A DNA stretch of 64,000 bases from NCBI RefSeq assembly GCF_022869805.1, contig NZ_CP094974.1:4836001-4900000 (forward strand). The letters run 5' to 3'. The notes beneath the pieces were generated by a model. It saw nothing but the letters and a program-made list of their open reading frames with translations. It did not search any database and was not told the origin of the DNA. The translations under genes were made by a program, and so were the position numbers. Numbering within the stretch: the first letter of the stretch is position 1; the number at the start of each line of letters is the position of its first letter. This document shows, piece after piece, positions 1 to 64,000 of this stretch. Origin of the DNA: Halosolutus halophilus. GTDB taxonomy: Archaea; Halobacteriota; Halobacteria; Halobacteriales; Natrialbaceae.

Positions 1-2
1 GG

Positions 3-704
3 CAGTGGCGCGGTCCCGGATACCCGACGCTCGTCTATCTCCACGGGAGCGGCGAGCGTCCGTTCGATTTCGGCAGATTCAGCTCGAACTCGTTCCGGCG
101 GCTGTTCGTCGCGAGCGGGCGGGCCGTGCCGGCCAACCTCGTCGCCGTCCGGGCGCCGTTCCACGACGGTTCGAGCAGGGACTACGCTCGTGCGATGGGC
201 GACCTCGAGAACTTCGCCGGGATGCTCGCCGCCTCGGCCGCGCTCGTCGAGGTGCTCGCGGAACGCGCGACGGAACGAACCGGCGGCCCCGTCGTGGCGT
301 CGGGGATCAGCCTCGGCGGGTGGGCGATCAACCTCCATCGTGCCTGCTTCGATTCCGTCGATCGTTACGTTCCGATCTTCGCCGGCGCAGCACTCGGCGA
401 GCTATTCGTCTCGTCTAGCTACCGAACGATGGCGAGCGACTCGGCTCGTAACCAGCCGGACCGGCTGCGAGATGTGCTCGACTTCGAGGAGCCGTTCAGG
501 GCCGTCGACGCGGTCGACTGCGAACCGTTGCTCGCACGGTACGATCGGATCATCGAGTTCGACCGGCAACGACCGAGCTACGAGGGACTGCCGCTTTCGG
601 TCCTGAAGAAGGGCCACGTGACCGGTTCGCTCGCGACGACTGCGTTGCGCGAGCACGTCCTGGGAGCGCTTCCCGACCCCGAACCCGCGGTGGCGAACGG
701 ATGA
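3..704 (+). CDS. Alpha/beta hydrolase, 5'-truncated by window edge
   Basis: The open frame runs in from the left edge, so the start lies outside the window; about 233 residues are visible. Near its beginning it has LVYLHGSGE, the strand and oxyanion-hole region of the alpha/beta hydrolase fold, and about 90 residues later GISLGG, the nucleophile elbow with the catalytic Ser. The His in KKGHVTGS near the end could complete the triad. An internal GTG at 126 would cut off the oxyanion loop and is not the true start. The stop overlaps the next hydrolase start by ATGA, so the two are probably co-transcribed. The substrate is unknown. Confidence 0.8.
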   Translation, partial: QWRGPGYPTLVYLHGSGERPFDFGRFSSNSFRRLFVASGRAVPANLVAVRAPFHDGSSRDYARAMGDLENFAGMLAASAALVEVLAERATERTGGPVVASGISLGGWAINLHRACFDSVDRYVPIFAGAALGELFVSSSYRTMASDSARNQPDRLRDVLDFEEPFRAVDAVDCEPLLARYDRIIEFDRQRPSYEGLPLSVLKKGHVTGSLATTALREHVLGALPDPEPAVANG

Positions 705-1513
705 CGTCGTCAGACGTGCCTGCGGGTGCGGGGGCGAGCTACGTCGGCGGTCCCGAAACCGGTCGGCCGATCCTCTTGCTTCACGGCGCGGGACTGTCGT
801 GGCGGATGTGGCTTCCACAGGTCCGCGACCTCGAGGCCGACTACCGGGTCGTCGCACCCGATCTTCCCGCCCACGGACGGCGTGCGAGCGATTCGTTCTC
901 GCTCGAGGACGGGGTGGCCGTCGCCGCCGAATCGCTCGCTGACGCGGGGGTGACCGAGTCGGCGCTCGTCGTCGGCCAGTCGCTCGGCGGTTACGTCGGG
1001 ATCGAACTGGCCGCGCGGTACCCCGATCGGGTCGCCGGACTCGTCCCCTCGGGTGCGAGCGCGAACTATCGCGGTTGGCTCGCTGCGAAGACCGCGCTCG
1101 CCGGTCTGGTCGCCCGACTCGGGGCCGCGGTGGCGCCGCTCGAACGGCGGTTCCGGCAGCACGTTCGATCGGGGCTGCGATCGAAGCCGATTCAGAACGT
1201 GGTCGTCGACGCGATCCTCGACGGCGGCGTGTCGGCAGCCGGTTACGGCCAGGGTGCGATGGCGATCGCCGGGATCGACTCACACGCGACGCTGCGAGCC
1301 TACGACGGCCCCGTCTTGCTGCTGAACGGCGCGGACGATCGGCTCAACCCGCCCGCGGCCGACCGGCTGGCGCCGACGCTCCCGGACGCGCGAACGCGGC
1401 GGATCGCCGACGCGGGACACACCTGTAATCTCGATCGACCGGACGCGTACACGACGGCCATCCGCGAGTTCGCCACCGACGTCGTCTGGCCGACTGCGGC
1501 CGGGGCCGAGTGA
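701..1513 (+). CDS. Alpha/beta hydrolase
   Basis: This 270-residue protein is a complete soluble alpha/beta hydrolase. LLLHGAG at about residues 26-32 forms the oxyanion region, GQSLGG carries nucleophile Ser94, D212 or D213 in NGADDRLNP is the likely acid, and H240 in DAGHTCNL is the likely catalytic His. Length and order match the esterase, lipase and haloperoxidase-like branch. Its ATG overlaps the stop of the preceding hydrolase, so the two form a translationally coupled pair. Nothing in the sequence points to the substrate. Confidence 0.9.
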   Translation: MTSSDVPAGAGASYVGGPETGRPILLLHGAGLSWRMWLPQVRDLEADYRVVAPDLPAHGRRASDSFSLEDGVAVAAESLADAGVTESALVVGQSLGGYVGIELAARYPDRVAGLVPSGASANYRGWLAAKTALAGLVARLGAAVAPLERRFRQHVRSGLRSKPIQNVVVDAILDGGVSAAGYGQGAMAIAGIDSHATLRAYDGPVLLLNGADDRLNPPAADRLAPTLPDARTRRIADAGHTCNLDRPDAYTTAIREFATDVVWPTAAGAE

Positions 1514-1573
1514 AACGCGGCTCGGGTACCGACTCGCAGCGGGGCGCAAACGCCGCCGTCGGGCCGCGATCGA

Positions 1574-2482
1574 TCAGTACGGCGGCAGCGGCCGATCGGC
1601 CCCGCGTCGGAGTTCGACCGGCCCCCACCAGAGCAGGACGACGAGGACGAGCGCCGTCGTGGCCACCGTCTGGTAAAAGTCCGCCGTCGGCGAAAGCTCG
1701 AGAAGTTGGCCGGTCGCGTTGCCGACGAAGTGAAACCCGATCGCGGCGAGGACGCTTCGGTTCGTGTTGTTGTACAGCCAGGTGTACAGGACCGCGCCGA
1801 CGAGGATGTTGAACGCGAACCAGGCCGGGTCCGGTGCGAAGTCCCAGCTACTGAAGTACCCGACCATCAGGAACAGCGGCGCGTGCCACGCCGCCCACGC
1901 GAGACCGAGGACGAGACTGGCGATCAGCGCGCTCCAGCGCAACTGGAGCCGATCGAGCCAGTAGCCGCGCCAGCCGATCTCCTCGTGAAACGGGCCGAGC
2001 AGGAAGATCGCCGCTAGCGTCCCCAGAAGCGCGATCGGCTCGCCGAGAAGGCCCAGCAGGGGCGCTGCGCTCAGTGGACGCGTCGACCCGTCGACGACGA
2101 TCGCGGCACCGGCCCCGACCAGCGCGAGCGCCGGCCAGAGCGCGAGCACGACCACGGCCCAGCGGCCCGGAATCAGTCTCGCGTCGACGAGTCGTCGCCA
2201 CAGGTCCACGAGTCCGGATCGGCCGCCCACCTGCCAGGCCATGACGACGCCGCCGATCGTGACGCCGACGCCGCCGACGATCAGGAAGACGATTCCCGGG
2301 AACCGGAAGACGTGCCAGCCGGCGACGATCGGGACGCTCCACCAGAGCCAGGTCCAGCCGTGGGAGAACAACAGGAACCCCCAGACGTCGAAGCCCGGTC
2401 GATTTGCGAGCGCGGGCCGGTCGGTCGTCGTGTCGCTCTCGCGCCCGGTCGCCGTCCCCGGAGGGACCCGTCGGTCTGTCAT
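1574..2482 (-). CDS. CPBP-family intramembrane metalloprotease
   Basis: The protein has 302 residues with roughly eight hydrophobic segments. It carries the three CPBP (CAAX protease and bacteriocin-processing, Abi) motifs: HEEIGWRGY with E167, E168 and R172, WHAPLF with H200, and FHFVGN with H251 and N255. These residues form the membrane-embedded active site in Rce1-type enzymes. A TATA-like TTATAT lies at about 2500-2510 on the minus strand, close to the start. A second CPBP gene immediately to the right is broken. The physiological substrate of haloarchaeal CPBP proteins is unknown. Confidence 0.9.
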   Translation of the reverse strand: MTDRRVPPGTATGRESDTTTDRPALANRPGFDVWGFLLFSHGWTWLWWSVPIVAGWHVFRFPGIVFLIVGGVGVTIGGVVMAWQVGGRSGLVDLWRRLVDARLIPGRWAVVVLALWPALALVGAGAAIVVDGSTRPLSAAPLLGLLGEPIALLGTLAAIFLLGPFHEEIGWRGYWLDRLQLRWSALIASLVLGLAWAAWHAPLFLMVGYFSSWDFAPDPAWFAFNILVGAVLYTWLYNNTNRSVLAAIGFHFVGNATGQLLELSPTADFYQTVATTALVLVVLLWWGPVELRRGADRPLPPY

Positions 2483-2651
2483 AGTGGTATGTTGTTCGTC
2501 GACATATAACGAGATATCGACTCGCGAAGGGGAATTTCCGACGGCTGCTCACACCGATCGCCCGGCATCCGTGGAACCGTCTCCAGTGGCCCTCGAACCC
2601 GAGCGATGGGAATCAGCGACGACGCTATCGCCGATCGCCGTCTGTCTCCGA

Positions 2652-3584
2652 GCATGATCCGGCATACCGTTCGCGAGCGAGTCGTTCGTCGCCCGGTCGT
2701 CTCGTTCTTCGTGCTTGCCTACGCCGTCTCGTAGGCCGGCTTCCTCCCCTCAGTGCTGGGCGTCGACACCGGTTTCGGTGGTGTGAACTACCCCTCCCTA
2801 CTCGCTCACGGCTAACGCCGTTCGCTCCTTGAGGGTGGGGCTTCCTGCTTCGAGGACGCGCTTTGCAGGAACCGAAGTGGTTCCCGTAGGGAGCGCAGTC
2901 TCCACAGGCGGTGATTCGGAGCGTCCCGCTCCTCCCTGCTTGATACCGCGAGAAAGAATGTTCCAGGCCGCGTTCCAGTCTCGATCCACCGTGAATCCGC
3001 ACGAGGGACACGAGTGCTCCCGGACCCACGGCGGCTTGTCGCTCGAGACACCGCACGCCGCACACTCTTTGGTCGTGCCTGCTGGATCGACGGCCACGAA
3101 ATACGTGCCTTCGCGTTCGCACTTGTACTCGAGCATCCGGAGGAACGTTCCCCACGCTGCTCCGGCGCGGTTCCGGGAGTTGCCCTCGAGTTCAACCAGT
3201 CCTTTCGCGTCAAGGTCTTCCGTGGACCCGCGATCGGCCCACGGGATAACCGACCCGATCGTCCTCGGCGGGATGGTCCTCCTCACGGCCCTGGGAATCG
3301 TGCTCTACTCGTGTTTCTACACCTGGATCTACAACCACACCGGGAGTATTCTCCTGGCGATGGTACTCCACGGCGGCTTCAACACCGGAACGGTCCACCT
3401 GATGCCGTTCGCCGACGAAATCGTCTTCGGTCCCACTCATACGACGCTCCTGGCGGTACAGGTGGGTGTCCTCTTCGTCACCGTCCTCGTCCTCGTGGCA
3501 CTCACCGGCGGGCGCCTGGGATACGATTCCGACGAAGTACCGCGGTTCCGCAGCGAGGAGACGCTGTCCGAGACGACTCTCTGA
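2652..3584 (+). pseudogene. CPBP protease gene broken by a TnpB remnant
   Basis: Two pieces of one CPBP gene flank a foreign segment. The left piece (about 2652-2732) encodes a typical CPBP N-terminus ending FFVLAYAVS, but needs a two-base shift within a TCTC run near 2700 to join the ATG. The right piece (about 3221-3584) encodes the last two membrane helices, with YTWIYNHTG and MVLHGGFNT. The central part with the EE, R and WH catalytic residues is missing. The interruption at 2733-3220 is the 3' part of an IS1341-type tnpB gene on the opposite strand. The gene cannot make an active protease. Confidence 0.75.
2733..3220 (-). mobile_element. tnpB: IS200/IS605-group TnpB remnant with right end
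   Basis: The minus strand encodes the C-terminal third of a TnpB protein, from EDLDAKGLVELEGN through the zinc ribbon (CAACG, then CPSCG) and DRDWNAAWNIL to a natural stop at 2798. The N-terminal part and most of the RuvC domain are gone, so it cannot be a nuclease. After the stop, about 65 bases to 2733 look like a native right end, with a small stem (CACC...GGTG) in a haloarchaeal IS1341 context. The boundary with the CPBP gene is sharp at both sides. In intact elements this right end also forms the 3' part of the omegaRNA. Confidence 0.8.
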
Positions 3585-3797
3585 AGTTCGATCGCGGACA
3601 ACTGGCCACCGATTCGGCGACGGTCAGCGATCGGCGACGACCACGGATTCGGTGACGGCCAGTCTTTCGTGATCGGTGCGGGCCGGGACGACGGGAGAGG
3701 CCGGTGTCACTGACGTCGCATTCACACGACGCAGACTGTCACACAGATCACATCAAGGAGTTATACCGCTCGTCGTGGGACCTTCGGAAGAGATCCA

Positions 3798-4220
3798 ATG
3801 CCGATCGAAAACCTCGCACGAAGCGACGTCGTCACGGCCGCGACCGACGAATCGATTCGCGAACTCGCGTCGACGATGCAGGCCGAAGACGTCGGAAGCG
3901 TCGTCATCACGGACGGCGAGACGCCGGTCGGAATCGTCACCGATCGCGATTTGGCGATGCAGGTGCTCGCGGACGGAGCGGATCCGGAGGGCGTCGTCGC
4001 GGAGGACGTGATGTCGGACGACCTGCAGACGATCGACGAGGACGCCGGCTTCTACCAGGCGACCGAGTCGATGAGCGAACACGGTATCCGTCGGCTTCCC
4101 GTGACGGGTTCGAACGACGAACTAACTGGTATCATCACGGTCGACGATCTGAACGAGTTACTCGCCGACGAGCACCAGGAACTGGCGGGCGTCGTGCGGG
4201 CACAGCGGCCGCCGTACTGA
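3798..4220 (+). CDS. Two-CBS-domain protein
   Basis: The 140-residue protein is little more than two CBS repeats. The first covers about residues 8-55 (SVVITDGETPVGIVTDRDL) and the second about 73-125 (GIRRLPV...LTGIITVDDL). Paired CBS domains form a Bateman module that usually binds adenine nucleotides or SAM. The stand-alone form resembles mycobacterial Hrp1 in architecture. It lies on the edge of the stress-protein island and is not clearly in an operon. The ligand cannot be read from the sequence. Confidence 0.9.
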   Translation: MPIENLARSDVVTAATDESIRELASTMQAEDVGSVVITDGETPVGIVTDRDLAMQVLADGADPEGVVAEDVMSDDLQTIDEDAGFYQATESMSEHGIRRLPVTGSNDELTGIITVDDLNELLADEHQELAGVVRAQRPPY

Positions 4221-4359
4221 CCGTCGGGTTCTCCGAGGGTATCGCCGTGTGGGTCGCCTCTCGCCGTCACCGATAGCGTCGCGCTCGATCGCGTCGATGG
4301 TGGCCCGCCAGCACGGACCCTCTCCCCGGGAGACCCCTCGGCGGCCCGAGTAGTGACGA

Positions 4360-4746
4360 TCAGAGCTGCTCGAGGGCCTGCTCGAACCGTTCGCGAGCGT
4401 CGTCACCGATCGACTCGAGGGCCGGGTTACCAGTGACGTCGAGCAGATTTCCGGGTTCGACGGCACTGACGACGACCGCGCCGTCGTCGCCCTCGTAGAC
4501 GACGACGTTACACGGCAGCAGGGTGCCGAGTTCGAGGTCCTCCTCGAGGCCCTGGTGTGCCAGTCCGGGATTACACGCGCCCAGAATTCTGTATTGACGG
4601 AAGTCCTCGCCGAGCTTTTTCTCGAACGTCGCCTGTACGTCGATGTCGCAGAGCACGCCGAACCCCGCGTCTTCCAGTGCGTCGATCGTCTCCGCGACGA
4701 CGTCGTCGAACTCCCCGTCGACCCGTTTGTTTATAGTATAGGACAT
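4360..4746 (-). CDS. DUF302 family protein
   Basis: The 128-residue protein shows the DUF302 pattern: an N-terminal amphipathic helix (DDVVAETIDALEDAGFGVL), a central LGACNPGLAHQGLE and the late LLPCNVVVYE. DUF302 proteins are small, and their biochemical role is unsettled. I chose the ATG at 4746; an in-frame TTG at 4755 would add only three residues. The half-site TGTATTGT sits directly upstream of the start on the coding strand. It matches half of the perfect palindrome before the thioredoxin operon 1.4 kb away, which may mean shared redox regulation. Confidence 0.85.
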   Translation of the reverse strand: MSYTINKRVDGEFDDVVAETIDALEDAGFGVLCDIDVQATFEKKLGEDFRQYRILGACNPGLAHQGLEEDLELGTLLPCNVVVYEGDDGAVVVSAVEPGNLLDVTGNPALESIGDDARERFEQALEQL

Positions 4747-4860
4747 AGCGCACAATACAGGTCCGACAGGAATTACTCTTTGGGTAGCAGCAGCAACGTC
4801 GATCGAGCGGCCGACGTCGAGGCCAAAGACTTAGCTCCTCCGCGGAAAACGTCCGTTTCG

Positions 4861-5493
4861 ATGGTCACACGACGCCCATCTCGACGGTTCCTCGGGCTGC
4901 TGGCGCTCGTCGTCGCCGGGATCGCGTTCGCCCTCCGGTGGCGGCGGAACCCGTCCCCGTGTCCCTACTCGCAGCGGCGCTGGATCGACCTCCCGCGACC
5001 GATCATCACGCGCTCTCGCGTGCGCGACCTGCTCGCACCACGGCCGGGAGAACGCGTCCTCGAGGTCGGCCCGGGAACGGGCTACTACACGCTGCCCGTC
5101 GCTCGATCGCTCGAACCCGACGGAACGCTTCACGCGGTCGACGTGCAGCCGGCGATGGTCGATCACCTGCGGACTCGATTGCGGGACGCCGACCGTCGGA
5201 ACGTCGCTCCGATCGTGGGGGACGCACGGACCCTCCCGTATCCGGACGATAGCTTCGACGCGGCGTATCTGGTCCTCGTCCTCGGCGAGATTCCCGATCA
5301 GGAGCGCGCGCTCGCCGAACTCCGCCGCGTCCTGAAACCCGGCGGCCGACTCGTCGTCGGCGAACTGTTCCCCGATCCGCACTTCGTCAGGGCCGGCGCG
5401 CTTCGGCGCCGGGGCGAACGGCAGGGGTTCCGCTTCGAGGATCGGGACGGAACGTCGATCGGCTACGTCGGACGACTGTCAGTGCCGACGTAG
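4861..5493 (+). CDS. SAM-dependent methyltransferase with N-terminal membrane anchor
   Basis: The ATG at 4861 gives 210 residues. Residues 9-26 form one hydrophobic segment, followed by a class I methyltransferase domain with motif I EVGPGTG at 68-74, an acidic loop (HAVDVQP) and the motif IV/post-I region ending in LKPGGRLVVGE. It belongs to the Methyltransf_11 type. The membrane segment suggests a membrane-associated substrate such as a lipid or quinone, but this is inference. It diverges from the DUF302 gene across about 115 bases. Confidence 0.85.
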   Translation: MVTRRPSRRFLGLLALVVAGIAFALRWRRNPSPCPYSQRRWIDLPRPIITRSRVRDLLAPRPGERVLEVGPGTGYYTLPVARSLEPDGTLHAVDVQPAMVDHLRTRLRDADRRNVAPIVGDARTLPYPDDSFDAAYLVLVLGEIPDQERALAELRRVLKPGGRLVVGELFPDPHFVRAGALRRRGERQGFRFEDRDGTSIGYVGRLSVPT

Positions 5494-5533
5494 CCGGGTC
5501 GACGGCGGACGACGCCGTTCGTACGATCACGAC

Positions 5534-6106
5534 TCACGAGGTGAGATTTTCGAGAACGCGGTCGCCGAACGCGAGCACGAGTAGCGCGCCGACGAGATTG
5601 AAGACGAGGTCGAGCAGGGTGTCGGTCTTCCCGTAGGAGACGAGTACCGGCTCGAAACCGAGGCGATCGGCCGTCGCGTGGATGCCGTACTCGACGATCT
5701 CCCAGAGGATTCCGGCGCAGACGACGACGGCGATGACCCGGGGTCGCGGATCACGATCGCGACGACGGGCAGCCGCGAAGGCGATTCCGCCGAGAAGCGT
5801 CGCCGAGTGGGTGTGGGTGAGGTGGTCCCACCACCAGACGTCGTCGTACGGACCGAGCATCCCGGCGGCGTGCGTGACCATCGCGATCTCCGCGTACACC
5901 CGCTGCCACGGCTGAAACTCGACGTCGTACCGGCGTTCGACGATACCGGGGAGATACGTCGCACCGAGCGCGAGGAGCGCGTTCACGATCGCACCCGGAT
6001 CTCGCCGGCGACAGCCGACGACGAATACGGCGAGGATCGAGTACCGGATCCCACGTTCGGTCCCCTGTATCATCGACGTCACTACGGTCTCTGTCACAGG
6101 TGTCAA
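5534..6106 (-). CDS. Multi-pass membrane protein
   Basis: The 190-residue protein has five or six predicted membrane segments and a conserved-looking core, WWWDHLTHTHSATLLGG, followed by WEIVEYGIH. Histidines and acidic residues placed within helices recall DUF2238/YjdF-type integral membrane proteins, but I cannot confirm the family. It diverges from the thioredoxin operon; the 160-base gap holds a perfect 16-base palindrome nearer to the thioredoxin side. The function is unknown. Confidence 0.75.
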   Translation of the reverse strand: MTPVTETVVTSMIQGTERGIRYSILAVFVVGCRRRDPGAIVNALLALGATYLPGIVERRYDVEFQPWQRVYAEIAMVTHAAGMLGPYDDVWWWDHLTHTHSATLLGGIAFAAARRRDRDPRPRVIAVVVCAGILWEIVEYGIHATADRLGFEPVLVSYGKTDTLLDLVFNLVGALLVLAFGDRVLENLTS

Positions 6107-6210
6107 TCAAAAATGAATCGATACCGTTCCGGAACCGGTCTCGCGATCCCGATCGCGCGTCCCCGGTAATCCCGCGTGTCTGCCGGGTTCGACGAGAGCG
6201 TCCTTTCCAC

Positions 6211-6241
6211 TGTATTGTACAATACACACAAAACCTTTAAA
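6211..6241 (+). promoter_or_regulatory. Palindromic operator and TATA box of the trx operon
   Basis: TGTATTGTACAATACA at 6211-6226 is a perfect 16-base palindrome. Nine bases further on is a haloarchaeal TATA-like TTTAAA at 6236-6241, about 26 bases before the thioredoxin start. This position, just upstream of the core promoter, is typical of archaeal activator sites, though a repressor cannot be excluded. One half-site, TGTATTGT, recurs directly before the DUF302 gene at about 4755-4762 on the minus strand. The binding protein is not identified. Confidence 0.65.
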
Positions 6242-6266
6242 CACCGTCGGTTCGTACGGGGGAGTG

Positions 6267-6629
6267 ATGGCAACTGATGCACACTCCGGATCTCCCGATC
6301 TACCGACCGACGAACCAGTCCACGTCGAGGGTACGGACCACCTCGACGAGATCGTCGCAGAGCACGACGTCGTGCTCGTCGATTTCTACGCGGACTGGTG
6401 TGGCCCGTGCAAGATGCTCGAGCCGGTTATCGAGGCGCTCGCCGAGGAGACCGAGGCCGTGATGGCGAAGGTCGACGTCGACCGGTACCAGCAGCTCGCG
6501 GGTGCCTACGGCGTCCGCGGCGTTCCGACGCTCGTGCTCTTCGCGGACGGTGAACAGGTCGAACAGCAAACCGGCGTCCTGCCGGCGGACCGCCTCCGGA
6601 ACTTGATCGAGGAATATACGAACGAATGA
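6267..6629 (+). CDS. trxA: Thioredoxin
   Basis: This 120-residue thioredoxin has the classical active site WCGPCK (Cys45 and Cys48), the preceding DFYADW strand and the cis-Pro loop GVPTLVLF. It reduces protein disulfides using electrons from the reductase encoded next door. A GTG three bases upstream is an alternative start; the GGGGGA just before either one can serve as ribosome binding site. Its last codons overlap the trxB start by ATGA, so the two are translationally coupled. The N-terminal 20 residues are an acidic extension. Confidence 0.95.
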   Translation: MATDAHSGSPDLPTDEPVHVEGTDHLDEIVAEHDVVLVDFYADWCGPCKMLEPVIEALAEETEAVMAKVDVDRYQQLAGAYGVRGVPTLVLFADGEQVEQQTGVLPADRLRNLIEEYTNE

Positions 6630-7669
6630 ATACGGATACGGATCGCTCAACGATCGTTCACGACGTCGTAATCGTCGGCTCCGGCGTCGCGGGCCTCTCG
6701 GCCGCGGTCTACGCCGCTCGAGCCGACCTCGAGCCGATCGTGCTCGAAGGCCCGGAGCCGGGCGGCCAGCTGACGCTGACGACCGAGGTCGAGAACTACC
6801 TCGGCTTCCCCGAGGGCGTCGGCGGCATGGAACTGATCCAGCGCGGGAAAGACCAGGCCGAACGCTTCGGTGCCGAGTTCGTCCACGGGACCGTCGAGGA
6901 CGCGACGCTCGAAGCGCGACCGTTCGAACTCGCGCTTTCGAACGGCGAGACGCTCCGGACCCGTGCACTGATCGTCGCGACCGGCGCGAGCGCCCGCTGG
7001 GTCGGGGCCGAGAACGAAGACGAACTGATGGGCTACGGCCTGTCGACGTGTGCGACCTGTGACGGCGCGTTCCACCGCGGCGACGACGTCCTCGTGATCG
7101 GCGGCGGCGACAGCGCGATGGAGGAGGCGCTGTTCCTCGCGAAGTTCGCCGACAGCGTCACGATCGTCCACCGTCGCGACGAACTGCGCGCGTCGGACAT
7201 CATGGCCCGTCGGGCCCGCGAGCACGAGAAGATTTCGTTCCGCTGGAACACCGAACTACTCGAGATCCACGGCTCGCAGGAGGAGGGCGTCACCGGCGCG
7301 ACGCTGGTGCGCCATCCCGAGGGTCACCCCAAGGAGAAGCTAGACGCGGGTCTCGAGGTCGAATCCGAGGACGTCGACGTCGGCGGCATCTTCTACGGCG
7401 TCGGCCACGTCCCCAACACGGAGTTCCTCGCGGACACGCCGATCGATCGCGACGACGACGGCTACCTGCTGACCAGTGAGGGGATGACGACCGAGACCGC
7501 CGTCGAGGGCGTTTTCGGCGCTGGCGACGTGATGGACCCGCAGTACCGACAGGCGATCACGGCAGCCGGAACCGGGAGCATGGCTGCACTCGACGCGGAA
7601 GCGTGGCTCGACGAGCGGGCGGCCCGGCGCGACGCGGCTCCCGCCGTCGAACTCGAGGCAAGCGACTAG
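6626..7669 (+). CDS. trxB: Thioredoxin reductase (NADPH-type)
   Basis: The 347-residue flavoprotein has the FAD-binding GSGVAG at 18-23, the redox disulfide CATC (Cys142 and Cys145), the NAD(P)-binding GGGDSA at about 159-164, the HRRDELRAS loop typical of NADPH preference, and a C-terminal FAD contact GAGD. It regenerates reduced thioredoxin. It overlaps trxA by four bases in an operon under the palindromic promoter at 6211. The length is slightly above the bacterial enzyme because of a short acidic tail. Confidence 0.95.
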   Translation: MNTDTDRSTIVHDVVIVGSGVAGLSAAVYAARADLEPIVLEGPEPGGQLTLTTEVENYLGFPEGVGGMELIQRGKDQAERFGAEFVHGTVEDATLEARPFELALSNGETLRTRALIVATGASARWVGAENEDELMGYGLSTCATCDGAFHRGDDVLVIGGGDSAMEEALFLAKFADSVTIVHRRDELRASDIMARRAREHEKISFRWNTELLEIHGSQEEGVTGATLVRHPEGHPKEKLDAGLEVESEDVDVGGIFYGVGHVPNTEFLADTPIDRDDDGYLLTSEGMTTETAVEGVFGAGDVMDPQYRQAITAAGTGSMAALDAEAWLDERAARRDAAPAVELEASD

Positions 7670-7774
7670 CCGGACGAGCCGATCGAGGGATTCACGCCGG
7701 TCGATCTACTCCCGTCGTCAGGAGCGTGGGCGTCCATCGCTCATCCGGCCACGAGTCACGACTCCGATCACGGG

Positions 7775-8215
7775 TCACGTCGGTTCTTTGCGACCGGTGA
7801 TCGTATCCGGTACGAGCCGGAAGTCGTGGAACTCGATCTCCGATCGCGGCCGGTCGAATATCTCGACCGTCGGGATCGTGACCGCCCACATCCGCTGGAC
7901 GGCTCCCGACTTCTCGGGTAACTCCGTTAGTTCCTCGAGGGACCCGGTCACGACGACGCTTCGCCACCCGTCGTCGGTTTCGCCGTAGACGACGAACGAG
8001 ACCTGATTGTCGACGAGTTCTTCTTTGTCGCTTCCCGGCGGAAACGAGAGGCGGAAGTAGAAGTGTCCGGCGTCCTCGAAGTAGCCGTACGACACTGGCA
8101 GCGAGGCTGGCGGTTCGTCCACGTCCTTCGTGAACGAGAGGACGCCGGTTCCACCGGTACCCAGGAACTCGTTTCGTTCGTTTTCGGGCAGTTGGACCCA
8201 GCGAAGTCCCTTCAT
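7775..8215 (-). CDS. PPOX-fold (pyridoxamine 5'-phosphate oxidase-like) protein
   Basis: The ATG at 8215 gives 146 residues with the split-barrel flavin-binding pattern: GVLSFTKD, then PVSYGYF, FYFRLSFPPGSDK and WRSVVVTGSLEEL. It lacks the full set of PNPOx catalytic residues, so it is an FMN-, F420- or heme-binding relative of unknown substrate. A TATA-like TTTTTTATT about 28 bases upstream supports this start and a leaderless transcript. Related genes occur at 38834 and 43795 in this window, so the family is expanded around the stress island. Confidence 0.85.
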   Translation of the reverse strand: MKGLRWVQLPENERNEFLGTGGTGVLSFTKDVDEPPASLPVSYGYFEDAGHFYFRLSFPPGSDKEELVDNQVSFVVYGETDDGWRSVVVTGSLEELTELPEKSGAVQRMWAVTIPTVEIFDRPRSEIEFHDFRLVPDTITGRKEPT

Positions 8216-8330
8216 GAAACGTGCCACCACTCGGAGAATAAAAAACCTCGGCCACGGCTGTCCGATATGTTCGGTTCGACGGTCGCTCGTCCGCGAGAGC
8301 GACGAGATTCCGACGGTCGAGCCGAGCGTG

Positions 8331-8723
8331 TTACCGCGCGTCCGATTCGTCACCGTCTGCCAGTACCGTCCTGACCGCCGTCGCGACCTCATGGAACTCG
8401 TTCATGTTGAGCGGATCGGCGGTCACGTACACGCCGTGTTCGCCGACGATGATCCGGGTGACGTACCCCTGCTCGAAGACGCGGATGGTGAACTCGTACT
8501 CGCCGAGTTCGGAGTCGCCGTACGTCTGTTGCGAGGTGAAGCCAAGCCGCTCGTTCGCCACGAACCGCTCGATATCGGCGTCACGCTCGAGATCTGTGCG
8601 AAGATAGAGCTGGTCGTAGTCGTCGGCCGTGAAGTACGTGATGCTGCGCAGTCCGTCGCCGATCGCGGTTCGGCAGACGCTTTCCAGTTCCGTTTCGAGG
8701 TCGTCAGTCGAGGATTCGGGCAT
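8331..8723 (-). CDS. Conserved haloarchaeal hypothetical protein
   Basis: The 130-residue acidic protein starts MPESSTDDLE; ATG 8723 was chosen because a TATA-like CTTATATG lies about 30 bases upstream. It has an alpha-plus-beta pattern with TYFTADDYDQLYLRTDL and FEQGYVTRIIVGEHGVYVT. It resembles the small DUF7522-type proteins common in haloarchaea, but I cannot confirm the family. There are no membrane segments, metal motifs or DNA-binding helices. It is divergent from the first universal stress protein gene of the island. Confidence 0.75.
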   Translation of the reverse strand: MPESSTDDLETELESVCRTAIGDGLRSITYFTADDYDQLYLRTDLERDADIERFVANERLGFTSQQTYGDSELGEYEFTIRVFEQGYVTRIIVGEHGVYVTADPLNMNEFHEVATAVRTVLADGDESDAR

Positions 8724-8925
8724 ACATCGACCTACGAGAGACTGTCGCATATAAGTCGGGGCGGACGAGCGACGATCCCGATAGCGGCGTTCCGAGGGCC
8801 TGCAGTGGTCCGAGGAACTGGAATCCCACGGTCGATCGCTTCGGCACTCTGACGCGAGCGAAGGGATTTCTCACCGCGTCGAACTAACGGGCGGTATTTT
8901 AGGGTCCTACCCCGTCGAATCCGGT

Positions 8926-9363
8926 ATGACGAAACACGTGCTCGTTCCCGTGGACGGATCGGACCCGTCGTGGGCTGCCTTCGATTACGCACTCGAGCAG
9001 TACGCAGGCGAGCGGATCTCCGTACTCCACGTCGTCGATCCGGCCGAAGGCGTCTACGCGGGCGTCGATGGCGGTTACTACGACGGTGCGGCGTTCGATC
9101 GAGCGCTCGAGCGCGGCGAAACCCTCTGTGATCGGGCCCGCGACCGATTCGAGGAAACGGACGTCGCCTCGTCGACGGATCTCGAGACGGTCGTCGAGTC
9201 GGGTCGGCCGCGCCGGAAAATCGTCGACTACGCCGAGGACCACGACGTCGATCACATCGTCATCGGGAGCCACGGCCGGGAGGGGGTCTCGCGGGTCCTG
9301 CTGGGCAGCGTCGCGGAGACGGTCACGCGGCGGGCGGCGGTGCCGGTGACGATCGTTCGCTGA
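8926..9363 (+). CDS. Universal stress protein (UspA domain)
   Basis: The 145-residue single-domain USP opens VLVPVDGSDPSW and closes with the nucleotide-binding signature GSHGREGVSRVLLGS (G-x2-G-x9-G-S), so it should bind ATP. The TATA-like GGTATTTTAG lies about 28 bases upstream, implying a leaderless message. It is the first USP of the island. It is closest in motif to the copies at 13750 and 17242. Confidence 0.93.
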   Translation: MTKHVLVPVDGSDPSWAAFDYALEQYAGERISVLHVVDPAEGVYAGVDGGYYDGAAFDRALERGETLCDRARDRFEETDVASSTDLETVVESGRPRRKIVDYAEDHDVDHIVIGSHGREGVSRVLLGSVAETVTRRAAVPVTIVR

Positions 9364-9463
9364 CGGGCCGATCGACGGGGACGCCCTGCTCCGACTCCTC
9401 GGACGGTCTGTTTTAGCTACTCGGACGTCCTTTTCCGGCCTCTCGATCGCGTCCTGCGGGGAT

Positions 9464-9493
9464 CTTTATGCGGGTCGACGTGGAAATCGACCC
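9464..9493 (+). promoter_or_regulatory. TATA box with adjacent inverted repeat, USP promoter
   Basis: CTTTAT at 9464-9469 is a TATA-like element. Immediately after it is an inverted repeat, GGGTCGA (9472-9478) and TCGACCC (9487-9493), with an eight-base spacer. Between a TATA box and the transcription start, such a repeat would act as a repressor site. The gene start is about 40 bases further, so this message would have a leader. Confidence 0.45.
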
Positions 9494-9534
9494 GAGCGAG
9501 CCGACGCTCGCCACCAGTACACCGTGGATCTACC

Positions 9535-10422
9535 ATGCCACAGCACGTCCTCGTTCCGATCGACGGCTCGGATCACGGGTTTGCCGGACTGGAGTACAGC
9601 CTCGCGTCGTTTCCCGACGCGTCACTCACCGCGCTGTACGTCGTCGATCCCGCGTCCGATCACGACGCGACCGTGGGAGCCACCGAATCGCCGATGGAAC
9701 GCGCCGAAGCACACGGCGAGCAGGTGCTCGATCGGGCGGTCGATCGCGCGTCCGAGCACGGTCGCGACCTCCGAACGTTCCTGCGAACCGGCGCGCCGCA
9801 CACGGAGATTCTCGCTGTCGCCGTTGAGCGCGACGTCGATGGGATCGTACTCGGGAGCCACGGCGAATCGCCCCTCACGCGTCCGTTTCTCGGGCACGTG
9901 AGTGAGGCCGTCGTACGACGCGCGCCGGTCCCGACGACGGTCGTTCCCGAGACGACGGCGGCGCTCGAGGATCGGGACCTCCCCGGAACGATCCTGGTTC
10001 CGGTGGACGGCTCGGAGCAGGCCGAGGCTGCGCTCGCGTACACTCTCGAGACGTTCCCCGACGCGTCGCACACCGCCTTCCACGTGCTGGACCTTCCGTT
10101 CGATCGCCCACGGGCGGCGATCGAGGGAACCTACCTCGAAGACGTCCTGCACGACCGGGAGGAGCGTGCCGAGGCAATTCTCGAGTCGGCGGCGGCGCTG
10201 GCCGACGAACTCGGCGCGACGATCGAGACCGAGAGCACGTCCGGGAAACCGTCCCAGGCGATCGTCGACTACGCCGACGCGAACGGGTACGACCAGATCG
10301 TCATGGGCGGCCACGGCCGATCGCTCGCGGCCCGGCTGGTCACGGGGTCGGTGGCGGAGCGGGTCGTGCGCCGGTCGCCACGGACGGTGACGCTGGTTCG
10401 GGGCACCCCGGCGTCGGACTGA
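9535..10422 (+). CDS. Tandem two-domain universal stress protein
   Basis: The 295-residue protein has two USP domains (about 1-140 and 148-290). Domain 2 has an intact nucleotide signature, GGHGRSLAARLVTGS. Domain 1 reads GSHGESPLTRPFLGH, with His replacing the final Ser/Thr that contacts the phosphates, so it probably does not bind ATP normally. The same substitution and the same neighbouring VSEAVVRR occur in the paralogue at 14377, so the pair arose by duplication. The family is cytoplasmic and dimeric. Confidence 0.92.
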   Translation: MPQHVLVPIDGSDHGFAGLEYSLASFPDASLTALYVVDPASDHDATVGATESPMERAEAHGEQVLDRAVDRASEHGRDLRTFLRTGAPHTEILAVAVERDVDGIVLGSHGESPLTRPFLGHVSEAVVRRAPVPTTVVPETTAALEDRDLPGTILVPVDGSEQAEAALAYTLETFPDASHTAFHVLDLPFDRPRAAIEGTYLEDVLHDREERAEAILESAAALADELGATIETESTSGKPSQAIVDYADANGYDQIVMGGHGRSLAARLVTGSVAERVVRRSPRTVTLVRGTPASD

Positions 10423-10469
10423 GGCCCGTCGGAGCGGCGTCCGGTGACCGATCGCTGACGTCGTGATCG

Positions 10470-11219
10470 CTACGCGGGTCGACAGCGGACGATCTCGACC
10501 GGAACGCGCCAGACGGTCTCGTGTCGCGCGTCGACGGTCCGAAATCCGGCCTCACGAAGCGTGTCGCGGACGTAGATCGGCCGACAGTCGACGGCGGTCG
10601 GGGCCAGGTCGTGGACCAGTTCGTAGAGCCACGTGACCGGCCCGGCCCCGCGACGAGAGAGCGAGACGACACAGAGTCGTCCCGCCGGATCGAGGACGCG
10701 CCGCCACTCCGCGAGGACGGCGGGGATCTCGGGCGTGTCGAAGAGTTCGAGGACGAAACTCGCGAACAGGGCGTCGAAGGCGTCGTCCGCGAACGGCATC
10801 GTCGCCGCGTCGCCCGTGACCACGGCGCCCCGATCGAGGCCGGCGTCGGCGAGCGCCCGTCGCGAAGCGCGACACATCCCGTCCGCGAGGTCGATCCCGA
10901 CCGCGGTCCCGTCCGGGCCGACGGTCCGGGCGATCGAGACGAGGGCGGTTCCGGTCCCGGAGCCGACGTCGAGGATTCGCTCGCCCGGCCCGGCGTCGAG
11001 CAACTCGAGTCCCGCGGCCCGTGCGGGCGCCTCGAACGGATCTGCGATCGCGTCGTACCACCGGCTGAGCGCGTGGTACCACTCGCGGGCGGCCCCTTTC
11101 GACCGGGGAACGCGGGCGATCGGTCCCGGTGTCCCGTCGGTCGCGGTCCCGACTGCCGCGTCTCGCGACGGCCTCTCGCCCTCGCTGCCGGGCTCCGGTG
11201 ACCCTTCGTCGGTGCTCAC
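10470..11219 (-). CDS. Class I SAM-dependent methyltransferase
   Basis: A GTG at 11219, ten bases after the stop of the DUF2267 gene, gives 249 residues. Motif I is ILDVGSGTGTAL, followed by GIDLADGMC, the GDAATMPFADDAFDALF segment and LDPAGRLCVVSLS. This is the UbiE/Methyltransf_11 pattern. The WYDAIADPFEAPAR segment before motif I also resembles UbiE-like enzymes. The tight spacing makes it the second gene of a DUF2267-methyltransferase operon. The substrate is unknown. Confidence 0.85.
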   Translation of the reverse strand: MSTDEGSPEPGSEGERPSRDAAVGTATDGTPGPIARVPRSKGAAREWYHALSRWYDAIADPFEAPARAAGLELLDAGPGERILDVGSGTGTALVSIARTVGPDGTAVGIDLADGMCRASRRALADAGLDRGAVVTGDAATMPFADDAFDALFASFVLELFDTPEIPAVLAEWRRVLDPAGRLCVVSLSRRGAGPVTWLYELVHDLAPTAVDCRPIYVRDTLREAGFRTVDARHETVWRVPVEIVRCRPA

Positions 11220-11229
11220 GTTGCGGCGC

Positions 11230-11619
11230 TCACTCGGCGTCCGCCTCGAGCAGTTCGAACAGCGGATCGAAGTCCTCGGGCAACTGGGCGTCGGCTTTCT
11301 CGACGTTCCCCGACGGAACCACCTCGGCGACGAGGGCGACGACCTGCTGGGCCTGATAGTTGGCGTCCGCCCGATCGCCGCCACCGCGCTCGGCGACCCG
11401 ATCGAGGAACTCCTGGTAGTCGAAGCGCTGTCCGTGTTCGGCCTCGGTCAGGTAGCGATCGATCTCCATCGGGAGCGGGCTGGCGAGGTCCGTCGCCTCC
11501 CCTTCCTGGAGACGCTCGCCGAGCGTGGTCAGGACGGCCCGCGTCGCCCGGACGGCCTGTCCGAACTGCGCGTACTCGAGTCTGTGCTGTACCTGTCCGA
11601 CGAAATCTTTGTAGTTCAT
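11230..11619 (-). CDS. DUF2267 domain protein
   Basis: The 129-residue protein begins MNYKDFVGQVQHRLE and has TRAVLTTLGERL, LASPLPMEIDRYLT and FDYQEFLDRVAER. These are the hallmarks of DUF2267, an all-helical domain of unknown biochemical function that often sits beside stress proteins. It is the first gene of a two-gene operon with the methyltransferase. A paralogue lies at 28272 and a C-terminal scrap of another at 28061. Confidence 0.9.
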   Translation of the reverse strand: MNYKDFVGQVQHRLEYAQFGQAVRATRAVLTTLGERLQEGEATDLASPLPMEIDRYLTEAEHGQRFDYQEFLDRVAERGGGDRADANYQAQQVVALVAEVVPSGNVEKADAQLPEDFDPLFELLEADAE

Positions 11620-11961
11620 GGTGACGGATCGGTGGTGGGACTGGTCGGTCTCGGCGCGTCGATCCGGCCGAGCGATCGATCGGCCGGTCGGCCGTGCGCT
11701 CGATACGGCTAACGCTTCGACGCCGGTCGAAATAAAGATGGGACCACGGGTGCTGTCGTCGCCGTTCTCGTCACCGCCCGACGGCGTCCGGGGCGTCGAA
11801 CGACGGCTACGGGACCGTCTCCGAACTCCTGTACCGCCGGGTAGAATCCTGTACCGGCGAACGGAAGCCAGCGTGACGTCGATCGCGAACCCCCTGCCAT
11901 CGGCGGGCCACGTTCACAGCCTCGGATAGAACTTTGAGGCGACGGGACGTACGTAGAGTCG
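11620..11961. other. Intergenic region between divergent genes
   Basis: This 342-base gap separates the DUF2267 operon from a USP gene. I see no credible coding region. A TTTATTT-like element on the minus strand near 11730-11738 and the weak AGAACTTTGAGG near 11928-11939 on the plus strand are the only promoter-like sequences. ACGTACGT near 11949 is a short palindrome close to the USP start. Confidence 0.4.
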
Positions 11962-12435
11962 ATGTCCCGCCAACTGCTCGTTCCCGTAGACGGGTCGCCC
12001 CTGTCGAACAGGGCGCTAGAGTACGCCTTCGACGCACACGAGGATCCTTCGGTCGTCGCGCTCCACGTGATCGATCCCGCGGATCCGGGATACAGTTCCA
12101 TGATCGACGTCGACGTCAGGAACGAACCGCCACACGGCTCCGACGAGTGGTACGAGCGCGCCACCAAGGAAGAGGAACGGCTCTTCTCCGAGGCGCGCGA
12201 CCTGGCGGCCGAACGCGACGCGGAGCTCTCGACCGAGTCCGTCGTCGGCGATCCGTCGCGCAAGATCGTCGACTACGCCGAGGACCACGACGTCGACGCG
12301 ATCGTCATGGGCAGCCACGGCCGATCGGGCCCGACGCGGCTGTTGCTCGGCAGTACCGCGGAACTCGTCGTCAGTCGGGCACCGGTCACCGTCACCGTCG
12401 TTCGTGACGAGGTGGATCGAGGATCGCCGGACTGA
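11962..12435 (+). CDS. Universal stress protein (UspA domain)
   Basis: The 157-residue USP starts LLVPVDGSPLSNRALEYA and has the complete nucleotide signature GSHGRSGPTRLLLGS followed by TAELVVSRAPVTVTVVR. The insertion between strands 2 and 3 (MIDVDVRNEPPHGSDEW) resembles that in the USP at 36587, suggesting a shared ancestor. It is convergent with the USP gene at 12553. Confidence 0.92.
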   Translation: MSRQLLVPVDGSPLSNRALEYAFDAHEDPSVVALHVIDPADPGYSSMIDVDVRNEPPHGSDEWYERATKEEERLFSEARDLAAERDAELSTESVVGDPSRKIVDYAEDHDVDAIVMGSHGRSGPTRLLLGSTAELVVSRAPVTVTVVRDEVDRGSPD

Positions 12436-12552
12436 CGAGACCGAGTGGGAATCGCCGGACTGACGAGGACGATCGCGGCTCTCGGGGTGTCGGTGAGGCT
12501 GGCGAACTCGTCGTCATTGCTCGCGTCCGCCGCCGTATCGGGGACGTCGACC

Positions 12553-12981
12553 CTACCGGACGACCGTCACCGGAACGCTGGCGCGCCTGACGACGAGTTC
12601 CGCGGTACTGCCGAGCCGAAGATCGGCGGCGTTGCTCCGGCCCCGACTCCCCATCACGATCCCGTCGATCGCCGCGTCTTCAGCGTAGGCCACGATCGTC
12701 TGGGCCGGGGAGCCCACCGAGGTGTCGGTCTCGATCGTCGCGCCTTCCTCGTCGACAGCCGCGAGCGCCTCCTCGAAGAGATCGGCCGCGTCGGCTCGCT
12801 GCTGGTCGCGCCACTCCTGGGTCAGCGGCGGTAACTGGTCCTCCTCGTCGGGGATCACCTCGAAGGGATCGATCGCGTGAAAGAGGACCAGCCGCGCGTC
12901 GGGGAACGTCTCGAGGGCGTACCGGAGCGCAGCCTGTGCGTGAGCCGAGCCGTCGTGTGAGACGAGGATCGATCGGGACAT
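12553..12981 (-). CDS. Universal stress protein (UspA domain)
   Basis: The ATG at 12981 gives 142 residues beginning MSRSILVSHDGSAHAQ and ending with GSRGRSNAADLRLGS, a complete nucleotide signature with Arg in the third position. HDGS replaces the usual VDGS near the N-terminus. A TATA-like GGTTTACC lies about 35 bases upstream. Its neighbours on both sides are also USPs. Confidence 0.9.
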   Translation of the reverse strand: MSRSILVSHDGSAHAQAALRYALETFPDARLVLFHAIDPFEVIPDEEDQLPPLTQEWRDQQRADAADLFEEALAAVDEEGATIETDTSVGSPAQTIVAYAEDAAIDGIVMGSRGRSNAADLRLGSTAELVVRRASVPVTVVR

Positions 12982-13155
12982 CGCTAGCTCGTCGTTCGAC
13001 GGTGACGGTGGTAAACCCCCGCGGTGACGACCCTCACGGTCGACCGCTCGGTCTTCCGGTACCGGTCCGCACGGTTCGACGGTTCCCACGGCTCACGATC
13101 GAGTACGCGTCAGATACGACGATCGAGCACGGATCAACTGCGACGACCGCCCGAA

Positions 13156-13668
13156 TCAGTCGCGGCGATCGCCCGCCTGGGTCTCGTCACGGTCGGTTTC
13201 GCTCTCCCCGCTCCGTCCGCTCTTCTCGTCTGGAACGACGACGACGGGGATCGACGCCTGACGGAGCAGCCGATCGGCGGTGCTGCCGAGGAGCGTCTCA
13301 GTCACGCCGCCGCTGCCCGTTCGGCCGACGACGAGCAGGTCGATCCCGTTCTCCTCGGCGTACGTGAGGGTCGCGCTGGCGGGACGGCCGCGACGGATCG
13401 CCCCGTGAATCTCGACGTCGCGATCGTCGTAGGCGTCGACGATCTCGTCGACGAGTCGTCTCGTCGCCCGATCGAGTTCGACCACGTCCGCGACGCCGAA
13501 TCGGAACGGGTTCGTCGTGGTATCGACGACGGCGAGGACGTGGACGATCGCCCCGTCGAGTTCGGCGAGTTGCAGCGCCCGTTCGAGCGCCTCGCGGGCG
13601 GCGTCGCTCCCGTCCGACGGGACGAGGATCGATCGGATCGGATCGGCGGCGTGGTCGTCGGAAGCCAT
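13156..13668 (-). CDS. Universal stress protein (UspA domain)
   Basis: The 170-residue USP has an eleven-residue N-terminal extension before SILVPSDGSDAAREAL, a divergent but length-conserved nucleotide signature GRTGSGGVTETLLGS, and a charged C-terminal tail of about 20 residues. The inverted repeat CGATAGT...ACTATCG at 13669-13692 lies directly upstream of the start, where it could block initiation. It is codirectional with the USP at 13750, 81 bases upstream. Confidence 0.9.
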   Translation of the reverse strand: MASDDHAADPIRSILVPSDGSDAAREALERALQLAELDGAIVHVLAVVDTTTNPFRFGVADVVELDRATRRLVDEIVDAYDDRDVEIHGAIRRGRPASATLTYAEENGIDLLVVGRTGSGGVTETLLGSTADRLLRQASIPVVVVPDEKSGRSGESETDRDETQAGDRRD

Positions 13669-13749
13669 CGATAGTCGTGGCTCGAACTATCGAGCGCCGG
13701 GGCTTAACGGTTTGCCGTGGTCGAGTCGCGAGGCGGCCACCGCGATCGA

Positions 13750-14175
13750 TCAGCGAACGACGACGACGGGGATCGGCGATCGGCGGACGACGTTCTCCGC
13801 GACGCTGCCCAGCAGGACCCGCGAGACCCCCTCCCGGCCGTGGCTTCCGATGACGATCGTATCGTATGCCTCGTCCGCAGCCCTGTCGACGATCTGGTGG
13901 TCGGGTTTCCCCAGGGCCACCTCGGTATCGGTATCGTGGCCGTGCTCCTCCGCGATCGCCGTCGCCTCGTCGAGGATGTCGCGTCCGCGGTCCCGGGCCT
14001 CGTCGGCGTCCGGAATCCTGTCTTCTGGCTCCTCGAACGCCGCCCAGTACCCTTCGGGGATCGGGACGACGTACAGGACGGTGACGTCGGCGTCGGGGAA
14101 CGTCTCGAAGGTGTACTCGAGCGCCTTCTCCGACGGCTCGCTGCCGTCGTACGGGACGAGGATGCGATCGCTCAT
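13750..14175 (-). CDS. Universal stress protein (UspA domain)
   Basis: The ATG at 14175 gives 141 residues, starting MSDRILVPYDGSEPSEKAL and ending with GSHGREGVSRVLLGS, an intact ATP signature identical to that at 8926. TATATACC about 30 bases upstream supports this start. Between strands 2 and 3 it has the IPEGYWAAFEEPEDRIPD insertion. It diverges from the tandem USP at 14377. Confidence 0.93.
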   Translation of the reverse strand: MSDRILVPYDGSEPSEKALEYTFETFPDADVTVLYVVPIPEGYWAAFEEPEDRIPDADEARDRGRDILDEATAIAEEHGHDTDTEVALGKPDHQIVDRAADEAYDTIVIGSHGREGVSRVLLGSVAENVVRRSPIPVVVVR

Positions 14176-14313
14176 GTGAGCCCCTACGGCATCGTCCGGT
14201 ATATACTCCGTCTCCCGTCGAGAATACGGGGTCGGCACTGGTACCGATACTGGTACTGCTCGAACGCCGACGTGGAAACCCGGGTGACTGCCGGGGCCGG
14301 GGAGCAGGGAGCC

Positions 14314-14343
14314 GTCTTTTTGCCGATCGTCGTGGAACGATCG
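14314..14343 (+). promoter_or_regulatory. Promoter-like T-tract and inverted repeat before tandem USP
   Basis: The T-rich GTCTTTTT near 14314-14321 is followed at once by the perfect inverted repeat CGATCGT (14324-14330) and ACGATCG (14337-14343). The layout is the same as at the promoter of the paralogous tandem USP at 9535. The repeat sequence differs between the two, so it is the arrangement, not the exact site, that is conserved. Confidence 0.4.
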
Positions 14344-14376
14344 AACGGGCGTTGCGACCGCCCCACTCCAGACCCC

Positions 14377-15267
14377 ATGCCACGACACGTTCTCATCCCG
14401 ATCGACGGTTTCGAGTACTCCGTCGCCGCCCTCGAGTACTGTTTCGTCTCGTTCCCGGACACGTCGCTCACCGCGCTGTACGTCGTCGATTCGTCTCACG
14501 ACCGCTCCGTGAGCGTCGGCGAGTCCGAGCCGCCGGCGGAACGCGCCACGGCTCGCGGCGAACGCGTCCTCGACCGAACGACGGATCTGGCCGACGACCG
14601 CAACCGCGAGATCGGAACGGAACTTCGAACCGGGACGCCGCACACGGAGGTCCTGTTGGCGGCTTCCGAGGAGGACGTCGACCACGTCGTGATGGGGTGT
14701 CACGGGGAGTCACCCATCCGCAGGCCGTTCCTCGGGCACGTGAGTGAGGCCGTCGTGCGCCGATCTCCCGTCTCGACGACGATCGTTCCCGAACCGCCGT
14801 CGGCGATCCGCGAGCGCGACCTTCCGGGACGGGTACTGGTCCCGGTCGACGGCTCCGAACAGGCCGAGGCCGCAGTCGCGTACGCCATCGAGGCGTTCCC
14901 GGACGCCTCCCACACGCTCCTGAACGTGCTCGACCTCCCGTTCGATCGCTCTCGCGTCGAAACGACCGGAGGCTACCTCGACAAAATCCGCACGGCACAC
15001 GAGCGAAGCGCCGCGGAGATCCTCGAGTCGGCGACGGCGGTAGCCGAGGATCGCGGCGGCGACGTCGAGACGGCGACCGCGTACGGGAGTCCGGGCGCCG
15101 AGATCGTCGACGTCGCCGACGCGAACGGGTACGACCAGATCGTCATGGGGAGCCACGGCCAATCGCTGGCAGCCCGGTTACTGACGGGCTCCGTCGCGGA
15201 ACGCGTCGCGCGCGACTCGCCCCGAACGGTGACGCTGATCCGGGGCGAACACGACGCGGGCCGATAG
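14377..15267 (+). CDS. Tandem two-domain universal stress protein
   Basis: The ATG at 14377 gives 296 residues with two USP domains. Domain 1 opens HVLIPIDGFEYS, with Phe replacing the usual Ser after DG, and ends GCHGESPIRRPFLGH, lacking the phosphate-contacting Ser/Thr. Domain 2 has an intact GSHGQSLAARLLTGS. Overall order and motifs match the protein at 9535 closely, so this is a recent paralogue with one nucleotide-binding and one degenerate domain. Confidence 0.92.
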   Translation: MPRHVLIPIDGFEYSVAALEYCFVSFPDTSLTALYVVDSSHDRSVSVGESEPPAERATARGERVLDRTTDLADDRNREIGTELRTGTPHTEVLLAASEEDVDHVVMGCHGESPIRRPFLGHVSEAVVRRSPVSTTIVPEPPSAIRERDLPGRVLVPVDGSEQAEAAVAYAIEAFPDASHTLLNVLDLPFDRSRVETTGGYLDKIRTAHERSAAEILESATAVAEDRGGDVETATAYGSPGAEIVDVADANGYDQIVMGSHGQSLAARLLTGSVAERVARDSPRTVTLIRGEHDAGR

Positions 15268-15473
15268 CTCCCGAGTCACCTCGGACGATCGGACCGTCCG
15301 CGGATCGCGCGTCACCGCGAGCGCAATGCCGGGTCGGGTTCGAGGTGGATCCACGAGTCACCCGTCGTCGACGGGGTCCGAGCGAGAACGGTTCCATCGG
15401 GAGCGGTTACGGCCGCTCGTCTCGTGTTTTCGACGCAAAGCGCGCGGTGAACGTACCGGTTCGTTCTGACGCG

Positions 15474-16256
15474 TCACCACTCCATTCCACCGTTGATCCC
15501 GATGACCTGGCCGGTCATATAATCCGCGTAGTCGCCGGCGAGGAATCGCACCATTCCGACGATGTCTTCCGTGTCGGCGAACCGATCGAGCGGAATGTCG
15601 TCCCGGATCTGCTCTCGAACGCGGTCGGGCACCTTCTCGAGCATGTCGGTCTCGGTGAAGCCGGGTGCGACGCAGTTGGCCGTCGAGCCGTGTCTCGCGA
15701 GTTCGAGGGCGATCGTCCGGGTGAACGCGATGAGCCCGCCTTTCGACGTCGCGTAGTTCGCCTGGCCGTAGTTGCCCTGCTGGCCGACGACGCTCGAGAT
15801 GTTGACGAGCCGCCCCTTGTCGGCCGTTTTGATGTCTTCGTAGAACGCCTTCGTACAGTTGAACGTCCCGTGGAGGTTAACCTCGATAACCCGCGTCCAG
15901 TCCTCGTACGTCATGTTCTCGAACTTCCGATCGATCGTGATCCCCGCGTTGTTGACGAGGACGTCGATTTCCCCGAATTGGGCGTGAACCTCGTCGGCCA
16001 TTCGGGAGACGTCGTCGGGGTTCGAGACGTCGGCACCAACGGCGATGGCCGTCTCGTCGTTCGCTCGAATGTGCTGCGTTACCTCCCGGGCCAACTCCTC
16101 GGAACTGCGGTAGTTCACCACGACGTCGGCACCGCAGCGTGCGAACTCGAGTGCGATATCCCGCCCGATCCCGCGCGAGGAGCCGGTGACGAGACATGTT
16201 CGGCCGGCCAGTGGTCGTCGATCGAGCGGCTCCAGCCGCTGTACTGGTTCGGACAT
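15474..16256 (-). CDS. SDR-family 3-oxoacyl/acetoacetyl-CoA reductase, PhaB-like
   Basis: About 260 residues form a classical short-chain dehydrogenase. It has TGSSRGIG for cofactor binding, VNNAGIT, the catalytic Ser in NISSVVGQQG, YATSK with catalytic Tyr and Lys, and APGFTETDM. It closely resembles PhaB/FabG, which reduces acetoacetyl-CoA to 3-hydroxybutyryl-CoA for polyhydroxyalkanoate synthesis in haloarchaea. The ATG at 16256 fits a TATA-like element about 30-35 bases upstream; an ATG five codons earlier is possible. The broken SDR upstream may have belonged to the same pathway. Confidence 0.85.
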   Translation of the reverse strand: MSEPVQRLEPLDRRPLAGRTCLVTGSSRGIGRDIALEFARCGADVVVNYRSSEELAREVTQHIRANDETAIAVGADVSNPDDVSRMADEVHAQFGEIDVLVNNAGITIDRKFENMTYEDWTRVIEVNLHGTFNCTKAFYEDIKTADKGRLVNISSVVGQQGNYGQANYATSKGGLIAFTRTIALELARHGSTANCVAPGFTETDMLEKVPDRVREQIRDDIPLDRFADTEDIVGMVRFLAGDYADYMTGQVIGINGGMEW

Positions 16257-16329
16257 ACAGTCGCAACTCATCGTCTAACGTGTTAACTATGTTCCCTGTT
16301 CTCGTATCTCACGTTCGGGGCGGACGCCG

Positions 16330-16966
16330 TCAGAACGCCGTCCAACCCCCGTCGACCGGGATGTTCGCTCCGGTGATGTACGACGCGTCGTCCGACGCGA
16401 GGAACGCGGCCACGGGCGCGATCTCTTCGGGTTGGCCGTGGCGACCCATCGGCGTTTTCTGCCTGAGGAAGCTGTAGAACCGTTCGGACTCGAGCAGATC
16501 TTCCGTCATCGGCGTCTCGACGAACCCGGGACAGATGCTGTTGACGCGGACGCCCTGGTCGGCGTAGTCGATCGCGACCTGCTGTGTGAAGTTCACGACG
16601 CCACCTTTCGCGGCGGAGTAGGACGCGGCGCCTTTCCCGCCGACGAGTCCGTAGATGGAGCCGAGATTGATGATACAGCCGCCGGACGCTTTGAGGGGGG
16701 CAGGACGGCCTTGGTCCCGTGCATGACGCCGTCGAGATTGGTCTCGATCACCGTGTCCCACTCGTCCAGATCCATCTCCTCGACCGACGTCTCGCTCGCG
16801 ACGCCGGCGTTGTTCACCATGACGTCGAGTCCGCCGTACTCCTCGACGAGCGTCTCGACCTGGTCGTACTCGCACACGTCACACCGCTCGAACCGGCAGT
16901 CGAGTTCGTCGGCCACCGCCGCGCCCGTGTCCGCGTCGATATCCGCGATCACGACGGTCGCTCTCC
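16330..16966 (-). pseudogene. Decayed SDR dehydrogenase, N-terminus lost and frameshifted
   Basis: The minus strand carries an SDR related to 3-hydroxybutyrate or glucose dehydrogenases. VVIADIDADTG, VNNAGVAS and the helix to THGTKAVLP-like sequence lie in one frame; INLGSIYG, YSAAKGG and VDGGWTAF lie in another. The frames meet near 16697 in a run of G residues (C on the coding strand), consistent with a one-base slip. The beta1 strand and TGxxxGIG motif are absent: at about 16966 the sequence switches to an unrelated ATPase tail. The gene is therefore dead through both deletion and frameshift, unless the run is a sequencing error. Confidence 0.8.
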
Positions 16967-17121
16967 AGTTGGTGTTGCTGTACACGCCGGTCGGCGTCCT
17001 GTTCGACGTCGTTCCACTCGGGCTGGTTCACTGGGCCCGGATCGGGATCGCGTTGGTCGCGTTCGGCGTCTTGTTGGCGATCTTCGAGCGCGGCCTGGAT
17101 CGGTACTACGATCGCTACTGA
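16967..17121 (+). pseudogene. C-terminal scrap of a cation-transporting P-type ATPase
   Basis: About 50 codons on the plus strand read LVLLYTPVG, then VPLGLVHWARIGIALV and end YYDRY. This matches the last membrane helices and tail of calcium/magnesium-type P-type ATPases, which have a similar ...LY.P....F..PL....W pattern. The rest of the gene is absent; the sequence joins the inverted SDR remnant at about 16966. It marks a deletion or rearrangement junction. P-type ATPases are common companions of USPs, so the full gene may once have stood here. Confidence 0.65.
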
Positions 17122-17241
17122 GCCCCACGCGAACCACGACGGGATCCGAACCCGGTCCGATCGAGCCCGGTACGGATCCGGATCTATCACCCGCGCTCAC
17201 AGTCACGGTAGGACCTTCCCCGTCCGGGGCCTACGTCGACC

Positions 17242-17646
17242 ATGTCCCGCGTACTGGTCCCGGTCGATGGCTCGTCACAGGCGGAGGCTGCACTCGAGGT
17301 GGCCCTCGAGTCGTTTCCCGACGCCGAGATCGTCGTCTTGCACGTGATACAGGTCACCCGGTTCCCGTCGGATCCGGATATCTCGCCCTACGAACTCGCC
17401 AGCGAGGAGGGGGAAGCGATTCTCGAGGACGCGAAGACGATCGCTGCAGAGTACGGTCGCAGCATCGAACCGGTGCTCACCGAAGGGCACGCCGGACGAT
17501 CGATCGTCTACTGTATCGACGAGTACGACGTCGATCACGTCGTGATGGGGAGTCACGGCCGGTCCGGGATGTCGAGAGTTTTGCTGGGGAGCGTCGCGGA
17601 AATGGTCACGAGACGGTCCCCCGTCTCGGTGACGATCGCCCGGTGA
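17242..17646 (+). CDS. Universal stress protein (UspA domain)
   Basis: The 134-residue compact USP starts MSRVLVPVDGSSQAEAAL and ends with the intact GSHGRSGMSRVLLGS and VTIAR. Just upstream, GTAGG...CCCC and GGGG...CCTAC form an inverted repeat between about 17204 and 17235. It is convergent with the next USP, separated by 26 bases. Confidence 0.92.
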   Translation: MSRVLVPVDGSSQAEAALEVALESFPDAEIVVLHVIQVTRFPSDPDISPYELASEEGEAILEDAKTIAAEYGRSIEPVLTEGHAGRSIVYCIDEYDVDHVVMGSHGRSGMSRVLLGSVAEMVTRRSPVSVTIAR

Positions 17647-17672
17647 CTCGCGTGCCCGCCCTCGTCGCTCGC

Positions 17673-18083
17673 TCACCTGACGACCGTCACCGGGACCGGT
17701 GCCCGGCGAACCACCGTCTCGGCGACGCTCCCCAGGAGGACGCGCGAGGCACCGTCGCGACCGTGACTCCCCATCACGACGCGATCGATATCGTGTTCGT
17801 CGGCGTACCTGACGATCTCGCGCGATGGCCTGCCGACGACCACCTCGGTCTCGATCGTGCCACCGTGCGCTCGCTCGTCGACCAGTCGATCGAGCATCTC
17901 GCGCCGTCTCGCTCGCAGATCGTCGTAATCCTCCCCCCGTTTTTCGAGGTGAATCTCCGGCGGTCCGTCCGAAAAGACGTGTAGAAGCGTAATGGTCGCG
18001 TCGGGAAACTCCTCGAGAACGTAGTCGAGTGCACGCGCTGCCTGTTCGGATCCGTCCACCGGGACGAGGATGTGTTCCGGCAT
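17673..18083 (-). CDS. Universal stress protein (UspA domain)
   Basis: The 136-residue USP starts MPEHILVPVDGSEQAARAL and has the complete signature GSHGRDGASRVLLGS. The central segment (PPEIHLEKRGEDYDDL) is highly charged. It converges on the USP at 17242. The upstream region contains ACGTGGCACGT, a short palindrome, but no strong TATA box. Confidence 0.92.
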   Translation of the reverse strand: MPEHILVPVDGSEQAARALDYVLEEFPDATITLLHVFSDGPPEIHLEKRGEDYDDLRARRREMLDRLVDERAHGGTIETEVVVGRPSREIVRYADEHDIDRVVMGSHGRDGASRVLLGSVAETVVRRAPVPVTVVR

Positions 18084-18326
18084 CGGTGACCTGTATGTAG
18101 AGCACGTGCCACGTATCCACCTAACTCCTTCGTCGGACTCGACAGTCGTGTTATCGGTCGTGGTCGAGTATCGGTGGCAACGCTACCGTGATCGTCACCG
18201 CCGGCGTTCGTGAGGGGGTATTCCGGTTGCCCTCGCCGAATTCTGCTCGATGGTGCCAGTCGTGGTCCGCTGACACGACTCAATTCAGCTAACTGCGCGG
18301 CCGGACACCTCCCACGCGGGTTCCGC
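18084..18326. other. Intergenic region between USP genes
   Basis: This 243-base gap lies between an intact and a decayed USP, both on the minus strand. I see no gene in it. It is moderately AT-rich near 18283-18300 (CTCAATTCAGCTAACTG) but carries no recognisable promoter for a plus-strand gene. Confidence 0.35.
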
Positions 18327-18603
18327 TCATCGCACGATCATCACCGGCACCCGGGGCCCGTTTGACGACGATTTCCGCGACGCTCCCCAGCAGGAATCGC
18401 TCCGCGCCGGTGCGGCAGTGACTCCCCATCACGATCCGATCGACGTCGTGCTCCTCGGCGTACTCGAGGATGACGTCGGCCGGTTTGCCGAACTCGAGGA
18501 CGGTCTCGATGTCGCGTTCGCCGGCGATCTCGCGGGCGTCGTCGAAATGTTCCTGTGCCTTGGCTTCGGATTTCTCGTGCCACTCGCGCCAGTACTCCGG
18601 CTA
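18327..18603 (-). pseudogene. Decayed universal stress protein
   Basis: The minus strand encodes the C-terminal two thirds of a USP (WREWHEKSEAKAQEHFDDA, then EEHDVDRIVMGSHCRTG and LLGSVAEIVVKRAP). It is preceded in frame by a stop, and the first strand with VPVDGS is missing. An extra G near 18352 shifts the end; removing it restores PVPVMIVR and the stop at 18327. The third Gly of the nucleotide signature is also Cys. The truncation, frameshift and motif change agree that the copy is dead. Confidence 0.75.
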
Positions 18604-18701
18604 GTCGACGCGGCCCTCGGCGAGACGGCCGATCCCCGCCATCCCGGCAGAGCGGCAGACGGGGCATACAATCTTGATGGCTGACGGTGTATCGGTCACC
18701 G

Positions 18702-19466
18702 ATGGTCGACCAGACTGAATCCGCGTCGTTCGAACAGGTTACAGACGTCGAAGCCGAGTCGCCGACACTCATCGAAGGATTGCCCGGCCACGGGCTCGTC
18801 GCCTCGATCGCCGTCGATCAGATCACGAACCAGCTGGGGCTCGAGCACTTCGGGAACGTCGCCGCCGACGAGTTCCCGGCGGTCGTGACGTTCGAAAACG
18901 GGCTCGTTCAGGACCTCGTCCGCGTCTACGGCGGCTCCGATCCGGCGGTACTGACCCTCGAGAGCGACCTCGCGCTCCCGCAGCAGTCGTTCGAACCCCT
19001 GTCACGGTGTGTCCTCTCCGACCTCGCCGACGAGTTCAGCCGTGCGATCTTCATCGCGGGCGCACCGGCGGAGTCCGAAGAGCAGATCGGCGACGTGACT
19101 GGCGTCGGGACCACCGAGGCGGTCAAGGACGATCTCGTCGAGGCGGGCATCTCGGTACCCGAGGAGCCGGGGCTCGTCGGCGGCATCACCGGCGCGCTCG
19201 TGCGGGAGTGTTACCAGGCGGACGTCCCGGCCGCGCTGCTGATCGTTCGGTCCCACCCGTTCCTTCCGGACCCGAACGCAGCGAAGTCCGTGATCGAGAC
19301 GGCGCTCGAACCGCTCGTCGACTTCGACATCGATACGACGGAACTCGACGAGCAGGCCGACGAGATTCAACGGCGGATGCAACAGGTTGCCCAGCAGTAC
19401 CAGCAGATGGCCGAAGAGCAAGGGGGCCAGCAACAGCAGCAGGTACAGACCGGAATGTTCCAGTGA
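18702..19466 (+). CDS. PAC2-family protein (proteasome assembly chaperone-like)
   Basis: The ATG at 18702 gives 254 residues. The PAC2 hallmarks are LIEGLPGHGLVASIAVDQI near the start, FIAGAPAE and VGGITGALV in the middle, and LLIVRSHPFLPDPNAA. Archaeal PAC2 proteins are related to proteasome assembly chaperones; an ATP-grasp/ligase-associated role has also been suggested. The C-terminus is a Gln-rich coiled coil (EIQRRMQQVAQQYQQ) ending in a poly-Gln stretch. A proteasome-like gene lies 5 kb downstream. Confidence 0.88.
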   Translation: MVDQTESASFEQVTDVEAESPTLIEGLPGHGLVASIAVDQITNQLGLEHFGNVAADEFPAVVTFENGLVQDLVRVYGGSDPAVLTLESDLALPQQSFEPLSRCVLSDLADEFSRAIFIAGAPAESEEQIGDVTGVGTTEAVKDDLVEAGISVPEEPGLVGGITGALVRECYQADVPAALLIVRSHPFLPDPNAAKSVIETALEPLVDFDIDTTELDEQADEIQRRMQQVAQQYQQMAEEQGGQQQQQVQTGMFQ

Positions 19467-19550
19467 CCCACGCTCTAGGGACTCGATCGTCACGCGCTGG
19501 GATGGCCCTGCAACCTATATAGGCCGGCCAGTTGTGGGATCCGTACGCTC

Positions 19551-19955
19551 ATGTACGACACGATCCTCGTCGCGACGGACGGGAGTGAACCGGCGAATCG
19601 CGCGGTCGATCACGCGCTCGACCTCGCGTCCACGTTCGACGCCGATCTCCACGCGATATACGTCGTCGACACCCGGCGATACGGCGACTCGATGCTGGCG
19701 AACGCGGACCAGGCCGTCTCGGACCTGGAAGACCACGGTCGGGAACTCCTCGACGACATCGCGGCCCAGGCCGACGTGCCCGTCACGAGCGAAATCCGCG
19801 ACGGACGCCCCCACGAGCAGATCGGAACGTACGCCGACGAGATCGACGCCGACCTGCTGGTCCTGGGCAACCGCGGTCTCGGCGCCGGCGGTGAGATCGG
19901 CAGCAACGCGGAACGAGTCGTCAGGTACGTCGACCGACCGGTGATCACGGCGTGA
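19551..19955 (+). CDS. Universal stress protein (UspA domain)
   Basis: The 134-residue USP starts MYDTILVATDGSEPANRAVDHAL. The nucleotide loop is shortened to GNRGLGAGGEIGS, with seven rather than nine residues between the glycines, so ATP binding is uncertain. The TATA-like CCTATATAGG lies about 30 bases upstream. It is closely similar to the next gene, at 20106, with which it forms a tandem duplicate pair. Confidence 0.92.
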   Translation: MYDTILVATDGSEPANRAVDHALDLASTFDADLHAIYVVDTRRYGDSMLANADQAVSDLEDHGRELLDDIAAQADVPVTSEIRDGRPHEQIGTYADEIDADLLVLGNRGLGAGGEIGSNAERVVRYVDRPVITA

Positions 19956-20105
19956 GACGCGACCGGAGACGTCGGCCCCGATCGGCCGATGGTCTCCTCG
20001 TTCGCGACGCGTGGATCGATCCGCTGAGAGACTGGCACCCCGAAGACGTGTCAGCGATCCCGGCGTGAGCTATTTGACAGCATTCGATGTGGATACCCGT
20101 AGCCA

Positions 20106-20525
20106 ATGTACGACACGATACTCGTCCCGACTGACGGGAGCGACCCGGCGAACCGAGCGGTAGAGCACGCACTGGAACTCGCGGACCGGTACGGGGCAGA
20201 CGTACACGCGATGTACTGCGTCGAGACCTACCGGTACGGAGAACCGGCCCTGAGCAGCGCCGAGATCGTCCTCGACAATCTCGAGGACCAGGGTGCGGCG
20301 ATGCTCGAGGAACTGGCCGACCGCGCGGACAACGTCGGTGTCGAGTGCACCTGGAACGTCTGCCACGGCCGGCCCTGGGAGGAAGTCCAAAAGAAGGGTG
20401 ACGAACTCGACGCCGACCTGATCGTGATCGGGTTCCAGGGCCAGAGCCACGATCGGACCGGGAAGATCGGGAGCGTCGCCGAGCGAGTGGTTCGGAACGC
20501 GAATCGACCAGTATTGACCGCTTGA
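20106..20525 (+). CDS. Universal stress protein (UspA domain)
   Basis: The 139-residue USP starts MYDTILVPTDGSDPANRAVEHAL, nearly identical in this region to its upstream neighbour. The nucleotide loop is GFQGQSHDRTGKIGS, of standard length but atypical composition. CTATTTGACA about 36 bases upstream is the only promoter-like element. It is a tandem duplicate of 19551. Confidence 0.92.
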   Translation: MYDTILVPTDGSDPANRAVEHALELADRYGADVHAMYCVETYRYGEPALSSAEIVLDNLEDQGAAMLEELADRADNVGVECTWNVCHGRPWEEVQKKGDELDADLIVIGFQGQSHDRTGKIGSVAERVVRNANRPVLTA

Positions 20526-20737
20526 GGCGACTCCGTGCGCCCGGGCGGTCCGAGGCCCTCCTGCGTTCGATCCGTGGCCCTTACTTGTTCGGCGTAGCGC
20601 CAGCGACGGGAGCGATCGGAGCCGCCGGAATTCACACGTGGATTGATAGTACGGTAACGGTTAGTTTCCCCTCCGAACGATTCCCACGGGATAGAGTTGA
20701 CCGCATCTCTTAATAGCGGTCATCCCCGTATACCGGT

Positions 20738-21229
20738 GTGATGACTGACACCGATAGTTATTCTCGACGGACGATGTTGAAGATCACCGGCGCGGCAGGA
20801 GTGACGGCGCTCGCCGGCTGTGGCGGCTCGGGCGACGGAGACGGCGGCGACGGAGGTGGCGGCGGGGACGGAGATGGAGCCGCCGACGCGGACTGGGGAA
20901 GCGTCGAGGAGTTCTACTTCAGCGGACAGGTCTCGCACTGGGGCGCCGAGGAACCGGCCTTCCTCGAGGGCGAAGAGAACCCGACGATCACGCTCATCGA
21001 GGGTCAGGAGTACACCTTCAGGTGGTACAACAACGACGGGATCACGCACAACATGGAGATCCGCGACGAGAACGACGAAGTCATCGAAGACTACCAGAGC
21101 GAAGACGTGGGCACGGAAGGCGAGGAAGCGTCGATCGAAGGCGTCACTGCGACCCAGGAGATGACGACGTACATCTGCCAGTACCACTCGAGCACGCAGG
21201 TGGGCGACATCGAGATCCAATCCGAGTGA
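20738..21229 (+). CDS. Cupredoxin-like secreted lipoprotein (halocyanin-type)
   Basis: The protein starts with a twin-arginine signal (SRRTMLKITGAAG) ending in the lipobox LAGC, so it is probably exported folded and lipid-anchored outside the membrane. A flexible Gly/Asp linker (about residues 30-50) precedes a single cupredoxin domain. His in GITHNMEI, and Cys and His in YICQYH, are candidate type 1 copper ligands. The fourth, usually Met, appears as Gln in HSSTQVG, as in stellacyanin-type sites. It probably transfers electrons at the cell surface. An alternative ATG lies one codon downstream. Confidence 0.85.
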   Translation: MMTDTDSYSRRTMLKITGAAGVTALAGCGGSGDGDGGDGGGGGDGDGAADADWGSVEEFYFSGQVSHWGAEEPAFLEGEENPTITLIEGQEYTFRWYNNDGITHNMEIRDENDEVIEDYQSEDVGTEGEEASIEGVTATQEMTTYICQYHSSTQVGDIEIQSE

Positions 21230-21301
21230 CGCTTCGGCGGTCGACCGATCGCAACCGTGAGGAATCGCCTCGATCGATAGCCCCGTCGCGCTCTCGCGCG
21301 A

Positions 21302-22216
21302 CTAGTCGCCGCGCATCGGGACACAGAGGACCGGTACGTCGGCGTTCCGGACGACGTTCTCCGTGACGCTCCCGAGGAGATGCCGTTCGACCCCGGAGCG
21401 ACCGTGCGTTCCGATGGCGAGGAGATCGATCTCGTTTTCGTCGGCGTAATTCAGGATCGCTCGTGCGGGCGGTCCGGACGCGACGGTTCCCGTGACGCTG
21501 ACGCCAGCCGCTCTCGCACGGTCACGAACCGTCTCGAGCGCGTCCTCGCCCTCGCGCTCGAGTTTGGTTAGGATCTCCCCGGGCTCTGCGTCCCCAGTGA
21601 ATCGGCTCGTGTCGGCCGAATAGATCGTGTGGAGCATCGCGTCGAACGCGTCTGCGAAGGTGACTCCCCAGTCGACGGCCGCCACGGCGCCCTCGCTCCC
21701 GTCCGTCGGAAGGAGGACGTTTTCGGTGGTTTCGGCAGTCAGTTCGGCGTCTCCCGCTCCGGGCGGAACCGCGAGCACCGGGACCGGGACGGTTCGAAGC
21801 ACGTTTTCGGTGACGCTCCCTAGCACGACGCGTTCGAGTCCCGCTCTGCCTTTCGTCCCCATCGCGACGACGTCGATCCCGGCCGTGTCGACGTAGCTCT
21901 CGATGACCCGGAACGGTTTCCCGCGGTCGATCGTCGTCGTGACCTCGAGATCCGGATCGCGCTCCTCGACCGTCCTCGCGACCGTCTCGACGGCCGTCTC
22001 GGCCTCGGTCTCGATCGCCGCTCGCGCCTCGTCGATATCGTCTTCGAGAATAGCCGAGACCCCTTCGACGTCCGAGGTATCGACGACGGAAAGGACGTGA
22101 ACGTCCGCCCCGGCCGCGACGGCCAGGTCGAGTCCACGGGTCGCCCCTGCGAGAGCGCCCTCGCTCCCGTCCGTCGGTAGCAGTACCGACTCGATCGCGT
22201 CCTCGATCGGTGGCAT
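21302..22216 (-). CDS. Tandem two-domain universal stress protein
   Basis: The ATG at 22216 gives 304 residues with two complete USP domains. Each begins VLLPTDGSEGA and has an intact ATP signature: GTKGRAGLERVVLGS in domain 1 and GTHGRSGVERHLLGS in domain 2. Unlike the tandem proteins at 9535 and 14377, neither domain is degenerate. The region just upstream carries nested inverted repeats over the promoter. Confidence 0.93.
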   Translation of the reverse strand: MPPIEDAIESVLLPTDGSEGALAGATRGLDLAVAAGADVHVLSVVDTSDVEGVSAILEDDIDEARAAIETEAETAVETVARTVEERDPDLEVTTTIDRGKPFRVIESYVDTAGIDVVAMGTKGRAGLERVVLGSVTENVLRTVPVPVLAVPPGAGDAELTAETTENVLLPTDGSEGAVAAVDWGVTFADAFDAMLHTIYSADTSRFTGDAEPGEILTKLEREGEDALETVRDRARAAGVSVTGTVASGPPARAILNYADENEIDLLAIGTHGRSGVERHLLGSVTENVVRNADVPVLCVPMRGD

Positions 22217-22217
22217 A

Positions 22218-22268
22218 GTCGGGTCCTTCACCACCGCGGTGAATAACTGTAGCGGAACTGGACCCGAC
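22218..22268 (-). promoter_or_regulatory. Nested inverted repeats over USP promoter
   Basis: GTCGGGTCC (22218-22226) is the exact reverse complement of GGACCCGAC (22260-22268). Inside lies a second inverted repeat, TTCACC (22227-22232) and GGTGAA (22238-22243), followed by the TATA-like GTTATT on the minus strand. The whole 51-base block sits directly before the start of the tandem USP gene. It could be an operator, or the 5' end of the message could fold as a stem. Confidence 0.5.
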
Positions 22269-22675
22269 GCCCGGTCGATCCGCGTTCGGATCGTCCCGCG
22301 GCGACTATTCGATCGCGCCATCACCGATCGTGGCCGGTCCCGTGACCGTTCCGGTGACGTGACGGACACCGTTGTCCTCGTATGTGGCCCTTGTGTTGGC
22401 GGCCTGTCGATTACCGAACCATTTCGACCTCCCGATTCCCGTCGGTCGTCCGAATCTGCACCACGGCAGCAGTATTTATCCGCTTTTACAGCCGTATGTT
22501 TGTCATGGTTTGCCGGGAAAACCGACGATTGCCGTCGGCGAAAACGGGGTAATATGAAGTGCCGATGACACCTGTGCCCGGTTCGCCGGGACGATCCCGT
22601 TCGTCTGGCTCCCGAAGCGAGACGGGCGCGTCGACTTCCCTCGAAGTTATTGACCAGCAAATAGAAACGACGCGT
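22269..22675. other. Intergenic region, relatively AT-rich
   Basis: About 400 bases between divergent USP genes hold no supportable gene. The stretch at 22470-22500 is AT-rich and resembles a promoter (GTATTTATCC), but no good reading frame follows. AAGTTATTGACC near 22645-22656 is placed about 28 bases before the next USP and is its likely TATA box. The rest may be decayed sequence. Confidence 0.4.
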
Positions 22676-23170
22676 ATGACGTTCGTCGTCCCGTTCGATG
22701 GATCGGAACTCGCAGAAGCCGCCCTCGTCAGGGCCGTCGAGTACGCTACTGCCCTCGACGAAGACGTTGTAGCCGTCTCGGTCGTCCCGGAACGAAAGCG
22801 CTACGCGCGAGAGAAGGGCTGGATCGAGGAGAACGAGTCGTACGACGTCGACGCGGTCGTCGCACGCCTCCGCGAGCAGGTCCGGACGCTCGCACCGGAC
22901 GCGACGTTCGAATACGAACGGATTCGCGAGTTTCCCCCCGAATCGAAACTCGCCGGCCACATCGAGAGGCTGGCGCTCGACCACGATCCGAGCGTCGTCT
23001 TCCTCGGGAGCGACAACGTCGGCCGGGTCGTGACCCCGCTGACGAGCGTCGGCGTCCACATCGCCGCCGAGGAGTCCTACGACGTGTTCATCGTTCGTCA
23101 GCCGGAGCCGCCGAAAGTCGACGCGATCGTACCCCACGCCGAGTTCTACGGGCAGGACGACTCGTCGTAG
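22676..23170 (+). CDS. Universal stress protein, non-ATP-type
   Basis: The ATG at 22676 gives 164 residues beginning MTFVVPFDGSELAEAAL. It keeps the USP fold pattern but ends GSDNVGRVVTPLTSV instead of the Gly-rich nucleotide loop, so it is unlikely to bind ATP. It has an extra C-terminal PHAEFYGQD segment. The USP at 37185 shares the FDGS start, the ENVG-type loop and the similar tail, so the two form a distinct subfamily. A TATA-like TTATTGAC supports a leaderless start. Confidence 0.88.
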   Translation: MTFVVPFDGSELAEAALVRAVEYATALDEDVVAVSVVPERKRYAREKGWIEENESYDVDAVVARLREQVRTLAPDATFEYERIREFPPESKLAGHIERLALDHDPSVVFLGSDNVGRVVTPLTSVGVHIAAEESYDVFIVRQPEPPKVDAIVPHAEFYGQDDSS

Positions 23171-23179
23171 CGATCGCCG

Positions 23180-23405
23180 GTTCCGGGAGCGATCGACCTC
23201 CCGTCGCCGTCGCAACCCGCCTCGGCGGCCCCGGTCGCGATCCCCTCCGCGTCCGCCTCTCGCCGGTCGCATCGTGCCGCATCGTCCCGCCCGTTCTCGA
23301 CGACCGACAGGGCATGTACCCTGGCCTCGAGTCCGGGCGATCGCGATTCCCACTGACGCGGCGTCCGTCGCTCTCGTCGGTGGCGATGAGAACGTCCTCG
23401 TACAT
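23180..23405 (-). pseudogene. Decayed N-terminal part of a universal stress protein
   Basis: On the minus strand an ATG at 23405 begins MYEDVLIATDESDG, the start of a USP. The sequence continues in a second frame as AASVGIAIARTRG and in a third as VHALSVVENGRDDAA, so at least two frameshifts have occurred. No nucleotide loop or C-terminus follows. It is a clear remnant of another island USP of the MYDTILV class. Confidence 0.7.
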
Positions 23406-23653
23406 ACCGCCCCGCACACCGACCGCGGTCTTGGCTCTGTTGAGACCCGGGACGCCGTTCGAGTGCTCTGCCCGGTATTCGATCGCCGACCCGTCGGTAT
23501 TCGCCCGCTCTCCGGGCCGAAGTCGATCGGGGAGACGTCGAACGAACCTGTCAGCCGAGGTGGGCAACGACCCGGGATTCATCTCGATCGGTCGCGTAGG
23601 CCAGGGCATGGACCGCAGTGACGGCGGCGACGATCGACGGAACGAACCCACCG
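23406..23653. other. Region without a supportable gene
   Basis: The stretch between the decayed USP and the proteasome-like gene contains only short frames with shadow-like composition. I see no convincing promoter or RNA structure. The proteasome-like reading frame can be extended back to 23618, but I prefer the ATG at 23654. Confidence 0.3.
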
Positions 23654-24331
23654 ATGAACTCGAGATCTGACCGCCTCCGGACGACCGACGAGGGAGGGTA
23701 TTCCGCCGACGGCGGAGAGATTGGCGGCGGCATCCTCGTCGGCGTGCGGACGACGGACGACACGGACGGGGTGGTCCTCGCGGCTGACACGCGGACGAGT
23801 CGCGACGCGGTGGTGACGAGCGACGAGGTGCGAAAAATCGCGCCCATCCGTCCGTTTGCTGCGATCGGTTCGACCACCCATCTCGGCGACGCCGAACCGT
23901 TCGTTCACGCCCTCCGGGCCGAGGTCGATCGCTACGAGGACCGTCACGGCCGCCACATGACCGTGCCCGCCCTCGCGACGTTCGCCGGGCGTGAACTCCG
24001 ATCGCGCCCGTCGCTCGACGCGACGTTCGTCCTCGGTGGCGTCGACGAGGCCGGATCGCACGTCTTCACCGTCGGCGCGGACGAGGGGGTCGTCGAAGCC
24101 GACTACGCGGCCGAAGGAAGCGGGCACCAGGTCGCCTACGGCGTTCTCGATCGAGGATACGGGGACTCGCTCGCGCTCGGGGAGGCACGAGACCTCGTCG
24201 TGGACGCCATCGAGAGCGCCGGCGAACGCGATCCCCGGACCGGGCCCGCCGTCCACCTCGTGGAACTCGTCGACGGGCGACTGGACAGCGATCGCTACGA
24301 CTCGGTCGACGCCGCTCGGTCCGATCACTGA
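23654..24331 (+). CDS. Proteasome beta-like Ntn-hydrolase homologue lacking Thr1
   Basis: About 225 residues resemble archaeal 20S beta subunits: LVGVRTTD...GVVLAADTRTSRD (with the Asp17-like residue), DEVRKIAPI (with Lys33-like) and later VLGGVDEAGSHVFTVG. However, the residue where the mature enzyme has the catalytic Thr is in GGGILVGV, with no Thr or Ser at the expected place. The active site should therefore be dead, or processed differently. It is probably a paralogue of PsmB with a regulatory or structural role. An ATG at 23618 is an alternative start. Confidence 0.75.
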   Translation: MNSRSDRLRTTDEGGYSADGGEIGGGILVGVRTTDDTDGVVLAADTRTSRDAVVTSDEVRKIAPIRPFAAIGSTTHLGDAEPFVHALRAEVDRYEDRHGRHMTVPALATFAGRELRSRPSLDATFVLGGVDEAGSHVFTVGADEGVVEADYAAEGSGHQVAYGVLDRGYGDSLALGEARDLVVDAIESAGERDPRTGPAVHLVELVDGRLDSDRYDSVDAARSDH

Positions 24332-24526
24332 GACGTTCGAGCCGTTTGTACCGGCGGTCGTCGGCGAGCACTGCTCGTCACGCCCCTGAACGACGTCTGC
24401 CGGATGACGCTCGTCGGCGGAACCGTTTCTCTCGACGAGACGGACCCGCGATCGGACGCCGACGCAGGAATTCGATCGGCGACTGACGCGTGCTGAAACG
24501 AACCACCGAAACTACCGATTGCGCTG

Positions 24527-25312
24527 CTATTCCCGCTCACGGCGGTGATCGTCTCCCGACGCCGGTGTTTCGAGTCGGGCGTCGGTGATCCGTACCCGTC
24601 CCCAGGTGCCGTACCACTCCCGCTCGAACGCGATGGCGATCGGTCTCGACATGTGGGGCCCGTCGGTTACGATCGTCTCGTATTCCCCGCCCTCGCCCAG
24701 GAGGTGGACGCCGTACTCGCGGTGGAGTTCCTCCAGGTCGGCCAGGGCGTCGCGATCCAGTCGTCGGCCGAGCCAGGACTCGTCGAACCCGGGCCCCGCC
24801 ACCTCGACGAAGACGATCTCGAGGCCGGCCTCGAGCATCGTTTCTGCGAGCACGCGCGGATCCGCGCGCCACAGCGGCGCGAAGAACTCGCACCCGATTC
24901 GATCGCACATCGACCGGAGGCGATCGGCCTGATACTCGCCCTCGACGGTGCCAGCGACGATCCCGTCCACGCCGCCGCCGAGTTCGTCGTCTAGCGTCCG
25001 GAGGGCGGATTCGAGCGGTTCGAACCCCACGCCGTCCTGCCCTCCCGACGCGGACGCGACGTCACCGCCGATGTCGGGGGGCTCGATGTTGACAACGGGG
25101 AGTCCGACATCGACGACTGGAATCCCGACGCTCTGTGCCGCCAGTCGGGTCACCGACGTGGCGGGCGCGTGGTACATGTGGGAGTCCGCCGGCGGCCGGA
25201 CGATCGCGAGTCTGCGAACGTCACGACCGCTCTCCAGGGCCCGGTAGAGCGCCCACGAGGACTCCTTGCCCCCGGAGAAGAGCGCGATCCACCCCCCGTC
25301 GGATTCGGACAT
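24527..25312 (-). CDS. dph6: Diphthine--ammonia ligase
   Basis: The 261-residue ATP-pyrophosphatase has the PP-loop SGGKESS at 13-19, HMYHAP, a GIVAGTVEGEYQADR segment and LLGEGGEYETIVTDGP near the C-terminus. These are hallmarks of Dph6 (formerly DUF71), which amidates diphthine on elongation factor 2 as the final step of diphthamide synthesis. It is a translation gene in a stress region. The final 20 residues are charged and probably disordered. Confidence 0.92.
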   Translation of the reverse strand: MSESDGGWIALFSGGKESSWALYRALESGRDVRRLAIVRPPADSHMYHAPATSVTRLAAQSVGIPVVDVGLPVVNIEPPDIGGDVASASGGQDGVGFEPLESALRTLDDELGGGVDGIVAGTVEGEYQADRLRSMCDRIGCEFFAPLWRADPRVLAETMLEAGLEIVFVEVAGPGFDESWLGRRLDRDALADLEELHREYGVHLLGEGGEYETIVTDGPHMSRPIAIAFEREWYGTWGRVRITDARLETPASGDDHRRERE

Positions 25313-25515
25313 ACGCCCCCTTTTCTGTCGGCGGATAAACAGTCTGCGGTTCGGCCGTGAGTCCGATCGCCTCGACTGGGTCGCCGTCGAAGTGGCGTGA
25401 AACTACGCACCGGTGTGGTCGGCATCGAGATCCCAACCGCCACCGGTAGACGTTCCGACTACGACCGGTCAACAGCTTTCGGTGAGGGGGGTTCGGAGTA
25501 CTCCGGGCTTTCATC

Positions 25516-25860
25516 TCAGTGCAAAAGCGAGTCGATCACCATCGATTCCCCTGCCAGATACGTGATTCCCCAGATACCGACGAATGCGACTCTCGTCGCT
25601 CGAGTTCGTTCGGGATCCCGCACCCACCCGAGCAAACAGTATAGCAACAGCAGACACCCGCCGATCCCGAACCCGAAATGCGCGGCAAGTAGTACCTGTG
25701 ACGGAGCGGTACCGACTTTCATCCAACCCGTCACGACGGGAAACCAGTCGACGATGATACCTGGGATGGCAATTCCCGCCCGTTGTCGCGGCGGTACCGG
25801 GCCGAATGCGGCACCGACGAAGCAACCCGCAGCGATGGTACCGGTGACGAACGTCAGCAC
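25516..25860 (-). CDS. Small membrane protein
   Basis: The 114-residue protein is predicted to have three or four membrane helices (TGTIAAGCFVGAAFG; IAIPGIIVDWFPV; ACHFGFGIGG-like; WGITYLAGE). The start is a GTG at 25860. The same frame is open for ten residues upstream and is also hydrophobic, so the N-terminus may be incomplete. I do not recognise the family. No TATA box is obvious. Confidence 0.55.
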   Translation of the reverse strand: MLTFVTGTIAAGCFVGAAFGPVPPRQRAGIAIPGIIVDWFPVVTGWMKVGTAPSQVLLAAHFGFGIGGCLLLLYCLLGWVRDPERTRATRVAFVGIWGITYLAGESMVIDSLLH

Positions 25861-26280
25861 GAGCGGCAGGACTGCTGGCGACGCTGTCGATCACCATTCG
25901 AGACGGCCTGCACCCGAGCCCCGGACGCGATAGAAGCGGATTCGGTCGCCGCTCCGCTGCACCGCTAGCCATCTCGAGTCGGAGTACGTCACGAGTATCG
26001 TTCTGGTCGAAGTCGTCGGTGGACAGATGCGATCGAAGGGAGTGGCGTCGATGGTACTGGTCGGTGCTAGCGGGCTCGTCGTCTTCGTCGGTACGTGACC
26101 GGATCGCTGTCGGACGGGGCGGGTCCCCGCCCGGTCAGTCGGCCCGCGTCTCGACGTCGAGGTGCACGAGATCGAGTAGGACGCCAGGCCCCGTTCCGGA
26201 TCCCTCGAGCGGTCCCGTTCGAGATCACCACCGGCAAGTCGCCGTTCGGCACGGTACCGCTTCGGTACTCGTTCGTCGCG
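25861..26280. other. Region without a supportable gene
   Basis: This 420-base stretch follows the ribonucleotide reductase stop. No frame gives a convincing whole protein. On the minus strand a short frame ending at 26135 reads LLDLVHLDVETRAD and looks like a protein C-terminus. On the plus strand a short hydrophobic frame ends at about 26098. Both could be relics, but neither can be assigned. Confidence 0.35.
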
Positions 26281-28002
26281 TCAGGGAGCGACGTAGTCGC
26301 ATTCGCCCGCACACTCCTCCTTGAGGGGCGTCTCGCCGAGTACTTGCTCGGGTCTGGCCCCGCTCCGGAAGACGGTGATTCCCTTGACTTCGAGTTCCCG
26401 AGCAGTGAGGAAGACGTCTTTGACGTTCTCGACGGACGCCGATCGTGGCAGGTTCACCGTCTTGCTCACGGCGTTGTCGACGTGTTCCTGGAACGCGGCC
26501 TGAACGCGGAGGTGGCCGTCGGCGGGCACGTCGTGGGCCGTGTGGAACAGCGGTTTCACGTCGTCCGGAATCTCCTCGACGTTCTGGATCGTGGTCCGAT
26601 CGTGGAGGTCCGCCACGAGCTCCTCGGAGTAGAACCCGCGCTCTTTCGCGAGGTCGACGAACCGGTCGTTGACGATTTCCAGTCCCCCCATCACCTGCTT
26701 CGTATAGGCCACGTTGTATATCGGTTCGATACTGGCCGAGCAGCCCGCGATGAGCGAGATCGTCCCCGTAGGGGCGACGGTCGTGGTCGTGGCGTTTCGC
26801 ATCGGCTCCGCCCGAGTGGAGTCCTCCCACTCCGGGAACGGCCCCCGTTCATCCGCCAACTGCCTGGACGCTGCCCACGATTCGTCGTGGATGAACGCCA
26901 TCACCTCGCTTGCGAACTCGACGGCCTCTCGGGAGTAGTACGGGATCCCCAGATCCACGAGCGTGTCGTGAAATCCCATCACTCCCAGCCCCACCTTGCG
27001 GTTCGTCTCCATCAACTCCTCGATCTCGGGGACCGGAAATTCGGACATCTCGATGGTGTCGTCCAGAAAGCGGACGCCCAGGTGGACGGTCTCGCGGAGT
27101 TTGTCCCAGTCGACCGCCTCGCCGTCGGTGTGTCGAGCGAGGTTGATCGAGCCGAGGACGCACGCCTCGTAGGGGAGCAGGGGGACCTCGCCACAGGGGT
27201 TGGTCGCCTCGAGTCGGCCGAGGTGAGGCGTCGGGTTGTGTTCGTTGATCGTGTCGAGAAAGAGAAGCCCCGGATCGCCGGTTTCCCACGCCAGTTCGGC
27301 GACCAGGTCGAGGACGTCGTCAGGATCCGCCTGTCCCACGACCTCGTCCGTCCGCGGATTGACGAGGTCGTAGGGCTCGCCGGCGTCGTATGCCTCCCAG
27401 AACGTCGCGTCCGTCCCCACCGAGAGGTTGAAGTTCCGAAAGGCGTCCGCCCCTTCCTTGGCGGTGACGAACGCCTCGACGTCGGGATGGGTGGCGTCGA
27501 GGACGCCCATGTTCGCACCGCGTCGACGGCCGCCCTGCTTGATCTGCTCGGTGGCCGCGTCGAAGATCCGCATGAAACTCACCGGCCCAGAGGCCACGCC
27601 ACCCGTCTTCTTGACGACGTCTCCCTCGGGCCGGAGATTCGAGAACGAGAATCCGGTGCCGCCGCCGCTCTGGTGGACGAGTGCGGCCTGCTTGAGAGCG
27701 GTGAATATCGCCTCCAGCGAGTCCCCGACCGGCAGGACGAAGCAGGCGGCGAGTTGCTGGAGTTCCGTCCCGGCGTTCATGAGCGTCGGCGAGTTCGGGA
27801 GGAACTCGAGGTTCGTCATCGCTTCGTAGAACTCCTGTTCGGTCGCTTCGACGTCCCCGTCGAACTGTGCCTCTGCCTGCGCGAGGGTTTCTGCCACGCG
27901 ACGGAACATCCCTGCCGGCGTCTCGACGACCTCCCCGTCTTCGTCCCGTCGGAGGTATCGTCGGCGAAGGACCGTCTCGGCGACGGTATCGATCGAGTCC
28001 AT
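26281..28002 (-). CDS. nrdJ: Adenosylcobalamin-dependent (class II) ribonucleotide reductase
   Basis: The ATG at 28002 gives 573 residues of the ribonucleotide reductase catalytic barrel. Key parts are NSPTLMNAG, the first disulfide Cys87 in LAACFVLP, the finger loop NPCGE (about 268-272) with the radical Cys and acid, the partner Cys region YEACVLGS, and PTGTISLIAG. The C-terminal CAGECDY holds the pair that could re-reduce the active site. It needs no oxygen, so it can make deoxynucleotides in anoxia. The protein lacks an ATP cone and is shorter than most class II enzymes, resembling mycobacterial NrdZ in this respect. Confidence 0.92.
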   Translation of the reverse strand: MDSIDTVAETVLRRRYLRRDEDGEVVETPAGMFRRVAETLAQAEAQFDGDVEATEQEFYEAMTNLEFLPNSPTLMNAGTELQQLAACFVLPVGDSLEAIFTALKQAALVHQSGGGTGFSFSNLRPEGDVVKKTGGVASGPVSFMRIFDAATEQIKQGGRRRGANMGVLDATHPDVEAFVTAKEGADAFRNFNLSVGTDATFWEAYDAGEPYDLVNPRTDEVVGQADPDDVLDLVAELAWETGDPGLLFLDTINEHNPTPHLGRLEATNPCGEVPLLPYEACVLGSINLARHTDGEAVDWDKLRETVHLGVRFLDDTIEMSEFPVPEIEELMETNRKVGLGVMGFHDTLVDLGIPYYSREAVEFASEVMAFIHDESWAASRQLADERGPFPEWEDSTRAEPMRNATTTTVAPTGTISLIAGCSASIEPIYNVAYTKQVMGGLEIVNDRFVDLAKERGFYSEELVADLHDRTTIQNVEEIPDDVKPLFHTAHDVPADGHLRVQAAFQEHVDNAVSKTVNLPRSASVENVKDVFLTARELEVKGITVFRSGARPEQVLGETPLKEECAGECDYVAP

Positions 28003-28060
28003 ACCTCCTTCTTCGGTCCGCGACAACTAAGGGGTATTCACACAGATCGACACCGCCGAG

Positions 28061-28198
28061 ATGAGAGAGCACGTGCGGGCCGTGATGGCAGCGCTCGCCG
28101 ATGCAGTCCCTCCAGAAGAGTTCGAAAACGCCCTGCAACAACTCCCCGACGCGTACGGTCCGCTTCTCGAACTGGTCGATCGGGCGGCCGACTCGTAG
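28061..28198 (+). pseudogene. C-terminal fragment of a DUF2267 protein
   Basis: A 45-residue frame reads MREHVRAVMAALADAV, EEFENALQQLPDAYGPLL and ends at 28198. This matches the last two helices of DUF2267, such as the region ending LPEDFDPLFELL in the island's intact copy at 11230. The upstream frame (about 28036-28060) continues the similarity as TQIDTAE but then is lost. It lies between the reductase gene and an intact DUF2267 gene on the other strand, so it is a remnant of a rearranged copy. Confidence 0.6.
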
Positions 28199-28271
28199 GC
28201 TCGAGTCCGCGACGCGGATTCCGATGGGTGCGCCCTCGTCGGCTCCGCCGCGACGGTCCGGCGCGGCCGTG

Positions 28272-28787
28272 TTATTCCGCTCCGCCGTTGGTCGACCCCT
28301 CGTCCGTCGGATCGGCGTCTGGCTGACTCGTCGCGTCGGATTGCGGGCCGCCACCGGCCTGTGCCTCCTCGCCCTCTCCCCACCCGCCAGCGTCGACTAC
28401 TTCGAAGAGTTTGCGCCAGTTCTCGTCGTCTTCGCTCTCGGGCAGCTGGTCGCGGAGTTGCTGGAAGTCGGACGGAGGAACCGCGGTTTCGACGAGGTCG
28501 ACGACGACCCGGGCGTGGTAGGCCGCATCCGATCGATCGACCCCTTCGATCTCGCTGACGCGGTCGACGAACTCCTGCCAGTCGAATCGCTGGCCGTGTT
28601 CGTGGACGGCACCGGACAGGTACCACCTGATTTCGAGCGGGAGCGAGCCGGCGAGGTCGTCGGCGTTCCCCGCGGGGATTCGCTGGCCCAGCGTCATAAG
28701 GGTCGCCCGGATCGCCCGTACTGTTCGGCCGGTATCCGGGAGCTCGAGCCGGTGCTGAACCGTACCGGTGAATTCGTCGAAGTTCAT
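28272..28787 (-). CDS. DUF2267 domain protein with acidic tail
   Basis: The ATG at 28787 gives 171 residues. The DUF2267 core has MNFDEFTGTVQHRLELP, TLMTLGQRI, LAGSLPLEIRWYLSG and FDWQEFVDRVSEIE. A Gly-, Asp- and Gln-rich tail of about 45 residues follows and is probably disordered. It is a paralogue of the protein at 11230. It lies upstream of the ribonucleotide reductase on the same strand, about 270 bases away. Confidence 0.9.
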   Translation of the reverse strand: MNFDEFTGTVQHRLELPDTGRTVRAIRATLMTLGQRIPAGNADDLAGSLPLEIRWYLSGAVHEHGQRFDWQEFVDRVSEIEGVDRSDAAYHARVVVDLVETAVPPSDFQQLRDQLPESEDDENWRKLFEVVDAGGWGEGEEAQAGGGPQSDATSQPDADPTDEGSTNGGAE

Positions 28788-28920
28788 GCCACGACGTTCG
28801 CGAACCAGCAACGTTAATCTAGGTGGCACCCACATCCCGCTTCGAAGGGCTCACCCCGTTCAGCCGGCGGCCGAGATCCGACAGGTGGGTATTTTTGAAA
28901 CGGCGGATGAACGGGACTCC

Positions 28921-29571
28921 ATGACGCTCGTCGCATTCGACTTCGACGAAACGCTCACCCAGTCCGACCTGAGTATCCTCCTCGGGAGGGAGTACGACGT
29001 GGCAAGCGAGATGCGTGGCCTCCTCGAGCAGGGACTGCGTGACGAGATCGATTTCGAGACGAGCCTTCGAGAGCGCGTCTCGTTGCTCGAGGGGATGCCG
29101 GAACGCCGGGTCGAAACCGCGTTCGATCGGTGTCAGTTGCGCGACGGCGCCGCCGAGTTGATCGCGGACCTGCGACGATCCGACGTGTCCGTGGCGATCG
29201 TTACGGGTAGTTTCGACCGGGGCGTCGAGACGGCGCTCGATCGAGCCGGGGTCGCGGTCGATCACCTCGTCGCGAATCGGCTCGTGACGGAAAACGGGGC
29301 GCTGACGGGCGACGTCGAAGGTCCCTTGCTCGACGACAGGAAAGATCAGCCACTGGGGGAACTCGCCGTCGCCGAGGGGGACAACCTCGACCGGACGATC
29401 GCGGTCGGTGGCGGGGCCACGGATCTCCCGATGCTTCGCGCAGCCGGAACCGCCGTCGGATTCGATCCGGTGCCGGTCGTCGAACAGCACTGCGACGTCG
29501 TCGTGCCGTCGATGCGGAAACTCCGCCTCTACTTCGAACAGCACGACATCGTCGACGCTGACGGGACCTGA
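28921..29571 (+). CDS. serB: Phosphoserine phosphatase-like HAD hydrolase
   Basis: The 216-residue HAD-superfamily enzyme starts with the nucleophile motif DFDETLT (Asp8-type), has VTGSFDRGVE for motif II and GGGATDLPML for the late acidic motif. The helical cap (LLEGMPERRVETAF) fits SerB, which makes serine from phosphoserine. The start is supported by its proximity to motif I. The downstream flank at 29576 carries a degenerate MITE copy. Confidence 0.85.
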   Translation: MTLVAFDFDETLTQSDLSILLGREYDVASEMRGLLEQGLRDEIDFETSLRERVSLLEGMPERRVETAFDRCQLRDGAAELIADLRRSDVSVAIVTGSFDRGVETALDRAGVAVDHLVANRLVTENGALTGDVEGPLLDDRKDQPLGELAVAEGDNLDRTIAVGGGATDLPMLRAAGTAVGFDPVPVVEQHCDVVVPSMRKLRLYFEQHDIVDADGT

Positions 29572-29575
29572 CGCG

Positions 29576-29653
29576 ATAGTAGCTACTGAAACGGGTTACA
29601 CCGATCGCACGATAGCTGTCCGATCGGGTGCGTACTGACTTTCAGCGGATACT
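29576..29653. repeat. Degenerate MITE-like element
   Basis: ATAGTAGCTACTGAAAC at the left and CTTTCAGCGGATACT at the right form imperfect terminal inverted repeats. Inside is a second inverted repeat (ACACCGATCG and CGATCGGGTG). The layout and sequence match the complete element at 47632-47715, so this is a decayed copy of about 78 bases. Confidence 0.65.
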
Positions 29654-29722
29654 CTACTCGAGAGCCACTTCCTGCGGTCGCTCCCGAACCGGTTCCCGAG
29701 CGGAAGGTGGCGTCACGGTCCC

Positions 29723-30364
29723 CTACTTCAGCGTCCGGGCGAACCAGTCGGCTGCCACGTCGGCGACTTCTTCGAGTTCGCCCTCCCCTTCGAAGAGATG
29801 CCCCGCCCCCTCGACGACGTGCAAGTCCTTTTCGCAGGAAAGCTTGGCTTCGGCCTCGCGGTTGAGTTCGAGCACCTGGGTATCGGCACCACCGACGATG
29901 AACAGGGTCGGTGCCCGGACCTCGTCGAGGACGTCGGACGCCATGTCGACGCGGCCGCCGCGCGAGACGACGGCGTCGACGTCGTCCCGCAGGCGCGCCG
30001 CTGCCCGGAGCGCGGACGCCGCTCCCGTACTGGAGCCGAAGTACCCGACGGGCGTGTTACGAGCGTCCTCGCGATCCCACAGCCACTCGGTAGCTGCGAC
30101 GAGACGGTCCGTCAACAGTGGAATGTCGAAGCGATTGTCGCGGATCCGGTCTTCTTCCTCGGTGAGCAGGTCGAACAACAGGGTCCCGAGTCCTCTGTCG
30201 CGGATGACCTCCGCGACGAAGTTGTTGCGAGGGCTCTTTCGACTGGAGCCGCTCCCGTGAGCGAAGACGACCACTCCCCGTGCATCCGCCGGGATTTCGA
30301 GCATGCCTTCGAGCGTCACGTCGTCGACCGGGATGGACGCGAGGGTCTCTGATCGCGGTGCCAT
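29723..30364 (-). CDS. Dienelactone hydrolase-like alpha/beta hydrolase
   Basis: The ATG at 30364 gives 213 residues. It has VVVFAHGSGSSRKSP for the oxyanion region, GYFGSSTGAAS with the nucleophile Ser, TLFIVGGADTQV for the acid and GAGHLFEG with the catalytic His. The TATA-like TGTATAAAG lies about 28 bases upstream. It diverges from a phosphoribosyltransferase across a 108-base promoter with a large dyad. In mycobacterial Rv0571c, a phosphoribosyltransferase and a hydrolase domain of this type are fused, which suggests the two proteins act together. Confidence 0.88.
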   Translation of the reverse strand: MAPRSETLASIPVDDVTLEGMLEIPADARGVVVFAHGSGSSRKSPRNNFVAEVIRDRGLGTLLFDLLTEEEDRIRDNRFDIPLLTDRLVAATEWLWDREDARNTPVGYFGSSTGAASALRAAARLRDDVDAVVSRGGRVDMASDVLDEVRAPTLFIVGGADTQVLELNREAEAKLSCEKDLHVVEGAGHLFEGEGELEEVADVAADWFARTLK

Positions 30365-30394
30365 ATTCGACCTGACACCGTCGGCGATCTTTAT

Positions 30395-30431
30395 ACAGGG
30401 GGGTCGTCCCCCGCGGGGGTATCCCACCTGT
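30395..30431. promoter_or_regulatory. Shared divergent promoter with 37-base dyad
   Basis: The core CCCCCGCGGGGG (30408-30419) is a perfect palindrome, and the dyad extends imperfectly out to ACAGG (30395) and CCTGT (30431). It lies between the TATA-like TGTATAAAG of the hydrolase on the minus strand and TGTTATATG of the phosphoribosyltransferase on the plus strand. A regulator bound here could control both genes at once. Confidence 0.6.
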
Positions 30432-30472
30432 GTGTTATATGTAGCCGCTTTCCGTGTTCCCATCCGAGAACG

Positions 30473-31111
30473 ATGCGAGAAACTCGCCGATTCAAAGACC
30501 GGATGGACGCCGGAGAGCAACTCGCGGAGGTACTCCGTGAGCGGGAGGTCGACGCGGATATCGCGCTCGCCATCCCCCGGGGCGGCCTCCCGCTCGGACG
30601 ATCGGTGGCCAACGCGCTCGACGTCCCGCTCGACATCGTCGTCGCGAAGAAGATCGGTGCCCCGGGCAATCCGGAGTACGCCATCGGTGCCGTCGCGAGC
30701 GACGGGAGCGTCTGGCGGAACGAACAGGGATTTCGTGGATCGGGAGCCGACGAGGAGTACTTCGAACGACAGCGCGAGGAGGAAGCAGCGAACGCCCGTC
30801 GGAAGGCCGAACGCTACCGGGGCGATCGATCGGAACCCGACCTGACCGACAAGACCGTGGTCGTCGTGGACGACGGCGTGGCGACGGGATCGACCGTCAG
30901 GGCCTGCCTCAGGAAGCTCAACGAAACGGACGCCGACCGTATCGTGCTGGCAGTCCCAGTCGGCCCACCGGAGACGATCGCCGAACTGGAGGCCGAGGCC
31001 GACGAGGTCGTCTGTCTCGAGACGCCGCGCGGTTTCAGGGGCGTGGGGCAGTTCTACCAGACCTTCGGCCAGGTGACCGACGAGGAGGCGATGGCGTATC
31101 TGGAACGGTAA
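30473..31111 (+). CDS. Phosphoribosyltransferase
   Basis: The 212-residue type I phosphoribosyltransferase has the PRPP loop VVVVDDGVATGST at about 126-138. N-terminal ALAIPRGGLPLG and VAKKIGAPGNPEYAIGAV are typical of the stress-associated, ComF-unlike branch seen in mycobacterial Rv0571c. The substrate base is unknown. It diverges from the hydrolase and has a TATA-like TTATATG about 40 bases upstream. Confidence 0.9.
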   Translation: MRETRRFKDRMDAGEQLAEVLREREVDADIALAIPRGGLPLGRSVANALDVPLDIVVAKKIGAPGNPEYAIGAVASDGSVWRNEQGFRGSGADEEYFERQREEEAANARRKAERYRGDRSEPDLTDKTVVVVDDGVATGSTVRACLRKLNETDADRIVLAVPVGPPETIAELEAEADEVVCLETPRGFRGVGQFYQTFGQVTDEEAMAYLER

Positions 31112-31269
31112 CTGGTATGCGACCAGCATCGTCGGTCGTCTCCTCGATGCCGAGAACGATCGCAACGATAACGACCGTCGGACACGTCCCCTCCAGTAGG
31201 GAACGCACTGATGGCAGCGTCGTCCCGGTGGTATAGCACCCCGATCGATCGAAAAATCTCATACAAATC

Positions 31270-32487
31270 ATGGATATCGCTGACATCGTTTCGAAAGAGT
31301 ACGTCGAATTCACCCCGGAGACGCCCGTCTCGAAGCTCGTCGGTACGTTCGCGGATTCCGACGTCAAGGGCGTCGTGATCCGCGACGACGAGTTCGAGGG
31401 GGTCGTCACCAGGAGACAACTCGCTACCTCGCATCGCCAGCCCAACGAAAAGCTCGGGTCGCTCGTCTGGCACGTGCCTCGGCTCGCGCCGGACGAGGAC
31501 GTCCGCAAAGTGGCACAGCTCATGATCGACAGCGATTCGCAGCTGCTCCCCGTGTTCGAGGGCCGGGAGCTGATCGGCGTCGTCACCGTCGACGCGATCC
31601 TCCGGAAGGTTAAACCGTTCCTCGATGCGGCGACCGTTGCCGAGGCCCACTCCGCCGATCTGGTCTCGGTCGATTCGACGTCAACCCTTGGCAACGCACT
31701 CAACGTCTTCCAGGAGAACCACATCACGCACCTTCCGGTCGTCGAGAATAGCACGGCAGTCGGTATCCTCAGCCTCTACGACGTGACCGGCATCACGGTT
31801 CGGGCCGAGGTGCAGAGCCAGGGTGGCGATGCGGGCGGGACGGATCCGTTCGGGGGCGAAATATCCGACAGTACGGCTCGCTCGCGCCGCGGCGGCTTCG
31901 GCGCCCGGGAGGGTGAGTCCGAGCGGATGCTGGACCTCCCGGTCCGGGACATCATGGTCTCGCCCGTGCGCACGATTCGCCCGGACGAGACGCTCGATAT
32001 CGCGGTCGAAGAGATGTTCGAGATCAACGCGTCGTCGCTGGTCGTCACCGAGAACGGCGATCCCCACGGCATCGTCACGAAGACCGACGTTCTCGACTCG
32101 CTCACGTGGGAGGCCGGCGGGAACCGGGGCGTCCAGGTCTACGGGACCAACCTGATAGACGACGTGACGTACGACGAGATCGTCGCGAAAGTCGAGAAAT
32201 TCGACGACAGGGATCACGGGATGAACGTGCTGGACGCGAAGGTCCACCTCCACGAACACGACGAGACGCGCCGCGGGCGGCCGCTCCTGCTCGCCCGGAT
32301 TCGGCTGCACACCGACCGGGGGCTGTTTATCGCCTCCGGGGAGGGGTACGGCGCGAGTCACGCGATCAACGAGGCGAGCGAGGTTCTGGAGCGCCAGATC
32401 CGCGACGAGAAGACCTACGGCCGGAGCAAGAAGCCCCCGAGCGAGGAGTTCTGGGAGAAACGGTTCGGGTGGCTGCTCGAGGAGTGA
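31270..32487 (+). CDS. Four-CBS-domain protein with C-terminal HPF/S30EA-like domain
   Basis: The 405-residue protein has four CBS repeats (about 1-60, 65-115, 125-180 and 225-285, the last reading LVVTENGDPHGIVTKTDVL). They are separated after the third by a Gly- and Arg-rich linker. Residues about 295-390 have the beta-alpha-beta-beta-beta-alpha order of ribosome hibernation factors: VQVYGTNL, a helix, VLDAKVHLHEH, LLARIRLHTDRG, LFIASGEGYG and a final helix AINEASEVLERQI. I infer an adenylate-sensing ribosome hibernation factor. A paralogue is at 42553. Confidence 0.85.
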   Translation: MDIADIVSKEYVEFTPETPVSKLVGTFADSDVKGVVIRDDEFEGVVTRRQLATSHRQPNEKLGSLVWHVPRLAPDEDVRKVAQLMIDSDSQLLPVFEGRELIGVVTVDAILRKVKPFLDAATVAEAHSADLVSVDSTSTLGNALNVFQENHITHLPVVENSTAVGILSLYDVTGITVRAEVQSQGGDAGGTDPFGGEISDSTARSRRGGFGAREGESERMLDLPVRDIMVSPVRTIRPDETLDIAVEEMFEINASSLVVTENGDPHGIVTKTDVLDSLTWEAGGNRGVQVYGTNLIDDVTYDEIVAKVEKFDDRDHGMNVLDAKVHLHEHDETRRGRPLLLARIRLHTDRGLFIASGEGYGASHAINEASEVLERQIRDEKTYGRSKKPPSEEFWEKRFGWLLEE

Positions 32488-32527
32488 TCGCCACCGCAAC
32501 CGCTGGTGATGGAGCAAGCGGGCGACG

Positions 32528-32977
32528 TCATCGCACGACGGTCACTGGAACGGTTGCCCGTTCGACGAGCGACTTCGCGACGCTGCCGAGCATCAGCCCC
32601 GCACGCTCCGATCGGCCACGGTGGCCGACGAAGAGCGCGTCGAACCCTTCGGCCTCGGCGTAGGTGGCGATCTCCGTGATCGGATTCCCGTAGAGGAGTA
32701 CAACCTCGACGTCGTGGCCGAGTTCGGCGGCCAGGTCGGACGCGTCGTCGGTGAGGTCCAGGCCTCGCTGTTCGGCGTCTTCGACGCTCTCGAGGATCAG
32801 GCGCTGGTCGGCATCGGAGAGCGACGTGATCGGTTCGGCTCCGCCCTCGTCGTGAGCGGTGGGATCGACCGCGTGGACCACCGTGATCGAGCCGCCCATC
32901 GCGTCCACGATATCGGCGGCGTAGGCGAGTGCGTTCTCGGACTCTTCGGATCCGTCGACGGCTACGAGGGCCTTCAT
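32528..32977 (-). CDS. Universal stress protein (UspA domain)
   Basis: The 149-residue USP starts MKALVAVDGSEESENAL and has GHRGRSERAGLMLGS, a complete nucleotide signature. The insertion around GGAEPITSLSDADQRL differs from other island members. It is convergent with the CBS-HPF gene at 31270, with 40 bases between the stops. Confidence 0.92.
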   Translation of the reverse strand: MKALVAVDGSEESENALAYAADIVDAMGGSITVVHAVDPTAHDEGGAEPITSLSDADQRLILESVEDAEQRGLDLTDDASDLAAELGHDVEVVLLYGNPITEIATYAEAEGFDALFVGHRGRSERAGLMLGSVAKSLVERATVPVTVVR

Positions 32978-33055
32978 GTCCGTGCGTTCGGTCCCGAGTT
33001 AGTTAAAACGAATCGTGAGGTCGAATTCCCCGCTCCACCGCAGGCAGGGACCGAA

Positions 33056-33250
33056 TCACGTCTCCGGCCCGATACGCTTGACGCGCCCCTGGGCACCGGA
33101 CTTGAGTTTCACGAGGATTCCTTCGGGGTGGGTCCGCTCGTCGGTCAGGACGACGCCGACCTCCCCGACGATACGATCGCCGTTCTCCTGTTCGATCTCC
33201 ACGGTCGTTCCCTGGCCGAGTTCGTCTCGGGTGGGAAGGTCAGCTGACAT
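33056..33250 (-). CDS. YwbE-like (DUF2196) small protein
   Basis: The 64-residue protein has EIEQENGDRIVGEVGVV, THPEGILVKLKSGAQGRVKRI, which match the YwbE/DUF2196 family of small, mostly beta proteins of unknown role. It starts inside the 3' part of the gene at 33145, in another frame. The order suggests an operon. Confidence 0.75.
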   Translation of the reverse strand: MSADLPTRDELGQGTTVEIEQENGDRIVGEVGVVLTDERTHPEGILVKLKSGAQGRVKRIGPET

Positions 33251-33444
33251 GTGTTCTGGGTACCGGTCGTGAGTTCGTACAACAGCGCCCGCTCCTCGTC
33301 GCGCCCCTCAGCGTGGAAGCCACGCTCCTCGCTGACCTCGACCTCGTCGAGGGTCGCGGCGACTGTCTCGCCGTCGTCCAGGCGAAGCGTCCACTCCCCG
33401 GCTCCGAGCTTGCCCATCGTTATCGCGAGTTCGTCCAGCGCCAT
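33145..33444 (-). CDS. Small hypothetical protein, 3' end overlaps the YwbE gene
   Basis: The first 66 residues (MALDELAITMGKLGAGEWTL, TVAATLDEVEVSEERGF, LLYELTTGTQ) look like a real haloarchaeal small protein. The last 33 residues overlap the YwbE gene in a different frame and read like a shadow. A single-base change could have removed an original stop near the YwbE start, where ACATGT may once have been an ATGA overlap. I treat it as real but with a suspicious end. Confidence 0.5.
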   Translation of the reverse strand: MALDELAITMGKLGAGEWTLRLDDGETVAATLDEVEVSEERGFHAEGRDEERALLYELTTGTQNTCQLTFPPETNSARERPWRSNRRTAIVSSGRSASS

Positions 33445-33492
33445 AGTCGATCGGTCGTGACTCTCGGCGAGAAAACGAGGGGAAAATCCGGT

Positions 33493-34398
33493 TCAGTCGA
33501 CGACAGCCACGTCGAACGTGTCGTCCCATCGGTACCGTCGGCCGCCCCAAACGAACGTCGGGCGAACGAGTCCGGCGACGCCGATGATGGGAGCGAGGAC
33601 GAGCGATGGTGCCGCGAACAGCCACGTCCGCCGATCGACGCGGAGCGCGCGGTAGTGCGTGTATGCGAGCACGGTCACACCCACGGCAACCGCGACCGGG
33701 AAGACGAGTCCGACCGCGATGACGGAGAGAAAGAGGGCGAGCGACGCCAGCGTTCTGGTCGGATCGAACCGGTAGAAGATCTTGGCGAACCGGGTTATCC
33801 GCTCGTACGTCGCGCGTGGCCCGCCCGGAACGCTGACCCGGGAGACGAGTTCCCGCGACGCGACGACCTCGTCGACGTACTCGGCGAGCAACGCGTCGTC
33901 CGAGACGGTCCGTCGCAGGTCTTCGACGTACGCATCGACGTCGACGTCGCGCCGATCGAACGTGACGCCGCCACCCCACGGCACCCAGTTGGATCGATCG
34001 ACCACGAACGAGCCGACGACGAGACACGGGGGTTCGAACAGTTTGAACGGGTATTCCTCGCTGGTAAAGACGGGAATCGCCGTTACCGTGCCGTGTTCCT
34101 CCCCGAGGCGTTTGATCGTCGCCAGCCAGTCCTCGTCGCGATCGACGTCGTCGTCGGTCAACACGATCCGGTCCTGAGAGGCGTGCTCGAGGCCGACCGC
34201 GACGGCGTTTGCTTTTCCCGAGCAGCCCTCGGGCTCGCCCGCGACGAGCAGTTCGGCCTCGTCGGGGCGGTCGGCGGTCGCGACCGGATCGTCGTCGCTG
34301 TCACAGACGACCAGGAGCTCGTCGTCGGCCTCGAGCTGACGGGCCAACTGCTCGCACGACGGCGTCCACTCGAACGTCGGCAGGATGATGCTCGCCAT
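33493..34398 (-). CDS. Glycosyltransferase family 2-like membrane protein
   Basis: The ATG at 34398 gives 301 residues. The N-terminal domain has IILPTFEWT, DELLVVCDSDDDP, SGKANAVAVGL and VLTDDDVDRDEDWL, with the DDD metal-binding motif of GT-A enzymes. A C-terminal pair or trio of helices (LASLALFLSVIAVGLVF; WLFAAPSLVLAPIIGV) anchors it. It should transfer a sugar at the inner membrane face. It is directly downstream of TreT on the same strand. Confidence 0.85.
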   Translation of the reverse strand: MASIILPTFEWTPSCEQLARQLEADDELLVVCDSDDDPVATADRPDEAELLVAGEPEGCSGKANAVAVGLEHASQDRIVLTDDDVDRDEDWLATIKRLGEEHGTVTAIPVFTSEEYPFKLFEPPCLVVGSFVVDRSNWVPWGGGVTFDRRDVDVDAYVEDLRRTVSDDALLAEYVDEVVASRELVSRVSVPGGPRATYERITRFAKIFYRFDPTRTLASLALFLSVIAVGLVFPVAVAVGVTVLAYTHYRALRVDRRTWLFAAPSLVLAPIIGVAGLVRPTFVWGGRRYRWDDTFDVAVVD

Positions 34399-34512
34399 CA
34401 CCCGGGGTACTCCGACCCGACGGCTAACAGTTTCGGAAGACGAGAACCCGTACTCCCGCCGATCCGATCCGTCTCGCGCCGGTTCTCGGACCGCGATCGA
34501 GCGGCCCACGAG

Positions 34513-35757
34513 TCACGGATCGCGGTCTCCGAGTTCGGCGAAGACCTCGAGACAGTCCACGAGCTGGCGCGGCAGCAGGAACCCGTCACGAACGTGAGCG
34601 CGCCCGTTCCGACCGAACGACGTCCGTCGCTCCTCGTCGTCGAGGAGTCGTTCGACTCGCCGTGCGACGCCCCCGACGTCGTCCGGCGCTACGAGGTAGC
34701 CGTTCCGGCCGTCCTCGATCTGCAGCGGGATGCCGCCGGCGGTCGACCCGACGACCGGTGTGCGCTTCCAGAGCGCCTCGGAGACGACGAGGCCGAACCC
34801 CTCCCGTATCGATTTCTGGACGACGACGTCCGATCGGCGCTGCAGGACGTTCACGGCCGTATCCGGGAGCTCCGACAGGACGAACACGTCCGGGTCGTCC
34901 GCCGCCGCAGCCGCAACCCGATCGTATACCGCCGCCCCTTCCGGGTCGTCGTCGGCCATGCTGCCGACGAGCGCTAGCTGAGCGTCCGGCACCCGAGAGC
35001 GGACTCGCCGGTAGGCCTCGAGCGTGCCGAACTGGTCTTTCCACGGGTCGAACCGGGACACCTGCGTCACGAGCGGTGCGTCCAGCGAGATCGGGGCGAG
35101 GCGGTCGCGTTCGGTCGCCACCGTCGACTCGTCCAGGTCCGCGTTCTTCGCCGCCAGGGGATCGATCGACGGATGGACGACGCTCGAGGACGGAACGGCG
35201 ATCCCGTCCTCGTAGACGGACCGGCTGAAGACCGCGTGATCGACGCGCTCGATGTACTCGGCGACGAACGCGAGGTGCTCCCGGGTCGGATCGCTCAGGT
35301 CGAGGTGACAGCGCCAGACGATGGCGGCGTTCGGAATCGCCTCCGCCAGCGTCTCGACCATCCCCAGGGGCTGTGGATCGTGCAGCACGACGACGTCGTA
35401 CTCGTCGGCGATCGCGGCCGCGTTTCGCCCCGTTACCGCGCGATAGGTCGCTTTCATCTCGTCGGTCAACCGCGTCCCGCTGCCCTGGAGTCCGTTGTGA
35501 AGGGCTTTGGTCACCTCGAAGAAGGACTCGTCCGCCTCCATCACGTACCAGTCGGTGTCGACCCCGAGGTCGTTGCACAGCGGAACGATCGAGCGGAGGA
35601 GTTCCGCGACGCCGCCGCCAGTCGCCGTCGAGTTCACGTGGAGGATCCGGACGTCGTCGAGGGCCTCGGCGAGCGTGCGGAGCCGCTGGAGCCGATCGGG
35701 ACCCGTCACGGCGTCGTACGCCGCTATCGACCGGTCCGCGAGGGACGGTGAGTGCAT
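34513..35757 (-). CDS. treT: Trehalose synthase (TreT-type GT4)
   Basis: The 414-residue GT-B enzyme has ILHVNSTATGGGVAELL at the N-terminus, VVLHDPQPLGMV, WRCHLDLSDP, VTQVSRFDPWKDQFG and the C-terminal EGFGLVVSE (E-x7-E). These match TreT, which makes trehalose from a nucleoside-diphosphate glucose and glucose. Trehalose is a stress solute, which suits an osmotic or desiccation role. A haloarchaeal GT4 of the same group but different product cannot be excluded. Confidence 0.85.
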   Translation of the reverse strand: MHSPSLADRSIAAYDAVTGPDRLQRLRTLAEALDDVRILHVNSTATGGGVAELLRSIVPLCNDLGVDTDWYVMEADESFFEVTKALHNGLQGSGTRLTDEMKATYRAVTGRNAAAIADEYDVVVLHDPQPLGMVETLAEAIPNAAIVWRCHLDLSDPTREHLAFVAEYIERVDHAVFSRSVYEDGIAVPSSSVVHPSIDPLAAKNADLDESTVATERDRLAPISLDAPLVTQVSRFDPWKDQFGTLEAYRRVRSRVPDAQLALVGSMADDDPEGAAVYDRVAAAAADDPDVFVLSELPDTAVNVLQRRSDVVVQKSIREGFGLVVSEALWKRTPVVGSTAGGIPLQIEDGRNGYLVAPDDVGGVARRVERLLDDEERRTSFGRNGRAHVRDGFLLPRQLVDCLEVFAELGDRDP

Positions 35758-35884
35758 GGTCTGGGCGAACTGTCTACGACGAGTGTGGTATCAGTTGCAC
35801 CTGCATTTCGATCGATCCGGCCCGACGGGTGGTACCGGTTCGCAGGAAACACATTTATCGTTTCGTCGCCTACGACTGGTCACA

Positions 35885-36490
35885 ATGATGGCGACGACCC
35901 ACGCGCTCTGGGGGATGGTGCTCGCCCTTCCCGCGCTCGCGATCGCCCCGGAACTCGCACCGATCGCGCTCGTGGCGGGGTTCGTCGGTGGGCTGGTCCC
36001 CGACCTCGACCTCTACACCGGCCACCGGAAGACGTTCCACTATCCCGTCTACGCGTCGATCGCAGCGGTGCCTGCGCTGACGCTGGCACTCCTCGCGCCG
36101 TCGACGCTGACGGTCGCGCTCGGCGTCGGACTCGCTGCGGCGGCGCTACACGCCGTGGCCGACGTCTTCGGCGGAGGACTCGAGCTACGGCCCTGGGAAG
36201 GAACCTCCGAGCGGGCCGTCTACAGCCACTATCACGATCGATGGGTCCGTCCCCGCCGCTGGATCCGCTACGACGGCGCACCCGAGGATCTCGCGCTCGC
36301 CGGCTTCGCGGCGGTGCCGCTGGCCGCCACGGGGACGCGGCCCGTCACCGCCGTCGTACTCGCGTTCGTCACGGTGTCGGCCGTGTACGTTCTGTTGCGC
36401 AGGCACCTCGCGGGCGTCGCCGAGCGCCTCGTCGCGCTGATTCCGGACTCGCTGTTTCCCTACCTCCCCGCCCGTTATCGCAGGGCCTGA
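35885..36490 (+). CDS. Membrane-bound metal-dependent hydrolase (YdjM/DUF457-like)
   Basis: The ATG at 35885 (or 35888) gives about 200 residues with five membrane segments. MATTHALWG has the conserved early His, followed by GGLVPDLDLYTGHRKTFHYP and ALHAVADVFGGG with His and Asp residues of the DUF457/YdjM type. The family is thought to be membrane-bound metal-dependent hydrolases; no substrate is known. It diverges from treT. Confidence 0.8.
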   Translation: MMATTHALWGMVLALPALAIAPELAPIALVAGFVGGLVPDLDLYTGHRKTFHYPVYASIAAVPALTLALLAPSTLTVALGVGLAAAALHAVADVFGGGLELRPWEGTSERAVYSHYHDRWVRPRRWIRYDGAPEDLALAGFAAVPLAATGTRPVTAVVLAFVTVSAVYVLLRRHLAGVAERLVALIPDSLFPYLPARYRRA

Positions 36491-36555
36491 GTCGTTCGCG
36501 AGTTCGACCGATCCCCGTCCGCGCTCGGCTCACGCTACGGGCAGTTCGGCCCGTC

Positions 36556-36567
36556 ATACTATAGTAT
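36556..36567 (+). promoter_or_regulatory. Palindromic TATA element of USP gene
   Basis: ATACTATAGTAT is a perfect 12-base palindrome centred about 25 bases before the USP start at 36587. It includes the TATA box, so the palindromic symmetry may be part of a regulator site or chance in an AT-rich core promoter. Confidence 0.45.
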
Positions 36568-36586
36568 TCCGCCCGAAAGGACACGT

Positions 36587-37027
36587 ATGACCAGTCGCGT
36601 TCTCGTCCCCGTCGATGGATCGCCGTTGTCCATGCGTGCACTCCGGCACGCGTTGCGGGAGTTTCCCGACGCGGAGATCACGGCCTACCACGTGGTTGAC
36701 CTGTTCGAACCCGACTACAGCACCGACGTCGAGTCGTCCTACGAACCGATGATCGGCTCGGCAGAGTGGTACAGGGCCGTCGATGACGCGACCGACCGGC
36801 TCTTCGCGGAGGTCGCCGAGGTCGCCGCCGACTACGACCGATCGGTCGCGACCGACTCGGACATCGGCGATCCGAAGCGACTCGTCGTGGAGTACGCCAC
36901 GGAGGAGGCCGTCGATCACGTGATCCTCGGGTCACACGGGCGGCCGGGAACGACGCGGCCGCTCTTCGGGAGCGTCGCCGAGACCGTCGTTCGGCGCGCG
37001 CCGGTCCCGGTCACCGTCGTTCGGTGA
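36587..37027 (+). CDS. Universal stress protein (UspA domain)
   Basis: The 146-residue USP starts VLVPVDGSPLSMRAL and ends with GSHGRPGTTRPLFGS, a complete nucleotide signature. The insertion YSTDVESSYEPMIGSAEWY resembles that of the protein at 11962. Its TATA palindrome implies a leaderless message. It is followed codirectionally by two further USPs. Confidence 0.93.
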   Translation: MTSRVLVPVDGSPLSMRALRHALREFPDAEITAYHVVDLFEPDYSTDVESSYEPMIGSAEWYRAVDDATDRLFAEVAEVAADYDRSVATDSDIGDPKRLVVEYATEEAVDHVILGSHGRPGTTRPLFGSVAETVVRRAPVPVTVVR

Positions 37028-37184
37028 GGTCTCGATCGCGGGCCGCGACTCGCGGCGAATCATCAGCCAGCCTCACCTGTTCGATCGAGACGACGGGTTC
37101 CTGACCGAGGGTAGCGTCTCCGTTCTCTTGTCGGGGGAAGCGTCCACTAGGTTGTTTACCGACAAGGGCCAAGTACTACCCGTC

Positions 37185-37673
37185 ATGGCGTTTCTCGTCC
37201 CCTTCGATGGGTCCTATCTGGCGGAAGCAGCACTGATGCGGGCGTCCGAGTACGGCCAGGCGCTCGACGAGGACGTCGTCGCTCTGTCCGTCGTTCCCGA
37301 CGACGAGGCGTACGCGATCGACGTCGGGTGGTACGAGCGCGGGGAAGACGAACCGTTCAGCGTTCCGTACGTCGCCGGCAAACTTCGCGACGGGGTGGTC
37401 GATATTGCCCCCCAGGCCTCGTTCCGGCACGAGCAGATCGACACCGCGTCGGCCGTCGCGATCGCGACCCGGATCACCGAAATCGCCGACGAGATCCGGC
37501 CGTCGGTCGTCTTCATCGGCACGGAAAACGTCGGCGAGATCGCCCAGCCGGTGACCAGCGTCGCCGGAGGGGTCGCCGAAAACGCGGCGTACGACGTTCA
37601 CATCGTCCGGTACTACGCACCGCCGTCGATTCCAGCGGTTCGACTCGAGGAGGGGTCGTACACGGAGCAGTGA
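37185..37673 (+). CDS. Universal stress protein, non-ATP-type
   Basis: The ATG at 37185 gives 162 residues beginning MAFLVPFDGSYLAEAAL. The loop near the end reads GTENVGEIAQPVTSV, without the Gly and Ser pattern for ATP. It shares the FDGS start, the GW insertion and the C-terminal tail with the protein at 22676. The TATA-like TTGTTTACC lies about 30 bases upstream. Confidence 0.88.
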   Translation: MAFLVPFDGSYLAEAALMRASEYGQALDEDVVALSVVPDDEAYAIDVGWYERGEDEPFSVPYVAGKLRDGVVDIAPQASFRHEQIDTASAVAIATRITEIADEIRPSVVFIGTENVGEIAQPVTSVAGGVAENAAYDVHIVRYYAPPSIPAVRLEEGSYTEQ

Positions 37674-37767
37674 CTGCAGGTGCGGCCACTGCTCGCCGAC
37701 GGCGTACTGGTCACGTTCGGTGAGCGTACGAGTGGCTTTGATGAGCGTTCGGGTCGAACCAACCGGT

Positions 37768-38646
37768 ATGTTCAGGACCGTACTCGTCCCGACGGACGGC
37801 AGCGCCGGTGCCGAAGCGACGATCGCCCACGCGACCGAACTGGCCGGGGCCTACGGCGCAGCCGTGCACGCACTCTTCGTCGTCGACACCGGTGCCGAGC
37901 CGATCGGGTTCGCCGACGACGATCGCGAGGACTTCTACGACTCGTCCGAGCGACGGGGCCGCGAGGCGACGATCCGGATCACGAACCGAGCCGAGGAGCG
38001 GGACCTGCAAGCTGCACGGGAGATTCGGGAGGGCGTCCCCTACAGGGAGATCCTCGCGTACGCCGACGACCACGACGTCGACGTGATCGTCATGGGGACC
38101 CACGGCCGGACCGGTGCCGATCGGGTCCGCCTGGGCAGTACCACCGAACGCGTGATCACGCGGGCGGACGTGCCGGTGCTGTCGGTTCGCCTGATGGAAA
38201 CCGGCGAGGCCCCCGAGCCAGGGGATGGCGGGTACGATCGACTCGTGATCCCGACGGACGGGAGCGACGCCGCCGAACGCGCCGCGGAGACGGCACTCGA
38301 CGTCGCGGAAAAGTACGACGCCGACGTCCACGCCGTCTACGTGGTCGATTCGACGACGTACGATCTGGAGGACGCACCCCGAAGCATCGTCGGACTGCTC
38401 AAGGAGGGTGGGAACAACGCGACGGAGGCGATCGCCGACATGGCGCGCGAGCGGGGCCTCGACGTGGGAACCGACGTTCTTCGCGGCGTCCCGGCCGCGG
38501 AACTCCTCGAGTACGCGTCGGGGGTCGACGCCGACCTCGTCGCCATGGGCACGCGCGGGCGAGCGGTCGGCTCCGGCCGACTGCTGGGAAGCACGACGGC
38601 TCGCGTCGTCCGCCGATCACCGATCCCCGTCCTGACGGTCTCCTAG
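37768..38646 (+). CDS. Tandem two-domain universal stress protein
   Basis: The ATG at 37768 gives 292 residues with two USP domains. Domain 1 begins MFRTVLVPTDGSAG and has GTHGRTGADRVRLGS; domain 2 begins RLVIPTDGSDAAERA and has GTRGRAVGSGRLLGS. Both nucleotide signatures are intact. An upstream GTG/ATG extension to 37720 is possible but adds nothing USP-like. GGCTTTGATG about 30 bases upstream is the likely TATA box. Confidence 0.92.
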   Translation: MFRTVLVPTDGSAGAEATIAHATELAGAYGAAVHALFVVDTGAEPIGFADDDREDFYDSSERRGREATIRITNRAEERDLQAAREIREGVPYREILAYADDHDVDVIVMGTHGRTGADRVRLGSTTERVITRADVPVLSVRLMETGEAPEPGDGGYDRLVIPTDGSDAAERAAETALDVAEKYDADVHAVYVVDSTTYDLEDAPRSIVGLLKEGGNNATEAIADMARERGLDVGTDVLRGVPAAELLEYASGVDADLVAMGTRGRAVGSGRLLGSTTARVVRRSPIPVLTVS

Positions 38647-38833
38647 CCGTCGAGCGGGTCTCGATCGGTGAGGTGGGTCGCCCCCCTGAGTTGCCCCCTT
38701 CACCGGTCGACCGTGGCCCATCGGACGATGTCCGAGCACCGCGGCGTTCGACGACGGTCGACGATCGGACTTCCGCCCGCCGGTCGGACACGGGGCACGG
38801 GCGATGGCGGACGGCCTCGGCGTCGTGGCGCGC

Positions 38834-39310
38834 CTACTCGTCGTTCGATTCGAGCGCGGGCGGGAGTCCCTGGTGTTTGATCCCGGTCCAGTCGTCGATC
38901 CGGAACTCGTAGACTTTGATCTCCCCGGACAGGGTGGCCGTTTCGAACAGATCCGGGCGCCACACGTCGCTCAGGATCTCCTCGAGATCGTCCCACCCCG
39001 ATTCGTGGACGGCGCTGATCGTTCCCGACAGGAGGACGCTCTGCCAGTTGTACATCGTATCGACTTTGTATACGAGAAAGCTCGCGTCGTCCGCCGCCTC
39101 GCTCATCGTTTCCTTTCGGCTCCTGGAACCGAGGAGATACGTGAAGTAGAGTCGGCTGTCGCCGTCGTACCCGAACGACAGCGGGAGGAGATAGGGACCA
39201 CCGTCTTCGGGGAGGCCGAGCACGCCCATCTTCTGGGTCGACAGGAAGGATCGGATTTCGCCGTCGTCCATTTCGGCCAGCCCGTAGTCCTGGAGTTCAT
39301 CGACTGACAT
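38834..39310 (-). CDS. PPOX-fold flavin-binding family protein
   Basis: The ATG at 39310 gives 158 residues. The split-barrel pattern includes FLSTQKMGVLGLPEDGGPY, PLSFGYDGDSRLYFTYLLG and WQSVLLSGTISAV. It is a paralogue of the proteins at 7775 and 43795. GGCTTTTTGATG upstream supports a leaderless start. It probably binds FMN, F420 or heme; the substrate is unknown. Confidence 0.87.
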   Translation of the reverse strand: MSVDELQDYGLAEMDDGEIRSFLSTQKMGVLGLPEDGGPYLLPLSFGYDGDSRLYFTYLLGSRSRKETMSEAADDASFLVYKVDTMYNWQSVLLSGTISAVHESGWDDLEEILSDVWRPDLFETATLSGEIKVYEFRIDDWTGIKHQGLPPALESNDE

Positions 39311-39430
39311 ATGTAGACGGTCTCCGGGTGGCATCAAAAAGCCTCACCTCCTCTGCTCCCGGCGAGAGTCGATCGGATCACCCTGACCCCCCGTGACGCC
39401 CCGATCCCCGTATGGATCCGCTGGCTCCGT

Positions 39431-40801
39431 CTACTCCGAAATCCGGGACTCGATCGTCGCCCGCAGTTCGTCCGTCTCCTCCCGAAGTCCGTCGCTGATC
39501 CGGACGTCGTAGGGTTCGGGATCTTCGATTCGCCGGTGTTCCTCCGGCAGTTTCTGGCGCTGCTCTCGGGCAGTCTCCCGTATTTCGTCGAGAGCAGGGA
39601 TCTCGTAGCTTCGATCGCCGTCTTCGATGACGGTGACCAGTTGCTCCTCCCCGGGAGACTCCTCGCCACGGAGACCGAGAACGTCGCCGGTGTACCGGCC
39701 GTCGGATTCGATCCGGCGCACGCTTTTTGCCCCCGGATAGGTCACCTTGCCTTTCGAGAGCTTCATCGACGGCTGCATCTCGCCGTCGCGTTCGACCGCC
39801 ACGAGTTTGTAGACGCCCTCGACTTTGGGGGCGTCCGTGCTCGTCACCAGGGCGGTCCCCGGCCCGAAGCCCGCCCCGACGCCGTCGCGATCGAAGAACT
39901 CGTGGATGGCGTACTCGTCCATGCCGGAGGAGATGAACTGGTCGATCTCCGGGATGACCTCGTCGACGGCCTTCGAGAGCGCCGGGAGATCGCCCGAGTC
40001 GAGGCGAACGCCGCGGAGGTCCACCTCCCTGGTCTCGGCGACGTCCTTCGCGATCTCCGCCCCCCTGACGGTGTCGTAGGTGTCGATCAGGAGGACGCTC
40101 TCGTCTCCGTACTCGTCGACGAACGCCTCGAACGCGTCGCGTTCGTGTTCGAAATTCTGGACCCACGAGTGGGCCATCGTTCCCGAGACGGGGATGTCGA
40201 ACGCCTCTCCCGCGGCGACGTTCGAGGTGGCGTCGAAGCCGCCGATGTACGCGGCCCGAGCGGCCTTCATGGCGGCGTCGGTGCCGTGGGCGCGTCGGGA
40301 GCCGAAGTCGACCAGTCGCTGGCCGTCCCCCTCGCGATCGATCACGTCCCGCATCCGGCTCGCTTTCGTCGCGATGAGCGACTGGTAGCCGACCTGGTTG
40401 ATCAGTGCGGTCTCGAGGAGCTGGGCCTGCAGGATGGGCGCCGTCACTTCGAGCAACGGTTCGTTCGGGAACACCAGCGTCCCTTCGGGCAGCGCGCGTA
40501 CCTCGCCGGTGAACTCGAAATCGGCCAGGTACGACAGGAACGCGTCGTCGAATCCCTGCTCGGTCAGGTACTCGATCGCTCGCTCCCCGAACGAGAGGGT
40601 TTCGACGTAGTGGATCGCCTGCGCTACTCCCGCGGCCACCATGTAACCTCGATTCGGCGGCAGATCGCGGACGAAGAGGCTGAACGTCGCTCTCGGGTTG
40701 TGGTCCTGTTCGTGGTAGGCCTGCATCATCCGCAACTCGTAGAGGTCGGTGAACAGCGGGAGGTTCTGCTCCGTCAGGTAGCCGAAGGTCGTCTCGGACA
40801 T
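39431..40801 (-). CDS. pncB: Nicotinate phosphoribosyltransferase
   Basis: The ATG at 40801 gives 456 residues. It begins LPLFTDLYELRMMQAYHE, has FGSRRAHGTDAA, GTMAHSWV with the phosphorylated His, LIDTYDTVRG and RLDSGDL, and GFGPGTALVTS. These define NAPRTase, which makes nicotinate mononucleotide from nicotinate and PRPP in the NAD salvage pathway. The gene ends in a charged helical tail. Its mycobacterial counterpart PncB2 lies in the dormancy regulon. Confidence 0.93.
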   Translation of the reverse strand: MSETTFGYLTEQNLPLFTDLYELRMMQAYHEQDHNPRATFSLFVRDLPPNRGYMVAAGVAQAIHYVETLSFGERAIEYLTEQGFDDAFLSYLADFEFTGEVRALPEGTLVFPNEPLLEVTAPILQAQLLETALINQVGYQSLIATKASRMRDVIDREGDGQRLVDFGSRRAHGTDAAMKAARAAYIGGFDATSNVAAGEAFDIPVSGTMAHSWVQNFEHERDAFEAFVDEYGDESVLLIDTYDTVRGAEIAKDVAETREVDLRGVRLDSGDLPALSKAVDEVIPEIDQFISSGMDEYAIHEFFDRDGVGAGFGPGTALVTSTDAPKVEGVYKLVAVERDGEMQPSMKLSKGKVTYPGAKSVRRIESDGRYTGDVLGLRGEESPGEEQLVTVIEDGDRSYEIPALDEIRETAREQRQKLPEEHRRIEDPEPYDVRISDGLREETDELRATIESRISE

Positions 40802-40915
40802 CGGTTCGAATAAACGATCGACGTCACCCGTGATAACTGTCGGTGCCGGTTCCTGCCGACCCACCCCGGTCCCGAGGTTCTGAGACTGTCGCTGGCCTGC
40901 GTCTCACCGTCTCGA

Positions 40916-41263
40916 TCACCCGATCTCGTCCGGTTCAGACGCGTCGAGAACGGTCGAGGCCAGTTCGCACTGGTAGTATCGGACCGTCTCGCTCTGTTGG
41001 TCGTAGTCGATCAGTTTCCCGTCTTCGAGCGACGGTAAGTGGACGTGATGGAGTTCCGTTTTCCAGCGGTCGGTCTCTTTCACCTCGGTCACCGTGGACA
41101 GGGTCGCTGCCAGTCGTTCGACCTCGATCTCGGTGTCGTCGTGGGCGTCCAGCACGGAGACGATCGTCCGGCGACGGTTATCCGCGAGTAGGCGAAGGAC
41201 GGTGTCCGTATCGCATTCACAACTGATATTCCCGTCTTCGTCGATGATCGGACACTCAACCAT
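40916..41263 (-). CDS. DUF7344-type winged-helix regulator-like protein
   Basis: The ATG at 41263 gives 115 residues. After a short Cys-containing start (GNISCECD), it has DTVLRLLADNRRRTIVSVLD, IEVERLAATL and TELHHVHLPSLEDGKLIDYD. This is the haloarchaeal helix-turn-helix pattern of the DUF7344 family, thought to bind DNA. The CEC motif may bind a metal or sense redox, which is inference. It is one of the few regulator candidates in the island. Confidence 0.75.
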   Translation of the reverse strand: MVECPIIDEDGNISCECDTDTVLRLLADNRRRTIVSVLDAHDDTEIEVERLAATLSTVTEVKETDRWKTELHHVHLPSLEDGKLIDYDQQSETVRYYQCELASTVLDASEPDEIG

Positions 41264-41473
41264 GGTTTTCGATAGTCGAACTACGATCGCGCGGCGTAAA
41301 GTATACCCAACGTCTTCCCACCGCGTGAAAGATCGACGATCGTTGAACCGTACGGAAAACCGACCCGAGACGGGAGCGGCTGAATCCAATTACAGGGGTG
41401 TCCACTCCGCGTCGGAATCCGACGACAGGTGTACCCTTGACGGACCGCAGAGCGAGTGCAGTCGGATGGACGA

Positions 41474-41827
41474 TCATCGATCCCGTTCGAGTCGCTCGCG
41501 GCGATTCTCGTACTCCTCCTCGGAGAGGTCGCCGCGAGCGTAGGCCGTTCGCAACTCCTCGATCGCGGCGTCGGATTCGTCTCCGGGCTCCTGAATCGCC
41601 CGGTACAGCAGGTAGCCGATTCCGAGTATCACCAGCAAGAACACGAGCCACATCACGATTCCCATCCACGCACCCGTCGTGCCGTTCCACATCCCGCCGT
41701 CCCACATGTGTCCACCTCCCCACATGCCCATCGTCGGCGCCATCAGTACCATCAGCAGGAACGGCAGGAGCAGGACGAGGGCGATGATGAGCAGGAGCGT
41801 TCGAACGATCGAGTCGTCAGTTGCCAT
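41474..41827 (-). CDS. SHOCT-domain membrane protein
   Basis: The 117-residue protein has two membrane helices (LLLIIALVLLLPFLLMVL and WLVFLLVILGIGYLLY) joined by a Met- and Trp-rich segment, MGMWGGGHMWDGGMWNG. The C-terminal AIEELRTAYARGDLSEEEY is a SHOCT domain. The Met, His and Trp residues in the outer loop could bind copper or another soft metal. It is codirectional with the DUF7344 gene. Confidence 0.85.
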   Translation of the reverse strand: MATDDSIVRTLLLIIALVLLLPFLLMVLMAPTMGMWGGGHMWDGGMWNGTTGAWMGIVMWLVFLLVILGIGYLLYRAIQEPGDESDAAIEELRTAYARGDLSEEEYENRRERLERDR

Positions 41828-41905
41828 GGGAATACCTTCGCCGGGAACACTGAAATATCTCCGTCCCGGGTCGTCGGAATCGTCATCGACGTCGTCGGCG
41901 GTCGA

Positions 41906-42322
41906 TCACCGGACGACCGTCACCGGTACCGACGCGCGTCGCACGACCTGTTCCGCGACGCTGCCGAGCAGGACGCGCGAGATGCCCGACCGGCCGTGAC
42001 TGCCGAGGACGATCCCGTCGACGTCGGCGTCGTCGGCGAACTCGACGATTCCCCGGGCTGGTGCGCCGACGATCGTCTCGGTCGCGATCGACGCGTCGTG
42101 TTCCTCGCCGAACTCTCGTGCGGCGTCGAACAGCCGTTCGGCCTCCTCTTCCTCGGCTTCGACGGCCCGCTGGAAGTTGTACGGGACGTCCCCGTCGTAG
42201 GCGGATATCGACGGGTTGATCACGTGCAGGACCGTGATCTCCGCGTCGGGAAACGTCGTGATAGCGTGTTCGAGTGCCGCTCGCGCCGGGTCGGAGTCGT
42301 CGACCGGGACAAGGACGTGCAT
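41906..42322 (-). CDS. Universal stress protein (UspA domain)
   Basis: The 138-residue USP starts MHVLVPVDDSDPARAAL, with DDS replacing the usual DGS, and has the intact nucleotide signature GSHGRSGISRVLLGS. It shares AVEAEEEEAERLFDAA with the other medium-sized members. It diverges from the second CBS-HPF gene. Confidence 0.92.
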   Translation of the reverse strand: MHVLVPVDDSDPARAALEHAITTFPDAEITVLHVINPSISAYDGDVPYNFQRAVEAEEEEAERLFDAAREFGEEHDASIATETIVGAPARGIVEFADDADVDGIVLGSHGRSGISRVLLGSVAEQVVRRASVPVTVVR

Positions 42323-42552
42323 ACGCGGTCGTTCGCCCGTCGAACGTATATACCGCCGGGGACGTTCCCGCCACGTGGAATCTCTCCGGATAGTGGACGT
42401 TCGCCATCTCGATCGGTGGCGGCCTGCCGACGGAGAGGACGGGCCGTCGGCACCGGATTCTTCGCAATCTGGGACTGTCTGGGCGTTTCGACAAGTCCTC
42501 CTGCATGGGAATAGTCGGTACCGGGTATACCGTGGAACAGAAACGGTCTCGT

Positions 42553-43761
42553 ATGAACGTTCGCGAAATCGTTGCCGACGAGTTCGAGACGTACGACGAG
42601 TCGACGCCGGTGTCGAAACTCCGCGGCGCGTTCGAGGAGACCGGTCAGCAGACGCTGTTGATCGCCCGGGACGGCGCGTTCGAGGGGATCGTCACTCGGC
42701 GGGACGTCATCTCGTCCCACCAGAAGACCTCCCGGAAGGCGGCGTCGCTCGTCCGCCCGGTCCCGACGATCGGTCGCGACGAGGACGTCCGAGAGGTCGC
42801 GCGGCTCATGATCGCCGGCGACACCAGGGTCCTTCCGGTGCTCGAGGGCGACGACCTCGCCGGTGTCGTCCGTGCGGACGACCTCCTGGAGCAGGTCCAG
42901 CCGTACCTGTCGGTGCTCGCGGTCGACGACGTCGCGACGAGAGAGGTCGTCACCGTGCGCCCGGACGAGTCGCTGGGTGCGGCGCTCTCGACGTTCCGAA
43001 CCGAGCGCATCCAGCACCTGCCCGTCACCGAATCCGGGTCCGACGGGGTCGTCGGCATCGTGAGTCTCGCCGACGTCCTCGAGTTCGTCACGCGGGAACT
43101 CCAGCGGTCGCAGGGCGGCGATCCGGCGGCCAACGTGGACGCCGCGTCCGGCGGCCACCACGGCGGGTTCGGCGCCCGGGAGGGCGAGAGCGACGACCTG
43201 CTCAGCCTGCCGGTGCGTAACGTGATGGTCGAGACCCTCGGAACGGCACGGGCGAGCGAGACGATCGACGAGACGCTCGCGACGATGGTCGAGCACGGGG
43301 CCTCCTCGTCGATCGTTCTCGACGAGGACGGCAACCTCGACGGGATCGTCACGAAGACGGACCTGCTCGAGTCGCTGACCTGGACCGACGAGGGACGGCT
43401 CCCGATCCAGGTGTACGGCGCGGACCTCCTGACGGACCTCTCCCGATCGGAACTGGCCGATCGGATCGAGGCGGTCGCGGGGAAGTACGAGGACATGCGC
43501 GTCCTCGAGGCCAAGGTCCACCTCCAGAAGCACACCGAGCAACTCCGGGGCGTTCCCCTGCTGCTCGCCCGGGTTCGCCTCTACACCGACAAGGGGCTGT
43601 TCGTTGCCTCCGGTGAGGGGTACGGTGACGGCCACGCCGTGTCGCTCGCCCTGAACGCGGTCGAACGCCAGATCCTCGAGGGGAAGACCCACGCCCTGAA
43701 CGAGAGGACCGGCGACGACGCGGACGTCGCCAAGATGTACGGCTGGTGGCTCAGCGAGTAG
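42553..43761 (+). CDS. Four-CBS-domain protein with C-terminal HPF/S30EA-like domain
   Basis: The ATG at 42553 gives 402 residues that match the protein at 31270 along its whole length. CBS repeats include GAFEGIVTRRDV, VLPVLEGDDLAGVV, HLPVTESGSD...GIVSLADVL and IVLDEDGNLDGIVTKTDLL. The HPF-like end reads IQVYGADLL, then VLEAKVHLQKH, LLARVRLYTDKG, LFVASGEGYG and ALNAVERQIL. The TATA-like GGTATACC lies about 30 bases upstream. Two such factors in one island suggest different cues or ribosome states. Confidence 0.85.
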   Translation: MNVREIVADEFETYDESTPVSKLRGAFEETGQQTLLIARDGAFEGIVTRRDVISSHQKTSRKAASLVRPVPTIGRDEDVREVARLMIAGDTRVLPVLEGDDLAGVVRADDLLEQVQPYLSVLAVDDVATREVVTVRPDESLGAALSTFRTERIQHLPVTESGSDGVVGIVSLADVLEFVTRELQRSQGGDPAANVDAASGGHHGGFGAREGESDDLLSLPVRNVMVETLGTARASETIDETLATMVEHGASSSIVLDEDGNLDGIVTKTDLLESLTWTDEGRLPIQVYGADLLTDLSRSELADRIEAVAGKYEDMRVLEAKVHLQKHTEQLRGVPLLLARVRLYTDKGLFVASGEGYGDGHAVSLALNAVERQILEGKTHALNERTGDDADVAKMYGWWLSE

Positions 43762-43794
43762 GCACGGCCGACAGGCGATCGCCTTCGGACCCGT

Positions 43795-44238
43795 TCACTC
43801 GCCCGTTTTCCGGCCGGTGATCGACTCGATCTCCAGTTCGTAGATCTCGAGGTCGATCGCCTCGACGTCCTGGTCGAAGACGTGCAGCCGGTGGAACGAC
43901 TCGTTGAGCGTCATTGCGTCGAACGCTTCCCGTTCGGCATCGGTGAGTTTCCGCAACGGACCCCTGACGAGCACGCTCCAGCTATCCGTGCCGGAACCGT
44001 CGCTGTAGAGACACAGGCAGGCGTCGGTCGTCGTCTCGACGTACTCTATCTTCGTACTCGACCCGTCGTCCGCCAACCGGATATACAGCGACTCGCCGTC
44101 GTAGTGATAGTCCACCGGGATTGCGTACGCGGACGAGTCGTCCGCGAGCCCCAGGACTCCGACCGCTCCCGCTTCGAGGCGGCGTTCGATTTCGTCGGCC
44201 TCCATGCCGAACGTGTACACGTACTCGATTCTGTCCAT
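43795..44238 (-). CDS. PPOX-fold flavin-binding family protein
   Basis: The ATG at 44238 gives 147 residues. ERRLEAGAVGVLGLADDSSAY, PVDYHYDGESLYIRLADDG and WSVLVRGPLRKLTDAE form the split barrel. It is most similar in layout to the copy at 7775, which also ends ITGRK. It converges with the CBS-HPF gene. The cofactor and substrate are unknown. Confidence 0.87.
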   Translation of the reverse strand: MDRIEYVYTFGMEADEIERRLEAGAVGVLGLADDSSAYAIPVDYHYDGESLYIRLADDGSSTKIEYVETTTDACLCLYSDGSGTDSWSVLVRGPLRKLTDAEREAFDAMTLNESFHRLHVFDQDVEAIDLEIYELEIESITGRKTGE

Positions 44239-44320
44239 GGTGAACGTACGGTCACGATACCTATGAAGCTCTCCCGCCGGCATCGGGCGATCGATTTCGG
44301 GTGGAACTGCTGACGGGAAC

Positions 44321-45895
44321 TCAGCGCCCCTTCGATCGGCGCGTTCGAACGTACTGGAGCGCGGCGACGAGTGCCGCGGCCAGACTGGCGAGTTCGTACG
44401 GCTGGGCGTGAAACGTCAGCACGGCGGTGGCGACGAACAGCGCCCCGGCGAGGACGGCGTAGCCGACCCCCGGGTCGCCGCCCGGCGTCGGTTCGATCGG
44501 ATCGGTCCTGACGACGAGTTCGCCGCGTTCGAGTTGTCCGAAGACGGCGTCGAACCGGGCGGGTACCCGCGCCAGCACGGGTACCGACTCCCGGAGATCC
44601 CGCTTTACGTCCTCGAACAGCACCTCGAACTCGCTCTCGATGAACCCGTGGTCGACGAGAAACGATCGCGTGACGGCGATGAAGTCGAACTCGGGATCGA
44701 GACTCCGGCAGACCCCTTCGCCGACCGTTCCGACCCGCATCAGCAACATCACGTTCGGCGGGATGCGAAACGGAAAGTCGTGCAGCATCGAGAGCAGTTC
44801 CCTGATGATCAGTCGCCAGGTGACGTCCGATCGCCCCTCGAGATTGTCGATCACCAGTTCGAGCACCCGCCGGACGGCGACCCGATCGACCGACGGCTCG
44901 AGAACCTCGAGCGCGATGAGCGTGTTCAACAGACCGTCGACGTCGCGACGAACCAGGGTTCGATAGAGGCTCGTAATGTCCTCCTGTTCCTGTTGGCTGA
45001 GTCGTTGACTCATGCCATAGTCGTAGATGACCAGCCGACCCTCGTCGGTCACCGCGAGGTTGCCGGGGTGTGGATCCGCGTGGAACACCCCGTCGACGAG
45101 CCCCATCTTCAGGTACGTCCGGGCGATCAGCGTCGCCATCTCCGTCGGCTCCATCCCGAGGTCGGCGAGGACGCGTTCGTCGGTGATCTTCCGGCCCTCG
45201 ACGTACTCCATCGCCACCACGCGATCGGAACACAACTCGTCGTACGTTTCGGGGACGACGATCCGGTCGTCGTCGGCGAAGTTGTCCTCGATCTCCGCCA
45301 TGATCGTCGCCTCGCGCTCGAAGTCCAGTTCCCCGAGGATGATCTCCTCGAAGTCGTCCGCCGCGTTCTCGAGCGAGTACCGCTGGCGCTCGTTGGCGAA
45401 GGCTGTAAGCAGTGGGAGGAGTCCCCGGATGACCCGCAGGTCGCGTTCGATCTGGGCCACGAGCCCCGGTCGGCGGACTTTCAGGGCGATTCGATCGCCC
45501 TCGTACTCGGCGGTGTAGACGAACGCGAGCGAGCCGCCGGCGACCGGTTCGACCGTTTCCAGGTCGATCTCGTCGCCGAGTTCCGTTTCGAGGACGGCGA
45601 ACGGATCGCCGCCCGCGTCCTCGGGGACCTCGTCCTGCAGCGTCGCGAAGACGTCGACGTACGTCGGCGGCACGATGTCCGGTCGCGTCGAGAGTACCTG
45701 CCCCACCTTGATGAACGCCGGCCCGAGGTCGAGCATCGTCTCGGTGAGCCGTTCGGCACGGGCACGGTGGACTGCCGTGGAGACCGTCCGGGACGGGCCG
45801 AACAGCAGAAACCGCCGCCGATCCCGCAGGAAGGCGATCGCGACGGGGAAGAACCGAACGAGGACCTGGAGATAGCGCCGGTAGTACCCGTTCAT
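44321..45895 (-). CDS. ABC1/UbiB-family atypical kinase
   Basis: The 524-residue protein has the KxGQ motif (AFIKVGQVLS), the Ala-rich loop AGGSLAFVYTAE, the catalytic Lys in IALKVRRPG, the DGVFHADPHPGNL loop and the metal DYG-type DYGMSQR. The C-terminus has two membrane helices. UbiB/ADCK proteins are ATP-dependent kinases or ATPases needed for quinone or lipid trafficking. In haloarchaea the target may be menaquinone metabolism, which is inference. Confidence 0.93.
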   Translation of the reverse strand: MNGYYRRYLQVLVRFFPVAIAFLRDRRRFLLFGPSRTVSTAVHRARAERLTETMLDLGPAFIKVGQVLSTRPDIVPPTYVDVFATLQDEVPEDAGGDPFAVLETELGDEIDLETVEPVAGGSLAFVYTAEYEGDRIALKVRRPGLVAQIERDLRVIRGLLPLLTAFANERQRYSLENAADDFEEIILGELDFEREATIMAEIEDNFADDDRIVVPETYDELCSDRVVAMEYVEGRKITDERVLADLGMEPTEMATLIARTYLKMGLVDGVFHADPHPGNLAVTDEGRLVIYDYGMSQRLSQQEQEDITSLYRTLVRRDVDGLLNTLIALEVLEPSVDRVAVRRVLELVIDNLEGRSDVTWRLIIRELLSMLHDFPFRIPPNVMLLMRVGTVGEGVCRSLDPEFDFIAVTRSFLVDHGFIESEFEVLFEDVKRDLRESVPVLARVPARFDAVFGQLERGELVVRTDPIEPTPGGDPGVGYAVLAGALFVATAVLTFHAQPYELASLAAALVAALQYVRTRRSKGR

Positions 45896-46101
45896 CGTCG
45901 GTGGGCGGGGAGACAGTCGATCGAGTAGCCGTTCACGTCATTCCGTTCGCACAACGGCTACAAATACGTGACTAACGCGTCTCCGCAATGCAACAAAAAG
46001 GTGACTATCGCGTCCCCTCGACGGAACAGTCGCACGAGTCGTAACCGGACGGGTGCCCCGGTCGATCCGGACCGATCGACGCGTCCCTCGTGCCTCGTGA
46101 C
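45896..46101. other. Intergenic region between codirectional genes
   Basis: The 206 bases hold a minus-strand TATA-like CACGTATTTGTAGCC near 45956-45970 that could serve the UbiB-family gene. No gene is visible. A short AACAAAAAGG occurs at about 45992. Confidence 0.35.
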
Positions 46102-46407
46102 TCACCGTCGCTTCACGTGGACGGCGTCGTCAACGACGCAGACCTCGCACCCTTCGTACTCGAAGCGGATCGTGACGGTACTCGACGCGTCCGGGGCCGG
46201 TGCGTGTGACGCCTCCGGGGCCCGCGCGTCTCGAACGAGTCGATCGAGCGCGCCCGCGTCGATCGAGTTGTGGAGCGGCGAGAGGGCCAGCGGTTCCCGG
46301 CTCGTGACGGCCGCGACGCTACGAATGACGACGTCACTCGCCCGTTCGCCGGGACGAATCTCGGCAGGCGTATCGTTCCCGCACTCACACTGGGATGGGT
46401 GTGCCAT
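46102..46407 (-). CDS. HalOD1 output-domain protein
   Basis: The 101-residue protein has VIRSVAAVTSREPLALSPLHNSIDAGALDRLV and FEYEGCEVCVVDD, the pattern of the haloarchaeal HalOD1 domain. HalOD1 domains are small output modules, often at the end of response regulators but also free-standing. A Cys and His-containing start (CECG) may bind a metal. Confidence 0.75.
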   Translation of the reverse strand: MAHPSQCECGNDTPAEIRPGERASDVVIRSVAAVTSREPLALSPLHNSIDAGALDRLVRDARAPEASHAPAPDASSTVTIRFEYEGCEVCVVDDAVHVKRR

Positions 46408-47091
46408 CCTCGAGCGCTACTATTCGCCCGATGGTCCCTCTCGCAGATGATTCCGGTGCGATCGAAATCGGCGATTGATATTTGTTCACCTGGATCGTAC
46501 CCTTCCGAAGTCGATCGCTCGAACGAGATAATATATCGGATTCGAATAATAGTTCTCGTATAGATAGCTTCGTGATGAATCAATCGGATACCGTGTTCCA
46601 CGTGCGTCGATCTCCTCCGATCGACGACGAAACCAGGGTGAGTCGACCCGTTCGAAGCATCGTCTACGGCTAGAACGCTCGGCACCACGCCTTTCGTACG
46701 GGTTTTCGGTTCGGTTCACGGACCACGATCGGTGTCCGGCGACCGCTCGAACGCGTTTCCGGTTCGGTCGCTACGAACCGCCGCCAGTACCGCGTGTAGC
46801 GGACCTGTGCCCGCGAGGGGACTCGTCCGTTCTTCCCCGACACAGCCACGGTGGGACGATCGACGGAGTCCTGCGATCCAGCAGGACTCTGATCATCTCA
46901 TTCGAGATGTGTCGAAATGCTGGGTGGTATCAAACTCTACCAGCTATCCGTCATGTGTCTCGTCGGACGACGCTCGACCGCCGGACCGATCGCCCCGGTC
47001 GTGTCTCGCTGGCTTCGAACCGGTGCCGTCGTAGCGCGAGGTCATCACCCAGAACGGGGGGCTTTAGTCGTCGGCCGCCGACCTTCCGCGC
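46408..47091. other. Gene-poor, partly AT-rich region
   Basis: This 684-base stretch is AT-rich at 46440-46560, where GATAATATATCGG resembles a strong promoter. It is followed by a 32-residue frame (46575-46673). No other convincing coding region is present. A second AT-rich patch at 46870-46960 may be a remnant. No repeat or RNA gene is recognised. Confidence 0.45.
46575..46673 (+). pseudogene. Short HalOD1-like N-terminus, probably truncated
   Basis: The 32-residue frame reads MNQSDTVFHVRRSPPIDDE and RVSRPVRSIVYG. HalOD1 proteins often begin with a similar hydrophilic stretch running into a helix with a VAxAV-type pattern, but here it stops at once. An AT-rich promoter-like block lies upstream. 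It could be a truncated paralogue of the gene at 46102 or a real micro-protein. Confidence 0.35.
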
Positions 47092-47445
47092 ATGACGCGT
47101 GGGCTGGAGCCGACAGAATCGTACGACGGGCGGATCACGGTTCTCGTCCTCAGGGACGAGGGCCGCCGCGATCGAATCCGGTGTTCGTCGTACGAGGACG
47201 CGATCGAGACCGCGAAAGAAGCAGTGTCGTCGGCTACCGTCGTGAAGATCGTCGATCGGGACGACGAGGTCGTCTTCACTTCCGCCGAGATGGACATTGG
47301 GGTCTGGGCAACCGAATGGCGGCACGCGAAACGTCGACTCTCGGTCGACGTCGAGGAATACGACTGTCCGTACGACAGCGTCGGGTGTTTCGCGGACGAT
47401 CTCTGTGTCCAGTGCCAGATCGACAGGGTCCAGAAGCGGTACTGA
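47092..47445 (+). CDS. Conserved haloarchaeal hypothetical protein, Cys-rich tail
   Basis: The 117-residue protein starts MTRGLEPTESYDGRITVLVL. A central helix-strand unit (SSYEDAIETAKEAVSSATVVKIVD) is followed by a Cys-rich end (YDCPYDSVGCFADDLCVQC) that could hold a zinc ion. I do not recognise the family. It stands alone. Confidence 0.65.
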   Translation: MTRGLEPTESYDGRITVLVLRDEGRRDRIRCSSYEDAIETAKEAVSSATVVKIVDRDDEVVFTSAEMDIGVWATEWRHAKRRLSVDVEEYDCPYDSVGCFADDLCVQCQIDRVQKRY

Positions 47446-47631
47446 TCGCGTCGGTCGGTGCTGGGTCGTACCGGCCTGGATCGCTCCGGGCGATGGCGGT
47501 CTTCACTCGAGGTCCTCTTGCTCCCGTTCCAGCCCCATTCAGACGCCGTACGGTGTGGTCTCGGGAACGTGAGCGGGCCGAACGACCTTCCGAGTCGCGT
47601 CCCGCACGGAGTACTTCTTTCGATCGTCCGT
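47446..47631. other. Intergenic region before the MITE
   Basis: No gene is visible between the hypothetical protein and the MITE. The region is GC-rich with no promoter-like sequence. Confidence 0.3.
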
Positions 47632-47715
47632 TATAGTAGCCACTGAAACTGTTCACACACCGATCGTACAGACGTCGTGCGATCGGGTGTGCACTGAATT
47701 TCAGTGGCTACTATA
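47632..47715. repeat. MITE-like element, 84 bases, perfect 17-base terminal repeats
   Basis: TATAGTAGCCACTGAAA (47632-47648) and its exact reverse complement TTTCAGTGGCTACTATA (47699-47715) bound an 84-base unit. Inside, CACACCGATCG and CGATCGGGTGTG form a second inverted repeat. It codes for nothing and could form one long cruciform. A decayed copy lies at 29576. The features suit a non-autonomous miniature element mobilised by a transposase elsewhere in the genome. Confidence 0.8.
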
Positions 47716-47880
47716 GCGTCTCGGATCGCAGGGGTCGCTACTTCCACCGTCTTCAGACGGTACCCGATCCGAACACCGGAAACAGCGGGCCATCAGCGGA
47801 CCCCGACGGCCTGAGCCGCGCATACGCGCCGGATCCACGCGCACGGAGGATTGATAGCTGTTTCGCCCGAATACACGGCC

Positions 47881-49284
47881 GTGACAGTATCCGGCGTCGG
47901 CTTTCACTCGCTGACCACTGAACTCCACGACCACCACCCGACGGTCGAGGGCACCATCCCCGACTGGCTCTCCGGGACGCTGGTTCGCAACGGCCCCGGC
48001 CGCTTCGAAGCGGGCGACCGCCGAGTCAACCACTGGTTCGACGGGTTAGCGATGCTCCGCCGCTACGCCTTCGACGACGGCCGACTCCGCTATTCGAACC
48101 GGTTCCTCCGCACCGATGCCTACGAGGAGGCGATGGACGGTCGGCTGACCGGCCAGTTCGGCACTGACACGCGGGGCTGGCGGCGCATCCTCGAGACGAT
48201 CACCTCGCTCGGGGTGCCCGACCCGACCGACAACGCGAACGTTCACGTCGCCCGCATCGACGGCGAGTACGTCGCGCTCACCGAGTCCCCGTGCCGGGTC
48301 GCCTTCGACCTCGAGACGCTCGAGACACGCGGGCGTTTTCGGTTCCACGACGACCTGACTGAGCACATCACGGCCGCGCACCTCGTCGACGACCCCCACC
48401 GCGACGAACTGGTCGGCTTCGCCACGCAGTTCGGTCTGACGCCACGATACCACCTCTACCGTCTCCCACGGGGACGTCGTACGCGCGAACGCATCGCCTC
48501 CATCGACGCGAACGGGCCGGCGTACGTGCACGACTGCAGCGTCACCGCCGATCACGTCGTCATCGTGGAGTCGCCGCTCGTCCTCTCGGTGCTCCGCGCA
48601 GCGAATCCGTTCGCGGAGGGCGCGATCGACATGCTCGACTGGCAGCCGGAGCGCGACACGCGCGTGCTCGTGGTCGACCGCGATACCGGCGACCTCGTGG
48701 CCGACCCGACGCTCGATCCGGCCTTCACGTTCCACCACGTCAACGCCTACGTCGACGGCGGGACGATCGTCCTCGACCTCGTGGAGTTCCCGGACGGCGA
48801 CATCGTCGACACCATGTCGCTGTCCGAACTCGAGGGCGACGGCTTTCCGGCCGTGCCCGACGCCCGCCTGGTGCGGTACCGCATCGACCCCGACGCGAAC
48901 ACGGTCAGCCGGACGCGACTCTACGACGGCGGGATGGAGATGCCGCGCGTCGCCCGCTCGGTCGTCGGCCGACGCCACCGCTACGCGTACGGTCAGGCGA
49001 CCGATCGCGCGGGCGCGAACGGACTCGTCAAAGTGGACTGCGAGACGGGCACCGCCAGGGAGTGGTGGGAGCGCTCGGTCTACGTCGAGGAACCGGTCCC
49101 CGTCCAGCACCCCGAGGCCGACGACGAGGACGACGGCGTCGTGCTCGCGACGGCGCTGGACACCGAACGCGAGCGGACGCTGCTCATGATCTTCGATGCA
49201 GCGACGTTGGACGTTCGGGCGCGGGCGGTTCTCCCACACGCGGAACCTTTCGGCTTCCACGGCCGTTTCTTCCGGGACGCGTGA
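47881..49284 (+). CDS. Carotenoid oxygenase family protein
   Basis: The GTG at 47881 gives 467 residues; a TTG at 47851 with an upstream GGAGG is an alternative. The N-terminus has LSGTLVRNGPGRFEAG and NHWFDGLAML. Four His that bind iron are in EHITAAH, YVHDCSV, TFHHVNAY and FGFHGRFF. The family cleaves carotenoids or related double bonds with molecular oxygen. A role in retinal supply for rhodopsins or in apocarotenoid formation is possible, but not proven by sequence. Confidence 0.87.
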   Translation: MTVSGVGFHSLTTELHDHHPTVEGTIPDWLSGTLVRNGPGRFEAGDRRVNHWFDGLAMLRRYAFDDGRLRYSNRFLRTDAYEEAMDGRLTGQFGTDTRGWRRILETITSLGVPDPTDNANVHVARIDGEYVALTESPCRVAFDLETLETRGRFRFHDDLTEHITAAHLVDDPHRDELVGFATQFGLTPRYHLYRLPRGRRTRERIASIDANGPAYVHDCSVTADHVVIVESPLVLSVLRAANPFAEGAIDMLDWQPERDTRVLVVDRDTGDLVADPTLDPAFTFHHVNAYVDGGTIVLDLVEFPDGDIVDTMSLSELEGDGFPAVPDARLVRYRIDPDANTVSRTRLYDGGMEMPRVARSVVGRRHRYAYGQATDRAGANGLVKVDCETGTAREWWERSVYVEEPVPVQHPEADDEDDGVVLATALDTERERTLLMIFDAATLDVRARAVLPHAEPFGFHGRFFRDA

Positions 49285-49368
49285 CTCGTCCGGACTACTG
49301 TCAGCCATCTCCGGCACACCCGCACGGCGGGTCGCGGGTGCGCCGGTAACCAGTGACAGCAGACCGTA

Positions 49369-50031
49369 TCAGGCGAGATCGGCGAGCGTCCCCGCCATGA
49401 CGGGACTGGCAGGTGGGTCGGGCATCGCCGCCAGTCGATAGATCGCCGCCGCCGCTCTGTCGACGGCGAAGGGCCGATCGTCGCCCAGTCGTCGCGCGAT
49501 AGGTTCGAACGCTCCGACTGCGGCGAACAGCCAGTTCGCCAGTTCGGGAAAGTGTGGCTGGTCGGGACCGTACACCGGGCCAAAGCGCGGGACGACCACC
49601 TCCATGTCGAGATCGGCGATGGCCCGCTCGGCGCGCCGGCGGGCAGTGATGTACGACTGGCCGACCAGTGGCGGCTTCGCCGAGGAGGAGATGTAGACGA
49701 ACCGGTCGACGTCGGCCCGCTCGGCCTCGAGGGCAGCCACGATCGCGGAATCGCCGTTGATCCGATCGAAGCTCCCGCCGGCGTCGGGAGTCTCGGAGAT
49801 GGTTCCGATCGAGTGCACCACGCAGTCGACGCTCGGCAGCGCATCGCGCCACGTCTCCGGGCTGAACACGTCGGCGGCCACCCACGTTACGTCGGCGGCC
49901 CACGGCCCACAGTGGCGCTGTGCGGGTGGGCCGGTTCGTGCGACGCTCGTCACCTCGTGGCCGTCCGCGACGGCACGCTCGCAGATGCGGCGGCCGATGA
50001 AGCCGTTGCCGCCGGTTACCAGCAGGTGCAT
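49369..50031 (-). CDS. NAD(P)-binding epimerase-like protein
   Basis: The 220-residue protein starts LLVTGGNGFIGRRIC, a Rossmann motif of the extended SDR type, with DCVVHSIGTI, FVYISSSAKPP and the short YITARRRAE segment. It resembles the NDUFA9/YwnB-like atypical SDRs, which often bind NAD(P) without a classic Tyr-Lys pair. It converges with the carotenoid oxygenase gene. Confidence 0.85.
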   Translation of the reverse strand: MHLLVTGGNGFIGRRICERAVADGHEVTSVARTGPPAQRHCGPWAADVTWVAADVFSPETWRDALPSVDCVVHSIGTISETPDAGGSFDRINGDSAIVAALEAERADVDRFVYISSSAKPPLVGQSYITARRRAERAIADLDMEVVVPRFGPVYGPDQPHFPELANWLFAAVGAFEPIARRLGDDRPFAVDRAAAAIYRLAAMPDPPASPVMAGTLADLA

Positions 50032-50147
50032 GGTCCCACTACGGGCTGTACGGGGAAAACCACGGACATCGATGACCGGTCGATCGGGAAGGGGCTGAAC
50101 AACCCACGGGTAGTCCGACTCACCGGTTTGGTCGTCGGAAAATCAGT

Positions 50148-50231
50148 GGGCCAACTCGGATTTGAACCACCTGAAGACGGTCTCACTCGCTTCGCTCGTG
50201 AGCGTGCGTCTTCCGTAATTCAAATCCGAGT
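50148..50231. repeat. Duplicate of tRNA-Ile 3' end with inverted copy
   Basis: Bases 50148-50168 repeat exactly the 21 bases at 50278-50298, which form the 3' end (T arm and acceptor) of the tRNA-Ile gene. ACTCGGATTTGAA within them has an inverted copy, TTCAAATCCGAGT, at 50219-50231. Between these, GAAGACG and CGTCTTC and smaller stems make one long imperfect hairpin. A duplicated tRNA 3' end is the usual trace of site-specific integration. Confidence 0.65.
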
Positions 50232-50277
50232 CGAATTCCATACTTGCGACTCGCGATTTTGCTCGCCGCAAAAGTAT

Positions 50278-50350
50278 GGGCCAACTCGGATTTGAACCGA
50301 GAGCCTCCACCTTATCAGAGTGGCGCTCAACCTGATTGAGCTATTGGCCC
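50278..50350 (-). tRNA. tRNA-Ile (anticodon GAT)
   Basis: The minus strand folds into a complete tRNA: acceptor GGGCCAA paired with TTGGCCC, a D arm with AGCTC, an anticodon stem around CTGATAA with anticodon GAT, and a T arm with GGTTCAAATCC. There is no intron, and CCA is not encoded. The 3' end is duplicated upstream at 50148. Confidence 0.93.
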
Positions 50351-50418
50351 GCGTCGGCATCAAACAGTTGTCCGCTGGTATGTTTAAGCGTTTCTTTCTT
50401 CGGGGGCCGTGCGAACCG

Positions 50419-51030
50419 CTACCGAGCGAGGGGGTCGCGATCGTCTCCCTCGTCTCCGTCCCCGTTCCGATCGTTCTCGCCGAAGTCGATCGTGTACGAC
50501 TCGTCGTCGCCCGAGTCGACGGTGTAGGCGTCCTCGCCGAGGTCGTAGGTACCGCCGTCGGTCGGTTCGGCCGTGTCCGCTCCGGGACCGGGAGCCGCGT
50601 CGTCGTCGGGGAAGCCGTACGTCCAGACCCCGCCGCTCGCGAAGCCACCCGTCTTCTTGTCCGCGTAGGGGACGATCACGAAGCGCTTGAGTCCCATCCG
50701 GATCGGGATCCGGCTGATCGGAAGCACCAGCAGGAACCCGAGCAGGTCCGTGACCAGGCCAGGCGTGAGCAGGAAGGCCCCGGCGGCGATGAGCAGGCCA
50801 CCGTCAAGCAGTTCGTTCGTCGGCGGCTGACCCTGGGCCAGCGATCGCTGCATCTTGCTGATCGTCCGTCGACCCTCGGCGCGGACCAGCAGCATGCCGA
50901 CGAGTCCAGTCAGGACGACGAGCAGGATCATCCCGACCCAGCTCACGAAGCCGAACTGGGTGACGATGAGTGCGAGTAGCACTGCGTCGAGAAACGGGAT
51001 GAGCAATAGCGCGAAGATCCACCGAAGCAT
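50419..51030 (-). CDS. fxsA: FxsA-family membrane protein
   Basis: The 203-residue protein has four membrane segments, with FLDAVLLALIVTQFG, GLLIAAGAFLLTPGLVTDLLGFLLVLP, as in FxsA. The C-terminal 70 residues are acidic and probably disordered. FxsA in bacteria affects phage exclusion; in archaea its role is unknown. It lies downstream of the DUF255 gene in divergent orientation. Confidence 0.9.
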   Translation of the reverse strand: MLRWIFALLLIPFLDAVLLALIVTQFGFVSWVGMILLVVLTGLVGMLLVRAEGRRTISKMQRSLAQGQPPTNELLDGGLLIAAGAFLLTPGLVTDLLGFLLVLPISRIPIRMGLKRFVIVPYADKKTGGFASGGVWTYGFPDDDAAPGPGADTAEPTDGGTYDLGEDAYTVDSGDDESYTIDFGENDRNGDGDEGDDRDPLAR

Positions 51031-51239
51031 GCCCCGATATAGCCGACGAAGGGTGAAAACCCTTTACTCTCGTCGCGTCGCTTGCTCGCGGTGATTCGGA
51101 CGGAATGGGCGATGGAGACCGCTATGAATCCCCGCCCGAACGGGGCGTTCGAGGTAATTCCGATCGACTCCTCCCTACCGGTTCGGTCGCGATCGATTCA
51201 CAGCGAAGGGCTTACGCCCGCGACTCGCTACCCTCCGGT

Positions 51240-52886
51240 ATGGACGATCCGACACGCGTCGAGTGGCGCGAGTGGGGCCAGGCGGCCTTCGACGAGGCTG
51301 CAGAGGCCGACCGCCCCGTCTTGCTCTCGCTCACTGCGACGTGGTGTGACCACTGCCACGAGATGGACGCGGAGACGTACGCGGAGCCGCGAATTGCGGC
51401 GAACGTCAACGACAGTTTCGTTCCCGTGCGCGTCGACGTCGACCGCCATCCGCGGGTGCGCGATCGGTACAACATGGGTGGGTTTCCGTCGACGGTCTTC
51501 TGTGCGCCGGACGGCGGCGTCCTCACCGGTGCGGGCTATCTCGGCCCCGATGGGATGCGACAGGTGTTAGACAGCGTCCGGACCATGTGGGAGACGAAGG
51601 GGAGCGGAGCCGCCCGGATTCCCCGGCCACTGCGGGAGGACAACCCGCCCGCGGGCGACCTCTCGCCCGAAATCGAGTCGGCGATGCTGGGTCAGCTGAC
51701 CGAGACCTACGACGAGGTCGCCGGCGGCTGGGGGGAGCGTCCGAAATTCCCCCTACCCGACGCCCTCGAGTTCGCGCTCAAGCGCGATCGGGAGATGGCA
51801 CTGCGCTCCTTCGACGCCGTCGGTGCGAACCTGCTAGACGAGTTCGACGGCGGCTTCTACCGCTTCGCGACCGATCGGGACTGGTCGGGGCTACAACACG
51901 AGAAACTGCTCGACTCCAACGGCGCGCTCGTGCGGGCGTTCGCCAACGCCTACCTCCACACCGGCGCGGACGAGTACCGCGAACCGGCCGAACGCACCAT
52001 CGAGTATCTGACGACGACGTTATGGAACAGCAGTGCGGACGCCTTCGCGAACAGTCAGGCGCCCGGCGAACCCGACGCCCACGGTCTCGACGCGACCGAT
52101 CGGGCGACGGCCGACGACCCCCCGGTCGACGAGGGCGTCTTCGCCGGCCCGAACGGGCTCGCGATCGAGGGGCTACTCACGTACTACGCCTACACCGACG
52201 ACGAGCGAGCCCGCCGGTACGCCGAGCGGGCGCTCGCGACGCTGCGGGAGGACATGCTCCACGAGGGTGTCGCACTCCACGAGCGCGACGCGACGCTGCA
52301 GGCTGGCGACGAGCCGACGTGCCTGCTCGCGAACCAGGCCCGCGTCCTGGCCGCGCTCACGACGGCCGCCAGCACGCTCGATACCGACCTGCTCGCGGAC
52401 GCTCGCGCGGTCGCGGACGCGACGATCGATCGACTCCACGACGAGGACTCGTTCCTCGACGGGCCGGCGACGGGCGTCGGCCTCTGCGAGCGGCCGCTGC
52501 GGCCGCTGGATTCGAACGTCGCGTTCGCGGACGGGCTGCTCGAACTCGCGGTGCTCACGGACGAGGACCGGTACCGGGAGTACGCTCGGGAGACGCTCGA
52601 GGCGTTCGCCGGGGCGAGCGATCGGTTCGGTGTCCAGATCGCACAGTACGGGACGGCCGCCGCCCGGCTGCTCGAGGGACCGCTCGTAATCCGCGTCGCC
52701 GACGACCCGGGGACTGACCTCCACCGGGCCGCGCTCCGGCTGGCCGACCACGAGAAAATCGTCGTCCCGGACGCGACCGACGACCTCGAACCGGGAACGG
52801 CACGAGTCGAACGTGACGGCCGTCGTTCGACACCCGCCGAAACTCCAGAGCAGTTGAGCGACCGCGTCCAGAACATACACGAGTGA
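51240..52886 (+). CDS. DUF255 thioredoxin-like/glycan epimerase-like protein
   Basis: The ATG at 51240 gives 548 residues. The N-terminal thioredoxin-like domain has SLTATWCDHCHEMD with WCDHC, and GGFPSTVFCAPDG. The C-terminal (alpha/alpha)6 domain has YDEVAGGWGERPKFPLPD and DSNGALVRAFANAY. This is the family of human SPATA20 and bacterial YyaL-type proteins, of unknown function. An earlier in-frame start at 51105 lacks family similarity. Confidence 0.92.
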   Translation: MDDPTRVEWREWGQAAFDEAAEADRPVLLSLTATWCDHCHEMDAETYAEPRIAANVNDSFVPVRVDVDRHPRVRDRYNMGGFPSTVFCAPDGGVLTGAGYLGPDGMRQVLDSVRTMWETKGSGAARIPRPLREDNPPAGDLSPEIESAMLGQLTETYDEVAGGWGERPKFPLPDALEFALKRDREMALRSFDAVGANLLDEFDGGFYRFATDRDWSGLQHEKLLDSNGALVRAFANAYLHTGADEYREPAERTIEYLTTTLWNSSADAFANSQAPGEPDAHGLDATDRATADDPPVDEGVFAGPNGLAIEGLLTYYAYTDDERARRYAERALATLREDMLHEGVALHERDATLQAGDEPTCLLANQARVLAALTTAASTLDTDLLADARAVADATIDRLHDEDSFLDGPATGVGLCERPLRPLDSNVAFADGLLELAVLTDEDRYREYARETLEAFAGASDRFGVQIAQYGTAAARLLEGPLVIRVADDPGTDLHRAALRLADHEKIVVPDATDDLEPGTARVERDGRRSTPAETPEQLSDRVQNIHE

Positions 52887-52968
52887 TTTCCGGGCCTGAG
52901 ACGCCCGAGATCGTTCGAACAGCAAACCACCACAGCGTTTATGTTGCTACGGTCAGTGTTGCTTGCAT

Positions 52969-53772
52969 ATGGCCAGCCTCAGGGACCTCGGGCTCTCGGA
53001 ATACGAAGCTCGAGCGTATCGAGCACTGTTGAACACCGGTCCGACGACGGCGAAGGAACTCTCACGCGCGAGTGACGTTCCGATGGGTCGGATCTACGAC
53101 GTGTTGAACAGCATCGAGCAGTACAACCTCGTCCGCAGCCAGACCGCGAGCCGCCCGAAGAAGTACGTCGCCGTCGAACCCTCGACCGCGCTGGATCGGC
53201 TGCTCGACGACAAGAAACGGGAACTCGAGGAGAAGGCCGAACAGTACGAATCGATCGTCGACAACCTCGCCGACGAACTCGACGCGGCCGAACCCGTCGA
53301 GGAGCAGTTCTGGACCGCCGCCGTCGGCCCCGAAGAGACGATCGACCTCCTCCTCGAGCGGCTCGCAGCTGCGGATCGGAACATCGTCATGGTCGCCGCG
53401 GACCCGGTTCCCCAGATGGACATCCGAACGGTCGGCGACGAGGTCCTCGCCCAGCTCGAAGACGCCCTCGACCGCGGCGTCTCGGTCGACATCCTGATGA
53501 CCCGGGATCTGGTCGCGTCCCTCTCCGAGAACGTCGGCAGGCGGTACCAGGAGACGCTACAGGCTCGCAACGACTTCGACGTGCGGACGAGCGAGGAGGT
53601 CTCCGGTTCGTTCAACATCATCGATGGCGTGGAGGTCTGCATCCAGGTGCCGAACCCGCTCTCATCGAGCGAGGCGTTCGGCATGATCGACCTGAAAGAC
53701 CCCGAGTTCGCGGCCGACGTCCACGACGAGTTCACGCCACACTGGCAGAACGCGGAGCCACTCGAGTTCTGA
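52969..53772 (+). CDS. TrmB-family transcriptional regulator
   Basis: The ATG at 52969 gives 267 residues. The winged helix (LGLSEYEARAYRALLNTGPTT, DVPMGRIYDVLNSIE) is followed by a coiled coil (KKRELEEKAEQYESIVDNL) and a C-terminal effector domain with FNIIDGVEVCIQVPNP. TrmB-like proteins sense sugars or other metabolites. The TATA-like GTTTATGTTGC about 29 bases upstream supports a leaderless start. Confidence 0.92.
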   Translation: MASLRDLGLSEYEARAYRALLNTGPTTAKELSRASDVPMGRIYDVLNSIEQYNLVRSQTASRPKKYVAVEPSTALDRLLDDKKRELEEKAEQYESIVDNLADELDAAEPVEEQFWTAAVGPEETIDLLLERLAAADRNIVMVAADPVPQMDIRTVGDEVLAQLEDALDRGVSVDILMTRDLVASLSENVGRRYQETLQARNDFDVRTSEEVSGSFNIIDGVEVCIQVPNPLSSSEAFGMIDLKDPEFAADVHDEFTPHWQNAEPLEF

Positions 53773-53850
53773 TCGACGGACCGATCGCCCGTAGCCGATT
53801 TTGCCGGACCGATCGCGGTCTATCGACGGCCGACGTTCCTGCGCGGCGAA

Positions 53851-54783
53851 TCAGTTCCTGCCGTTGACCTCGTCGCGCAGCGTCGCCATCTCGACGACGC
53901 GCTCGGCGTGGGCGTTGTGCTGGTGGATCGACTCGTCGTTGGACTGTTTCATCGTGATCACCGCGTCGTCGGGAAGGTGATCGAACTCGTCGACGACGCC
54001 CTCGGCCATCGATCGGACGCAGTCCTCCACGAACTTCGCGTCCGCGTGGGCCGCGTAGGTCATGTGGTCCTCGTCGGGTCGCTTCGCGAGATTGTAGATC
54101 CGCGCGCTCATCGAGTCGCGGGCGACGTCGATGAGGTCGTTCAGGTCTACGTCGGGATCACCGGCGGCGTCGATCGTCAGCGTCGCGTGGCCGCGCTGGG
54201 AGTGACCCGCCTGTGGCACCTCCTCGAGGAACCGGGCGATCGTCTCCTCCTCGACGCCGAGGTCCTCGAGGGTCTGTTTCGCCCGGGCGGCTGACATGCC
54301 CTGCGAACACGGGCAGACGGTCATCCCGGTGACCGTTGCGCCGATCTCCTCGCGGGTGCCCTCGTCGGTCGCCGTCGCGGCGGCCACGATGTCGACGGTA
54401 TGCTGGGTCTCGCGATCGCTCGCGGGCGTCTGCTCGCGGCGCATGAACTCGGCCTCCATCGAAACCTCGGCGCGCGTGGTGTAGTCGTGTTTCTCGAGGA
54501 GTCGTTCGGCGGCCTCGCCACAGACCTCCTCGACGCGGTAGGCCTCGTCGCGGGTCGCATCCTCGAGAATCTCGTCGATGACCTCCATGTTGCGGCTCAT
54601 GTCCGCGCCCTTGCGCCAGGCGGGAAGATCGACGAAGACCTCGAACTCCGCGGTGAGGACGATCGGGCGCTCCCCCTCGCGGGCGATCTTGACGAGCTTT
54701 TCGACGCCGGTGACGCCGACCTGGCTCAGGCCGACGGTGACGTCCGGCGACGTAGCCTGCACGTCAGGCAGTTGGTGACTCAT
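53851..54783 (-). CDS. mptA: GTP cyclohydrolase MptA
   Basis: The ATG at 54783 gives 310 residues. [28 protein letters not shown] and [14 protein letters not shown] carry the Cys and His metal ligands of the FolE2/MptA family. MptA makes 7,8-dihydroneopterin 2',3'-cyclic phosphate, the first step of archaeal tetrahydromethanopterin or tetrahydrofolate synthesis. A palindrome sits at its promoter. Confidence 0.93.
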
Positions 54784-54810
54784 TGGCCGCATTCAGGGTA
54801 GCAGGCGATT

Positions 54811-54839
54811 ATGGCTTTCGGAAGCCATAGTATATGTGG
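54811..54839 (-). promoter_or_regulatory. mptA promoter with palindromic operator-like stem
   Basis: ATGGCTT (54811-54817) and AAGCCAT (54822-54828) form an inverted repeat with a four-base loop. On the coding (minus) strand it lies directly downstream of the TATA-like TATACT, where a repressor would block initiation. Because MptA needs a divalent metal, a metal-sensing regulator is one possibility. Confidence 0.45.
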
Positions 54840-54884
54840 CGGGCGATTCGATCGATTGCGTCGGAGGTCGAACTGCCGAGGATG

Positions 54885-54941
54885 CGATCGGTTCTTTAAG
54901 TGTCTCTGGTCACAAGGTGAAGATACGAAGGGGTTTTCGGG
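54885..54941 (+). promoter_or_regulatory. Conserved promoter-leader block, copy 1
   Basis: CGATCGG, CTTTAAGTG, TCTGGTCACAAGGTGAAG and TACGAAGGGGTTTTCGGG occur in order. The TTTAAGT core (54895-54901) is a TATA-like element, and conservation runs past the expected transcription start into the leader. Copies 2 and 3 lie at 55961 and 56138. The first gene downstream is the nucleotidyltransferase at 55025. Confidence 0.65.
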
Positions 54942-55024
54942 ACGGCAGTCGAATCGAAGAGCGGTTGCCACGCGGGCCGTTCTACCGACCGATCGTTCGT
55001 CCGTTCACTACACGAGATCCGTCC

Positions 55025-55945
55025 ATGTCAACCGTTCCGCAGCACGTTCACGAAACCGTCGCGGAGCACCTCGACGCGATCGAGGTCCGACACGACGTGA
55101 TTGTCGCCCTCGCGGCCGCCCGCGGGAGCCACGCGTGGGGCGGAGCCGCTCCCGACAGCGACCACGACGTCGGGTTCGTCTTCGTTCCGACGGATCTGCG
55201 GGTCTACGCCCACCTCGACGGGCCGGACGCGGTCATCACTGCGGAGCGCGGCGAGTTCGAGTATCAGGGCTGGGACGTGCGAAAGACGATGTCCCTCCTC
55301 GCGGCGTCGAACGACGGCGCGTTCGACCTGCTCCGGAGTCCGATCCGGTATCGGACCGCGTACGACCCCGGGGAACTCCGCGCGTACGTCGAACGAACGT
55401 ACGACCCGATGGACCTCTATCACGCGTGGCGCGGTATCGCGACGAGCAACTACCGAAAGTACCTCTCCGAGCACCTGGTTCGCACCGACGACGCCACCTT
55501 TCCGATCGTCGAGGCGCGTGGCGACGCGTACGTCGTCGAGACGGACGACGGGACGACCACCGTCGATCGGGACGACGAGCGATACGCCGAAACGCAGACG
55601 CGACCGACGGTGAAGCGCAACCTCACGATCTGTCGGGCGGCGATGTCGGCTCGCTACCTGAGAGCGACCGGCGAGCGCGGGGACCACGACCTGCCGGCGC
55701 TCGATTTCGAACGGTTCCTGACCGAGCAGGCACCGGCCGTCTTCGACGAGGACCGGATCGACCGCGCGCGGACGCTCCTCGAGCGAAAACGACGCGGCGA
55801 GGGTGCGGCGACGATCGGCGACGTCGTCGGCCGCGAGTTCGCGCATCCACCGATCGAGATCGACCCCGCCATTCACGCGCGGGACGGCCCCGACCCCGAT
55901 CGACTGAACGAGTTCGTCGACGAGATACTCGCCGCGGTGCGGTGA
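55025..55945 (+). CDS. RlaP-like nucleotidyltransferase (PF10127 type)
   Basis: The ATG at 55025 gives 306 residues. LAAARGSHAWGGAAPDSDHDV is the nucleotidyltransferase signature, with GSxxxG and the DxD-type acidic pair (Asp-His-Asp). WDVRKTMSLLAASNDGAFDLL and WRGIATSNYRKYL follow, as in the RlaP or YcgL family associated with RNA repair. The exact RNA substrate is unknown. An open frame upstream to 54836 is not conserved-looking. Confidence 0.85.
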   Translation: MSTVPQHVHETVAEHLDAIEVRHDVIVALAAARGSHAWGGAAPDSDHDVGFVFVPTDLRVYAHLDGPDAVITAERGEFEYQGWDVRKTMSLLAASNDGAFDLLRSPIRYRTAYDPGELRAYVERTYDPMDLYHAWRGIATSNYRKYLSEHLVRTDDATFPIVEARGDAYVVETDDGTTTVDRDDERYAETQTRPTVKRNLTICRAAMSARYLRATGERGDHDLPALDFERFLTEQAPAVFDEDRIDRARTLLERKRRGEGAATIGDVVGREFAHPPIEIDPAIHARDGPDPDRLNEFVDEILAAVR

Positions 55946-55960
55946 TCGAGCCGTCGGGGG

Positions 55961-56016
55961 CGATCGGCCTTTAAGTGCTTCTGGTAACAAGGTGGAGCTA
56001 TGACGGGAGATTCGGT
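55961..56016 (+). promoter_or_regulatory. Conserved promoter-leader block, copy 2
   Basis: CGATCGGCCTTTAAGTGCTT is followed by CTGGTAACAAGGTGGAGC. The block starts 16 bases after the nucleotidyltransferase stop. It is the most diverged copy, and no gene follows before copy 3, so it may be a relic or the start of a noncoding transcript. Confidence 0.6.
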
Positions 56017-56137
56017 CGTTCTCGCGGACGTCAGTACCGAGTAGCCTCGGCTCAGGTCGCTCGGTATCGAGTGGCCGCGGCTCTTTCGGCAGGCTGGATC
56101 GCTCCCTATCGTCTCAGTCGACGCCGATCCAGCCCCC

Positions 56138-56192
56138 GTTCGGCCTTTAAGTGGTTCTGGTTACAAGGTGAAGCTACGAAGGGATTTTCGGG
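56138..56192 (+). promoter_or_regulatory. Conserved promoter-leader block, copy 3 (RNA polymerase epsilon gene)
   Basis: CGGCCTTTAAGTGGTTCTGG is followed by TTACAAGGTGAAGCTACGAA and GGGATTTTCGGG. The TTTAAGT core lies at 56146-56152, about 200 bases before the start of the RNA polymerase epsilon gene, so the message would have a long leader. The leader region is GC-rich and could fold. Confidence 0.65.
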
Positions 56193-56350
56193 TCGTCTGT
56201 CCGGGAGCGACGGCGCCGCGATCGTCCGCCGAATCGTATTACGCCACGCGATCGTGCCCGGAGACGTATCACGAGGACTGTCAGTCCCGTCTAGAGGTCC
56301 GACGAAACGAGCGAGCCTTTTTCCGTCTCCCTGTCCGAGCGGAACACGAG

Positions 56351-57085
56351 ATGCAATACGACGGTGCTGACCCCGGGGCGGGCGGTGAGCAAACGATGGC
56401 CGTCGACGAGGACCACGACCGCCGTCTCGAGCTGCGTCCCGGCTCCGGTTCGCTCTCGCGGGCGGACGTCCAGCGGGACTCGACCGTCCGTCGATGGGGG
56501 GTCGTCACGCCGAGTGCGACCGTCATCGGGCGTGCGGAGTCGCCTGACGGGGATCTATCGGAGAGCATCCGGCGACTCCACGACGAACAGCACGGTGCGA
56601 CACCGGGGTACAGCGAACGCGCACACCACCTCGATCGACTGCGGACGACCCAAGCGCTGTGTAACGCGCTCGATCTCACGCCGTGGCAGCGGGACCTCGC
56701 GCTGGGCGTGATGGACGAGATCGACCTCACCGAGTTCGGCAGCCAGCGTGCCATCCCGAAGGTCGCACTGGTGGTGATCCGCCACGTCGTCGACGTCGAC
56801 CGCCAGCGGTACTTCGGTCTCGACGACATCGACGTCCAGGAACTGTCCCCGGATCGAATGGACGAACTGTTCGGCCAGTACCGCGCCCACGACATCACCG
56901 AGGAGACGGCGTTCAGGCGGCTCGCGGCCCAGTACGGGCTCGACACGACGAGTCTGAACCGATTGCGCCGGGTCCTCAAGGCCCAGCTCGACGACGACCT
57001 CCCGGCCTACGGCCGGAATCCGTACCGCGATCCGAACCTCCCTGAATCGACGAGCGGCGATGCGACCGACCCCGAGGAGACGTGA
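56351..57085 (+). CDS. DNA-directed RNA polymerase epsilon subunit (haloarchaeal)
   Basis: The ATG at 56351 gives 244 residues beginning MQYDGADPGAGGEQTMAVDE. It has VRRWGVVTPSATVIGRAESP, a Tyr-rich GYSERAHHLDRLRTTQALCNAL and FGSQRAIPKVALVVIRHVVDVDRQR, with a late TTSLNRLRRVLKAQLDD. It matches the haloarchaeal protein annotated as RNA polymerase epsilon. Parts resemble a TFB-like helical repeat, and its actual role in transcription is not well established. Confidence 0.8.
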   Translation: MQYDGADPGAGGEQTMAVDEDHDRRLELRPGSGSLSRADVQRDSTVRRWGVVTPSATVIGRAESPDGDLSESIRRLHDEQHGATPGYSERAHHLDRLRTTQALCNALDLTPWQRDLALGVMDEIDLTEFGSQRAIPKVALVVIRHVVDVDRQRYFGLDDIDVQELSPDRMDELFGQYRAHDITEETAFRRLAAQYGLDTTSLNRLRRVLKAQLDDDLPAYGRNPYRDPNLPESTSGDATDPEET

Positions 57086-57183
57086 CTCGCTTCAGGTGGG
57101 AGAGCCGAGTCCACGCCGGAACGACGGTGTCGCCCTTCTCATGCAGGTGGTCAGTTGACACTCCCTGCACACCTTGATCGGCC

Positions 57184-57735
57184 ATGACGGATGCAGTTAT
57201 CGTCCTCGACATGCTGAACGACTTCGTGACCGGCGAGATCGCCGCCGAACGGGCCGAACGGATCATCCCGACGCTCCGCGACGAACTGCTCCCCAGCGCT
57301 CGCGAACACGGGATCCAGGTCATCTACGCGAACGATGCTCACCGGCCCGAGGACACCGAACTCGACGTCTGGGGGGAGCACGCGATGGCCGGTACGGAGG
57401 GTGCCGAGGTGATTCCGGAACTCACCCCCACCGACGCGGACGACGTCTTCGAGAAGCGTTTCTACGACGCGTTTTACGGCACCGGCCTCGATGAGCACCT
57501 TCGAAGTCTGGGCGTCGATCGGATCGTCGTGACGGGGCTCCATACGAACATGTGTGCACGTCACACGTCCGCAAGCGCGTTCTTCCGGGGCTACGACATC
57601 GCTGCGCCAGCTGACTGCCTCGAGGCGTTCAGCGAGGACGCTCACCAGGACGGACTGACCTACCTCGAGGACGTCTACGACGCCGAACGAACCACGAGCG
57701 AGGAACTCGTCGAAGCGTGGGAGAACGACGGATAA
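57184..57735 (+). CDS. Isochorismatase-family hydrolase (nicotinamidase-like)
   Basis: The 183-residue protein has the catalytic Asp in VIVLDMLNDF, a Lys in FEKRFYDAF and the nucleophile Cys in TGLHTNMCARHTS. This is the cysteine hydrolase fold of nicotinamidases and isochorismatases. A nicotinamidase would feed nicotinate to the phosphoribosyltransferase at 39431, but the substrate cannot be confirmed. Metal-binding His residues around DAHRPEDTE are partly present. Confidence 0.85.
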   Translation: MTDAVIVLDMLNDFVTGEIAAERAERIIPTLRDELLPSAREHGIQVIYANDAHRPEDTELDVWGEHAMAGTEGAEVIPELTPTDADDVFEKRFYDAFYGTGLDEHLRSLGVDRIVVTGLHTNMCARHTSASAFFRGYDIAAPADCLEAFSEDAHQDGLTYLEDVYDAERTTSEELVEAWENDG

Positions 57736-57874
57736 GCGAGAAGCGTGTCGACACCCGGCGACTCGCCGGATCGGTCCGCCCTCTCTCGTTCGTCCCAGGG
57801 GCGCTCGTTCGTCCGGGGGTCGCTCGCTCGTCTCGAAGGAGTCATTTTTGACGCTAGCGCCGCTACTGTCCGCT

Positions 57875-58510
57875 ATGGTTTCGACCTCCTCGGACTCCGA
57901 GTCGCTCACGCTCTACGCGGACTACGTCTGTCCGTTCTGTTACCTGGGGAAGCGATCGCTCGAACAGTATCGCGAGACGCGCGACGAGCCGCTCGCGATC
58001 GACTGGCACCCGTTCGACCTCCGCCGCGGAAAACGAGGTCCTGACGGCTCGATCGACCACGACGTCGACGACGGGAAAGACGACGCGTACTTCGAACAGG
58101 CGAAAGAAAACGTCCGACGGCTCCAGGACGAGTACGGCGTCGACATGGCCCAGGAGATCGCGATCGAGGTCGACTCGCTGCAGGCCCAACAGGCGTCGTG
58201 GTACGTCAAGAACACCTATCCCGATCGCTGGGCCGACTTCGACGCGGCGATCTACGACGCGCTCTGGCAGGACGGCCGCGACATCGGCGACGTCGAGGTG
58301 CTGTCCGAGCTGGCCGAAGACGCCGGACTGCCCGCGGACGAGATCCGGGACGCGGTCGACGACGACGGACTCCGGGCGGAACTCGAGGATCGCTTCGACG
58401 CGGCACGACAGCAACGAATCACCGGCGTCCCGACGTTCGTCTTCGAGGGCCACGCCGCCCGTGGCGCGGTGCCGCCGGCACAACTCGAGCGACTGATCGA
58501 GGGAACGTAA
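57875..58510 (+). CDS. FrnE-type DsbA-family oxidoreductase
   Basis: The ATG at 57875 gives 211 residues. CPFCYLGKRSL is the active-site region and AARQQRITGVPTFVFEG provides the cis-Pro loop. The insertion of about 100 helical residues is typical of the FrnE/HCCA isomerase branch. It lacks a signal peptide, so it acts in the cytoplasm, probably in thiol-disulfide exchange or glutathione-independent isomerisation. Confidence 0.88.
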   Translation: MVSTSSDSESLTLYADYVCPFCYLGKRSLEQYRETRDEPLAIDWHPFDLRRGKRGPDGSIDHDVDDGKDDAYFEQAKENVRRLQDEYGVDMAQEIAIEVDSLQAQQASWYVKNTYPDRWADFDAAIYDALWQDGRDIGDVEVLSELAEDAGLPADEIRDAVDDDGLRAELEDRFDAARQQRITGVPTFVFEGHAARGAVPPAQLERLIEGT

Positions 58511-58556
58511 GTCCGGTCTCCCGTCCCCCGGAAGAGAGGCGCGCTCGCGACGCGGC

Positions 58557-59387
58557 CTAGTCCAGCTTTTCGAGGCCGTCGAAGAAGTTCACCTGCGGGC
58601 CGACCAGCCGGACCGACTCGTCCGCGATCGACACCGAGACGGTCGCGGGCGGCGCGAGTGTCCGTCTGTTTCGGCCGTCGCTGATCGCGAAGGCGGTGTC
58701 GGCGTCGGTGACTCGCAGCGAGAGTTCCGCGCCGCGGTCCACGACGAGCGGCGGCATCGATTCGGGTGCGGCCATCTGCGTGACGACGAGAGTCCCCGCA
58801 GTAGGGTGGACGAGCGGCCCACCCTCGCTGAGGTTGTAGGCGGTCGACCCGGTCGGCGTGGCCACGAGGACGCCGTCAGCGTGGCCCTCGGTGTACCGGA
58901 TCCCGTCGACCCGAATCTCGACGGTCGCGCCGCCACCGTGCCCACGCCGGGGGCCGTGAACGACGACCTCGTTGAGCGCGGGTTCGAGCGCCCAGTCGCC
59001 GCCGGACGCCTGCAGGCGCGCGAGGTCGCGGCCCGGGAGATCGTTGCCGTTCCGAAGGGTCGCGACGAGGTCCGTCGTGACGTCGATCGCGTCGGCGGGG
59101 GCGACGGCGTTGAGAAAGCCGACCTCGCCGAGGTTGACCCCGAGAATCGGCGTTTCACCGACCTCGCGAGCGACGAATAGCAGGGTCCCGTCGCCGCCGA
59201 TACTCACGACGAGGTCGCGATCGATCATCGCGGCGACCGGCACGGCGGGGCGATCGATCGCGGAGCCGGTGGCCTCGTCGACGACGACGGAGACCGCTCC
59301 GCCGTCGAGCGTCTCGGCGAGGGACGCGGCCAGTTCCTGTGCGCGCTCGTTCTCCCGCTGTGCGACCAGTCCGACGTCGACGTCCAT
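58557..59387 (-). CDS. nadK: NAD kinase-like protein
   Basis: The ATG at 59387 gives 276 residues. VVSIGGDGTLLFVARE holds the GGDGT motif, LNEVVVHGPRRG the NE motif, and ATPTGSTAYNLSEGGPLVHP the conserved nucleotide loop. NAD kinases phosphorylate NAD to NADP. The start region is preceded by ten residues that are less conserved, so I chose the ATG. Confidence 0.92.
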   Translation of the reverse strand: MDVDVGLVAQRENERAQELAASLAETLDGGAVSVVVDEATGSAIDRPAVPVAAMIDRDLVVSIGGDGTLLFVAREVGETPILGVNLGEVGFLNAVAPADAIDVTTDLVATLRNGNDLPGRDLARLQASGGDWALEPALNEVVVHGPRRGHGGGATVEIRVDGIRYTEGHADGVLVATPTGSTAYNLSEGGPLVHPTAGTLVVTQMAAPESMPPLVVDRGAELSLRVTDADTAFAISDGRNRRTLAPPATVSVSIADESVRLVGPQVNFFDGLEKLD

Positions 59388-59792
59388 CGATGGCGGATAG
59401 CCCTCCCGCACTCAAAAAGGTCTGCCTCGAGCCCCGACGGTAACAACACTCGTCTGGATGGGACGCTACGACATACCTGAACTGTCCCGCGAGGACACTG
59501 CACACCCCCGTATGGAACGTTTCCCTTCGATGCCGATCGTTGCCCTGCCGTCGCCTCCCACCGGCGCGTGGCGTCACGGTCGCCGGAACCGCGAGTCGTC
59601 TCAACCTCGTCGGCGGGACGGCGGATCGCCGGGATGTCGGGACGACACATCGCCAGGACGCCGGGCCGGCACATCGGCCTCGCGGAGCATCGTTCGTAGT
59701 GGAGCGTTTCCGCGCACACCCCCACAGTAATCCGGTGTTTGCGTTCCGTTCGCGGCCCATACTTTTGCGGACAGCGTCGGCAAGGGATCCAT
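59388..59792. other. Region without a gene, with short tandem repeat
   Basis: No convincing coding region is present. Between about 59606 and 59677 a 24-base unit is repeated three times in degenerate form; on the minus strand it starts CGATGTGCCGGCCC, CGATGTGTCGTCCC and CGATCCGCCGTCCC. Plus-strand ACTTTTGCGG near 59760 lies about 30 bases before the amphi-Trp gene. Confidence 0.45.
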
Positions 59793-60032
59793 ATGACCGA
59801 ACGGACGACAGCCGACGAGACGATGACGCGATCGGAACTCGCTGCGTACCTCGCCTCTCTCGGCGACGAGTTCGAGGGCGGCGGCGACGAGATCAACGTC
59901 ACGGTCGGGAACAAGACCGTCGATCTCAACCCGCCCGAGAGCGTCAACGTCTCCGTCGACGTCGTGGAACGATCGTCGATGCTGCGGGGGAACCGCGAGA
60001 CGATCACGATCGAACTGAACTGGAAGCCCTGA
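59793..60032 (+). CDS. Amphi-Trp domain protein
   Basis: The 79-residue protein has MTRSELAAYLASLGDEFEGG, EINVTVGNKTVDLNPPESVNVSVDV and ends in ITIELNWKP. This is the amphi-Trp domain, a small beta-rich unit ending with a conserved Trp, widespread in haloarchaea and bacteria. Its function is unknown. Three bases after it starts a small membrane protein, so the two are in one operon. Confidence 0.88.
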   Translation: MTERTTADETMTRSELAAYLASLGDEFEGGGDEINVTVGNKTVDLNPPESVNVSVDVVERSSMLRGNRETITIELNWKP

Positions 60033-60035
60033 ACC

Positions 60036-60398
60036 ATGTCCGTCCTGGCTGTCTCCCTCGCGTTCGTCGTCAGCCTCCTCATCGGGACGATCGCGATCCT
60101 GGCCGGCGTGCGACTCGTCATCGACAGCGACGCCGGCGTCCTGAACGCCGCGCTGACCGCCCTCATCGGCGCGCTCGTCTGGGCGGCCGTGAGCTACTTT
60201 CTCGGCTGGATCCCGCTTCTGGGCGTCATCCTGATGCTCGTCGCCTGGGTCGGCGTCATCAACTGGCGGTATCCCGGCGGCTGGGGCTCCGCCGCCGCGA
60301 TCGGGTTCGTCGCGTGGATCGTCGCGGTCGGACTCGTCTACGCGCTGACCGTCTTCGGACTCTTCACGCCCGACGCGATCGGCGTCCCCGGGGTCTGA
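60036..60398 (+). CDS. Small four-helix membrane protein
   Basis: The 120-residue protein has four hydrophobic helices (AVSLAFVVSLLIGTIAILAG; LNAALTALIGALVWAAV; LLGVILMLVAWVGVI; AIGFVAWIVAVGLVYALTV). The family is not recognised. It is translationally close to the amphi-Trp gene. Confidence 0.8.
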   Translation: MSVLAVSLAFVVSLLIGTIAILAGVRLVIDSDAGVLNAALTALIGALVWAAVSYFLGWIPLLGVILMLVAWVGVINWRYPGGWGSAAAIGFVAWIVAVGLVYALTVFGLFTPDAIGVPGV

Positions 60399-60527
60399 AC
60401 CCGATCGGCGTCGCGTCGATCCAGTGTTCGCGTCCGAGTCCGCGTCCGATCCGACCCCGAGTTCCCGCGACGGGGGAACGAGGAGAAGGGCTTTCTCCAC
60501 GGCCGCCCGTGTTCCGACTGTAAGGCG

Positions 60528-60956
60528 ATGTACGAGACGATCCTCTATCCGACCGACGGGAGTGAGCACGCGGCGACCGTTCTCGATCACGCGATCGACG
60601 TCGCCCGGACCCGGAACGCGACCCTCCACGTCCTCTCGGTGGTCGACGACCGCGCGTTTCTCGTGCTCGACGACGACCGCGTCGAGCAGGTTCGATCGGA
60701 CCTCCGGGAAACTGCCCGCGAAGCGACCGACGCGGCCGCGACACGTGCCGCCGACCACGACGTCGAGACGGTCACGGCGATCGACACCGGAAACCCCGCC
60801 GAGCGTATCGTCGACTACGCCGACGCGGTCGACGCCGACCTGATCGTGATGGGGACCAGCGGCGACGAGTACGAGCGCAACGTCGTCGGCAGCGTCTCCC
60901 AGCGGGTCGTCCGCGAAGCCTCCGTCCCCGTTACCACTGTCGGTCCCGACGTTTGA
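60528..60956 (+). CDS. Universal stress protein (UspA domain)
   Basis: The 142-residue USP starts MYETILYPTDGSEHAATVL. The nucleotide loop, GTSGDEYERNVVGS, has one residue fewer than usual between the glycines. It is outside the main island and closest in form to the MYDTILV group at 19551 and 20106. GGGCTTTCTCC about 30 bases upstream is a weak TATA candidate. Confidence 0.9.
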   Translation: MYETILYPTDGSEHAATVLDHAIDVARTRNATLHVLSVVDDRAFLVLDDDRVEQVRSDLRETAREATDAAATRAADHDVETVTAIDTGNPAERIVDYADAVDADLIVMGTSGDEYERNVVGSVSQRVVREASVPVTTVGPDV

Positions 60957-61052
60957 ACGACCGACCTCGAGTACCGGCCCGTCGGTGCTCGCTTCCACAC
61001 CAGATACGTTGCACACGGTTTGATATGTTCCCCCGTCGCTAGTAACGAGGAG

Positions 61053-62519
61053 ATGCGACGTTCGATCGTGATCGCGACCGTGTTGCTCGTCCTCGCGTTT
61101 CTGCTCGTTGGAGGACCGTCGCTTTTGCTGTCGATGTCGACCGATCGGACTGCACCCGACGCGACGACGCAGTCGCAGTCCCAGCCGAAATCGACGCCGG
61201 AGCTCGTCACGATCGAAGACTCCGAGAGCAGTTTCTGGATGTATCTCAGTCCCCGGCAGACGTTCCAGAAGCGGAGTCCGATCAACGTGATCGTCCGCGG
61301 CGACGCCGAGGACGTCGAGCGGATACTGGTCGACGCCGACGCCGGCGGCGACTGGTCCGAGATCAACGAGTCCGAGGAGGAAGCGCTGCCGGACACCTAC
61401 TCGCTGACCGGTGACAACGCCCCCGACAACGGAACGCGACCGGAGAACGGAACCGGCAACGAAACGACGGCGAGCGACTCGTCGAAGAACGCGACCAACG
61501 AGACGGTAGACGAACCGCAGGGTCCGATCCCGAATCTCGACTGGGGGGAAGCCGACGGCGGCACCCGCTACGCCTACGTCGACCCCGGTCCGAACGAGAG
61601 CGGGTACTGGACGACCGAAACCCGCCAGCTCGAGGACGGCGACTACTACGGACAGCGATACCACATCCGGCTCTACGAGAGCCCCAACGAGGACGACGAC
61701 TGGGTTATCATGCAGACCCACTCCGAACACTTCGACTGGTTCACGCTCCGTCACCGCGTCCACGGCTCGCAGGACGCCCAGACGAAAATCGAGGCCGACC
61801 TCATGGAATACCCGCGAGTCGACGTTCAGGACGACGTGCGACGCAGATATCTCGATAACAGAAACTCCGCCGATGCCGACGGCTGGGCGACCGTCGTCGA
61901 ACTCGCCGGACTGCTCGTCGTCCCCACGGTAGTCGGCGTCAGAGCGGGCAGGCGCACTGCGAAGGCGTCCAGCGAAACCGAGGAATCGGGCGAGCGCATC
62001 GCCCAGCGGACCCCCGACGCGATCGACGATCGCCTGACCGACGTCGACCGCCAGCGACTCGCCGCCGCCTACGCCCGCCTCGAGGCCGGTCACGTCCTCC
62101 TCGTCTGTGCCATCCTGACGCTGTACCTTGGCGTCCGAATGGGCGGTCTCGTCCTCGAGCATCAGGCCGGGTTCCTCACGCCCCACCAGATCGCCGCGCT
62201 ACTGTACCCGGTGATCGGGACCGGGATTCCGATCGCGACCTACCTGATCGCACGCGGGCTCACGCGCCGACTCGATGCCGCTGTCGTCGCCGCGGGCTCT
62301 CTCGCGGTCGCGATCTGGCTCGACTACAGCCTGCTCGGCGTCAGCGCGCTGCCCGTCGGCGTCATCGTCCAACGGATGCTCGTCGTCGTCGCGCTCGGAC
62401 TGATCGCCGGCGGCGCGGCCAAGCGAGCCGCTCGGCGCTCGAAGTTCAACGACATGCTGCTGGTCGGGGCGATGATGTGGGTGTTGCTGCTCGCCGGTAC
62501 ACTATTCGGCTACTTGTGA
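61053..62519 (+). CDS. Membrane protein with N-terminal extracytoplasmic domain
   Basis: The ATG at 61053 gives 488 residues. A signal anchor (residues 4-26) is followed by a long extracytoplasmic domain with an Asn-Xaa-Thr-rich linker (DNGTRPENGTGNETT), possible N-glycosylation sites. It then has about seven C-terminal membrane helices, including ILTLYLGVRMGGLVLE and LLYPVIGTGIPIATYLIARG. The family is not recognised; it has the layout of haloarchaeal surface-domain membrane proteins. Confidence 0.8.
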   Translation: MRRSIVIATVLLVLAFLLVGGPSLLLSMSTDRTAPDATTQSQSQPKSTPELVTIEDSESSFWMYLSPRQTFQKRSPINVIVRGDAEDVERILVDADAGGDWSEINESEEEALPDTYSLTGDNAPDNGTRPENGTGNETTASDSSKNATNETVDEPQGPIPNLDWGEADGGTRYAYVDPGPNESGYWTTETRQLEDGDYYGQRYHIRLYESPNEDDDWVIMQTHSEHFDWFTLRHRVHGSQDAQTKIEADLMEYPRVDVQDDVRRRYLDNRNSADADGWATVVELAGLLVVPTVVGVRAGRRTAKASSETEESGERIAQRTPDAIDDRLTDVDRQRLAAAYARLEAGHVLLVCAILTLYLGVRMGGLVLEHQAGFLTPHQIAALLYPVIGTGIPIATYLIARGLTRRLDAAVVAAGSLAVAIWLDYSLLGVSALPVGVIVQRMLVVVALGLIAGGAAKRAARRSKFNDMLLVGAMMWVLLLAGTLFGYL

Positions 62520-62668
62520 CCGATCGGCGGCAACTCAGTGACACGATCGGGCCGGGCACGCAGTCCGGTCCTTTTAATACGAGCCGGCCGTTCAGTTCGA
62601 CACGAGCGCTGGTGGTGAGTGATCCCGCAGGAATCACGAACGACGGCGCGAGCGAACGACGCGGACGA

Positions 62669-62739
62669 GCGCTGGTGGTCTAGTGGTAGGACATGAGCTT
62701 CCCAAGCTCATAGCCCGGGTTCAATTCCCGGCCAGCGCA
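62669..62739 (+). tRNA. tRNA-Gly (anticodon CCC)
   Basis: The sequence folds as a full tRNA: acceptor GCGCTGG with CCAGCGC, a D arm GGTCTAGTGGTAGGACA, an anticodon stem TGAGC with GCTCA around the loop TTCCCAA, and a T arm CCCGGGTTCAATTCCCGG. The discriminator is A, and CCA is not encoded. It is followed by an integrase remnant, suggesting it is an integration target. Confidence 0.95.
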
Positions 62740-62931
62740 CTCCAGACGCCTTCTCTCGGCGGTTTTCCGGGTTTCCCGATGAAACCCAACCATGCCCAAA
62801 AAAGCTCACAACGTGGGTACTCGAACACAATCGTTCCGCTGTCTAGCGATTTTAAAACGTGACAGATTTACTAGGAATGATGGGTCACGCGGCCCCGTGA
62901 TTCAGGGCGCGACCCGGACGGTGATGAGACG
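62740..62931. other. Intergenic region between tRNA-Gly and integrase remnant
   Basis: The 192 bases include the AT-rich GATTTTAAAACGTGACAG (about 62848-62865) and CCATGCCCAAAAAAGC near 62789. The former could be the integrase promoter. No other feature is seen. Confidence 0.35.
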
Positions 62932-63585
62932 ATGACGAGCACGCAGGAGAAAGTCGACGGGATCGTCGTCGTTCCCGAGGCAAGCCACGACGTACTGAAT
63001 CTGTGCCAGCTGGAGGACTATCGCGACCACCGGCGCAAACTCATCACATGGATGCGCCATCTCGGAAAGGATCCGGAGAATGCCGAGGGATATGCTCACG
63101 ACACGACGCGCCAGCGCAGCTACAAGATCGACGCGTTCTACCGCTGGGTCTGGGAGTACGAAGACGGCTGCACGCTGGCGGTGACGACCGAGCACGCCGA
63201 CGAGTACAGCAAGGAGCTAGCCTACGAGGAGACGTCGCAGACGCACAAGGCGGGCATCCAGAAGGCGATCAAGACCCTGTTCAAGTATTATCGGTACGAG
63301 AAGGGGCGAAACCTCGAGTGGGATCCGTCCATCCAGTATTCGAACGGCGGGTCGAACACCCACCAGATTCGGGATTTCCTTACGATGGCCGAGCGCCGAA
63401 AGATCAAGCAGGCCAGCCTCAAGTACGGAGATGGTATCCCTCACCCTGAAATACTTGGTGAGAATACGGTCACGAACCGCGCAAACCAGTTGCCCGAATC
63501 CGACGACCATAGAGAGGAAGAGTACTGGAACGGTGAAACTGATGCTGTCCGAGAACTACTGGAAGCCCACGAGGTTCAAATCTGA
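62932..63585 (+). pseudogene. Tyrosine-recombinase integrase, catalytic domain missing
   Basis: The 217-residue frame begins MTSTQEKVDGIVVVPEASHD and has LEDYRDHRRKLITWMRHLGK, FYRWVWEYEDGCTLAVT, and KALKTLFKYYRYEKG-like sequence, the N-terminal SAM-like DNA-binding region of haloarchaeal integrases. It also has LTMAERRKIKQASLKYGD. The C-terminal catalytic domain with the RHxxH...Y residues is absent. It lies beside tRNA-Gly, so it is a relic of an integrated element. Confidence 0.75.
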
Positions 63586-63736
63586 AGCGCGGGACACACC
63601 TGCGTACCACGACCGCCTCAATAGAGTTCGAGACACTGTTGATATGTACGGGCCACCCTCATCAGGTGAGGTATTATTGAGGCACTCGGCCTCAAAGTTG
63701 CTATGAGTCTGATCGACAAGAAGAACGGAGAACGGA

Positions 63737-64000
63737 TTAGCCGACAGCTCGTTCCTCGTCTTCCCAATAGGGTTCGCGAAGTGCCTTCTTGTCCATCTTT
63801 CCGTACGGCGTTTTCGGGATTTCGTCGACGAAATCGATCGACTTCGGTTTCTTGTAGTCGGCGAGGCGATCATCGGCAAACGCGACGATCTCGTCCGTGC
63901 TGAGCGACTCCTCGTCCCGTGGGACGACGACAGCCTTGACCGCCTCGCCCCAATCGTCGTCCGGAACGCCGATGACGGCGACTTCCTGGATGCCGGCATG
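63737..64000 (-). CDS. AMP-dependent acyl-CoA synthetase, C-terminal part
   Basis: The minus strand runs in from the right edge and ends at a TAA at 63737, giving 87 residues. It reads QEVAVIGVPDDDWGEAVKAV, FADDRLADYKKPKSIDFVD and IPKTPYGKMDKKALREPYW, the C-terminal subdomain of acyl-CoA synthetases with the catalytic Lys in GKMDKK. The enzyme makes acyl-CoA from a fatty or related acid, ATP and CoA. The N-terminal part lies beyond the window. Confidence 0.9.
   Translation of the reverse strand, partial: HAGIQEVAVIGVPDDDWGEAVKAVVVPRDEESLSTDEIVAFADDRLADYKKPKSIDFVDEIPKTPYGKMDKKALREPYWEDEERAVG

Follow-up and report, generated by a model that had tools for sequence, protein, structure and literature searches.

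By sequence, the divergent hydrolase and phosphoribosyltransferase (PRT) genes described here make up a real, conserved two-enzyme module, the split variant of an uncharacterised fusion family, and the overall explanation that we favour, and regard as probable, is that of a co-regulated stress module acting in nucleotide or cofactor recycling. The module is supported by the homology of both proteins, their recurring linkage, their motif residues and the conservation of the hydrolase-side promoter. The window (i.e., the whole stretch of 64,000 nucleotides that was analysed) belongs to a haloarchaeal genome of 5.06 Mb in a single contig. The hydrolase ORF lies at 29723-30364 on the minus strand, the PRT ORF at 30473-31111 on the plus strand, and a divergent regulatory region of 108 bp (30365-30472) separates them, so that the genes, their coordinates and the gap are all as originally predicted. 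The same genome has another PRT (62%) and another hydrolase (73%), both more distant in sequence and not paired, with 27 kb between them.

The hydrolase (213 residues) matches the Pfam DLH family (PF01738; E = 7.8e-7, 29.3 bits, above the curated cut-off of 21) and is a relative of PDB 2o2g both by sequence (E = 8e-60) and by fold (E = 4.6e-27, TM 0.95, 52% identity). Its structural model (pLDDT 93, pTM 0.91) is a minimal, lidless alpha/beta hydrolase with 2o2g as nearest structure. Three residues, Ser112, Asp161 and His189, are invariant among 14 aligned sequences and likely form the catalytic triad, with Ser112 in the nucleophile motif G-S-S-T-G. Classical dienelactone hydrolases have a Cys nucleophile, and the assignment to that class was ruled out by Ser112 in its place; to judge from these residues, the protein is a serine hydrolase of the DLH fold. 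The PRT (212 residues) matches Pfam Pribosyltran (PF00156; E = 2.5e-19, 69.6 bits, above the curated cut-off of 26.3) and is a relative of PDB 1wd5 (TT1426; E = 2e-42). A predicted PRPP-binding loop, VVVVDDGVATGST, with two acidic residues, is kept in the aligned bacterial relatives, and the domain match and the loop together make this likely a type I phosphoribosyltransferase with predicted PRPP-dependent activity.

Both proteins align with the two halves of a single Rhodococcus opacus fusion (WP_065493537.1; 60% identity for the hydrolase and 42% for the PRT), which is encoded by one CDS, PRT first and then hydrolase. One genome per species was scanned with the fusions as query, and at least 64 of the best 80 of 582 confirmed bacterial and archaeal loci are in-frame fusions (62 scored so by script, to which inspection added the intact fusions of Mycobacterium sp. 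SM1 and of a Mycolicibacterium bin), a share that is inflated because these loci were picked by their likeness to the fusions. The 80 loci come from actinobacteria, proteobacteria, acidobacteria, one cyanobacterium, myxobacteria and others. The intact in-frame fusion in Mycobacterium sp. SM1 confirms that the same two domains are joined in mycobacteria; Mycobacterium tuberculosis is in neither the 80 loci nor the 12 named control genomes, and R. opacus and Mycobacterium sp. SM1 stand here for the type of Rv0571c, which we take to carry the hydrolase domain. In Mycobacterium leprae (locus L176, 5001-6259) the PRT part still has an open reading frame and the hydrolase part has decayed, with many stops, so that one half can be retained without the other. 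On a Rhizobium plasmid, and likewise in Salipiger, a single CDS runs from PRT through hydrolase to an erythromycin esterase-like (Ere) domain. Separate PRT and hydrolase genes in tandem are found in a Bathyarchaeota bin, where by eye an Hsp20-like gene lies upstream, and in a Methanosarcina bin. The model of a fused Nocardia protein (pLDDT 90, pTM 0.52) shows two well-predicted domains, whose nearest structures are 2o2g and 1wd5, and a low-confidence linker at residues 217-226; the domains are predicted to be tethered loosely and not built into a rigid channel, so that no channelling is indicated.

Within the haloarchaea, 92 of 119 relatives have the PRT and 43 the hydrolase (E up to 1e-20); with stricter thresholds applied to 392 genomes of the order, 56 have the PRT, 111 the hydrolase and 38 both. 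Seventeen of these 38 genomes have the two genes head to head within 140 bp; two have them convergent within 400 bp, one has them head to head around one gene, four keep both within 10 kb, and in the other 14 they are farther apart or on other contigs. A neighbourhood conserved in other haloarchaea, as had been predicted, is therefore what we see, and the first of the observations named as telling against the pairing, a lack of such conservation, does not hold; fused, tandem and divergent homologues were all found. PRT genes without the hydrolase and hydrolase genes without the PRT also occur. Judged by gene positions, the linkage of hydrolase and PRT is strong, and the two enzymes may share a substrate.

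The pair sits in a dense stress-protein island (window 3798-45895) with 16 USP genes by Pfam and three more by BLAST, three CBS, two DUF2267 and three pyridoxamine-oxidase-like proteins, a nicotinate phosphoribosyltransferase (39431-40801, minus strand; Pfam NAPRTase domains), a class II (B12-dependent) ribonucleotide reductase (RNR) of the NrdJ/NrdZ type (26281-28002, minus strand; NCBIfam TIGR02504, 684 bits, cut-off 400) TreT and, by eye, thioredoxin, among others; haloarchaeal USPs are treated in passages of PMC7601130. The PRT gene is commonly adjoined by a gene (31270-32487, plus strand) whose product has four CBS domains and a tail weakly similar to S30AE (ribosome hibernation), and a DUF2267 protein (28272-28787, minus strand) is a frequent neighbour of the hydrolase. 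The S30AE match scores 22.1 bits, below the cut-off of 23.7, and a 44% paralogue of the CBS protein lies at 42553-43758. CBS genes also stand beside class II RNR genes related to that of the window in Mycobacterium sp. SM1 (L180, 7552-11670) and in Nocardia elegans (L181, 8044-11109), in the latter with an adjacent USP gene.

Three further enzymes recur near the pair. Ere-like genes form an Ere-hydrolase-PRT operon with 4-base overlaps in Novosphingobium and a PRT-Ere arrangement in Deinococcus deserti, directly follow the PRT in G082 (of the window's order) and lie close to the pair in G110; overall, they fall within the flanks of 11 of the best 80 loci and of three of 33 haloarchaeal loci. 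The PRPP synthase gene (prs) is the next gene after the R. opacus fusion, overlapping it by 4 bases, and adjoins the hydrolase in Salinirubellus, G387 and G351; in all, it occurs at three of the 33 haloarchaeal and three of the best 80 loci. AMP phosphorylase (TIGR03327; 619.7 bits, cut-off 535) is found at six of the 33 haloarchaeal loci, in two of them (G050 and G021) between hydrolase and PRT. In G326, an RNR gene directly follows the PRT. The 64-kb window itself yielded none of prs, AMP phosphorylase and Ere. Background on AMP phosphorylase and R15P in archaea is given in parts of PMC9700705, and a section of PMC4410610 reports PRT and Ere domains in Rv2030c. To the extent that gene neighbourhoods are informative, the recurrence of Ere, PRPP synthase and AMP phosphorylase points to nucleotide/PRPP metabolism in times of stress.

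Could the two genes simply reside together in a mobile stress-gene island, reshuffled as a group and acting on unrelated substrates? The crowding of the window with USP genes (16 supported by Pfam and three by BLAST) would fit, as would the finding that each gene occurs alone and that the PRT keeps its CBS-protein neighbour in G345, G376 and G052, where the hydrolase has moved away. However, in-frame fusion at no fewer than 64 of the best 80 loci, in several phyla, is hard to obtain from shuffling alone even with a share inflated by selection, and the same holds against the three-way fusion or operon with one and the same Ere family; we therefore consider mere co-residence rather unlikely. A different question is how the haloarchaeal arrangement came about. 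The original prediction saw in the pair a split form of the Rv0571c fusion, and the high similarity to the actinobacterial fusions (60% for the hydrolase) speaks for an origin by splitting of a bacterial fused gene, but trees built from 68 hydrolases and 69 PRTs place the haloarchaeal proteins in one clade each (support 100/99 and 100/100, respectively), both of them outside the actinobacterial fusions. The deep forks of the trees are weak, and the neighbours of the haloarchaeal clades are unfused proteobacterial hydrolases (weakly) and proteobacterial PRTs. With separate tandem genes at two other archaeal loci as well, we regard such a split as very improbable, and independent fusions of neighbouring genes appear at least as likely an origin of the different forms.

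Turning to the control region, its best conserved part is, by sequence comparison, the hydrolase promoter, mostly its TATA box and leader. We compared 22 divergent gaps of 77-114 bp, that of the window and 21 others; the 22 came from the 17 head-to-head genomes, three further genomes of the first search and two named plasmids (of Salinigranum marinum and Salinirubellus sp.). They were sorted into 15 clade groups by visual comparison of the gaps, at a stage when no trees had yet been made. The hydrolase TATA box (TATAAA, or TTTATA as read on the plus strand; 30390-30395, minus strand) spans -30 to -25 from the ATG, a position conserved across clades, and the transcript is likely leaderless. A conserved GGTGTC (30374-30379, minus strand) lies between it and the start codon, and an upstream element, GGGACGACCCCCCTGT (30395-30410, minus strand; consensus about GGAnnGnCC), directly precedes it. 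The leader-only profile ranks the GGTGTC site 3rd of 127954 window positions, and the TATA box alone comes 15th; the promoter profile that includes the TATA box, built from the hydrolase promoters of other clades, ranks the window's hydrolase promoter 1st without G082 in the profile and 2nd with it (of about 128,000), and the upstream element without the TATA box, in a leave-clade-out profile, comes 498th of 127970 (top 0.4%). The upstream element also precedes some hydrolases that have no adjacent PRT. On the other side, the PRT TATA box, TTATAT (30435-30440, plus strand), was assigned from sequence and clade comparison, and a PRT-side element reaches high strength in certain clades only (G083, G108, G021 and G319); its copy in the window is weak (2.1 bits).

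Between the two TATA boxes lie an imperfect 37-base dyad (30395-30431), with arms ACAGG (30395-30399) and CCTGT (30427-30431) and 12 of 17 positions paired, and a perfect palindrome, CCCCCGCGGGGG (30408-30419). Arms, core and location between the TATA boxes are as the original prediction had them; its union of core and arms into one dyad did not survive, since the 12-mer is centred on 30413.5 and the 37-mer on 30413 (i.e., they are half a base out of register) and they are thus two overlapping symmetries. Nor does CCCCCGCGGGGG hold up as the operator core that it was proposed to be: it is absent from all 21 other divergent gaps, including that of G002, a genome of the same genus and the nearest relative with the pair (proteins 91-93% identical), where the core is broken and the spacing 3 bases shorter, with both arms identical. 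The window contains 54 perfect 12-bp palindromes, three of them of G+C only, and CCCCCGCGGGGG with at most one mismatch occurs once in it versus 0.80 times expected, i.e., at chance level.

The dyad is matched or bettered in 26 of 100 dinucleotide shuffles when the whole gap and any centre are allowed, and has p = 0.022 with its centre set at the midpoint of the two TATA boxes. Over the 22 gaps (15 clades), central symmetry is above that of shuffled sequences (72.7 versus 53.5, sd 3.7; reached in 0 of 400) and falls from 78 to 51-64 when the centre is slid by 5-25 bases. Against 31 control divergent haloarchaeal promoters, from which the hydrolase/PRT pairs themselves had been removed, the mean z is 1.21 (15 clades) versus 0.51 (p = 0.016 by rank test and 0.030 by t test). 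The excess over the controls is modest, the symmetric sequence is clade-specific, and many clades have no individually significant dyad.

Searches beyond the gap gave the following. In 40 regions upstream of hydrolase, PRT and DUF2267 genes, a Gibbs-type motif search recovered little more than the TATA box and no island-wide motif, and GGnGGGnYnGTCG shows no enrichment in the window (55 versus 47.5 expected). ACAGGnGGG is enriched there (five versus 1.27 expected, 0 of 100 shuffles), two of the five being the dyad's own arms. The pattern GGGTCGTCN{0,4}CCGCGGGGG has two matches in the 5.06-Mb genome, one here and one in a USP promoter (13016-13033, minus strand), where a stretch at 13007-13033 (minus strand) has about 28 bases (86%) in common with the dyad core; in G002, the USP promoter lacks this second copy, and we therefore did not count it as a sign of a regulon. 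By eye, GGGGGGTCGTCCCCC inside the dyad (30395-30431) resembles boxes such as GGGGACGATCGTCCCC among the OsdR boxes published in PMC5069765, as given in parts of that paper, a likeness that is likely coincidental.

How might this symmetry be read? One dimeric regulator could switch both genes by binding to the 37-base dyad, with the GC core at its centre. The symmetry is indeed centred midway between the TATA boxes (with the p value of 0.022 found in the window), both arms are unchanged in G002, and a dyad resembling TTCC-n9-GGAA, with letters specific to each clade, can be made out by eye in G326, Salinirubellus, Salinigranum, G316, G083 and G108; however, G002 lacks the core and has the shortened spacing, the core occurs at chance level, and the dyad is not individually significant in many clades. 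In close relatives, then, the arms are kept (in G002) and the core is lost from all the other gaps, and a true dimeric operator of this kind seems unlikely to us. That the symmetry is merely the mirror image of two archaeal core promoters (upstream element plus TATA box), with no dedicated regulator, we hold to be a good deal more plausible, if still short of probable: the control promoters are themselves somewhat symmetric, and TATA box and leader account for most of the conserved profile, but the excess over the controls runs counter to it, and the conserved GGTGTC in the hydrolase leader and the weak TATA boxes of many clades suggest regulated promoters. A joint operator for both genes is possible as a candidate. 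In the explanation that we favour, the one 108-bp region would drive both genes through two promoters set head to head, each made up of a short upstream element and a TATA box of its own. A factor that responds to stress and reads these upstream elements would increase the expression of the two genes jointly, and the dyad would be a trace of the head-to-head layout and not one site centred on CCCCCGCGGGGG.

For the enzymes themselves, co-regulation, a shared substrate and the reaction are what we infer, the common acceptor and the recycling role being drawn from neighbours and fold. The module occurs in three forms, as two divergent genes, as two genes in a tandem operon or as a single fused polypeptide. 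The PRT would transfer ribose-5-phosphate between PRPP and an acceptor resembling a base, and the lidless serine hydrolase would break an ester, lactone or comparable bond in that acceptor or in its precursor, with PRPP synthase, AMP phosphorylase and the Ere-like enzyme acting beside the pair, in the recycling of nucleotides or cofactors in slow-growing cells. In this precise wording, with PRT and hydrolase acting on a common acceptor, the reaction is doubtful. The joint reaction that shared regulation and fusion had been held to imply does not follow, given that each gene also occurs alone among the 119 relatives and that the fused domains are predicted to be loosely tethered; the 14 of 38 genomes that keep the genes far apart, and the much greater frequency of the PRT than of the hydrolase in the 119 relatives, likewise count against a joint module, as do the unpaired further copies of both genes in the same genome and the absence of prs and AMP phosphorylase from the window.

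A wider and more tentative proposal, which we would not call probable, is that PRT, serine hydrolase and Ere, supplied by PRPP synthase and linked to AMP phosphorylase, form a hitherto unrecognised pathway of nucleotide/PRPP metabolism under stress in haloarchaea, some other archaea and many bacteria, that haloarchaeal stress islands are the archaeal counterpart of the DosR gene set, and that Rv0570-Rv0573c came from the same gene pool. In the open-access PMC literature (subscription journals being outside our scope), we recognised no paper on this pair or on the PRT/hydrolase/Ere trio. As separate divergent genes, each half can be removed or assayed alone in harmless, genetically tractable haloarchaea, and the neighbours in relatives (PRPP synthase, AMP phosphorylase and Ere-like enzymes) narrow the search for substrates to PRPP and nucleotide chemistry. 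The archaeal pair is thereby a simple place to learn the role of enzymes that are fused in many bacteria, mycobacteria included.

Several known systems invite comparison. The Anabaena variabilis dienelactone hydrolase-like protein (2o2g) is like the window hydrolase in sequence and fold; it is named after dienelactone hydrolase, whereas the window protein has Ser at the nucleophile position. TT1426 of Thermus thermophilus (1wd5) shares the fold and sequence of the window PRT and was deposited as a hypothetical protein, a 208-residue chain without a fused hydrolase. In the Actinomycetota fusions of the Rv0571c type (R. opacus, Mycobacterium sp. SM1 L099 and Nocardia elegans L100), both domains are homologous to the window proteins over their full length, with motifs conserved, but they form one polypeptide, PRT then hydrolase, where the window has two ORFs on opposite strands. 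The fusions and operons of Rhizobium, Salipiger and Novosphingobium draw on the same PRT and hydrolase families and add Ere; unlike them, the window has no Ere-like gene by tblastn. Passages of PMC5309233 place Rv0570, Rv0571c and Rv0573c in the DosR regulon, with Rv0571c given as 'function not yet characterized', and parts of PMC4428469 treat DosR core genes, describing the mycobacterial NrdZ as resembling archaeal enzymes and the NrdZ/pncB2 region as possibly acquired. As far as these passages go, the mycobacterial DosR regulon, with its locus Rv0570-Rv0573c, and the window have the class II RNR (NrdZ), the PRT and hydrolase, the nicotinate PRT and the USP families in common; gene order differs, and the likeness is one of gene families only.

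Follow-up and report, generated by a model that had tools for sequence, protein, structure and literature searches.

A HibA-type protein with an extended CBS3-CBS4 loop, encoded among universal stress protein genes in Halosolutus halophilus

An open reading frame (ORF) at 31270-32487 (+) in a 64,000-nucleotide stretch of the Halosolutus halophilus genome (the window) most probably encodes a haloarchaeal HibA, a ribosome-hibernation factor. This is the best explanation of the data as a whole, and we put its probability at about 0.93. The paper on HibA of Pyrococcus abyssi (9sr9) appeared in Nat Commun on 27 April 2026 (PMC13324472); the protein consists of four CBS domains and an HPF/RaiA domain and is present in 47% of archaeal genomes (PMC13324472). 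An initial annotation of the window had proposed a CBS quartet fused to a ribosome-hibernation-like domain. That architecture is right, but it belongs to a protein type known beforehand, and with HibA in print since April 2026 the idea is not novel. The finding confirms, starting from raw sequence, a recently found archaeal mode of ribosome storage. We established the architecture, fold, orthology, clade, loop, and gene neighborhood of the protein; the extended loop and the island setting are the parts worth following up.

Domain architecture and fold

The ORF encodes 405 amino acids. Its ATG start is supported by the orthologues, which begin at the same Met. Pfam detects four CBS stretches (E = 2.5e-34), and the CBS module (CBS1 to CBS4, residues 1-284; 31270-32121, +) is further supported by motif counts and fold matches. 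It is followed by an HPF/RaiA (S30AE) domain (residues 285-385; 32122-32424, +), identified from PF02482, AlphaFold, Foldseek, and VIA-align. Residues 303-382 match PF02482 (Ribosomal_S30AE), for which the gathering cutoff is 23.7 bits. In a scan of the whole protein this match falls just under the cutoff (E = 2.5e-4; 22.1 bits); a scan restricted to the C-terminal 111 residues places it above (E = 3.1e-5; 25.1 bits). In a search of the whole genome, this ORF gave the only PF02482 match above the cutoff (24.9 bits). The combination of four CBS repeats with an S30AE/HPF domain is far beyond chance. Against TIGR00741, the equivalog model for bacterial HPF/YfiA, the protein scores 15.5 bits versus a cutoff of 40.9; judged by this score, the fold is related to that of the bacterial equivalog but the protein is not itself one. 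Four other candidate identities from NCBIfam (PrdR, IMPDH, HhpR, and the DS11 antiphage protein) were rejected, as they match the CBS part only and score far under their cutoffs.

A full-length AlphaFold model built with 39 homologues was of moderate quality only (pLDDT, 75.3; pTM, 0.57). Modeled alone, the C-terminal domain reached a pLDDT of 81.6, with strands at residues 5-8, 37-51, 54-65, and 68-77 of the domain and helices at 18-26 and 79-102, i.e., the order beta-alpha-beta3-alpha. The top Foldseek matches to this model were chloroplast pY/HPF, Thermus YfiA, and E. coli HPF; mycobacterial RafH ranked lower. In VIA-align, HPF from the E. coli hibernating ribosome (6h4n_x) aligned over 94 residues with a Z score of 12.0 and a root mean square deviation of 2.6, and Thermus YfiA (4y4o) aligned over 96 residues with a Z score of 11.8. 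The bacterial HPF, RaiA, and YfiA proteins and mycobacterial RafH thus have the same fold as the C-terminal domain, without a CBS module.

The S30AE-like fold might instead be a common alpha/beta arrangement, such as that of double-stranded RNA-binding domains (dsRBDs), in a CBS-regulated transcription factor or transporter regulator that acts off the ribosome. The CM-3 family of CBS modules does consist of transcription regulators, and the dsRBDs of Dicer and Staufen align to the C-terminal model with Z scores of 7 to 7.8. Those alignments cover only about 70 residues, however, whereas HPF, YfiA, and RaiA align across about 95 residues with Z scores of 10 to 12, and an orthologue of the protein is a chain in ribosome entries (see below). 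We therefore rejected the likeness to dsRBDs and consider an off-ribosome regulator very improbable. Structure prediction, one of the checks suggested in the initial annotation, yields a model that matches HPF, YfiA, and RaiA, and an unrelated fold is discounted because these matches stand well above those to dsRBDs. Pfam, AlphaFold, Foldseek, and VIA-align together bear out the fusion of a CBS quartet to an S30AE/HPF fold.

In structure searches, the CBS part resembles four-CBS proteins of the AMPK-gamma type. It also matches the ribosome-bound CBS factors SriA to SriD of Methanosarcina acetivorans and Dri of Pyrobaculum calidifontis (Z = 21 to 24), which have the CBS-module fold in common with the ORF protein. 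The likeness ends there: in the Sri chains that were matched, the alignment is confined to the CBS part, and Dri consists of two CBS modules, whereas the ORF protein has one such module fused to an HPF/RaiA domain.

Orthology to HibA and nucleotide binding

Among PDB sequences searched with phmmer, P. abyssi HibA (9sr9_H) matches the ORF protein over its full length, including both halves (E = 1.5e-29), and a profile of the C-terminal domain matches characterized HibA with an E value of 6.6e-15. Identity between the two proteins is about 26%. They have the same domain order and similar lengths (392 versus 405 amino acids), and a CBS3-CBS4 loop is present in both. In contrast to the P. abyssi gene, the ORF lies in an island of universal stress protein (Usp) genes, and H. 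halophilus has two further copies, one at a distance of 10 kb and another, of core type, elsewhere in the genome.

A much closer relative is found in ribosome entries. The chain 9l96_a, named as a CBS domain-containing protein, matches residues 1-404 (E = 3.1e-198) with 72.5% identity across 404 amino acids. This orthologue is full length, comes from a different species, has the same loop motif, and is present in four PDB entries (9l96, 9l98, 9l9c, and 9l9v). The uL2 protein of the H. halophilus genome matches the uL2 common to entries 9l94 to 9l9v (E = 2e-132), and the four entries are therefore haloarchaeal ribosome entries that contain an orthologue of the ORF protein; the identity of 9l96 as a ribosome entry rests on this uL2 sequence match. 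The entry is absent among the structure-search matches listed, and our literature search found no paper describing it. A haloarchaeal protein of the same architecture, HVO_2384 of Haloferax volcanii, has been reported to copurify with a Pat2 variant (PMC12607858).

The HibA family silences ribosomes. The C-terminal domain of HibA sits in the 30S mRNA/tRNA channel, with the CBS module located at the peptidyl-transferase center (PTC), uL5, or the L1 stalk, and HibA inhibits in vitro translation (PMC13324472). Deletion of the gene in Thermococcus barophilus lowers stationary-phase 70S ribosomes by about 60% and delays regrowth (PMC13324472). Together with the orthologue chain in haloarchaeal ribosome entries, these properties of the family support the hibernation role put forward in the initial annotation. 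By analogy with the P. abyssi and T. barophilus proteins, the H. halophilus protein would act on the ribosome in the same manner: its HPF/RaiA domain would lodge in the 30S mRNA/tRNA channel while the four-CBS module would occupy the tRNA sites of the 50S subunit, so that idle 70S ribosomes would be blocked and protected in stress and freed when growth resumes.

The nucleotide-binding motif S/T-x-x-D is kept only in CBS3 (S168..D171) and CBS4 (T270..D273) of the ORF protein, a restriction also seen in P. abyssi HibA. Among 55 proteins of the clade to which the ORF protein belongs (A-type; see below), the motif is present in CBS3 of 54 and in CBS4 of all. It is likewise present in CBS3 and CBS4 of all core proteins, and it is mostly lost from CBS1 and CBS2. 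This retention agrees with the single nucleotide site of P. abyssi HibA, which lies at the CBS3/CBS4 interface, where ATP binds (PMC13324472). Judging from the motif, the same interface in the ORF protein probably binds AMP, ADP, or ATP.

The initial annotation had gone further, suggesting that nucleotide sensing is coupled directly to ribosome silencing within one polypeptide; on this reading, the adenylate state read by the CBS module would itself turn silencing on or off. The near-universal CBS3/CBS4 motif and the affinities of the P. abyssi module (Kd of 12 µM for AMP, 65 µM for ADP, and 113 µM for ATP [PMC13324472]) agree with the sensing part of this idea. Direct control of silencing fares less well: the ribosome-bound conformations of P. 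abyssi HibA are largely unchanged by AMP or ATP, and its native complexes are without nucleotide (PMC13324472). Because these complexes are nucleotide-free and neither nucleotide clearly changes binding, direct coupling is plausible but unproven, and we regard it as doubtful.

A separate clade with an extended loop

A search of 59 genomes of the order gave core HibA, an A-type clade, and other accessory clades. In a quick tree of 91 proteins that leaves several deep forks open, the A-type clade (55 rows; 100% SH-aLRT) groups the ORF protein with the 9l96 chain. The core clade (22 rows; 100% SH-aLRT) includes the third HibA copy of the H. halophilus genome (G000:C1:2500386-2501483). The second copy, at 42553-43761 (+), about 10 kb downstream of the first, encodes 402 amino acids with 44% identity to it and belongs to neither clade; its C-terminal domain is not called by Pfam at an E value of 1e-3. 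A single haloarchaeal genome therefore has three copies of hibA, and two of these share a stress island, separated by about 10 kb.

The A-type proteins are distinguished by the segment between CBS3 and CBS4. In the ORF protein, the extended loop comprises 43 residues (180-222; 31807-31935, +) with the motif SQGG...GG[FY]GxREGE, and it is delimited by alignment, motif counts, and low pLDDT at residues 180-218 of the full-length model. The whole CBS3-CBS4 segment (residues 172-222 of the ORF protein) measures 51 residues in 47 of 55 A-type proteins, compared to 26 or 27 residues in core proteins and 26 in P. abyssi HibA. The motif GG[FY]GxREGE is a feature of the A-type proteins, being present in 55/55 of them and in 0/22 core proteins. 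Mean identity within the A-type clade is 0.91 for the motif stretch, 0.80 for the CBS body, and 0.83 for the HPF domain. In the alignment, the loop occupies the position of the PTC loop of P. abyssi HibA (residues 190-207). The loop is thus conserved, extended, and placed where that of a relative touches the PTC, which suggests that it is functional; by the same analogy, it probably reaches the PTC.

A universal stress protein island

The A-type hibA gene of H. halophilus lies among genes for Usps. A PF00582 family search of the genome, from which Usp density was taken, gave 94 matches; 24 of these are in the 64-kb window, scattered over 8926-60956, compared to about 1.2 expected from its length. 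A Usp gene neighboring the ORF, at 32528-32977 (-), matches PF00582 with an E value of 1.5e-30. Across the Natrialbaceae, Usp genes were found within about 10 kb of 25 of 26 A-type loci (4.65 per 20 kb), whereas core hibA loci had none nearby (0/21). The link is weaker beyond the Natrialbaceae, with Usp genes near 11 of 22 A-type loci of other families (1.15 per 20 kb) and near 3 of 7 further loci. Our literature searches did not find a description of such an island setting among stress-protein genes for a HibA copy, or of haloarchaea with a core HibA and a separate A-type clade with a long loop.

The A-type protein, as a member of an accessory clade distinct from core HibA, is probably deployed in stress jointly with the neighboring Usps, as we infer from their proximity. 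It may even be a specialized stress-island hibernation factor, with an action or timing unlike that of core HibA and a long loop that plugs the PTC. Its supported separate clade, with the 9l96 chain inside, its loop segment about twice the length of that in core HibA with an invariant motif, and the association with Usp genes in the Natrialbaceae all argue for specialization. The weaker island link in other families argues against it, as does P. abyssi HibA, which already has a PTC loop at the same place; the A-type action may therefore be the same. On balance, we hold specialization to be a tentative possibility with less than even odds. If the island copies are specialized, haloarchaea would be a genetically workable system for asking what need a cell has for more than one ribosome plug and whether the timing of their use is set by adenylate binding or by the long loop.

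Other genes near the ORF encode a phosphoribosyltransferase-domain protein (30473-31111, +), a homologue of which lies near 42% of A-type hibA loci; an adenosylcobalamin-dependent ribonucleotide reductase (26281-28002, -; TIGR02504, 684 bits, above the cutoff); a nicotinate phosphoribosyltransferase (39431-40801, -); a DLH-like hydrolase; and PNPOx-like flavoproteins. The mycobacterial DosR regulon lists Usps, YfiA-like factors, NrdZ, and pncB2, and mycobacterial NrdZ is described as similar to archaeal NrdJ (PMC4428469). The parallel in gene kinds between the HibA/Usp neighborhood and this dormancy regulon is only a lead. A broader scheme would divide haloarchaeal HibA into two functional kinds, core and Usp-island accessory, the latter with a loop deeper in the PTC and a part in a programmed dormancy response that resembles the DosR regulon in its gene content; we consider this rather unlikely as it stands.

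We searched for a common regulator site across the island and found none. A conserved, GRGAAYGACCNNCGRGTAYTTG-like promoter-region element occurs about 80 to 105 bp before the start of many A-type hibA genes, with 28 of 47 upstream regions scoring at least 13/20; H. halophilus has a weak copy at 31167-31188 (+) that scores 13/20. As an island-wide box this element was rejected: strong matches are confined to the region upstream of hibA, and the element therefore defines no regulon. A near-palindrome, GGTGGTATAGCACC, at 31227-31240 was rejected as an operator candidate, as it was not seen upstream of orthologues.

Two further sets of genes were observed in the island. Two DUF2267 proteins are encoded at 11230-11619 and 28272-28787, both on the minus strand, and homologues lie near 40% of A-type hibA loci. 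A TreT-like trehalose-synthase glycosyltransferase gene (34513-35757, -) adjoins a family 21 glycosyltransferase gene (33493-34398).
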